From contig JAWCLH010000030.1 of assembly GCA_038851035.1 (NCBI GenBank), positions 1 to 32,637 of the forward strand: 32,637 nt of DNA, written 5' to 3'. Shown piece after piece: positions 1 through 32,637 of this stretch. The stretch is from Thermoplasmata archaeon (GTDB lineage: Archaea; Thermoplasmatota; DTKX01; VGTL01). Both the position numbers and the translations under genes were made by a program. Below the pieces are notes generated by a model that was not told the origin of the DNA, ran no database searches, and saw only the letters and a program-made list of their open reading frames with translations. Positions within the stretch are counted from its first letter, which is position 1. Each line of letters opens with the position of its first letter.

Positions 1-107
1 AAGCGCGGGACCGGGCAAAGGTGCTGGTCGCCCTGGATACCGGGGAGTTCGTTCTGAAGCTGGAGACGGTTCTGGGCATACTCAAGCCCCTGAGAATACG
101 TACATAG
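1..107 (+). CDS. C-terminal fragment of an unidentified protein (5' end outside window)
   Basis: An open frame runs from the left window edge to a TAG at 105-107 and encodes about 34 residues, ending in GILKPLRIRT. The piece is hydrophobic and basic, with a predicted strand-helix pattern (VLVALDTGEFVLKLETVLG). It is too short to assign to a family. It is on the same strand as glgP, but about 250 nt and a probable promoter separate them, so an operon is not evident. The start lies outside the window. Confidence 0.5.
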   Translation, partial: ARDRAKVLVALDTGEFVLKLETVLGILKPLRIRT

Positions 108-354
108 CGGGTTCTCCCGCTCCGGCCAGAGCAGAGGCCCAGCGCAAGCACTGAGCGATTCTGGAAATTCTACGGCAGATTCTCATAAAATGCGATTGTA
201 GTGCTCTATTATAGGGCGGATGGAGTCTAAAGGCCGACTAACTGGGCTGTCGTTTCCATAGGAAATGGGGGTACCCGCGCGGGAACTCCAGGATCTTGGC
301 AATAACCTTTATCTTCATACAATCGCCTCTCCCCTGAAGCCCAGGTGTGTCGTC
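108..354 (+). promoter_or_regulatory. Upstream region of glgP with candidate TATA element
   Basis: This 247-nt stretch between the left-edge fragment and glgP has no convincing gene. A TATA-like stretch (ACCTTTATCTTC, about 305-316) lies 39-50 nt before the ATG at 355, and AGGTGTG at 342-348 could serve as a ribosome-binding site. A second AT-rich patch (CTCTATTATAGG, about 203-214) is farther upstream. Promoter assignment is by pattern only. Confidence 0.35.
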
Positions 355-2916
355 ATGAGGCCCGTCAGGACAGTCACCGTCGTCGCCGCCCTGCCGGAGA
401 GGCTGAAGCCGCTCCAGCCGCTCGCTTACAATCTCTGCTGGACCTGGAACCACGACGCCATGGACCTCTTCAAGAGGCTCGACCCGGAGCTCTGGGAGGC
501 GACCAACCACAATCCTGTAAAGATGCTCGGGAGCGTTCTCCAGCCCCGGCTCGACGCGGCCGCTAGGGACGAGGGCTTCATAGCCCAGCTCGAGGGAGTG
601 GTCAGGAGCGTCAACGAATACATGACCCAGGACACCTGGTACGACAGGACCTTTGGAAGGCCCTCCGGGCCCCTCGTGGCCTACTTCTCCGCGGAGTTCG
701 GGGTGACGGAGTCCCTCCCGCTCTACTCGGGCGGCCTCGGCGTCCTTGCGGGCGACCACTTGAAGTCCTGCGCCGAGATGGGAATCCCTCTTGTTGGTGT
801 GGGGCTTCTCTACCGCGTGGGTTACTTCAGGCAGTACCTGAGCGAGGACGGGATGCAGGGTGAGAGCTACACCCCAAACGACTTCTACGAGATGCCTCTC
901 ATGCTCCTATCGGACGCGGAGGACAAACCGGTCCAGGTCGAGGTCGAGCTGCCGGGCAGGAGGGTCAGGGCGAGGGTCTGGAGGGCTCAGATCGGGAGGG
1001 TTTCCCTGTTCCTGCTCGACAGCGATATTCCGGAAAACAGGGAGTCGGACAGGAGGATAACCGGCCAACTCTACGGCGGCGACATGGACATGAGAATTCA
1101 GCAGGAGATTCTTCTCGGCTTCGGCGGAGTCAGGCTCATGGAGGCGCTGGGCCTCAATCCGACGATATACCACATGAACGAGGGTCACTCGGCCTTCCTC
1201 GCGATCGAACGCGCTGCGTCGCTGATGAGGAAGCACGAGCTCAGCTTCTGGGAGGCACTCGAGCTCGCGCGAGCTGGCAACGTCTTCACCACCCACACCC
1301 CCGTCCCTGCCGGCATAGACGTGTTTCCGCCGGAAATGATGGAGAGATACTTCGGAGACTATGTACGGAGGCTGGGGGTGGACTGGGAGGAATTCCTCGG
1401 CCTGGGCCGCCAGAATCCACGAGACCAGCGGGAGGGCTTCTCAATGGCAGTCCTTGCCCTCAGAACAGCCTGGGCCACCAACGCCGTCTCGCGACTCCAT
1501 AGCAAGGTCTCAAGGAGGATGTGGCAGGGCCTCTGGCCTGGAGTGCCGCCGGACGAGATTCCCATCTCCCACATTACGAACGGCATCCACCACCGCTCGT
1601 GGATATCCAAGGACATGGCCGAGCTTCTTATCAGGTACCTCGGGCCAAAGTGGATAAAGGACCCCTCGGACCACACCGTTTGGCAGAACGTGTACAAGAT
1701 ACCAGACGAGGAACTCTGGGGCACCCATTCGAGGAGGCGTGAGAGGCTGGTTGCATTCGCGCGCAGGAGACTGAAGGCCCAGCTCATCGCACGCGGCGCC
1801 CCCCCATCCGAAATCGCCGCGGCCGAAGAGACTCTCGACCCTAGGATTTTGACCATAGGCTTCGCAAGGCGCTTCGCCACCTACAAACGCGCGACTCTCC
1901 TCTTCTACAATCCCGACAGGCTCGCATCAATTCTGAACAATGAGAAGAGACCGATCCAGATAATATTCGCGGGAAAGGCCCACCCTCTTGATGGCCCAGG
2001 AAAGGAGATGATAAGGCGCGTCGTCCAGTACTCCCGCAGGGAGCTGTTCCGCCAGAGGCTCGTCTTCCTTGAAGACTACGACCAGACGGTGGCAAGGTAC
2101 ATGGTCCAGGGCTGCGACGTGTGGCTGAACACCCCCAGACGCCCCCTCGAAGCGAGCGGCACGAGCGGCATGAAGGCCGCGGCCAACGGCGCTATTAACC
2201 TGAGCGTTCTGGACGGCTGGTGGGATGAGGCCTACACACCCTCGGTGGGCTGGGCCATAGGTAAGAGGGAGGAGGAGTTTCCTGACTCAAACCAGCAGGA
2301 CGCTGCTGATGCTGCCCATATCTACAGACTCCTCGAAGAGGAGATCGCGCCCCTCTTTTACGACGTGGGGCAGGACAGCGTGCCGAACCTCTGGGTAGCT
2401 AAAATGAAGGCCTCCATGGCCACGATATGCCCGTTCTTCAATACCAACAGAATGGTCAGGGACTACCTTGAAAGGATGTATCTGCCGGGGGCGAAGAGAT
2501 TCGCCGAGCTGTCGGCCAACAAGGCTGAGAGGGCGAGGGCACTCGCCCACTGGAAGTCGAGGCTGGCCGCTTCGTGGCATGAGGTTTTCGTGGACAGGGT
2601 GGAACTCGAGCCCCAGGGCGAGGTGACGGTGGGAACCCGAATGGATGTCAGGGCGAGAGTAGGCCTCGGGAGACTGGGGCCGGAGGACATCGTGGTGCAG
2701 GTGGTGCAGGGGAGGGTAAATCCCTCCGGAGAGTTTATGGAGACAAGGGTGGTGTCGATGGAGAGAGTGTCCTCGAACCCCGACGGAACATTGACCTATG
2801 CCGGCTCCTTCACTCCCTCTGAAGCGGGATTATACGGCGCGACGATAAGAATTCTTCCACAACACAAGGACCTACCAACCCCATTCCTGCCTGGATTCAT
2901 TATCTGGGCTAAATAG
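355..2916 (+). CDS. glgP: Alpha-glucan (glycogen/maltodextrin) phosphorylase
   Basis: This is an 853-residue GT35 phosphorylase, which releases glucose-1-phosphate from alpha-1,4-glucan using PLP as phosphate donor. The N-terminus (LPERLKPLQPLAYNLCWTWN) is the DUF3417-type start of the bacterial/archaeal alpha-glucan phosphorylase branch. The PLP site is clear: EASGTSGMKAAANGA, with the Schiff-base lysine at codon 2173-2175 (Lys607). GFARRFATYKRA and the C-terminal beta-rich domain ending LPGFIIWAK also fit, and length is normal for the branch. The frame is open back to 265, but the ATG at 355 fits the family N-terminus, has AGGTGTG upstream, and follows a TATA-like element. The role is storage-polysaccharide breakdown in the cytoplasm. 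No other glycogen gene is in the window, and a degenerate insertion sequence starts right after the stop codon. Confidence 0.95.
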   Translation: MRPVRTVTVVAALPERLKPLQPLAYNLCWTWNHDAMDLFKRLDPELWEATNHNPVKMLGSVLQPRLDAAARDEGFIAQLEGVVRSVNEYMTQDTWYDRTFGRPSGPLVAYFSAEFGVTESLPLYSGGLGVLAGDHLKSCAEMGIPLVGVGLLYRVGYFRQYLSEDGMQGESYTPNDFYEMPLMLLSDAEDKPVQVEVELPGRRVRARVWRAQIGRVSLFLLDSDIPENRESDRRITGQLYGGDMDMRIQQEILLGFGGVRLMEALGLNPTIYHMNEGHSAFLAIERAASLMRKHELSFWEALELARAGNVFTTHTPVPAGIDVFPPEMMERYFGDYVRRLGVDWEEFLGLGRQNPRDQREGFSMAVLALRTAWATNAVSRLHSKVSRRMWQGLWPGVPPDEIPISHITNGIHHRSWISKDMAELLIRYLGPKWIKDPSDHTVWQNVYKIPDEELWGTHSRRRERLVAFARRRLKAQLIARGAPPSEIAAAEETLDPRILTIGFARRFATYKRATLLFYNPDRLASILNNEKRPIQIIFAGKAHPLDGPGKEMIRRVVQYSRRELFRQRLVFLEDYDQTVARYMVQGCDVWLNTPRRPLEASGTSGMKAAANGAINLSVLDGWWDEAYTPSVGWAIGKREEEFPDSNQQDAADAAHIYRLLEEEIAPLFYDVGQDSVPNLWVAKMKASMATICPFFNTNRMVRDYLERMYLPGAKRFAELSANKAERARALAHWKSRLAASWHEVFVDRVELEPQGEVTVGTRMDVRARVGLGRLGPEDIVVQVVQGRVNPSGEFMETRVVSMERVSSNPDGTLTYAGSFTPSEAGLYGATIRILPQHKDLPTPFLPGFIIWAK

Positions 2917-3870
2917 TGTAAAGTCCTGAATTAAGTTCCTCTCGCTGATTTGAGTTCATGTCCCGGACCCCCTCTCTACCATGAATCCCTCTTCCAATAG
3001 ATAGGCAGGGGCATATCTGGCAACCATCTTGATGTTCTCCCTGATGAACGCCCTTCTCTTTGCAGGCCACGTAGTGCTCATTGCGCCTGAGACTCCAGTG
3101 AGGCCCTCTGTAGTTATAGTAGTTTAATGCCCTTTCAAACCCCCCGAAGTGCCGGGTGAACTTCATAATAGTTCCCGCCGCCTTCTCCACTTTCCCGTTC
3201 GATTGAGGATGTGAACTGTGTTCCATGGTCGCTTCATGAGCTGCCTAGGCTTGCCATAAGCCGCCACAGCACTTTTAAGGGCTCTTGGACCATTTTGAGG
3301 AATGGCATTTTTTATGAGCCGGCGCCCCCAATAAGCCTTGAAGCCTCGTCCTTTTTAAGAATTACATCTGCACTTCCAATCTCTATCCCGTCAGTGTGGC
3401 AGAAAGAGGTGCTGTGCCTCCTTCCACAATGGACCCAATTCCGGCGTCTCTGCTTTCTGGATTCATCCTGCACCAGCTCGTTCTCTTTGAAGCTCTTTTA
3501 AATGTGATTGTGCAGAATTTAGAGCCCCTCCTCACTCTAAATAGCCTTCTCTATGGTAAACGCTCTGGATGCTGAATGCCTGGCTCTTGCCCTCGTTACA
3601 TATTCCCTCTCTTCATCACTGATTAACTTAGGGGATGCCCCGGGCTTTTTAGGATATGGATATTCGCCCCTCTCCCTATACCGGCGGTAGAGCTCCCATA
3701 CCCAACGTTCCGATATCTTCTGTATCCTTGCAAGTTGATATGCAGAGGCCTTACCCTTTTCCATCTCCCTGATGAGCCATCTAAGCTTTCTCTTCGTAAA
3801 CTTCCACATATATTGACATGGTTTTATAGCTTTTATATTTACCAAGAGGAAGTTATTTCGGAATTCGAAA
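2917..3870 (-). mobile_element. Degenerate IS481-like insertion sequence
   Basis: The element is defined by a broken IS481-type transposase and imperfect terminal inverted repeats. The left end (2917-2944) begins TGTAAAGTCC immediately after the glgP TAG. Its inner part, about 2925-2944, matches the reverse complement of about 3843-3862 at roughly 15 of 20 positions (shared core CTTCCTCT/GTTCCTCT). A TGT-starting outer right end may extend to about 3879. No clean target-site duplication is visible, which fits an old insertion. The ends are approximate because both are decayed. Confidence 0.6.
2956..3809 (-). pseudogene. IS481-family transposase remnant (multiple frameshifts and an internal deletion)
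   Basis: Pieces of one IS481/rve transposase lie in order but in different frames. The N-terminal helix-turn-helix starts at ATG 3809 (MWKFTKRKLRWLIREMEKGK) and runs to a stop at 3537. A middle stretch reads WVHCGRRHSTSFCHTDG, containing the first catalytic Asp region (HTD). PRALKSAVAAYGKPRQLM follows, then a frame change into DHGTQFTS, the second Asp motif. HPQSNGKVEKAAGTIMKF with YYNYRGPHWSL is the Glu-motif region. Another frame change gives the tail PAKRRAFIRENIKMVARYAP, ending near 2956. The roughly 30 residues normally between DHGTQF and HPQSNGK are missing. At least three frame disruptions plus this deletion make it non-functional. Confidence 0.8.
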
Positions 3871-3898
3871 ATTAAAACATAAAAATAGCAAAATCTTT

Positions 3899-3958
3899 AT
3901 AGAAATACATTTCAAATGAAAAATATAAATAGAAATGCATTTAAATGGAAAAATATTT
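3899..3958 (+). repeat. Two tandem 30-bp direct repeats with palindromic cores (operator or centromere-like)
   Basis: Copy 1 is 3899-3928 and copy 2 is 3929-3958. They match at about 24 of 30 positions. Each carries a small palindrome: CATTTCAAATG at 3908-3918 and the perfect CATTTAAATG at 3938-3947. Both begin ATAGAAAT and share a GAAAAATAT block. They lie directly upstream of a TATA box and of a gene for an RHH DNA-binding protein, a common arrangement for autoregulatory or centromere sites. That the neighbouring RHH protein binds here is inference. Confidence 0.55.
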
Positions 3959-3966
3959 ATATAAAA
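3953..3966 (+). promoter_or_regulatory. Predicted TATA box for the RHH/FtsZ-like operon
   Basis: The AT stretch ATATTTATATAAAA is a strong archaeal TATA-box match. Transcription would start near 3982-3990, about 75-80 nt before the chosen RHH start at 4064. It directly follows the second 30-bp repeat, so a protein bound there could block or recruit TBP/TFB. This is a pattern-based call. Confidence 0.45.
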
Positions 3967-4063
3967 ATAATAAGGAAGGCTCTCGCAATGCAAAACGAAT
4001 ACAAAAATGAAAGAGCCAAAACCTATTTGTATTACGGAGACTATCCCGGAGGCAGGTCGGAAT

Positions 4064-4498
4064 ATGAGCATGACAATGTCCTCGTTGAGAATTCCAGATG
4101 AGCTTGCATCCTTCTATGAAAGACTGGCTGCGGCCTACCCAGAGAAGTTTGAGACAAAGGCCGATGCAATGCGTGCTGCACTGGAGTTTTATAGAGACTT
4201 TCACATGCTCGACCCTATGGTTGAGAGACATATTGTCGCGGGTTTTGAGCCGCCTGACCCAGCGATTAAAAGGATGATTCTGGATGTTCCCAAGGATGAC
4301 TATAATATGCTTAGATCCATCCAGAATATGGGGCGCGGCGCCAGTGTCCCCGAAATAATCCGGAGCTTCCTCCGTAGGTTCATAAGGAGCGAGGTAAAGG
4401 CCGTCCAGAGGGATAAGGAAGAACTCAGGCGCGCCCTTGAGGCGGTTAGGGCGCATGATAACGAGCTTAGGATGAGAGACAGTCATCTGACAAGATAA
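4064..4498 (+). CDS. Tandem ribbon-helix-helix DNA-binding protein with C-terminal coiled coil
   Basis: This 144-residue protein reads as two RHH units. RHH1 (about 3-47) has strand MTMSSLRIP and then two helices (DELASFYERLAAAYP and TKADAMRAALEFYRDF). RHH2 (about 69-108) has strand KRMILDVPKD and helices DDYNMLRSIQNMG and SVPEIIRSFLRRFIRSE. Residues 109-138 are a charged, heptad-rich helix likely to form a coiled coil. The frame is open back to an ATG at 4007, but ATG 4064 has GGAGG at 4049-4053 ten bases upstream and puts the first strand at the N-terminus, as in CopG/Arc-type proteins. Two palindromic 30-bp repeats lie upstream, and an FtsZ-like gene follows after 80 nt on the same strand. 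The likely role is autorepressor or centromere-type binder; the target is not proven. Confidence 0.7.
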   Translation: MSMTMSSLRIPDELASFYERLAAAYPEKFETKADAMRAALEFYRDFHMLDPMVERHIVAGFEPPDPAIKRMILDVPKDDYNMLRSIQNMGRGASVPEIIRSFLRRFIRSEVKAVQRDKEELRRALEAVRAHDNELRMRDSHLTR

Positions 4499-4522
4499 CC
4501 CGCGCTGCGGTTCGTGCTCATG

Positions 4523-4543
4523 ACCGGGGCGGGAGCCCCCGGT
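4523..4543 (+). other. GC-rich hairpin between the RHH and FtsZ-like genes
   Basis: ACCGGGG (4523-4529) is the exact complement of CCCCGGT (4537-4543), with a 7-nt loop between. The stem ends 35 nt before the FtsZ-like ATG. It could stop or attenuate read-through, or set an RNA processing point between the two genes. No U-tract follows, so it is not a classic terminator. Confidence 0.4.
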
Positions 4544-4578
4544 TAACAAAATTACCCTGGTGCGAGGGGTGGTGAGGG

Positions 4579-5613
4579 ATGACCGAGAGAGTGCAAATTG
4601 GTGAGCCCGGGCTATATCCCGGTTCGGAGAGCGGTGAGCCTGCAGTTGTTGTGGTCGGCGTCGGGGGTGCGGGCTGCAACTTTGTGAACAGAGTATCCTG
4701 CACAGGAATTCCCGGTGTGGTGACAATGGCCGTGAACACCGATAGAATTCACATCGAGCTCGTGGACGCTGATAAAAAGCTCCTCATCGGGAAGTCCCGT
4801 GTTCACGGCACCGGTATAGATGGGGATCCGGTCCTGGGAAAGATATGTATGGAAGAGGCCGCAGAAGAATTCCTAGAGCTTCTCGGCTCACCGGACGTGG
4901 TCTTCATTGTGGCCGGCATGGGGGGCGGGACTGGAACGGGAGCAGCGCCAGTCGCCGCCAGACTGGCGGGGGGCATGGGCGCTGTGGTGCTGGGAGTCGC
5001 CTATATGCCCTTTTCCATCGAGAGTTGGCGGGTCGAGAGGGCGAGGGAGGGTCTGGAGGAGTTCCGGCGCTCCTCTCAGGCGGTCATGGTTATGGAGAAC
5101 GACAGATTGCTCTCGATGGCGCCCACGCTCCCGGTGAACCTTGCCTTCGACGCTTTTGACCAGCCCCTCATCCACAGAATAGCGGCGATGGTCGAGAGGA
5201 TGAGAATCTCGAAGAGCATAATCGAACTCGAGAGGGTGGCCGAGGCGCTGCCGCTGGAGGGCCTCGCGATGGTCCGCTGTGATGGAGACGCCGGCGAGGC
5301 TAGGGTCGTGTGCGAGGCGGTGGACCACCCCCTTCTCGAGATCGACTGTATCGGAGCTCCATGGGTAAAGCCGACAGATAGCGGAGCTCGGTCGGTTTTG
5401 GGTGGAGTCAGCCCAATGCCACCTTCAAATGTGCTCGTCAGCACAAGGCCTGTCCAGGATGGGAGTGGGAAGAGAATTCTCCCACTCGTGTCCGGGATGA
5501 GGACCTATCCGACGCTTCAATCACACACGCATGCGCGCCCGCCCTCACAATCCCAGCCACAGAAATCTACTCGCCAGACCCTGCTGATTCCTCCAACCGG
5601 GGGCGAACCATGA
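4579..5613 (+). CDS. Divergent FtsZ/tubulin-family protein, probably poor in GTP hydrolysis
   Basis: This 344-residue protein has an FtsZ-type GTP-binding half: VVGVGGAGCNFVNR (25-38), AVNTD (51-55), DKKLLIGKS (65-73), and the tubulin signature GMGGGTGTG (113-121). ENDRLLSMAPTLPVNLAFDAFD (173-194) matches the FtsZ nucleotide-site and helix H7 approach. Where FtsZ carries the T7 loop (NLDFAD-like, supplying catalytic Asp to the neighbouring subunit), this protein reads SKSIIELERVAEA (211-223), with no NxDxxD. The C-terminal domain is short (GDAGEARVVCEAVDHPLLEID, then a strand before LVSGMRTY), followed by a polar Pro/Ser/Gln tail. It may still polymerise or act as a nucleotide switch. It starts at ATG 4579 after GGTGGTGAGG. 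It overlaps the next gene by ATGA, which implies translational coupling. It is not a normal division FtsZ; a partition or cytoskeletal paralogue is possible. Confidence 0.8.
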   Translation: MTERVQIGEPGLYPGSESGEPAVVVVGVGGAGCNFVNRVSCTGIPGVVTMAVNTDRIHIELVDADKKLLIGKSRVHGTGIDGDPVLGKICMEEAAEEFLELLGSPDVVFIVAGMGGGTGTGAAPVAARLAGGMGAVVLGVAYMPFSIESWRVERAREGLEEFRRSSQAVMVMENDRLLSMAPTLPVNLAFDAFDQPLIHRIAAMVERMRISKSIIELERVAEALPLEGLAMVRCDGDAGEARVVCEAVDHPLLEIDCIGAPWVKPTDSGARSVLGGVSPMPPSNVLVSTRPVQDGSGKRILPLVSGMRTYPTLQSHTHARPPSQSQPQKSTRQTLLIPPTGGEP

Positions 5614-6353
5614 CTGAGGCTGGTGGCCACCCGAACAGGAAGGGAAGCTTCTCAATGAGCCTCAGGAAAATCATAGAGGAGGTGGAGGCGAGGTCCGGCA
5701 GGAAGTTCATCGGGCCGGAGCTATACTTGGGGTCCGGGGGGCCATCCAGCACCGGAAGGCCCAGTGTTTTCCACAGCCACCACACGCCCCGCCATCCGAG
5801 AAGCACGAGGCAAATGAGTTTGGACTGGCTCGGGACGCCCTCACGCGCTGAGGCTGCTCAGAGAGCCTGCGGGGATGATATGGACGGAAGCCTCTATGGG
5901 CTCCCCCTCCTCCACCACTCCGGCTGTGAGAATGGCGGTAGGCCGAGCGGAATCGGAGTTGTCGGGAGGGACAAGGATGGGGTCGTGACATCTCCGTTGA
6001 CTGTGCCTCCCGGGGTTATAGGTGCAACGGTCACTGGAGGAATGGAAGGGGACGAAGCACATGCCAAGCCCCGGCCACGCATCCCAAGGAATTCATCGGA
6101 CTCGGAGGGACCTAGGATAGGTGGTGCAGAGACACCCCGGCCGCGGTCCGGCTCATGCGAGCCGACATCTGGTTTATCTCCATCGTCCCAGCGCCTCGGC
6201 GCAGCGCTGATTCATATGCTCCCGGACCTTCCGCAGATGAACGACGAAGCCTTTCTTCTCCTGTACCTCAGCGCCTCTCTTGAATTCGAGAGGAGATTCG
6301 GGGCTCAGGAGTGGTGCGAGAGAGTGCTGGCGATGGCGGCGCGGGGCCGTTGA
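5610..6353 (+). CDS. Unknown low-complexity protein coupled to the FtsZ-like gene
   Basis: This 247-residue protein is not recognised. Its ATG overlaps the FtsZ-like stop (ATGA, 5610-5613), so the two are probably made together. There are two short ordered ends. The N-terminal helix SLRKIIEEVEARSGRKFIGP lies at about 17-36, and the helical C-terminus (about 190-247) includes NDEAFLLLYLSASLEFERRF and ends near VLAMAARGR. The middle, about 40-188, is rich in Gly, Pro, Ser, Arg and His and looks disordered. No signal peptide or membrane segment is visible. The layout of short helical ends joined by a flexible linker suits an adaptor that tethers the FtsZ-like protein to a partner such as DNA, membrane or the RHH protein; that is inference. 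It ends convergently with trmJ 42 nt away. Confidence 0.65.
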   Translation: MTEAGGHPNRKGSFSMSLRKIIEEVEARSGRKFIGPELYLGSGGPSSTGRPSVFHSHHTPRHPRSTRQMSLDWLGTPSRAEAAQRACGDDMDGSLYGLPLLHHSGCENGGRPSGIGVVGRDKDGVVTSPLTVPPGVIGATVTGGMEGDEAHAKPRPRIPRNSSDSEGPRIGGAETPRPRSGSCEPTSGLSPSSQRLGAALIHMLPDLPQMNDEAFLLLYLSASLEFERRFGAQEWCERVLAMAARGR

Positions 6354-6395
6354 ATTTCTCCCTCCAACCCCCTGTATCTCCCCGGCCCCGCGCCA

Positions 6396-7130
6396 TTAAC
6401 ATCCCTCCGTAGAGCGTCCAGAGTCCTCCCGGGCCCGGGCCGCTTTAAGTGCCCTGGACACCACACCCATTAGCGTGTAGAACTCTTTCTCGGAGAGCAT
6501 CGCTCGGCCCAGAATTCTCCGGAGCATCACCTCGGTTGTGGCTCGCTTGTGGGGAGGGTAATTCACGGCGGTGAGCAGCTCCCCAAGCATCCTCAGAGCG
6601 TTTTCCTTCTCAAAACCGGAAGCCCTTCTCGGTCTGTGGGGCCTTGCAATCGGAAGGAAGAGTTCGTATAGCAGAATCGCGACGGCGTGGGAGAGATTCA
6701 GAATCGGATAGTCGGGATGGGCCGGAATGCTCACGAGGACGTCGCAGCGCGCGAGTTCTTTGTTGTACAGACCGAAGTTCTCCCTCCCGAAAAGGAGGGC
6801 GACCCTGCCCCGAATCTGCCGGACGCGGGAGGCGAGGTCGCGGGGCGTGAGGGAGATTCTGAGGTGGCCGCGGTCGGTGTGGCTCGGGACCCCCGTTGTG
6901 CCGACGATTAAATCGACATCGCGAAGTGCGTCCTCTAGGCTCCCGAAGAAGCGGGCGGAGGCGAGGACGTCCCGGCCGTGCATAGCCCTCTTCCAAGCCT
7001 GGGGCTTCAGCTCCGGTCCTCCGACGATTCTTAGGTCGCTGACGCCGAAGTTCTTCATCACTCGGGCGACGAGACCGATGTTGCCGGAGAATCTGGGCTC
7101 CACTAGAACAACGGAAAAGCTGCTTTTCAT
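6396..7130 (-). CDS. trmJ: tRNA 2'-O-methyltransferase, TrmJ/SPOUT family
   Basis: This 244-residue SpoU-class methyltransferase has all three motifs: SGNIGLVARVMKNFG (15-29), LLFGRENFGL (112-121) with Arg116 and Glu117, and PILNLSHAVAILLYEL (142-157), which forms the trefoil-knot SAM site. About 75 further C-terminal residues are helical, as in TrmJ. Archaeal TrmJ uses SAM to methylate the ribose at C32 of tRNAs; the exact target here is by family. The frame extends to 7235, but the ATG at 7130 has GGGAGACGGG directly upstream and places the first strand (FSVVLVEP) at the N-terminus. It lies downstream of an LSm-like gene on the same strand, and truA is on the other side, so this is a small RNA-modification neighbourhood. 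Confidence 0.9.
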   Translation of the reverse strand: MKSSFSVVLVEPRFSGNIGLVARVMKNFGVSDLRIVGGPELKPQAWKRAMHGRDVLASARFFGSLEDALRDVDLIVGTTGVPSHTDRGHLRISLTPRDLASRVRQIRGRVALLFGRENFGLYNKELARCDVLVSIPAHPDYPILNLSHAVAILLYELFLPIARPHRPRRASGFEKENALRMLGELLTAVNYPPHKRATTEVMLRRILGRAMLSEKEFYTLMGVVSRALKAARAREDSGRSTEGC

Positions 7131-7332
7131 CCCGTCTCCCTTGACAGTGCTGAATCGCCCTCTTGCAACAGCGTCGACGCGGTCGGCTCTGGCCGGCTCA
7201 CCCGCTTCTCCAGCCAGAGACGCTGGTGGTGGCAAAGCCCCCGCCGCTACCTCCGCCCCCCCTTTAGGCTGATGCCTTTGGACTCGAGTGGCTCCGGTTC
7301 TCTTAGGCAGGTGCTCACCCCGGCTTGGAAGT

Positions 7333-7698
7333 CTATACCTTCCTCGAGCCTATGTCGTCCGCGCCGGCCGGCCTGTACTCCTCCGGCTGGTAGAGCCAGA
7401 CCCTGAGAATTCCAGCCGGGGAAATCACCACCTCCTTCAGACGGCCATAGCTCCTTTCGCCGTCTCCGAGGGTGATGAAACCGGCCGCCTCACCTTCTGG
7501 CTGGTTCCTCGGGGTGGGGATGGGAACGAGGGGTGGCCTCCACCGGACCTCGCCGGTTGCGGTCTCCAGGACCTCCCTGAGCACCAGAGCGCTTTCGTCG
7601 AACTCGGTCAGGATACCTTTGAAGGCGCGTCCATCCGTCATGACGACGATTATCTCCTTCCCCAGGTAGTCCCTGAGGCGCCTGTGCAGGATGCCCAT
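7333..7698 (-). CDS. LSm (Sm-like) domain protein, extended form
   Basis: This 121-residue protein has an Sm fold. The Sm1 region is LRDYLGKEIIVVMTDGRAFKG with ILTEFDESALVLREV, and a strand near KEVVISPAGILRVW stands in for Sm2. Between them is an insertion of about 35 residues (Pro-rich, GEVRWRPPLVPIPTPR). The classic Sm2 triad (RGxxI) is replaced by SPAGI, so RNA binding may differ from canonical archaeal SmAP1. Likely roles are RNA binding as a ring, or a scaffold. ATG 7698 is chosen because a TATA box (7727-7735) puts the transcript start near 7705, giving a nearly leaderless mRNA; a TTG at 7713 is the alternative. trmJ follows about 200 nt downstream on the same strand. Confidence 0.75.
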   Translation of the reverse strand: MGILHRRLRDYLGKEIIVVMTDGRAFKGILTEFDESALVLREVLETATGEVRWRPPLVPIPTPRNQPEGEAAGFITLGDGERSYGRLKEVVISPAGILRVWLYQPEEYRPAGADDIGSRKV

Positions 7699-7724
7699 TT
7701 CAACCCGCGCCAATATCGTCCGGC

Positions 7725-7736
7725 GATATATATAGG
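7725..7736 (-). promoter_or_regulatory. TATA box of the extended LSm gene
   Basis: On the minus strand CCTATATATATC reads as a strong TATA box whose centre is about 33 nt upstream of ATG 7698, so transcription should begin only a few bases before the start codon. The call rests on sequence and spacing. Confidence 0.5.
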
Positions 7737-7888
7737 ATTTGGTTTTGCAGGAGCCAACCCCCGTCCAACTGTGCTCATTCTACTGAGAAGGCCGGCGCTC
7801 CCGATAGGGACTGGAGTCGCATCTGGCATGTGGGCCTTGGGGCGCGCGTGCCCCGGAGAAGTCGAAAGGTAGTTAGGACATTTCTGCT

Positions 7889-8719
7889 ATGGCCCTTCGG
7901 GTGTATATGCGCCTCGCCCTGAAATTCGCATACGATGGCAGGAAATTCGGAGGGTTCGCACGCCAGCCCTGCAGGAGAACAGTAGAGGGCGATATCATCG
8001 CGGCTCTGCAAAGTCTCCGCATACTGCGCTCCGGGGCTTCACCTGCCGAAATAAGGTACGGCGCAGCCTCACGCACGGACGCGGGTGTCAGCGCCATCGG
8101 CAACGTGATAGCCTTCGACACATCATTCCGTAGAGAATCCCTACTTCCTGCGCTCAACGCGAGGCTCGAGAACATTTGGTTCCACTCCATTGCTGAAGTT
8201 CCGGAGGATTTTCGCCCCAGAAACGCGCTGATGCGCTGGTACCGCTACCACCTGCGAGTTGAGGAGACGGGCGACTACGAGGAGCTTAAGCGTGCCCTGA
8301 GAAGTTTTGTTGGAAAGCACGACTTCCGCAACTTCTGCAGGCCGGAGGGCAGGAGCACTGTCAGGAGCATCAGGAGGGTCAGGGTACGGAGGACGGGGTC
8401 TTTCATCACCGTCGACTTTTTTTCTAAAGGCTTCCTTTGGAGCCAGGTGCGCAGGATGGTAGGGGCGGCGCTTGGGGTCTCGCGGGGCGAGTTCCAGCTA
8501 TCCGAGTTGAAATCGGCTCTGGACGAACCAGAGAAGAGGGCCGATTTCCCACTTGCGCCGCCGGAGCCGCTCTTCCTGATGGACGTATCCTATTCTTTCG
8601 ATTTCAAGAGGGACGAAAGGGCAGTAGGGCTCGTGAGGCGGGCGCTCGAGAGAAGGAGGGCCGAGGCAGAGCAGACTTTCATTCTTGCAGGCTATCTCGC
8701 CGGCTCATTCCCTCCATGA
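7889..8719 (+). CDS. truA: tRNA pseudouridine(38-40) synthase TruA
   Basis: This 276-residue TruA-family enzyme isomerises uridine to pseudouridine in the anticodon arm. The catalytic motif SRTDAGVSA (61-69) carries the nucleophile Asp64. The N-terminal strand LALKFAYDGRKFGGFARQP is typical, as is RWYRYHL (about 113-119), and HDFRNFCR and GFLWSQVRRMVGAAL mark the second half. Length is normal for archaeal TruA. ATG 7889 is used; ATG 7907 (MRLALKF) also fits the family and cannot be excluded. The gene is divergent from the LSm gene and convergent with the M20 peptidase. Confidence 0.93.
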   Translation: MALRVYMRLALKFAYDGRKFGGFARQPCRRTVEGDIIAALQSLRILRSGASPAEIRYGAASRTDAGVSAIGNVIAFDTSFRRESLLPALNARLENIWFHSIAEVPEDFRPRNALMRWYRYHLRVEETGDYEELKRALRSFVGKHDFRNFCRPEGRSTVRSIRRVRVRRTGSFITVDFFSKGFLWSQVRRMVGAALGVSRGEFQLSELKSALDEPEKRADFPLAPPEPLFLMDVSYSFDFKRDERAVGLVRRALERRRAEAEQTFILAGYLAGSFPP

Positions 8720-8740
8720 GGCGGAGAGCGGACACAGGAA

Positions 8741-9979
8741 TTATTGGAAAGACGCCATCAGCAGCGCCATGACCTTTGCGTCCCCCACGACATTCTTTAT
8801 CCGGGCGTACTCATTGGGGCCGTGGCAGGTGTCATCGAGCCTCGACCAGACCACCGCGTCGAACCCAGCGCGCCTGAATATAGCTGCGAATGTCCCCCCG
8901 CCTATCCCTCCAGCGTAGGGCCTGTTTCTGTAGACCGCCCTGACGCACTCGGCGAGCTTTTTCACGATGGGCGAGTCTGGGGAGGTGGGCGGTGCGGCCG
9001 GGGCGAACTGGACCTTCTCGTATCTCATTTTCGTCTTTGTCTGCTTCGCCACTCTCTTCATCGTGCTGGTCACGACTTTCTCCACATCCCCGGGCCTGAA
9101 ATCCGGGAGAATTCGCATGTCGAAGTAGAAGACGTCCTCTCCGGGAATGGTGTTGATGTTGGGCACATTCGCCTCCTTCTTCGTCGGCTCGAATGTGGAG
9201 ACGGGCGGGTCGAAGAGCCTGTTCCTCCGGGCGAACCTTTTGTGCAGGACCTCGTCTAGAGCGAGGGCGAGCTTCATACCCGCCCGGTGTGCATTGGTGC
9301 CCTTCTGAGGCATCGAGCCGTGGCACTGCTTACCCTCGACCGTGAACTTCAGCCACATTATCGTCTTCTCCGAGACCTCCAGGAGGGTCCCATCTGGGTT
9401 CCCTCCATCCGGCACGAGGAAAACGTCGCCCTCTCTGAAAATGCCCTTGTCCATCATGTACATCACGCCCTTCTCGCTCCCTGTCTCCTCGTCCGAGCCC
9501 AGAATGAGGCCGATGTCCAAGGGAGGCGTCACCCCCAGTTCCTTCAGGGCCCTCAGGGCGAACGTCGAGGCCACAAGAGCCTGGCCGTTGTCCTCCGCGC
9601 CCCTGCCATATACCTTCCCTTCCTTAACGACCGCCTTGAAGGGGTCGCTTTCCCACTTCTTCAGGTCTCCCGGTGGGACGACGTCCATGTGGGCGACGAC
9701 CCACAGGGTTCTGGACGAGTCGAGACCCCTCAGCCTGACCACTATGTTGGGCCTCTTGCCACCGGGCGCCTTATCATCGGGAGCGTCGTAGTGGGCGATC
9801 TCGCTGAAGCCCCAACCCCGCAGCATGCCCTCGAGATACTCCGCCTTCCTCCCCTCCCCCTCCCCGCCCTCCCGGGGTGATATCGCGGGCATCCCGACCA
9901 GCGCGCAGAGGCACTCGACCATCTCGCTCTCCCAGGCTTGTATTCTCTCCGAAACCTTCGCCAGAAGCTCCCTGTCCAT
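8741..9979 (-). CDS. M20-family metallopeptidase/deacylase (DapE/ArgE/CPG2-like)
   Basis: This 412-residue zinc hydrolase has the M20 pattern. Metal ligands can be read as His97 (VVAHMDVVPPG), Asp130 (GRGAEDN), Glu165 of the EE pair (SDEETGS; Glu164 as base), Asp191 (VPDGGNP), and a C-terminal His in DDTCHGPNEY. The dimerisation lid lies in the middle (CHGSMPQKGTNAH to about ILPDFRPGD). The family removes N-acyl groups or cleaves small peptides (DapE, ArgE, dipeptidases), and substrate cannot be chosen from sequence. ATG 9979 is preferred because GGGTGG lies just upstream; a GTG at 9988 is the alternative. A TATA element near 10010-10018 fits either. The gene has no signal peptide, so it is cytoplasmic. 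Confidence 0.9.
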   Translation of the reverse strand: MDRELLAKVSERIQAWESEMVECLCALVGMPAISPREGGEGEGRKAEYLEGMLRGWGFSEIAHYDAPDDKAPGGKRPNIVVRLRGLDSSRTLWVVAHMDVVPPGDLKKWESDPFKAVVKEGKVYGRGAEDNGQALVASTFALRALKELGVTPPLDIGLILGSDEETGSEKGVMYMMDKGIFREGDVFLVPDGGNPDGTLLEVSEKTIMWLKFTVEGKQCHGSMPQKGTNAHRAGMKLALALDEVLHKRFARRNRLFDPPVSTFEPTKKEANVPNINTIPGEDVFYFDMRILPDFRPGDVEKVVTSTMKRVAKQTKTKMRYEKVQFAPAAPPTSPDSPIVKKLAECVRAVYRNRPYAGGIGGGTFAAIFRRAGFDAVVWSRLDDTCHGPNEYARIKNVVGDAKVMALLMASFQ

Positions 9980-10008
9980 CGTCGCCACCCGGTCGAGAAT
10001 TGACTCAC

Positions 10009-10019
10009 GGGTATATATT
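10009..10019. promoter_or_regulatory. Shared TATA-like element between divergent genes
   Basis: GGTATATATTC is nearly symmetric and reads as a TATA box on both strands. On the minus strand it is about 26 nt upstream of 9988, fitting the M20 peptidase. On the plus strand it is about 25 nt upstream of the GTG at 10036, fitting the membrane protein. It may serve both genes, which is inference from spacing. Confidence 0.4.
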
Positions 10020-10035
10020 CTTCGGGGAGCCCTGC

Positions 10036-10863
10036 GTGATAAGATTAATTATCGTTGAAACCAGTTCATTTTCCGGTGATGAGCTGACCCAGAGTGAGAG
10101 TCCGAAGGGTGGTAGCGTGGGCGGGGCCCCGGCGGAGCCAGTTTTTAAACCGGCAAGACAGGAAGACGAGGAACCAGAGTGGAAGAGGCAGGCCGAGGGT
10201 AGCCAGCCCATAAGGGGCCGCGGGGCCGCGCTGGTCATCATTGCGCTCATCGTCGTCGCCGCGCTGCTGATTGCGGGCGCGGTGGCATGGGCCCTCAGGC
10301 CCCGGCCGCGCGAGGTCTGGGCCGAACTCTCCGTCGGCGCGCAGGATGTGTCCATTCTACCCTCCCGGCCATCCGGCGACAATAAGAGCGCCATCGTACC
10401 CGTAGAAGTTGAGATAACGAACAGGGGTGAAGGGAGGAGCGGCGTTATCAATGTCTGGTGCGGAGCCTACAACCGCTCCAACCCGAGTCTCAGGGTTGAC
10501 GAGTTTAACACCTCTCAGCTCTTTGACATCAACGGGGGTGTCTCGGACAGAATTCAGCCCGCCGGGAAGCCGGGGAGCATCGTGAGGGCGCGAGGGAACC
10601 TCTCCCTCCCCCCAGGCTCTTACGAAATCAGGCTCAGAATCTATGAGGACGCGGGCAAAAGGACACTCGTCTTTGGGCGCGCGAACATAGTCGTGGGCGA
10701 GGACATGGTTGCCACGCCCCAGCCCTATGTCCCCGAGGGCGGTGAGCGGGGGAGAGGATATATGGAGGGCGGGGGCGCCATCCCCGGGATGGGGGCGGGC
10801 GCGGCGCTGGCGGCGGTCGCTCTCTCTCTGTTTTTATTCGGCACTGGGAGGAGGAAGGTCTGA
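10036..10863 (+). CDS. Membrane-anchored protein with an outside beta-sandwich domain
   Basis: This protein is about 275 residues. The N-terminal 60 residues are polar and acidic (ESPKGGSVGGAPAEP, RQEDEEPEWKRQAEG) and probably cytoplasmic. They are followed by a strong membrane helix (ALVIIALIVVAALLIAGAVAWAL). The outside part (about 95-235) looks like a beta-sandwich related to CARDB/Ig folds: PVEVEITNRGEGRSG, then SLPPGSYEIRLRIYEDAGKR. A Gly-rich linker leads to a second hydrophobic segment (AGAALAAVALSLFLFG) and GRRKV, like a C-terminal anchor. No ATG fits. GTG 10036 has GGGGAG upstream and matches TATA spacing; GTG 10117 is an alternative. Function is unknown. It is the first of several surface proteins here. 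Confidence 0.65.
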   Translation: MIRLIIVETSSFSGDELTQSESPKGGSVGGAPAEPVFKPARQEDEEPEWKRQAEGSQPIRGRGAALVIIALIVVAALLIAGAVAWALRPRPREVWAELSVGAQDVSILPSRPSGDNKSAIVPVEVEITNRGEGRSGVINVWCGAYNRSNPSLRVDEFNTSQLFDINGGVSDRIQPAGKPGSIVRARGNLSLPPGSYEIRLRIYEDAGKRTLVFGRANIVVGEDMVATPQPYVPEGGERGRGYMEGGGAIPGMGAGAALAAVALSLFLFGTGRRKV

Positions 10864-10948
10864 GTGCCCCCCAGGGCCCCTATCTTGTGGGGTCCAGAAC
10901 CGGCGGTAGCGTTCACCTCTCTTCTTCCCAATAGAGCCAGAATTTCAC

Positions 10949-13783
10949 TCAGCGCCTTCTCCCTATTCCGACGAGCAGGACGCCGGCGGAGACCGCCGCC
11001 ACGAGGATGGCGACCTCGAAGCCGGGCGTGCTCGAGGGTTCCCGAACCTTGACCGTGAAGGTCACCTGGCTCTCGCCGCCGTCACTGTCCGTAACCCTGA
11101 GGGTGATTATGTGCGTTCCGGCCTTCAGGTTCTTTAGCGTGAACTGCGCACCGAGCTGGCCACGGTCCTGCTTGAGGAGACCCTGCTTGCTCGAGGTCCA
11201 TGTGAACGTGAGGCCCTCGATGTCTGGCTCGTCCGGGTCCTGCGCCCAGGCGCTGAACTCGACCTTCGAGCCCTTCATGTAGCTCTTGTTGTCCGGAGGG
11301 CTGTCGACGCGAATCGACGGCAGCCGGTTCACGTTTATGACCGTGACGTTCCAAATGTAGGTCGCGGTGGCGCCCTTCTGGTCAATGACCACGACCTTCA
11401 CTTCGTAAGGACTGCCCGAAGCGCTGAAGGGGCCTGTCCAGCTGCACTTGAACTCGTAGTCGTCGTCGCCCGCGACAGGTCTGGGGCTTTTGTAGACCAC
11501 ATCTCCCCTACTGTCGTTCACGTACCACGAGCAGGAGTGCGTGTCCCCGGCGTCGGGGTCCTTCACGGAGATTTCCAGGAGGAGCTTGTTGAGGGTGCCT
11601 GTCGGGCCCGTCGCCTCCTTTATCGTCAGGGCCTCCTCGTCCTCCCAGAGAATCTCCATCTCTGTCTCGCAGAAGCTCGGTGGGTCGTTCACAGGAAGCA
11701 CGTTGCACTCTAGTCTCAGCTCTTTCGAGCGGCCATACGTGTCCGTGGCCTTGAACTTGATAGTCTCCCGACCGTTCCAATCCCTCTCCGGCGTCAGAGT
11801 GATTTTCCCACCCGAATTCTTCACGGATATGTATTTGTTCCCGCTGAAGCTGAAGGTGAGGGAGTCGCCGGCGTAGGTGGTATCGTAGTCCTTGAAGACC
11901 TTATTCAGGTCCAACCTAGTGTCCACAGTGTCCTCCGCCCATGATAGCCCCTCCTCGAGCAGCTCGGTTCCGTTGGCGCTGAGAACGGGGTCGTGGTTCA
12001 CGTGCTCGATTTTGATTTTGCCGGTGGTCGAGTTGGAGGTCTTGTTCGCGGGGTTCCCGCAGCCGGCGTCTGTGGCCGTGAACTTGACATTGCTCTCCCA
12101 GCTGCTCGGCGGGTTTGGTACGAAGGCGTAGTCGGGCACAGTGAAGGTTATCAGGCCCGTGCTGTCCTCGATGCTAATGTCGAGTTGTGGCCCGGAGGTC
12201 ACCACCGCGCTGAAGCTCAGCCTCTCCTCGATAATCCCGGCCTCGAGGTCTGGGTCCTTGAATATGTCGGTCATCTTCCACGTCGTGCAGGTCATCGTGC
12301 TGTTCTCTTTTATCCACACCTCGGGCACGGGCTTCACGACCTCGGGCTTGTCGTTAACATTGAGCACCCTGACCCTGAAAGTGATATTGATTGAGCCTCC
12401 GTCCTTCCCGTCGTCCACATTGACCATGATGGTGTACTCGTCCCTGTCATTGGTCTTTGGCTGCTTTGGCTTTATCAAGAGTTTGTTGGTGTGAATTCGG
12501 TTGAAATCGCCACTGGTAGGGTTGGGGCTGGAGAAGGTGGGGGGGTTGTCCATGAGGACGGCCCCAGCGGGATTGGTCGGCGCACCCTTGACCTCGACGG
12601 TCCAGTTGAGACCGTCGCCTGCGTCCTCGTCCAGTACCGTTATCTCAATGGCTGTCTGCTCGTCCTCCCTGACGAGTAGGGGCATGTTCGGAACATATTG
12701 CTGGCCCGCCACTGTCTGGGGTTTCGGCTGATAGTTGGGCGGAATCGGGGTGTAATGGTGTGAAGTGAGCAGGAGACCCGTTGTCGAGCTCGTGCTGTTG
12801 TAATTGACTATATTTCCGGCGGTGTTGGAGTACCAGCGCGTGGTCGAGAAGTACATGTTCTGATAGTTTTCGTTAACATTTCTGGGTGGGTAGCCTGTTC
12901 GTGTGATGGTGCCTGTGGCTGTGCCATCGTAGAAACCCTGTAAGGTGATTCTAAAAGAATCATCGAATGAGCCCGCTGGGGTGGTCTGGGTTTCGTAGGA
13001 GGCTCCAGTGGAGCCGCTCATTCGATTCTGGGAGAAATAATAGGTTTCTGTGATATCAAATGTGGTGGTGAGATACTGCCCCTCATCGTTAGGCTCGGTG
13101 GTGGTGTATGTTTCGGTATAGTCGTCCACCTCGGTCCCTTGAATGCTCCAGGTCTTGCTGACATCCATCGGAAAAGCATACCATGGGAGCGCGGTGCCGC
13201 TACCGGAGGAGTAGGTATAGACATGATTTCCTGTTCCTGTATAGTTCAGCCACTTTCCCCAACTGGTCCACCCATACTGATTCGTTGACTCGAGCTGTGT
13301 GTTGTAGGGGCCCTCCCCCAAATCCGTTTTTCTTGTCTTTATTGGCCCTACGCTCGTGATTTTTGTCCAAAAATTGTAAGGCCCAGACGTGGATTGCTGC
13401 CCCTGAACGGTAAAGTAGTAGGTCCCGTTCTGCCAGGTCTCACTCACCATTGAAACCTTATACCAGATGGGGTCCGATACGTCGTCGACGCGGAAGTACT
13501 CGTAATGGTCGATCGTTCCGCTGTATATACACTGGCCCTCAACCTGTTGACCACCCTGAGTCTGGAACATTACTGTCTGAGACCACTGCTGGCTTCTGCC
13601 GCTGTATGAGTAGCGCCAGAAATCGCCGACTTTCCACTGCGGGGCGGGCGTCGCCACCCTCCCTTCCGCGCTACCCTCGTCCGCCGCATCCTCCGCCGCG
13701 GCGCTCCCCAGGACAGCCATCGTGGAGAGAACCATGAAAGCGCTCGCCCATAATACAACGCTCCCCCTCAGGATTTTCCTCAT
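10949..13783 (-). CDS. Large secreted surface protein with cadherin/PKD-like repeats and a PGF-CTERM tail
   Basis: This 944-residue protein begins with a signal peptide (RKILRGSVVLWASAFMVLSTMAVLGSAAAE). The N-terminal domain, about 45-340, is rich in Tyr, Trp and Thr (WKVGDFWRYSYSG and many YxxT patches). It is followed by cadherin/Ig-like repeats marked by NVNDKPEV, NHDPVLSANG, PVNDPPSF and NVNRLPSI, with acidic DEDAGD/DPDAGD motifs suggesting calcium-stabilised joints. The last repeat is PKD-like. The C-terminus (TPGFEVAILVAAVSAGVLLVGIGRRR in two parts: PGF, hydrophobic helix, basic end) matches the PGF-CTERM sorting signal processed by archaeosortase. N-glycosylation sequons are abundant. 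ATG 13783 has GGAGGGG upstream. A membrane-bound regulator lies immediately upstream on the same strand and could control it. Confidence 0.85.
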   Translation of the reverse strand: MRKILRGSVVLWASAFMVLSTMAVLGSAAAEDAADEGSAEGRVATPAPQWKVGDFWRYSYSGRSQQWSQTVMFQTQGGQQVEGQCIYSGTIDHYEYFRVDDVSDPIWYKVSMVSETWQNGTYYFTVQGQQSTSGPYNFWTKITSVGPIKTRKTDLGEGPYNTQLESTNQYGWTSWGKWLNYTGTGNHVYTYSSGSGTALPWYAFPMDVSKTWSIQGTEVDDYTETYTTTEPNDEGQYLTTTFDITETYYFSQNRMSGSTGASYETQTTPAGSFDDSFRITLQGFYDGTATGTITRTGYPPRNVNENYQNMYFSTTRWYSNTAGNIVNYNSTSSTTGLLLTSHHYTPIPPNYQPKPQTVAGQQYVPNMPLLVREDEQTAIEITVLDEDAGDGLNWTVEVKGAPTNPAGAVLMDNPPTFSSPNPTSGDFNRIHTNKLLIKPKQPKTNDRDEYTIMVNVDDGKDGGSINITFRVRVLNVNDKPEVVKPVPEVWIKENSTMTCTTWKMTDIFKDPDLEAGIIEERLSFSAVVTSGPQLDISIEDSTGLITFTVPDYAFVPNPPSSWESNVKFTATDAGCGNPANKTSNSTTGKIKIEHVNHDPVLSANGTELLEEGLSWAEDTVDTRLDLNKVFKDYDTTYAGDSLTFSFSGNKYISVKNSGGKITLTPERDWNGRETIKFKATDTYGRSKELRLECNVLPVNDPPSFCETEMEILWEDEEALTIKEATGPTGTLNKLLLEISVKDPDAGDTHSCSWYVNDSRGDVVYKSPRPVAGDDDYEFKCSWTGPFSASGSPYEVKVVVIDQKGATATYIWNVTVINVNRLPSIRVDSPPDNKSYMKGSKVEFSAWAQDPDEPDIEGLTFTWTSSKQGLLKQDRGQLGAQFTLKNLKAGTHIITLRVTDSDGGESQVTFTVKVREPSSTPGFEVAILVAAVSAGVLLVGIGRRR

Positions 13784-13852
13784 CTGAGCCCCTCCAAATT
13801 CGCTGTTATCGTACAGCCTCGTCCGTTTCCCAAACTCAGCTTAAGCGGCTTG

Positions 13853-13864
13853 CTATATAAAAAG
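13853..13864 (-). promoter_or_regulatory. TATA box of the PGF-CTERM surface protein gene
   Basis: On the minus strand CTTTTTATATAG lies about 70-80 nt before ATG 13783, giving a leader of roughly 45-50 nt with a GGAGGGG ribosome site. It is between the regulator's stop codon (13883) and this gene, so the surface protein can be transcribed independently. Confidence 0.5.
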
Positions 13865-13882
13865 TTTGTTGTGTAGGTACCA

Positions 13883-15835
13883 CTAGCAGACGGGCATTCT
13901 GTCAGTGCTGTAGCACCTCGTCTCTCCATGCTCCCTGACTAGAGTTATCAGGCGCGCTCTCTGGAGGAGGCCGAGGTGGTAGTTGACGGCGCGGCTGCTC
14001 ATCCGGGCCCTCTCGGCGAGCTCCCTTTGCGTCATCCCGGGGCATTCCCGTATCAAATCCAGCAGTCTCTGCTGCTCATCGTCGAGCTCCATCAGACCGG
14101 CTTCGACGAAGCTCCTGCCCGCCGGGTAGAACCTTTTGTAGAGACCGACCCTCTCTGACTTTATCAGCTCCTGCCTCTCGAGCACCGTCAGATGGTAGAC
14201 GATTGAGCCATTGTTCAGGCCCAGTTTTTGTTTGATTAAGTTATAGTGCGCGCCCGGATTGGACATGATGAATCCATATATCATACCCCTCGTAAAATTG
14301 TCGAGCACCCGATCTTTCTTGATTCTGCTGTAGAGCGGGACGAAGAAGAGCTTGAGCAGAGCGAACCGGCCGCTCTCCGTGCTGATTGCCAGTCCGATTG
14401 CGAGCATCAGACATGCCGGCAAGAGGGCGGAAGGCGCAAGCGGTGCGGGTCCATCAGGGTATCCCGTGCCGGGTTGAGGGAGCGGTGCGGGCGCTGCCGC
14501 TCGCTCCATTTCAGTTGCAGAATTCCGTGTGTTGGGATACGACGCAATCGGGCGAATGGCCGGCGCGAAGACACCACCACCATCGAGTCCGGACAACCCC
14601 TCCTTGGGTTCCCCAGACACAGGGCGGGAGACAGGCATTGGGGCGCAGAAGGTGATGACGTTATGGACAAGAATGTAGCGGGTCGCGACAGAGTAGGCGG
14701 TCCCGTCCCATGCTCTTGCGCTCAATTTGTGCACCCCATTGGTCATCGTGGTCGTGTCGAGGGTGAGCCTCCAATATTCCCCGCCCGGTGCCCGCCCCCA
14801 CTCGTGGCCGTCGACGCGGAAGTCCACCCTCTCCAGAGGGGAACTCACCCCCGCGGCGCTGCCCTCGACCGTGACCATCCCAGAGACCGTTTCTCCCTCT
14901 TTTGGAGAGAGGATGATAATGAAGGGCGGAATGTAGGTGTTGCGAACACAGATACTGACAGAAGCGCTGCTCGAAACGTCGCAGTCGCTCCATGCCCTCA
15001 CGGTCACCGTGTGGATGCCATTCGGGAGCTCGCGAGTGTCGAACAGGAGCTCGAATTCGGCTCTGCCGGAGGCCTGACGCCAGGGGCCGGAGTCCATCCT
15101 ACCCTCCACAAAGGCGATCTCCCCCGCCTCGACACTTGCCCTGCCCCTGACCGCGAGAACGCCCGCGACCTCAGCGCCATCGGAGGGCTCAAGAAGCTCC
15201 AGCTGGGGGAGGGGGAGGCATGCGGGCGGATAGGTTATCGTTCTCCCGTCCTCCACCCTGATGCTCGCCTTCGTGCCGTCCTCGCTCCAGCTAATATCCG
15301 TTAGGCCGATGCTAACAGCGGTGGGAATTAAGATGATTCTCTGGGTCCCGTGGTCGAACCTGAGCATGACGCCGCTCTGACCGGTGATGAGGGCGAAGCT
15401 TCCATCGGGTCTCCAGGAGACGCTGTTGAGGTTGACGGTGGTGCCGCTGGGGATAACCTGAAACTCATTCGCCTTAGGGAGGTACTTAAGAACGCTCCCC
15501 ACTTCTCCGACGACGAGTGCGTATGTGCCGTCTGGCCTCCAGGCTGCTGTTGAGATGGAGATATTGAGGCCGCAGCCCTGTGGTGAGCTGGAGTTGCTTC
15601 TGACGATCTTCAGTTGGCCTCCGGTCTCTAGCTGAAGACCGACCTCCCCACCGGGACTCCATATGGTTCTAAACTCCGGGCCTGGGCTGCCCGTGGACTG
15701 GAAAATTGTTGTGTCTTCCGAGCCTGGAAGGCCAAGAACTCCCGGCACAGTTAAGAGAAGGGCCAAGACTGCCGCTAATGGAATTGGCGCCGAAGCCCGG
15801 AGCGAAAAGCCAGCTAGGTCCCCTCCCGGCGTCAT
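13883..15835 (-). CDS. Transmembrane transcription regulator: outside propeller/Ig sensor, two cytoplasmic winged helices
   Basis: This 650-residue single protein joins an outside sensor to DNA-binding domains. It has an N-terminal signal or anchor (PIPLAAVLALLLTVPGVLG). Four propeller-like blade repeats cover about 45-210, with the pattern WRPDGxxAL (AAWRPDGTYALVVG, VSWRPDGSFALITG, ISWSEDGTKASI). Two Ig-like Big repeats follow (LELLEPSDGAEVAG and FIIILSPKEGETVSG). After a Pro/Ala linker comes a membrane helix at about 467-486 (LLPACLMLAIGLAIS). The inside part has wHTH1 (about 510-575; SNPGAHYNLIKQKLGLNNGS, then IVYHLTVLERQELIKS) and wHTH2 (about 583-645; CPGMTQRELAERARMSSRAV, then NYHLGLLQRARLI). 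Similar wHTH tails on membrane proteins are known in Thermoplasmata and Methanomicrobia. The likely role is a one-component signal-to-promoter relay for surface genes; ligand and targets are unknown. Confidence 0.82.
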   Translation of the reverse strand: MTPGGDLAGFSLRASAPIPLAAVLALLLTVPGVLGLPGSEDTTIFQSTGSPGPEFRTIWSPGGEVGLQLETGGQLKIVRSNSSSPQGCGLNISISTAAWRPDGTYALVVGEVGSVLKYLPKANEFQVIPSGTTVNLNSVSWRPDGSFALITGQSGVMLRFDHGTQRIILIPTAVSIGLTDISWSEDGTKASIRVEDGRTITYPPACLPLPQLELLEPSDGAEVAGVLAVRGRASVEAGEIAFVEGRMDSGPWRQASGRAEFELLFDTRELPNGIHTVTVRAWSDCDVSSSASVSICVRNTYIPPFIIILSPKEGETVSGMVTVEGSAAGVSSPLERVDFRVDGHEWGRAPGGEYWRLTLDTTTMTNGVHKLSARAWDGTAYSVATRYILVHNVITFCAPMPVSRPVSGEPKEGLSGLDGGGVFAPAIRPIASYPNTRNSATEMERAAAPAPLPQPGTGYPDGPAPLAPSALLPACLMLAIGLAISTESGRFALLKLFFVPLYSRIKKDRVLDNFTRGMIYGFIMSNPGAHYNLIKQKLGLNNGSIVYHLTVLERQELIKSERVGLYKRFYPAGRSFVEAGLMELDDEQQRLLDLIRECPGMTQRELAERARMSSRAVNYHLGLLQRARLITLVREHGETRCYSTDRMPVC

Positions 15836-16184
15836 CTATCCCCTCTTCCAGACCTTGCTAATAGTTAGCATATACTTATATATAAATTCCATGGTACAAA
15901 CTATAACTTTTATATCCTTTTATATCCAACTTTTTTCTAAATGCTTTTCTCTTATCTTTTAATACTCTTTTAACCAGAATTTTGTATCCATACTAATCCC
16001 AACTCCGCATTCCATTCCTATTCTAGTCCGGTTAATTAAGCCTCCCCGGGCCGTTTCAGTCCCGAGGCCCCGACCGTTGAGAGCGAGAGAAAAACTCAGC
16101 GCAAAATAGCCCTGCGGTCTCAATGATAATGACTAGTGGAATTCATCGAGCAAATGATAAGAGCAGGTGATGGGGCGGCTGGGA
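15836..16184 (-). promoter_or_regulatory. Gene-free control region upstream of the transmembrane regulator
   Basis: No gene is visible in these 349 nt. On the minus strand there is a TATA-like element at 15875-15888 (ATTTATATATAAG), about 45 nt before ATG 15835. A tandem 10-bp repeat at 15907-15926 (GATATAAAAG twice) could be extra TATA or regulator sites. The stretch 15840-15970 is strongly AT-rich, while 16020-16184 returns to mixed composition with no clear structure. Confidence 0.45.
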
Positions 16185-17312
16185 CTAATCGCTTCTGTCA
16201 AGGAAGCGTCCTAGGGCATCGAGCGCCGGTCCCGTGGCCATTGGATTCTGTCCCAAACCAATTCTGAAGTGCCCCGGAGCACCGAAGAACTCTCCGGGCA
16301 GAACGAGCGCCCCCTCCTCCTCGTAAAGGCGTCGAGCGAGCTCGAGCGTCGGAGTCTTCTTTAAAATTCTAGGGAAGCAGGTCGTGCCCCCGGGGGGCCT
16401 GTGCCACACAACGTCCTTTCTCCTGTCCGCCCATTCTGAAAAGAGCTTTATATTCGTCTGGGTCAGCCTCCTCGTCCTCGCCAGCACCTCCTCCCTCCGC
16501 CTGAGTAGGTTCTTGGCGACCTCTTCCCCAATTCTGTTCGGGGCAATCGTTGTGTAGTCCCGGAGGCGCTTCACCGCGCGAACGAGTTCAGGCGGGCCGA
16601 GCATCCAGCCCAGCCTGAAGCCGCCCGCGCCATAGGCCTTGGAGAGACTGTTGAGCGAGACTGCGTTATCCGCGAGCGAAGCCGCCGGCCCCGGGCCCCG
16701 CTTGAGGCAATCAAGATACACTTCGTCACTGATGAGAATCGCACCGGCATCGCGTGCGGTCTCCGCAATCGCTTTCATTTCTCTCTCCCCGAGCAACGCA
16801 CAGGAGGGGTTGTGGAGGTTGCTCAGGACAACAGCCCGGCATTTCCGGGACAGCATTTCCTTCAGCTTTTCAACGTCAACGCCAAAGCCGCTCTCCATCG
16901 CTCTACTGAAACGCACGACCCTTGCACCTAGGAACTCAGGGAGGGTCTCGAGCGGCTTGTACACTGGGCTCTCACAAAGAACCTCGCAGCCCTTCTCCAC
17001 ACAGACCATTATGATATGGGTGTAGGCTTCGCCCGCACCATTCGTAACGAGCACGCTCTCCCTATCGACACCATAGAGCTCCGATATCAGCTCCACAAGC
17101 TCCGGGTCTCCATCAGGACACCCCCAGCCCACCGGCTGGCTGGGGTCGAGGGGCCCAACATCCTCAAGGCTCAGAGTCATAACGGAGCTAGAGCCGAGGT
17201 TGTGCCTGGCATTCTTGTGGGACTCGAGCCACTCGAGGTGCTCGAATGGGGACGCGAGCCTCAGCCCGAGCGTGCCCCCTCCGGCCCCCCCTCCACCCCT
17301 CATCCAATTCAC
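16185..17312 (-). CDS. PLP-dependent aminotransferase, class I/II (AspC/HisC-like fold)
   Basis: This 375-residue fold-type I aminotransferase has the PLP lysine at Lys225 in SLNSLSKAYGAGGFRLGW. Other marks are NLHNPS (165-170; Asn168), SDEVY (195-199; Asp196, Tyr199), the glycine pocket TNGAGEAYTH (90-99), and a C-terminal Arg in HFRIGLGQNP that should bind the substrate carboxylate. Length fits the class. The substrate is not evident; the N-terminal part (FEHLEWLESHKNARHNLGSS) is typical of small archaeal members of unknown specificity. GTG 17312 is preferred because GGGGGAG is 5-8 nt upstream; ATG 17303 is an alternative. It lies downstream of a sugar nucleotidyltransferase, but a gap of about 220 nt and a likely own promoter argue against tight coupling. 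Confidence 0.85.
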   Translation of the reverse strand: MNWMRGGGGAGGGTLGLRLASPFEHLEWLESHKNARHNLGSSSVMTLSLEDVGPLDPSQPVGWGCPDGDPELVELISELYGVDRESVLVTNGAGEAYTHIIMVCVEKGCEVLCESPVYKPLETLPEFLGARVVRFSRAMESGFGVDVEKLKEMLSRKCRAVVLSNLHNPSCALLGEREMKAIAETARDAGAILISDEVYLDCLKRGPGPAASLADNAVSLNSLSKAYGAGGFRLGWMLGPPELVRAVKRLRDYTTIAPNRIGEEVAKNLLRRREEVLARTRRLTQTNIKLFSEWADRRKDVVWHRPPGGTTCFPRILKKTPTLELARRLYEEEGALVLPGEFFGAPGHFRIGLGQNPMATGPALDALGRFLDRSD

Positions 17313-17533
17313 TGTCTCCCCCTCTCTTCATATTTTTAGTTAATCACTCTTTGATTACTCACTCTTTTTGAGCTTTCTCTTCCTGATAACCTCATTGGTA
17401 TCCTTTATTGGTATTACTCTCGCTCGAAAACCCCACGGCCTCGCGCGCGCTCCCGGGTTTTCCAGGCGACCACTCCAGCCCCTCCTGGGGTGGGCTTTGA
17501 GGAGTCCCCAGCGCCCATGACACCACCCATTCG

Positions 17534-18514
17534 TCAGACAGCCCTCTCCCCATCCCCGATGATTCTTCCGGTCACTATCGCCCCGTCCTCCACCGAAGCA
17601 CCCTCGCCAACGATGCAGCCCTCCAGCCTCGCTCCGTCGCCAACGCTCGCGCCATCGTGCAGAACCGAGTTCTCTAGGGTGCAGTCCCTCCCAACGCGTA
17701 CACATCTTCCGAGGCAGACCGCGGGCCCGATTCTGGAGCCCGGGCCAACCCTGCACCCATCGCCCGTCAGCACCGGTGGCCTCCACACCACACCCGCTCC
17801 CTCCTCGACCCCCGGCCCTTTCGTGACCCCTTTCATCAGACAGGCGTGTGCCTTTAGGTAGGAGTCGAGTGTGCCGGCGTCGAACCAGTAGCCCCTGAAT
17901 TTGAAACCGTAGAGCCCCTTTTCAAGTACCCTCGGAAAGACGTCCCTCTCGATCGAGAGCTCCCAGGCGCTTTCCATATATTGCAGAATTTCCGGTTCCA
18001 GCACATAGCTCCCGGCGTTGATGAGCCGGCTAACCGCCTCGCCTGGTCCTGGCTTCTCCACGAAGCGGTTTATCCTGCCCTCCCCGTCCAACAGGACCAT
18101 TCCGTAGGGCCCCGGGTCCTCCACCTCCCAGATCGCGATGGTCCCTAGCCCGCCCATTTTTTTATGATACCGGCGCATCTCGCCGATGTCCAGGGAGCAG
18201 AGGACGTCTCCGTTGATGACGGCAAATGTGTCCTGGAGGTGTTTCTCCAGTCTCTTGAGGGGGCCTCCAGTGCCCAGCGGGGTCTCCTCCACCTCGACCC
18301 TTACGCGGAGATTCCGCCATCCGCCGATTTCTTCGAACAACTTGCGGACCAACTCACCTTTGTAGCCAACCGCCACAAAAACCTCATCCACTTCGGGCGG
18401 GAGTAGCTCGAGTGCCCAGAGAACGAGGGGCTTGTTGCAGACCGGCATCAGGGGTTTGGGTCTTGAGAGCGTGATGGGCCTTAGTCTCGTGCCAAGCCCG
18501 CCGGCGAGAACCAC
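17534..18514 (-). CDS. Sugar-1-phosphate nucleotidyltransferase (mannose-1-phosphate guanylyltransferase-like)
   Basis: This is about 326 residues (329 if started at 18523). The N-terminal Rossmann domain has the pyrophosphorylase signature LAGGLGTRLRPITLSRPKPL, then ETPLGTGGPL, INGDVLC (metal-binding Asp), VEKPGPG and NAGSYVLEPEIL. GYWFDAGTLDSYLKAH precedes a C-terminal left-handed beta-helix of hexapeptide repeats (VGPGSRIGPAVCLGRCVRVG and onward). The family joins a sugar-1-phosphate to an NTP to make NDP-sugars (GDP-mannose, UDP-GlcNAc or dTDP-glucose type) for glycan or S-layer glycosylation, which fits the sequon-rich surface proteins nearby. The given start is GTG 18514, but it truncates the usual MKAVVLAGG. 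A CTG at 18523, preceded by GGGGGTGAG, gives LRAVVLAGG and may be the true start. The gene lies about 45 nt behind the small LSm gene on the same strand. Confidence 0.88.
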   Translation of the reverse strand: MVLAGGLGTRLRPITLSRPKPLMPVCNKPLVLWALELLPPEVDEVFVAVGYKGELVRKLFEEIGGWRNLRVRVEVEETPLGTGGPLKRLEKHLQDTFAVINGDVLCSLDIGEMRRYHKKMGGLGTIAIWEVEDPGPYGMVLLDGEGRINRFVEKPGPGEAVSRLINAGSYVLEPEILQYMESAWELSIERDVFPRVLEKGLYGFKFRGYWFDAGTLDSYLKAHACLMKGVTKGPGVEEGAGVVWRPPVLTGDGCRVGPGSRIGPAVCLGRCVRVGRDCTLENSVLHDGASVGDGARLEGCIVGEGASVEDGAIVTGRIIGDGERAV

Positions 18515-18565
18515 CGCCCTCAGGTTCTCACCCCCGGCCGTCCCAACTCAACTCAACGCCTGCGC

Positions 18566-18787
18566 TCACTCTTTCAGCGCTATCGTGACGACGTTGTTCC
18601 CTCGCAGAATCACCGTTCCTAAGCGCCTCACGGTCCCGTCCGGTGTGGTCTCTTCCGTATCCTCGAGAACCATGTTCATGTTCTCGTCGAACGAGACGAG
18701 CTTCCCATCCAGACACCGGCTGTCCTTGAGTAGGAGGCTCATCCTCTTGTTGAGGGACTTCTCGAGGACACTGTGAGGCATCACCAT
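18566..18787 (-). CDS. Small archaeal LSm/SmAP protein
   Basis: This 73-residue protein is nearly all Sm fold. The Sm1 region is LEKSLNKRMSLLLKDSRCLDG with LVSFDENMNMVLEDTEE, and the Sm2 region GTVILRGNNVVTIAL contains the LRGNNVV motif typical of archaeal SmAPs. Such proteins form heptameric rings that bind U-rich RNA. Its canonical Sm2 contrasts with the altered Sm2 of the longer LSm gene at 7333-7698. ATG 18787 is used; ATG 18781 is also possible. It is divergent from the MBL hydrolase and is followed closely by the nucleotidyltransferase, with which it may share a transcript. Confidence 0.85.
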   Translation of the reverse strand: MVMPHSVLEKSLNKRMSLLLKDSRCLDGKLVSFDENMNMVLEDTEETTPDGTVRRLGTVILRGNNVVTIALKE

Positions 18788-18812
18788 TCGCTTCCCCCTC
18801 TTCTGAAGGCTG

Positions 18813-18830
18813 ATTTTGTATTAAATCTTT
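18813..18830. promoter_or_regulatory. Divergent promoter region, LSm / MBL hydrolase
   Basis: ATTTTGTATTAAATCTTT gives a TATA-like box on either strand. It is about 30-40 nt upstream of the LSm start at 18787 and about 50-60 nt upstream of ATG 18878. It is the only AT-rich patch between the two divergent genes, so it may serve both. Confidence 0.35.
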
Positions 18831-18877
18831 TGCGACGGAATCTATTTCTGCCGCGCGGAAATTTGGGTCTTGGGAGG

Positions 18878-19531
18878 ATGGGATACAGCGTCCACAGGCT
18901 CAACGGAGTCGGGCTCGAGGCCAACGCGTACCTTCTAGAGTGCAAAAGGCCCCTCCTCATCGATGTGGGCACCGGCGCGAGGCTTGATGAGCTTCTCAGG
19001 GATCTGAGAGCGATTCTCGGGGACAGAAGGCTGGAGTTGCTCGCGCTGACCCACATGCACTTCGACCACACGGGTGGCGCGGCCTCCCTCCAGGAGGCTA
19101 CTGGAGCGGAAGCCATCGCCCATCCCCCAGACTCTTCGGCGCTAGCCGACGGAGATGGGGAGATGACGTGCGCTTTCTGGCTCGGGGAGAGCCAGAGACC
19201 CATCCTGGTCAGAGAGGTGAGAGAGGGGGAGAAGATAGAGCTCGGGGACGCCACCCTCGAGGTCCTCCATACGCCGGGCCACTCGGCGGGCAGCATGGCC
19301 CTTTTCGACCGCCGGAGCCGCTCCCTTTTCTCCGGGGACACGGTCTTCACCGGCGGCGGCGTCGGTCGCTGCGACCTGCCAACAGGGAACGCTGGACAGT
19401 TGATCGCCTCGCTCGAGAGGCTCCTCTCGCTAGGGCTCAGGAACCTCTACCCGGGCCACGGGCCATGCGCAGAGGGAGACGGCAGCGCCCACATCGAGCT
19501 CGGGCTCAGAATGGCGAGGAGCTTATTCTGA
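18878..19531 (+). CDS. Metallo-beta-lactamase fold hydrolase (glyoxalase II-like)
   Basis: This 217-residue MBL protein has the metal motif THMHFDHTGG (His59, His61, Asp63, His64). It also has VLHTPGHSAGSMAL (third-site His), LFSGDTVFTGGGVGR (bridging Asp) and LYPGHGP (last His), the set for a binuclear site. Family members hydrolyse thioesters, lactones or phosphodiesters; glyoxalase II-like thioesterase is the nearest general type, and the substrate is open. The frame opens at 18773, but ATG 18878 matches the domain start (MGYSVHRLNG). A GGGAGG abuts this ATG, and an in-frame TTG at 18863 is an alternative start. It is divergent from the LSm gene. It has no signal peptide, so it is cytoplasmic. 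Confidence 0.88.
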   Translation: MGYSVHRLNGVGLEANAYLLECKRPLLIDVGTGARLDELLRDLRAILGDRRLELLALTHMHFDHTGGAASLQEATGAEAIAHPPDSSALADGDGEMTCAFWLGESQRPILVREVREGEKIELGDATLEVLHTPGHSAGSMALFDRRSRSLFSGDTVFTGGGVGRCDLPTGNAGQLIASLERLLSLGLRNLYPGHGPCAEGDGSAHIELGLRMARSLF

Positions 19532-19584
19532 GAGGCGCGGCGCGCGTGCACCAAAACCGTCAGGGTGGACCGGAGGCCCTCAAC

Positions 19585-19597
19585 TACTATAAATACT
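19585..19597 (+). promoter_or_regulatory. TATA box of the giant CARDB protein gene
   Basis: ACTATAAATACTT is a strong TATA match. Transcription would start near 19612-19615, giving a leader of about 85 nt that contains the GGAGGAG ribosome site before ATG 19700. Confidence 0.5.
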
Positions 19598-19699
19598 TAT
19601 ACCAAAACAACCATTATTGGAGCAATCGAACCAAAGGGGCAACGCGACCGGATAGAGGGTCCTGCGCCCGGGTCCAGGGTCGGGGCTGGAGGAGAGAAA

Positions 19700-22600
19700 A
19701 TGAGGAGAGGAGGAGGAATCTGGCGGGCGCTCCTTCCGGCGCTTCTCTTGCTTGCCCCCGCCTGCGCTACCCTCCTGCCCTCCGGGGGCAATGGCGAGAG
19801 CGGGCCTGCCCCCTCGGAGGAGGGACCCCAGAGCGGCAGGGGGTCAGAGAGGGCACCCGGCGCGCCAGCCCTCCCTGATCTGATTCTGAGCAACCTCAGC
19901 CGCTCGCTCGACTCGCCAGGAGACATGTCCTCGGTCACATTCTTCGCCACCGTCTTCAACGATGGCGCCGCCCTGACTCAGCAGGTCACGGTCGAACTCT
20001 TCATCGACGGCGTTCCCCAAGGGAGCTCGATTATCGGCGGGCTCTTCGAGGGCGGCTCGGCTACTGTGGGAATTCCATGGACCGCGCTCTCCGGCCAACA
20101 CGAGGCCCTCGTGGTCGTGGATGCTCAGGGCCTGATTCCGGAGCTCAACGAGACGAACAATTGGAGGGTTGCCTATTTCAGCGTTCCCTCGCCTGACATC
20201 GTTGTGCAGAATGTCAGTTGGTATCCCATCCGGTTCAGGGATGGCGATGCGGTGACGATAAATGTCGAGCTCAGGAACAGGGGTCCAGGCTCCGCCGGAC
20301 GGGCCTTTGTACTTGCTGCTTCGGTGGACCAGACCCCGCTCCCTCGCCAGCTCGTCGGCCCGATTCCTGCAGGCGCGTCGGCCCTCGCAACATTGCGCTG
20401 GACCGCCTTCTCGGGGAGCCGGGCCCTCTTCCTAGAAGCGGATGCAGGGAACTCACTCAGGGAGACCAACGAGACCAATAACCGCGCGGTGGTTCTGCTC
20501 GGCGCAGACTACCCGGACCTCGTGGTTTCCTCGGTTTCTATCAGCCCGCCTGAGCCCGAAGAGGGCGAGATAGCGTTCCTCAATGCTACGGTCACAAACC
20601 TTGGCTCTGGCTCAACCTCAGACACATTCCAGGTCCATTTCACAGTGGACGGCGTCAGCGCAGGCGCCGTCGACATTGCTGGGCTGGCTTCGGGGTCCAG
20701 CCGTAGCGTCTCCATACGGTGGAGGGCTGTCGCGGGCCACCACGAGGTCCGGGCCGATGCCGACGCGAGCGGCGAAATACTAGAGGCGGTCGAGAGCAAC
20801 AATCACGCCCTCACTTCCGTCCGAATCGGTATGGCCGAGCTCTCGCTCGGGGGGCTCCAATGGACCCCCGCCCTCCCTTCTGACGGGATGGTGACGAGGG
20901 TCGGCCTGAGCGTCCGCAACAGCGCGAACAATGGAACGAGGGCACCGTTCGTGGTGGCCCTTTACATCGACGGCTCGTGCGCCGATGCAACCACCATCAA
21001 CGGCCTAGGGCCCCAAGAGGCCCGCAACTTGAGTCTCAACTGGACTGCATCTGGAGGGGCCCACGAGCTGTGCGTCGTCGCAGACCCTCACGACACTGTT
21101 CACGAACTGAACGAGAGCAACAACGCCCTCAGCCTCCCCATTATCGTCCCGATGCCCGACCTCACTCCGACCAATCTCACCCTCCACCCTTCGTCGCCCT
21201 CCGCCGGAGAGTCCGTTGAGGTCAGGGTCTCGATTCGAAATACCGGCCCCGGCAACCTCTCAAGGATGTTCCTGACCCGGCTATACTGGGAAGGGAGGGA
21301 AGTTGCCTCAGAAGTCCTTGGCGGCCTCGAGGCCGGGTCAAGCCGCATCCTGAGTATGAGGTGGACTGCAGAGGCCGGCGAGGGGGAACTGACTGCGGTG
21401 GTTGATCCCGAGCAGAGAATTGCCGAGGCCAACGAACTCAACAACAGCATTTCGATAAGAACCGGCGTCCCCTTCCCCGACATCACCGTGAGCCAGATGG
21501 AGTGGTTCCCACCCGGCGCGGGCGCGGGAGAAAGGCTCAACGTCAGCGTAAGGGTTGAGAACAAAGGGCCCGGAGACCTGACCACGCCCGTTTCGATAAC
21601 CCTCTACGCCAACGCCTCTGCCACTAGCACTCTCGAGCTGGGTGGACTCGGGTCTGGCCGGAACGCCACAATCAGCTTCAGCCTCGTTCTCCCATCGGCC
21701 TCTTTGAGCCTAAGCGCGGTTGTCGACCCACTGGACCGAGTGGCGGAGCTATCCGAGGCTAACAACCGCCTGACGCGTCTTTTCCCCACTGGCGTGGAGG
21801 CTCCGGCGCCCCCGGCGCAGGACTATTTCGTCAGAGAGCCGGTTCTGCTTCCCGAGACACCTGTGGACGGCGAAACCGCCTCCGTGATTGTTACTGTTTG
21901 TGCCGCGGGAACCGCCACCGGGCCCCCGGCACCGGTAGAGGTCGCTCTAGTCGCTGATGGAAGGATCGCGGCGAGGGGCCAGGCCGTGGTTTCCGCGGGT
22001 GAGGGCATGGCTAGGCTGGAGTGGAAGGCGAGTGCCGGCGCCCACAAGCTCACAATTATCGTCGACCCCGACGGAGAGATTCCCGAAACGCGAGAGGACA
22101 ACAACCGTGCCTCTCTAGCGCTCATCGTGGGCCCAGTGAACCTCGTTGTTTCCGAGCTAGCTCCCATACAGAGTATTGTCCATGACGGAGAGACGGTGTG
22201 TGTTCTCTGCCGCGTTGAGAATCTGGAACCAAATCCAACCCGGGCGGCATTCACCCTCTCTTTTTATGTCGACGGTGTCCTCGAGACGATGAGAGAGCTC
22301 AGCGGCCTTCCCGCGCGCGCATCCATGAGCGAAGTTCTCTCATTCCGTGCCCTGGCGGGAGACCATAGACTGAGGGCAGTTGTGGACCCCGAGGGTTCAG
22401 TCTCGGAGACGGTCGAGGAAGACAACGAGGCCACGGCCGAAATAACCGTTCGGCCGCCCGATATCGAGGTTACTGGAATAACCGCGATCCGCGAGGCGGA
22501 CGAGGGAAACACCGTCGGAATCACCGCTACCATCCGCAACGCAGGAGCGCCGACTGTGAGACGCGTGACTGTAATTTTTCTCGTCGACGGCTTTCCTGCG

Positions 22601-25513
22601 GGCTCCGCCCAGACCGAAGGTCTCCTCTCCGGCGCGACCCACCCCCTTTCCACCAAGTGGACCGCACTTCCCGGGAACCACACTGTGACCGTGATTGCGG
22701 ACCCTGGGCGCGAGATTATCGAGTTGGATGAGGAGAACAATCGACTCCGACTGGCGACAATCAACGTTAGCCTTCCAGACCTCACCGTCCAAAACCTGAC
22801 GGTTTCAGGACCGCCCGTCGTAGGCGCGGAGTGCATCGCCTCGGTCGATGTCCTGAACTTAGGCGAGACCACCCTCAGGGATTTCTACGTATCCTTCTCC
22901 GTGGACGAAACCGTTTTGAAGACCGAGAGACTCGGAGGGTTGCCTGGTGGGGCCTCTTGCTCTGTCTCGGTAAGGCTCCCCGTCCTCGCCGGGCCTCGCT
23001 TATACTCTGTCAGGGTGGACAGCACGCAGGCTGTCAAGGAGCTCGACGAGACCAACAACTTGGCCTACCTGAGTCAAGAAGCGACGCCACCGGCCGAGCT
23101 CTCACTCGTTGGCCTGAGAGTCCAGTCCTATGCTGTGGATGGGGAGGAGGTGGGGATTTTTGCAGAGATTCTGAATTCTGGGGTGGGCAACACCACTGAG
23201 CCATTTCAGGTCTCCTTTTTCGTAGACGGCAGAATCCTCTCCAGCGACGTGATCGGAGGCCTCCCAGCAGGCGAGACCGCTGTCGCAACCGCCCGCTGGA
23301 CCGCCACGCCGGGCCGGCACAGGGTGAGGGCTGTGGTCGACCCCACGGGTGTGGTGCCCGAGGGAAACGAGGGGGACAACGAGCAGCAACGGGACGGTCC
23401 GTCAGTCGAGCACCCAGACCTCACTATCGAGAGGATTTCCACAGTCAGGCTTGGTGGGGAGACGGGCCGCTTCGCAGTCTTTGCCCAACTCGAAAATATC
23501 GGGGGACCAACCCTGAGAACAGTATCGGCTCGGCTGCTCATCGACGGAAGGCCCGCGGAAACGGTGAGCCTGAGGGGACTTACAGCGAGAACAGCAACCA
23601 CGCTATACTTTGAGGCTCAGGCGGCCGCACCCGGCATTCTCTCCGTCTCCGCTGACCCATCCGGAGAGCTTCCGGAGGCAGATGAATCCAACAACGCGGC
23701 CACGGCCCCTTTCCTCCCCCTACCCGAGCTCGAGGGTTCCCGGCCCGACCTCGTCGTCGAGCGCTGGGCGCTCCTCCCCCCCAGCCCGGTCGAAGGGCAG
23801 CAAGCAATGATTCTCGCCACGATAACCAATCTCGGCAACGGCTCCCTGCTCGGCCGGAGCGAGGCCTTGCTCGAGCTCCAGAGCCGGGCGCCTGACCCCA
23901 CCAACCCAAGGAGGGAGGTCATCGTCGGAACATCCAACATCCAGAGTAGCCTTTTGGGCCTCCTGCCGGGAGGCTCTGCAGTCATAAGCTTCCCCTGGAC
24001 AGCGACTGGAGGGAACACCTCACTAACCGTAACCGTCAACCCCTCTCGCCGGATTCCGGAATGGGAAACCGGGAACAACGCACTCAAGGATATTATTGAA
24101 GTCCCCCGACCCAACCTGCAAATTACGGGAGTTGTAAAATGGAGCTTGACGCCAGGGCTCAAGTCCCCCATCTTTGTGCTCATCGAGAATAAAGGTCCGG
24201 GCGACACACTCTCGACGTCGCCGGGAGAGCTCTACATAAACGGCATCCTTAGCTCCCAGCTCCCGCTCCGTGGCCTTCTCTCTGGCCACACTACAGTCTG
24301 CCCCGCTCGTGTCGAGGCCGAGGCGGGAGAGAGCACGCTACTGGCCGTGGCCGACGCCGGAAATAGAATAATCGAGATGGAGAAATCGGGTAACTCCCTT
24401 CTCGAGGGACTCCACCTCAGTTACCCCGACCTCACTATTGCGAACATCACATGGACGCGGCACTTAGACAACGAGAGCATCGTCACGGTCTTCGCAGAAA
24501 TCCGCAACGAGGGTACCGGGGCGGCCGGGAGAGCATTCGAGGTCTCGCTGAGCGCCGACGCGCGCCTAGTGGGGCGGACAATGGTTCCGTGCCTGCGGGC
24601 CAACTCGAGCACGCTGGTATCCTGGAGGTGGCCCCTCGTGCCCGGCAACCACACCCTTTCCGTTGAGGTGGATACAGGCGACTCCATCCTCGAAGCCAGG
24701 GAGAATAACAACAGAATGGACGTCTCGTTCCCCCTATGGAGGAGCGCATATACACCGACCCTCCTCAACCTCAGGCTCACCGGCCTGAGATTCTCCCAGC
24801 AGAACACGGGGAGATGGAATGCCAGCGTCAACACGGTCACCCTTTTCATGACGTTCGAGAATGACGGCCTCGAGAACCTCAGCGCCTCGAGCGCCGACGT
24901 CATCCTCAATGGAAAGCTCCTCAGGACGGTTCCGGTCCCCCCGCTGGCCAATGACAGCGAAGCGGTGGTCGAGCTCGCCTGGGTCGCGCCGGTTGCGGAC
25001 CTGAACGTGAGCGTTCGCCTCGACCCGCGAAGGCGGTTGGCGGAGGACTTCGAGACCGACAATGACCTCACCTTATTTATCCCAGCCAACCACCCTCCCA
25101 TCGCGAGCGCCGGTGGCAACAGGACGATAACCGCCGGCGACAAAATCGAACTCCATCCCCACGCCGACGACCCCGACGTAATCCTTGAGGGCGGAGTTCG
25201 CGTCCCGGGCTACATCGCCCTGTATGAGTGGGACTTGAATGGAGACGGCGTCTACGAACACAACTCAACGATATCGGGCGATGTGACTGCAGTATTCCAC
25301 ACCCCCGGACGCTATATGATTCGCTTCCGTGTCACAGACGACCAAGGAGCGACTGCGGTCTCGGAGGCGGTAATAGTCGTCAGACCAGTAAAGGAGGAGC
25401 AGCTGATTCGAACAGACACTCTGACAATAGCGGCCGTGGGTATCCTCTTCTTTATTCTCGTGCTCTCCGCTGTGTGGCTCGTTAGGGGAAAGGAGGAAAT
25501 CTTCAGGAAATAG
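19700..25513 (+). CDS. Giant surface protein: 16 CARDB-like repeats, PKD-like domain, C-terminal membrane anchor
   Basis: This 1937-residue protein starts with a signal peptide (RRGGGIWRALLPALLLLAPA) after ATG 19700, which has GGAGGAG six to seven nt upstream. The frame is open to 19565, but the earlier stretch is promoter-like. I count 16 consecutive CARDB-like units of about 105 residues, each opening with PDL/DI-type strands (PDLVVSSVSISPPEPEEG), then FxVDG, GLxxG, RWTAxxGxHxxxAxxD and closing E(S/T/E)NN. Examples of closings are ELNETNN, EAVESNN and ELDEENN. A PKD-like domain follows (HPPIASAGGNRTITAG, then YEWDLNGDGVYEHN), then a membrane helix (LTIAAVGILFFILVLSAVWLV) with a basic cytoplasmic end. 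CARDB domains are adhesion or spacer modules. The protein is likely a long stalk on the cell surface; no catalytic domain is seen. There is no PGF-CTERM, unlike the 944-residue protein. Confidence 0.9.
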   Translation: MRRGGGIWRALLPALLLLAPACATLLPSGGNGESGPAPSEEGPQSGRGSERAPGAPALPDLILSNLSRSLDSPGDMSSVTFFATVFNDGAALTQQVTVELFIDGVPQGSSIIGGLFEGGSATVGIPWTALSGQHEALVVVDAQGLIPELNETNNWRVAYFSVPSPDIVVQNVSWYPIRFRDGDAVTINVELRNRGPGSAGRAFVLAASVDQTPLPRQLVGPIPAGASALATLRWTAFSGSRALFLEADAGNSLRETNETNNRAVVLLGADYPDLVVSSVSISPPEPEEGEIAFLNATVTNLGSGSTSDTFQVHFTVDGVSAGAVDIAGLASGSSRSVSIRWRAVAGHHEVRADADASGEILEAVESNNHALTSVRIGMAELSLGGLQWTPALPSDGMVTRVGLSVRNSANNGTRAPFVVALYIDGSCADATTINGLGPQEARNLSLNWTASGGAHELCVVADPHDTVHELNESNNALSLPIIVPMPDLTPTNLTLHPSSPSAGESVEVRVSIRNTGPGNLSRMFLTRLYWEGREVASEVLGGLEAGSSRILSMRWTAEAGEGELTAVVDPEQRIAEANELNNSISIRTGVPFPDITVSQMEWFPPGAGAGERLNVSVRVENKGPGDLTTPVSITLYANASATSTLELGGLGSGRNATISFSLVLPSASLSLSAVVDPLDRVAELSEANNRLTRLFPTGVEAPAPPAQDYFVREPVLLPETPVDGETASVIVTVCAAGTATGPPAPVEVALVADGRIAARGQAVVSAGEGMARLEWKASAGAHKLTIIVDPDGEIPETREDNNRASLALIVGPVNLVVSELAPIQSIVHDGETVCVLCRVENLEPNPTRAAFTLSFYVDGVLETMRELSGLPARASMSEVLSFRALAGDHRLRAVVDPEGSVSETVEEDNEATAEITVRPPDIEVTGITAIREADEGNTVGITATIRNAGAPTVRRVTVIFLVDGFPAGSAQTEGLLSGATHPLSTKWTALPGNHTVTVIADPGREIIELDEENNRLRLATINVSLPDLTVQNLTVSGPPVVGAECIASVDVLNLGETTLRDFYVSFSVDETVLKTERLGGLPGGASCSVSVRLPVLAGPRLYSVRVDSTQAVKELDETNNLAYLSQEATPPAELSLVGLRVQSYAVDGEEVGIFAEILNSGVGNTTEPFQVSFFVDGRILSSDVIGGLPAGETAVATARWTATPGRHRVRAVVDPTGVVPEGNEGDNEQQRDGPSVEHPDLTIERISTVRLGGETGRFAVFAQLENIGGPTLRTVSARLLIDGRPAETVSLRGLTARTATTLYFEAQAAAPGILSVSADPSGELPEADESNNAATAPFLPLPELEGSRPDLVVERWALLPPSPVEGQQAMILATITNLGNGSLLGRSEALLELQSRAPDPTNPRREVIVGTSNIQSSLLGLLPGGSAVISFPWTATGGNTSLTVTVNPSRRIPEWETGNNALKDIIEVPRPNLQITGVVKWSLTPGLKSPIFVLIENKGPGDTLSTSPGELYINGILSSQLPLRGLLSGHTTVCPARVEAEAGESTLLAVADAGNRIIEMEKSGNSLLEGLHLSYPDLTIANITWTRHLDNESIVTVFAEIRNEGTGAAGRAFEVSLSADARLVGRTMVPCLRANSSTLVSWRWPLVPGNHTLSVEVDTGDSILEARENNNRMDVSFPLWRSAYTPTLLNLRLTGLRFSQQNTGRWNASVNTVTLFMTFENDGLENLSASSADVILNGKLLRTVPVPPLANDSEAVVELAWVAPVADLNVSVRLDPRRRLAEDFETDNDLTLFIPANHPPIASAGGNRTITAGDKIELHPHADDPDVILEGGVRVPGYIALYEWDLNGDGVYEHNSTISGDVTAVFHTPGRYMIRFRVTDDQGATAVSEAVIVVRPVKEEQLIRTDTLTIAAVGILFFILVLSAVWLVRGKEEIFRK

Positions 25514-25646
25514 ATAGCCCACGGAGAATCACCTCCTCCACAACGCCTCATCCCCTCCCCTCCCGCATGCACCCTATACTGATTTCTCCCCGGCCCATTC
25601 CACGTTTTCGAATTGGTCTCCTCACCTCGGGCTCCCCGGGCTTGGC

Positions 25647-25655
25647 CAAAAAAAA
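25647..25655 (-). terminator. Oligo-T termination signal behind tRNA-Ser
   Basis: The minus strand has an uninterrupted run of nine T residues, three nt after the discriminator base of the tRNA. Oligo-T runs of this kind end archaeal transcripts. Confidence 0.55.
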
Positions 25656-25658
25656 GAG

Positions 25659-25769
25659 CGCCGAGGGGGAGATTCGAACTCCCGCGGGGGTTGCCCCCCA
25701 CGAGCTTGCTGGTTCCGGCTGTGGCCGGAGGAACTCCAGGCTCGCGCCTTACCGCTGGGCCACCTCGGC
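25659..25769 (-). tRNA. tRNA-Ser (anticodon GGA) with a 27-nt intron
   Basis: The minus strand folds as a class II tRNA. The acceptor is GCCGAGG/CCTCGGC, followed by T8 G9 and a D-stem GCC/GGC. The anticodon stem is CGAGC/GCTCG, and the long variable arm is GGGGG-GCAA-CCCCC. The T-arm is GGGAG-TTCGAAT-CTCCC. G73 and the long variable arm indicate serine. An intron occupies 25707-25733 between positions 37 and 38. Without it the loop is CTGGAGA, giving anticodon GGA. The intron pairs CCAG with CTGG of the loop (4 bp), leaving 3-nt bulges AGT and CAA as in a bulge-helix-bulge, and holds an inner hairpin TCCGGC/GCCGGA. No CCA is encoded. A TATA box 26-36 nt upstream and an oligo-T tail complete the gene. 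Confidence 0.9.
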
Positions 25770-25794
25770 GCTTCAAACGGAAAGAGCGAAGAGA

Positions 25795-25805
25795 CTATAA
25801 AAAAC
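25795..25805 (-). promoter_or_regulatory. TATA box of the tRNA-Ser gene
   Basis: On the minus strand GTTTTTTATAG lies 26-36 nt upstream of the tRNA 5' end at 25769, the expected archaeal spacing. Confidence 0.55.
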
Positions 25806-25880
25806 CAACCGGTTCGACGGGAATAGAGTAGATGCCAATCCTTAACAATCCTTAATAATCAATTCGAAACCAAACCGAAA

Positions 25881-25920
25881 TGAATATATTCCTCATTTAA
25901 TTTGCAAATGTTAATATAGG
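25881..25920 (+). promoter_or_regulatory. AT-rich promoter of the C25 peptidase gene
   Basis: Two TATA-like elements are present: TGAATATATT (25881-25890) and TTAATATAGG (25911-25920). The first would give a leader containing GGGAGGAG (25927-25934). The second would give a nearly leaderless mRNA starting close to the GTG at 25953. Which is used cannot be told from sequence. Confidence 0.4.
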
Positions 25921-25952
25921 TCCCATTGGGAGGAGAATGGGACGGTGCGCCC

Positions 25953-28900
25953 GTGCGTCGGATGCCTTCAACCCACCCCTGCCTGCTGGTCTGCCTGCTT
26001 TTTATCTTAGGCATTCCGGCGACAGAAACCGGCGCACGGGCTCACCAAATCACTCCATCTGAACCACCCTTCGTTACCATTCCCATTAGTTTTCCCGAGG
26101 CAACGTATGAGGAGGCTGGAGAATATATCTGCGTGGAAGTCGAGGGCTGCACGGGGTTGGTCCGTCAGGCCGGTTCCCCTCTCCTTCCCTTCTGGTCCAC
26201 GATGCTGAGCCTCCCCTTAGGCACGCTAATCGATTCTGTCTCCATTGGCGGGGCCTTCTATAGGGAATATATAATTACTCGGACAATCGCCCCGGCCCCT
26301 GAACCCATCCCCTCTCTCCCCGGAGCCTGTCGCCCACCCCTCTTCAAGGGGCCTGTGTACGAAAGGGACCGGCTGTTCCCAGAAACTGAGCTGGACTTTA
26401 CCCTGACAACGGGCTGGGGTCCCGAAGGACCCGAGGCCCACCTATTCATAAAGCTCTACCCATTGAAATACAATCCTCTGAGCGGCAGAGTGGTCCAGCT
26501 TGTGAGCGGGAAAATCGAGGTCCGGTGCATCCCTCCCCCTTCTCCCCTCATGCCTCGCGGCAACGAGACCTACACAATTCTCGCCATCTGTCCCGCGGAA
26601 TTCGAGGGCGAGATGCAGAAGTACGCGGACCACAAAACCTCCATCGGCCTCTCCTGTAGGGTCGTCAACCTGACCGCGGTCTACGACGGCTCGATATTCA
26701 ACGTGAGCGCGGGCCGGGACAGCCAGGAGAAAATCAAGCTCTTTATCAAGCAAGCGCTCGAGAACTGGAGCATCCAGTATGTCGTTCTTGCGGGCGATGT
26801 GGACAAGGTGCCGATTCGCAGGGTCTATATCAATGACATTGATGGCACCTCCACACCAACGGACCTATATTACGGGGACATATACAAGGACGGAGGCCTG
26901 AATTTCTCTGACTGGGATTATGATAGAGACAATGTCTTCGGAGAATCAACATCGAGCAGCGCCAACGCCGACAAAGTTGACCTCGACCCGGACGTGAGCG
27001 TGGGGCGCCTGCCCGCGGGAACAGTGGCGGAGCTCAAGGCCATCATCAACAAAACGATTTCATACGACGAGAACATCACCTCGCGCCCGGACTGGTTCCG
27101 TAACGCGACCCTGGTCGGCACAGATACCTTCGGACCCTCAAGGGGCGACAACTCGGGCATTGCGGAGGGTGAATACGCCTGTGACATGGCCTCCGCCTTT
27201 ATACCCCTGTTCAATTTCTCGAAGTTTTATGAAAAGAGTGGGACATTCAGCATATCCGGTATCACCTCCGCAATGAACGCCGGCTGCGGCCTCGCCCTCT
27301 TCTCGGACCATGGCAGCGTCGGCGGCGTATGCTACCCGGACTCCGGCGGCGGCCCCGGGCTCTCGAGCAGCACGGCGCAGAATCTAAATAATGGCCACAA
27401 GCTCCCCCTGTCGATACTCGACGCCTGCCTAACTCACTCGGTGGACAGCAGCGAGTGCCTCGGGGAGTATCTTATCCTCAACCCGATCGGGGGCAGCATC
27501 GCAAGTATCGGCCACACAAGAATAGGCTATGGGTCTTTTGGGACCTATCACGTGAGATGGAACTCTGGGTATATGCTCGTTCATCTCATCGAGAGCTTCA
27601 GCCAGGGCACGATAGCGCCTGCGGCCATGCTCGACGAGACCAAGAGGAGCTACTTGAACAACGTCGGCATATGGGACTACGCCGACTTCAAGACGCTGGT
27701 CGAGTACATCCAGCTCGGCGACCCCATCGCCTTCATCGGTGGTCCCTGTATAGACGCCACACCCGAGAACGAGAGCCTCTGGGCATATCCCGGCGAGGCC
27801 GTTGAGTACAGAATCACCGTGGCCAACAATGGCCTCCACGCCGAACAGCTCAGTCTGAGCACATCCGGCGGGAGCTGGGTGACCACGCTCGACCCCGAAC
27901 ATCTGCGGCTGAAGGCAGGGGCAACCGCGAACGTCACGGTGCGGGTCGAGGTGCCCGCCCGTGCGCTCGCCTATCAGGAGGAGCTCACCACCCTCTCGAT
28001 TCTGCAGGGCAGTACCGGCATCCCCATCGAGCTAGGCCTGAGGACATGCGTGAAGTGCGTCAGGAAGGTCGAGCTGGCGCTGGAGGTTGGAGAGTTCAGG
28101 GCACTTCCTGGGGACACCGTCCCAGTGAACTTCACCATTAGGAACTCGGGCAACATCGAGGAATCTGCATGTGTGACACTGAGCGGGGGCGGCGGCTGGT
28201 GGACTCCTGAGCTGTCCATCAGCGGTCTCACTGTCGGGCCGTGGGGCGAGAGGGCCGCCTCGCTGGAACTGGCGGTCCCTCAAAAGACCCTGAGCGGTAG
28301 GTACAGCTTCCTAACCGACCTCCGGACCGAGAGCGGTCTTTGCGCCGCCGCACCACTGATGGTAGAGGTGCTCAAAACCTATGGCATCGCCCTTGAGACG
28401 AACCAGACTGAAGCTCTCGCAGGTCCACGAGGAGCACTTTTCCGCGTTAACCTGAAAAACATCGGTAACCACCAAGAGCCCGTCGAGCTCTCCCTAAGTG
28501 GCATCCCCGAGGGCTGGAGCGCCCTCTTCCCCTCCGTCCTGACCCTCGGGGCGTTCGAGGAGCAGGAAATCCAGCTCGTCATTATCCACGCCCGGCGCGC
28601 CCTGGCGGGCCAATACCCCATCTGCTTAACGGCGCGTGACAGCAGCGGCCTCAATAGCGCCTCGCTGGAACTCTCAGCGGTGGTCGAGCGGGTATCGTCC
28701 CTCGAGCTCTCTTGCCCAGATGCCAGGCTCGCGGTGGACCAGGGGTCAGACGTTAGCTTCGAGGCCCTCGTCCATAGCGAATCCAATTTCCCAGAGCACA
28801 TTGAGATTGACATTACGGGTCTGCCCGAGGGATGGGACTGGTTCTTAGGCTCCGAGGAGCTCTCCCTACCACCTTTCTCGAGTGGGAGAGCGGTCGCCAC

Positions 28901-29768
28901 GATTCAGGTCCCGCCGCTCTGCGCCGCCGGGGCCTACCGATTCGAGCTCGTGGCCTCAACGGAGGGTTGGAGCGCCTCGCGGAACCTGACCGTTCAGGTC
29001 AGGGAGAGCAGGAGTTTCACACTCTTGGCAGACATGACGCAGCAAAGGCTTTCCCCGGGAGACTCCGTAGAGTTCAACCTCTCGATTAAGAACACCGGCA
29101 ACTGCGGGGACACCTACGTTCTCTCTCTACAAGACGGCGCGGTCGCCCAGTTCTCAAGGAACTATATTTCAGTGGGGGCCGGAGGGGTGGAGTGCGTCAC
29201 GCTCACGGTCTCCATTCCGGAGAGCGCCGTCTCGGGTTTGAGGCCCCTGCTCGTCAGAGCCGCGTCCTCCATCGACCCCTCGCTCTCGAGGAGCGCTCTT
29301 CTCGAAGTGTGGGTCGAGAGGGTCTCAAGGCTGGAACTCGAGTTCCTGAACTCTTCGATTGTTCTCGAGGGTGGAGAGGGCTTCTTCCCAGTCGTCGTCC
29401 GGAACATGGGCCCGGAGACGGAGACGATCTCTCTGACCCCCCTCCGCGGTCCACTCTGGCCTCTCCCACAGGCTCCAGTCGTAATTCCACCCGGCGGGGT
29501 GAGGGAGCTTGTGGTGCGCTTCGCCGTCCCCTCCGGGACGCCTGCCGGCTTCTATAATATCTCGCTCATCGCGGCCTCGGAGCTGCAGTCGTGGGAACTC
29601 ATCCACAGTGTTCAGGTCGTAGGTCGGCCACACACAGGAGCCAACGGGCTCCCGCCCGGCGGCTCCTCGGTCACCGATTACACTGTATTGCCTGCGGCCC
29701 TCATTGTGCTCCTTCTGGTGACACTTATAGCCGGTTTGGCGCTCATCGCGCGCCTGAGCCGGCGCTGA
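25953..29768 (+). CDS. Secreted gingipain-like C25 cysteine peptidase with NEW3-type repeats and membrane anchor
   Basis: This protein is about 1271 residues. A signal peptide (HPCLLVCLLFILGIPATETGA) leads into a pro-domain of about 190 residues and the C25 peptidase domain (about 200-620). The catalytic dyad is readable: His in LFSDHGSVGG (codon 27309-27311) and Cys in LSILDACLTHSVD (codon 27426-27428). YVVLAGDVDKVPIR, DLYYGDIYKD and DPDVSVGRLPAGT are family landmarks. Six beta repeats of about 95 residues follow (ALEVGEFRALPGDTVPVNFT, ALETNQTEALAGPRGALFRV, LLADMTQQRLSPGDSVEFNL and others), resembling NEW3/CARDB modules. The C-terminus is a membrane helix (PAALIVLLLVTLIAGLALIA) and LSRR. The start is uncertain: GTG 25953 gives a basic n-region, ATG 25962 is close, and TTG 25926 is possible. 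It probably processes surface or external proteins. Confidence 0.87.
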   Translation: MRRMPSTHPCLLVCLLFILGIPATETGARAHQITPSEPPFVTIPISFPEATYEEAGEYICVEVEGCTGLVRQAGSPLLPFWSTMLSLPLGTLIDSVSIGGAFYREYIITRTIAPAPEPIPSLPGACRPPLFKGPVYERDRLFPETELDFTLTTGWGPEGPEAHLFIKLYPLKYNPLSGRVVQLVSGKIEVRCIPPPSPLMPRGNETYTILAICPAEFEGEMQKYADHKTSIGLSCRVVNLTAVYDGSIFNVSAGRDSQEKIKLFIKQALENWSIQYVVLAGDVDKVPIRRVYINDIDGTSTPTDLYYGDIYKDGGLNFSDWDYDRDNVFGESTSSSANADKVDLDPDVSVGRLPAGTVAELKAIINKTISYDENITSRPDWFRNATLVGTDTFGPSRGDNSGIAEGEYACDMASAFIPLFNFSKFYEKSGTFSISGITSAMNAGCGLALFSDHGSVGGVCYPDSGGGPGLSSSTAQNLNNGHKLPLSILDACLTHSVDSSECLGEYLILNPIGGSIASIGHTRIGYGSFGTYHVRWNSGYMLVHLIESFSQGTIAPAAMLDETKRSYLNNVGIWDYADFKTLVEYIQLGDPIAFIGGPCIDATPENESLWAYPGEAVEYRITVANNGLHAEQLSLSTSGGSWVTTLDPEHLRLKAGATANVTVRVEVPARALAYQEELTTLSILQGSTGIPIELGLRTCVKCVRKVELALEVGEFRALPGDTVPVNFTIRNSGNIEESACVTLSGGGGWWTPELSISGLTVGPWGERAASLELAVPQKTLSGRYSFLTDLRTESGLCAAAPLMVEVLKTYGIALETNQTEALAGPRGALFRVNLKNIGNHQEPVELSLSGIPEGWSALFPSVLTLGAFEEQEIQLVIIHARRALAGQYPICLTARDSSGLNSASLELSAVVERVSSLELSCPDARLAVDQGSDVSFEALVHSESNFPEHIEIDITGLPEGWDWFLGSEELSLPPFSSGRAVATIQVPPLCAAGAYRFELVASTEGWSASRNLTVQVRESRSFTLLADMTQQRLSPGDSVEFNLSIKNTGNCGDTYVLSLQDGAVAQFSRNYISVGAGGVECVTLTVSIPESAVSGLRPLLVRAASSIDPSLSRSALLEVWVERVSRLELEFLNSSIVLEGGEGFFPVVVRNMGPETETISLTPLRGPLWPLPQAPVVIPPGGVRELVVRFAVPSGTPAGFYNISLIAASELQSWELIHSVQVVGRPHTGANGLPPGGSSVTDYTVLPAALIVLLLVTLIAGLALIARLSRR

Positions 29769-29844
29769 GCAGGCGAAGAATCTGTCCCCCGCCTCTGAGA
29801 AGCCGAGGGCTCGGTGGAGCCTTGGGCGCCTTAATGACCAGCCG

Positions 29845-31296
29845 TCACCCGTGACGCTTCCCCGTGTCCGAGGCCCCGTGGCTCAGGACGTGGTGGTACA
29901 TTTCCACAGGCATCAGGGACGAGGCGGCCCTCTCCACGACCTCGCTTAGCGCGGGGTGTATATGCATCCCATTGGCTATCGGTGCTAGGCTCTTCTCCTG
30001 GGTGTACATCAGCGTCACTAGCTCCTGAATCAGCAGGGAGGCGTGGGGGCCTATTATGTGCGCGCCGAGAATTCTCCCGGCCCTGGCCTCAGCGATTATC
30101 TTTGCGAAGCATCCGCTGGCCTCCATCGCGAGCCCCTTCGCCGTCTCTCCATAGTCGGCCCTCCCTATCAAAACGCGCTCCCTCCCCAGCGCACGAACCG
30201 CCTCTGCCTCGCTCATTCCGACGCTCGCTATCTCCGGGTATGTGAAGACCGCGTGGGGCACCGCGCGGTAGTCCACCTTTACTCTCTGCCCAAGAACGGA
30301 GTTCTGATAGACGACGAGCGACTCGTAGTTTGCGGCGTGCTTGAACATATACCTCCCAATGGCGTCGCCTAGTGCCCATACGCCTGGTGCAGTTGTCTCG
30401 AGATATTCATTCACGAGAATCCAGCCCCTCCTGTCCGTCATCACCCCTCCCCTCTCTGGGTGGAGGATGTCGGTGTTGGGGGCCCTCCCCGTCGCCACCA
30501 AAATCTCGTCCACGGCGATAGAGCTAGTGCTACCCGTTGCCCTATCTACCGCGTGGATGAGCTTTTCTCCTTTAGGACCTACATCCACACCCACGACCTC
30601 GTGGTTGGTCAGCAGATTGAGGTACAGGCGCATGTGCTCCGCGGCATGCTCCGATACCTCGGGCTCCTCCCCAGGTAGAATTCTCGGGTTCCGGCCTATA
30701 ATGGTGACCGATGAGCCCATCGCTGAGAAGAAGTGGCCGTATTCCGCCGCTATATAGCCGCCCCCAATTATCCCGATTCTCGCAGGCAGCTCCCTCCAAC
30801 CCAGCACACTGTCGCTTGTGTGAAAGCCTGTCCTCTCGAGCCCCCGAATCGGCGGTACAAACGGTCTTGAGCCCGTGCAGAGCACAATTGTGCGGGAGCG
30901 GATTTTCTCGCCGCTGACGGAGAGCGTGTAGGGCTCGACGAACTCCGCGCGGCTCGGATAGTAGTCAATGTTAGGAGAACTCTCGAGGCCTCGCCGAATT
31001 TGCTCTATCTCCTCGTTAATCATCCGCCGCATCCTCTCCATCACCCTTGTGAAGTCCGCGCGCACTGGACCCGTTTCGACCCCAAAGTGCTTGGCATCCT
31101 GAGCCGTTCTGAGCACATCGGCCGAATGGAGAAGAATCTTTGTCGGTATGCAGCCTCTCGTTAGGCAAATTCCGCCGGGTGGGTCCTTGTCTATGATAGC
31201 CACCCTCACGCCGGCGCGATGCCTAAGCATGGGGGCCACGATATTCATCCCCGAGCCCGTGCCGATCAGGACGAGGTCGTACTCCCTCACAGTCAT
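29845..31296 (-). CDS. Pyridine nucleotide-disulfide oxidoreductase (dihydrolipoamide dehydrogenase / mycothione-reductase-like)
   Basis: This 483-residue flavoprotein begins with the FAD motif LVLIGTGSGMNIV (9-21). The redox-active disulfide is Cys44 and Cys49 in GGICLTRGCIPTKIL. The NAD(P) motif IGIIGGGYIAAEYGHF, the second FAD motif PGVWALGDAIG and the dimer-interface acid-base pair (MHIHPALSEVVERA, His and Glu) are all present, so the enzyme should be active. The spacing CLTRGC is standard Cx4C. Dihydrolipoamide dehydrogenase passes electrons from lipoyl groups to NAD. The GTGSGM start is also common in mycothione-reductase-type members, so the disulfide substrate is not certain. No 2-oxoacid dehydrogenase or lipoyl genes are nearby. 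The start ATG 31296 gives the FAD strand in the normal place. Confidence 0.88.
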   Translation of the reverse strand: MTVREYDLVLIGTGSGMNIVAPMLRHRAGVRVAIIDKDPPGGICLTRGCIPTKILLHSADVLRTAQDAKHFGVETGPVRADFTRVMERMRRMINEEIEQIRRGLESSPNIDYYPSRAEFVEPYTLSVSGEKIRSRTIVLCTGSRPFVPPIRGLERTGFHTSDSVLGWRELPARIGIIGGGYIAAEYGHFFSAMGSSVTIIGRNPRILPGEEPEVSEHAAEHMRLYLNLLTNHEVVGVDVGPKGEKLIHAVDRATGSTSSIAVDEILVATGRAPNTDILHPERGGVMTDRRGWILVNEYLETTAPGVWALGDAIGRYMFKHAANYESLVVYQNSVLGQRVKVDYRAVPHAVFTYPEIASVGMSEAEAVRALGRERVLIGRADYGETAKGLAMEASGCFAKIIAEARAGRILGAHIIGPHASLLIQELVTLMYTQEKSLAPIANGMHIHPALSEVVERAASSLMPVEMYHHVLSHGASDTGKRHG

Positions 31297-31663
31297 CCCT
31301 ATGGCGAGAGGGTCGTCTGAATAAGAACGTTATGCTTGGAAATGGCGTTCAATTATCACGTATTGAATCCGTGGCCGGTGGCTCATTGGTGGGCAGGTGG
31401 CAAGGTCGTGCTAGTGCAAAGTGGAATTCTAACGGGGTGATGACGGGATTTTGACACCAAGGGACACGGCACGCTGTGAGGGGCGAACCCCGGGGGGCGG
31501 GGCCCCCCAATGGTGAACCGATGAACCGCCTCTCCTGGTTTCGTCTCCCCGTCATCACCCCTTGAGAGCCACACTCCCTTCGTTTCTCCTCCCTTAGCAG
31601 TCCCTACTTATTCCTATCTCTGGCTCCTCTTGAGCCCCTACCCCAACATCCTCCCTACTACCC
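31297..31663. other. Gene-free region containing a large inverted-repeat element
   Basis: There is no credible protein gene in these 367 nt. The open frames present are short and lack family resemblance. The dominant feature is the 128-nt inverted-repeat element listed separately at 31434-31561. The flank 31297-31433 is of mixed composition and must contain the flavoprotein promoter, but no strong TATA box stands out. The flank 31562-31663 is C- and T-rich, just behind the stop of the surface protein at 31664. Confidence 0.5.
31434..31561. repeat. 128-nt imperfect palindrome (structured RNA or MITE candidate)
   Basis: The ends are perfect 14-bp inverted repeats: GGGGTGATGACGGG (31434-31447) and CCCGTCATCACCCC (31548-31561). 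Inside are further nested pairings on the plus strand. GAC..ACCA..GGG (31453-31463) can pair with the TCCTGGTTTCGTC side. CACGG-CACG-CTGTG needs one G-U pair on the plus strand, which hints at plus-strand RNA. GGGGCGAACCCC and a GGGGGG/CCCCCC hairpin follow. There are two near-identical 8-mers, TGAACCGA and TGAACCGC. No protein is encoded and no second copy is in the window. Confidence 0.6.
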
Positions 31664-32637
31664 TCACTTGTTCCTCTCCACGAGGGTGTCCCCAGCCTCG
31701 CCCTCGGCCTCTAGCTCCTTGTCTTTAAGCCCCGCCTCGGCGGGCGGAGCGGGGGCCTCGGGCTTCCCAGCCTGCTCCGGCGCTGCCACAGGCGCCAGGC
31801 TAGTGGCCTGGTCTATGTCCTCAGGCTTCGCCTCGCCCACGCCGCTCTTGTCCTTTAGGCCAGTCTTGGCGGGCTGAGGCTCTGGAGCCTCCGGCGGCGG
31901 GGCCTCGGGGGGCTTCGGGGGCTCCTTCGGCCTCTTCTTCATCACCCTCTCGACCTTTGGCATCGTAGCCCTGCGCGCCTCCTGCGCCTCCCTCTCCCTC
32001 CGCTCCGCCTCCGCGGCCTCGATTTCCGCAAGCACCCTCTTCCTTCTCTGGCTCCAGGAGGCGGTGACGATGTACGTGACCAACGGCAGGGCCAGTCCGA
32101 TTCCTATCATTAGCCCCGCCAGGTTGAGCATCCAGCTCGTGTCCTCCTTCACCACCACTGGCGGCTTCTCCTTCAGGACCACCCGGGACTCGGTCACGGT
32201 GTTGCCCGCGGCGTCCGTGCTCTTGACGGTGATTCTGTTTTCGCCGTCCTCGAGCACGACGGGAATCGCGAATAGGCCGTCGCGCCCGACGAGGACGACC
32301 GTCTCGGTGTTTATTAGCACCCTGGCGAAGGGCTCGGTCTGGCCCGTGACGGTTATCAGCCTCTGCTTGGCCTTGAGTCCCTCGTCGGGGAACGTGAGCA
32401 CGATGGTCGGGGTTGTGGTGTCAAGGCTCACGGTCCTCGTCAGGACGACGGTGTTGCCGGCCTGGTCCGTGGCCGAGACCACGATTCTCTGCGTCCCGTC
32501 CTCTGGGAAAGCGAGGGTCTGGGTGAAGACGAAGTCCACGACCTGCACGAGCTCTCCATTGATTCTGACCTCGGCGCCGAAGTCCACGGAGCCCACGACG
32601 GTGACGACTCTGGAGGCCAGAGCGAGGCCGTCCGCGG
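31664..32637 (-). CDS. Membrane-anchored surface protein, C-terminal part (5' end outside window)
   Basis: The frame is open to the right window edge, so the start is missing. The visible 324 or so residues hold two outside Ig-like/Big repeats (VVTVVGSVDFGAEVRINGEL with SATDQAGNTVVLTRTVSLD, and ITVTGQTEPFARVLINTETV with KSTDAAGNTVTESRV). A membrane helix follows (NLAGLMIGIGLALPLVTYIV). The cytoplasmic tail of about 125 residues begins with a charged helix (KRVLAEIEAAEAERREREAQ) and becomes Pro/Ala/Glu-rich. The motif GLKDK occurs twice in it. A charged inside tail this long is unusual for a pure surface anchor and suggests an inside binding partner. The Big repeats suggest adhesion. No enzyme domain is visible in this part. 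Confidence 0.8.
   Translation of the reverse strand, partial: ADGLALASRVVTVVGSVDFGAEVRINGELVQVVDFVFTQTLAFPEDGTQRIVVSATDQAGNTVVLTRTVSLDTTTPTIVLTFPDEGLKAKQRLITVTGQTEPFARVLINTETVVLVGRDGLFAIPVVLEDGENRITVKSTDAAGNTVTESRVVLKEKPPVVVKEDTSWMLNLAGLMIGIGLALPLVTYIVTASWSQRRKRVLAEIEAAEAERREREAQEARRATMPKVERVMKKRPKEPPKPPEAPPPEAPEPQPAKTGLKDKSGVGEAKPEDIDQATSLAPVAAPEQAGKPEAPAPPAEAGLKDKELEAEGEAGDTLVERNK

Follow-up and report, generated by a model that had tools for sequence, protein, structure and literature searches.

The occurrence, in a Thermoplasmata archaeon, of a gene for an RHH protein next to one for a divergent member of the FtsZ family raises the question of whether such a locus serves the segregation of a DNA element or the division of the cell, and of what an FtsZ relative with an altered catalytic loop might contribute to either. 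The window, by which we mean the whole stretch of DNA analysed (32,637 nucleotides), contains three co-oriented genes, all on the plus strand, and the RHH gene lies directly 5' of the FtsZ-like gene with 80 bp between 4498 and 4579. The flanks are chromosomal, with glgP on one side and trmJ and truA on the other, and are syntenic with those in the sister genus G001. A preliminary description of this DNA had pointed to repeats, a tandem RHH protein, a divergent FtsZ and an ATGA-coupled third gene, all of which are present in the sequence, and its view of the trio as a real cassette of cytoskeletal type is likewise borne out, co-orientation and ATGA coupling both being kept in G001. The elements of the locus are as follows.

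About 2922 to 3868, minus strand: remnant of an insertion sequence (IS) that lies between glgP and the cassette and does not belong to the latter; the genome has 32 matches to it, of which many end at the equivalent of 3868.
3902 to 3961, no strand: two tandem 30-bp AT-rich repeats, 24/30 identical, with GAAATRCATTT palindromes and TATA-like stretches.
3988 to 4101, plus strand: upstream open frame of 37 codons, read from the sequence, which overlaps the beginning of the RHH gene.
4024 to 4039, no strand: TATTTGTATTACGGAG, common to G001, around a GTAnTAC palindrome with a differing centre.
4064 to 4498, plus strand: tandem RHH protein with a long C-terminal helix, a CdrS-type regulator.
4579 to 5613, plus strand: protein probably derived from FtsZ2, with the GTP-binding domain intact (about residues 18-210), the T7 loop lost, and the C-terminal domain and GID tail eroded.
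5610 to 6353, plus strand: third protein, its start overlapping the ftsZ stop (ATGA), with a conserved N-terminal helix motif, a low-complexity linker and a C-terminal block.

The pairing of an RHH protein with a tubulin-type protein had been taken to be new, but is that of an operon already published. The cdrS and ftsZ2 genes are co-transcribed and conserved across archaea (Darnell et al., PMC7439475), with a follow-up study in Haloferax volcanii (PMC8406309); parD often adjoins ftsZ2 (PMC8178401), and the gene contexts of ftsZ2 usually include an RHH_1 gene (PMC9871819). In our sample of the phylum an RHH gene lies directly 5' of FtsZ2 in 21 of 27 canonical relatives (19 found automatically, together with L009 and the contig-cut L012, which were read individually), and 5' of neither FtsZ1 (0/26) nor degenerate FtsZ1-type genes (0/4). 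All four genera of the window's class have the RHH gene directly upstream of the RHH-linked FtsZ. The window locus resembles the cdrS-ftsZ2 operon, known from Halobacterium salinarum and Haloferax volcanii and widespread in archaea, in having a co-oriented RHH gene directly upstream of an FtsZ gene, here probably of the FtsZ2 type, and in being chromosomal and apart from ftsZ1. It differs in that the RHH protein is doubled and longer, the FtsZ has neither the catalytic residues of T7 nor a GID tail, an extra coupled third gene follows, and the upstream region is devoid of the phylum's conserved palindrome, TTGTCnGACAA. Elsewhere in the phylum, a well supported FtsZ2 clade (L027-L030 and L069; families f17 and f25) has neither the RHH neighbour nor the palindrome.

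The RHH gene likely starts at the ATG at 4064, with GGAGG at 4048-4052, rather than at 4007, and GGAGG likewise precedes the start of the G001 orthologue. Taken alone, the window copy is unmatched by the Pfam RHH models; the G001 orthologue, 68% identical to it, passes PF01402 (22.3 bits against a cut-off of 20.5). With a profile of the tandem relatives, the first half gave weak matches to NikR, CopG, Arc and ParD and the second half weak matches to the CopG-family structures 6iya/7etr. The AlphaFold2 model, of moderate confidence (pLDDT 62), contains the beta-alpha-alpha unit twice, followed by a long C-terminal helix, and a fold search with it returned weak matches (best E 0.18), of which the top three are F-plasmid relaxosome chains. 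By sequence the protein is a doubled CdrS-type regulator; doubled RHH proteins occur also in three relatives (L009, L011 and L033), and the doubled form is therefore not unique to the window.

The FtsZ-like protein matches PF00091 with E = 9.7e-32 and scores 193.7 bits with the ftsZ model TIGR00065, under the cut-off of 295.2, while its matches among solved structures are to FtsZ, with no TubZ among them. It is encoded by one of five FtsZ-family genes in the window genome, three of which are above the ftsZ cut-off and two, including the window's, below it; three intact genes of the FtsZ1 type are thereby retained. Since SepF is also present, a working ring would be expected from the three above-cut-off proteins without the window's derivative. 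Descent of the latter from FtsZ2 is likely, though not proven. In the tree the long branch of the window and G001 proteins lies near the stem, and the data do not reject a grouping of it with FtsZ1 (delta lnL 0.2, p-AU 0.41), so that the argument for FtsZ2 descent draws on signatures, hit ranking and synteny; midpoint-rooted trees were discarded, being uninformative because of the long branches. At 30 columns diagnostic for FtsZ1 or FtsZ2 the window protein agrees with FtsZ2 at 10 and with FtsZ1 at 3, the corresponding figures being 12 to 4 for G001 and 10 to 6 for G003/G004. Beyond its family, where the G001 counterpart is 55% identical, the best matches are mostly RHH-linked FtsZ2 proteins (about 37-44% identity), which score higher than FtsZ1 copies. 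With canonical archaeal FtsZ2 it has in common the FtsZ GTPase fold, the GGGTGTG loop and FtsZ2 diagnostic residues, but it is changed at 19 of 62 near-invariant positions, including the T7 N and both D, and its C-terminal domain is eroded. A 38%-identical FtsZ relative is encoded on a contig labelled 'bacterium isolate Co_bin.308' (L091).

The T7 loop enters the GTP pocket of the next subunit and triggers hydrolysis (PMC8456036). In the window protein the nucleotide-binding loops, GGGTGTG included, are intact, and the T7 sequence NLDxxD has become IELERV, with N272 deleted and the changes D274E and D277R (L018 numbering) at N, D and D positions, each of which is retained by 95% or more of the 53 canonical rows. 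In the alignment the canonical SLINLDYADVRTI corresponds to KSI-IELERVAEA in the window, TKL-VETSRLLEA in G001 and GLVPIDLDSVTSM in G003/G004, and is largely missing in G002, the loop being altered or missing in the RHH-linked FtsZ of all four class genera, in the window as in G001, G002, G003 and G004. The degeneration is graded: mild in G003/G004 (N272P, D277S), stronger in the window's family and severe in G002, where 31 of the 62 near-invariant positions are kept. The GID-type C-terminal motif binds SepF (PMC8178401); the window protein ends in TLLIPPTGGEP, with no GID-type ending, and its FtsZ1 counterparts in that genome end in GIDFVR or similar, the C-terminal domain and tail being eroded throughout the window's family. 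The AlphaFold2 model, whose best PDB matches are FtsZ, has pLDDT >90 across most of the GTPase domain, but values of <50 in the T7 segment and over the greater part of the C-terminal domain. Two families of the class conserve another degenerate FtsZ as well (L005 on G000 C2, L049 in G001, L044 in G004 and L050 in G003), which bears FtsZ1 signatures, has the NLD of the T7 loop deleted and has no RHH neighbour.

The third gene has no family match in Pfam or NCBIfam, and weak matches in the phylum (E about 0.005-0.01), which might have placed it in a known family, proved to be unrelated frames. It is present in 2 of 390 phylum genomes, is restricted to the window's family and was not found in G002-G004; of the conserved trio that the preliminary description envisaged, then, all three genes are kept together in G001, but the third is absent outside the family. 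The G001 copy is 47% identical overall and retains the ATGA overlap with ftsZ. A variable linker joins the conserved N-terminal block FSxSLxKIIxxVEARxGRKFxGPEL to the C-terminal block LPxxPxxxDEAFLxLYLxxSxxFERRFGxQxWxxRVLxMAAxGR (first residues simplified). In G003/G004 a different gene, resembling by eye a D-aminoacyl-tRNA deacylase, follows ftsZ.

Purifying selection, with dN lower than dS in each of the three genes, is apparent from the comparison of the window with G001, a single sequence pair with high dS: dN and dS are 0.33 and 1.62 in the GTPase domain (dN/dS about 0.2), 0.44 and 1.42 in the FtsZ C-terminal domain, 0.27 and 0.80 in the N block of the third gene and 0.30 and 1.16 in its C block, and pN and pS are 0.22 and 0.84 in the RHH gene.

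How might such an operon be controlled? The two 30-bp repeats (3902-3931 and 3932-3961) are identical at 24 of 30 positions, a level of agreement that 1 of 1000 dinucleotide shuffles of this 122-bp region attains. They are absent from G001 and thus, contrary to what had been anticipated, not kept upstream of homologues; nor does the genome contain, beyond the two copies, a match with fewer than 2 mismatches. An origin as part of the IS, the reading frames of which are fragmented into pieces of about 100 amino acids, is ruled out by IS copies elsewhere that end at the equivalent of 3868, before the repeats, and a role as regulon-wide operator by the weakness of all further matches in the genome. 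The repeats are specific to the window and are probably a duplicated promoter or upstream element.

Canonical cdrS-ftsZ2 operons are preceded by the palindrome TTGTCnGACAA, which was spotted by eye first and counted afterwards: it is perfect at 13 of 20 testable loci, within 1 mismatch at 17 and within 2 at all 20, the frequencies in random 200-bp windows of the same loci being 0.8% (perfect) and about 5% (up to 2 mismatches). Among 15 genomes the 13-mer TTTGTCnGACAAA has 7 sites, 6 of them at the cdrS-ftsZ2 operon; neither G000 nor G001 has it, and G002 retains TTGTCTGACAG. The palindrome is likely the operator of CdrS, a putative assignment made from its distribution, and has been lost from the window's family. 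It stands upstream of cdrS in L007, L008, L010, L014, L017, L019-L023, L025, L031, L032 and others, is nearly unique in each genome tested and occurs where RHH is linked to FtsZ2. That CdrS regulates its own operon is less certain, in that the cdrS-ftsZ2 promoter of Halobacterium is bound by CdrL (PMC7439475) and that the CdrS sites in Haloferax were found upstream of ftsZ1 and other genes (PMC8406309). In G002 CTGTCGGACAA, one mismatch from the cdrS palindrome, lies about 90 bases before an FtsZ1-type gene (L040), which would be consistent with an action of CdrS on ftsZ1 like that in Haloferax.

The window and G001 have in common TATTTGTAnTACGGAG, differing solely in the central base of a GTAnTAC core with the same odd-palindrome layout as TTGTCnGACAA, and in neither G000 nor G001 does TATTTGTATTACGGAG have a perfect match at a second site. 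The stretch at 4024-4039 is a candidate, based on two sequences, for a re-evolved operator; it lies inside the 3988-4101 open frame, so that coding could also explain its conservation. A KTYLYYG stretch of this frame is common to G001 in near-identical DNA, with the differences at third codon positions, and the frame could represent either a leader peptide or an operator.

The explanation we favour, and consider somewhat better than even, is that the locus is a lineage-specific derivative of cdrS-ftsZ2 in which FtsZ2 has lost its GTPase activity and turned into a modulator of the FtsZ1 ring. The order of the genes, their coupling, the disappearance of the catalytic motif and the selection can be read directly from the sequences; the mechanism would build on these as follows. 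The RHH protein would bind the promoter region and autoregulate the operon through an altered operator. The FtsZ2 derivative would bind GTP without hydrolysing it and would join or cap filaments of the intact FtsZ1-type proteins, its non-hydrolysing joints tuning the ring, while the third protein may stand in for the lost tail by tethering or bridging the derivative to a partner, for instance the ring or membrane. ARC3 of chloroplasts is an FtsZ-like modulator of the FtsZ ring, and offers a functional analogy for a degenerate relative of FtsZ that works on filaments of the intact protein, although the origin and domain layout of the window protein are unrelated to it. A wider version is plausible but falls a little short of an even chance: throughout the class, the FtsZ2 of the cdrS operon would have become a pseudo-FtsZ that binds GTP but does not hydrolyse it and that, in one family, has acquired a new coupled partner; it would either cap or modulate the filaments of FtsZ1 or report the state of the ring or of GTP to the RHH protein, and division would proceed on FtsZ1 alone.

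These proposals have to be set against other accounts of the same genes. Had FtsZ2 become redundant once the class multiplied FtsZ1, it could be decaying stepwise, retained only behind a regulator that is still needed. The gradation from G003/G004 through the window's family to G002 would suit such a dying operon, as would the greater conservation of RHH than of FtsZ between the window and G001 (68% versus 55%); yet no stops or frameshifts have appeared despite long divergence, dN is well under dS both in the GTPase domain (0.33 versus 1.62) and in the two blocks that the third gene conserves, and the GTP-binding loops and ATGA coupling persist, so that we regard decay as unlikely. We judge it quite unlikely that the derivative has left the cytoskeleton to become a GTP-binding sensor, which together with the third protein would act on the RHH protein such that transcription of the operon or regulon tracks GTP or the state of the ring. 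Retention of the nucleotide pocket with loss of the hydrolysis and tail motifs, and of the RHH linkage in all four genera as FtsZ degenerates, is what a sensor would lead one to expect, but canonical FtsZ2 proteins with the same RHH neighbour are division proteins (PMC7439475).

Segregation of an element, as the preliminary description had it, would require a partition cassette of plasmid or integrated-element origin, in which the RHH protein would sit on the 30-bp repeats as adaptor and the FtsZ-like protein would be the motor. Repeats, RHH and a tubulin fold do occur here together, with an IS adjoining, much as a DNA binder, a filament-fold protein and repeats share one locus in TubZRC (type III) and ParMRC (type II) systems. 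The window locus, however, is chromosomal with flanks syntenic with G001, and its protein matches FtsZ and not TubZ; it differs from TubZRC in having no TubZ-family polymerase, an RHH protein in place of the winged-helix TubR and no conserved tubC-like repeats, and from ParMRC in having a tubulin/FtsZ fold and no actin-like ParM. With its catalytic loop lost, the derivative would make a poor motor. Since, moreover, the RHH-FtsZ2 pair has been published as a division operon, we consider partition highly improbable and have set it aside.

The locus is a derived member of an operon type that is itself known, and what deserves following up is the FtsZ2 disabled across the class, together with the conserved putative operator. 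In haloarchaea FtsZ1 and FtsZ2 share the labour of cytokinesis, with FtsZ2 driving constriction (PMC8178401), and a class that keeps cdrS-ftsZ2 with FtsZ2 catalysis disabled would be a natural test of the need for hydrolysis by FtsZ2, the disabled protein being, if truly so, a rare prokaryotic pseudo-FtsZ. The conserved upstream palindrome of canonical operons offers a concrete operator candidate for the regulator. Elsewhere in the window, positions 19565-25513 encode a predicted protein of 1982 amino acids with, by eye, many similar repeats ending in NN-containing motifs, which is probably a cell-surface protein.
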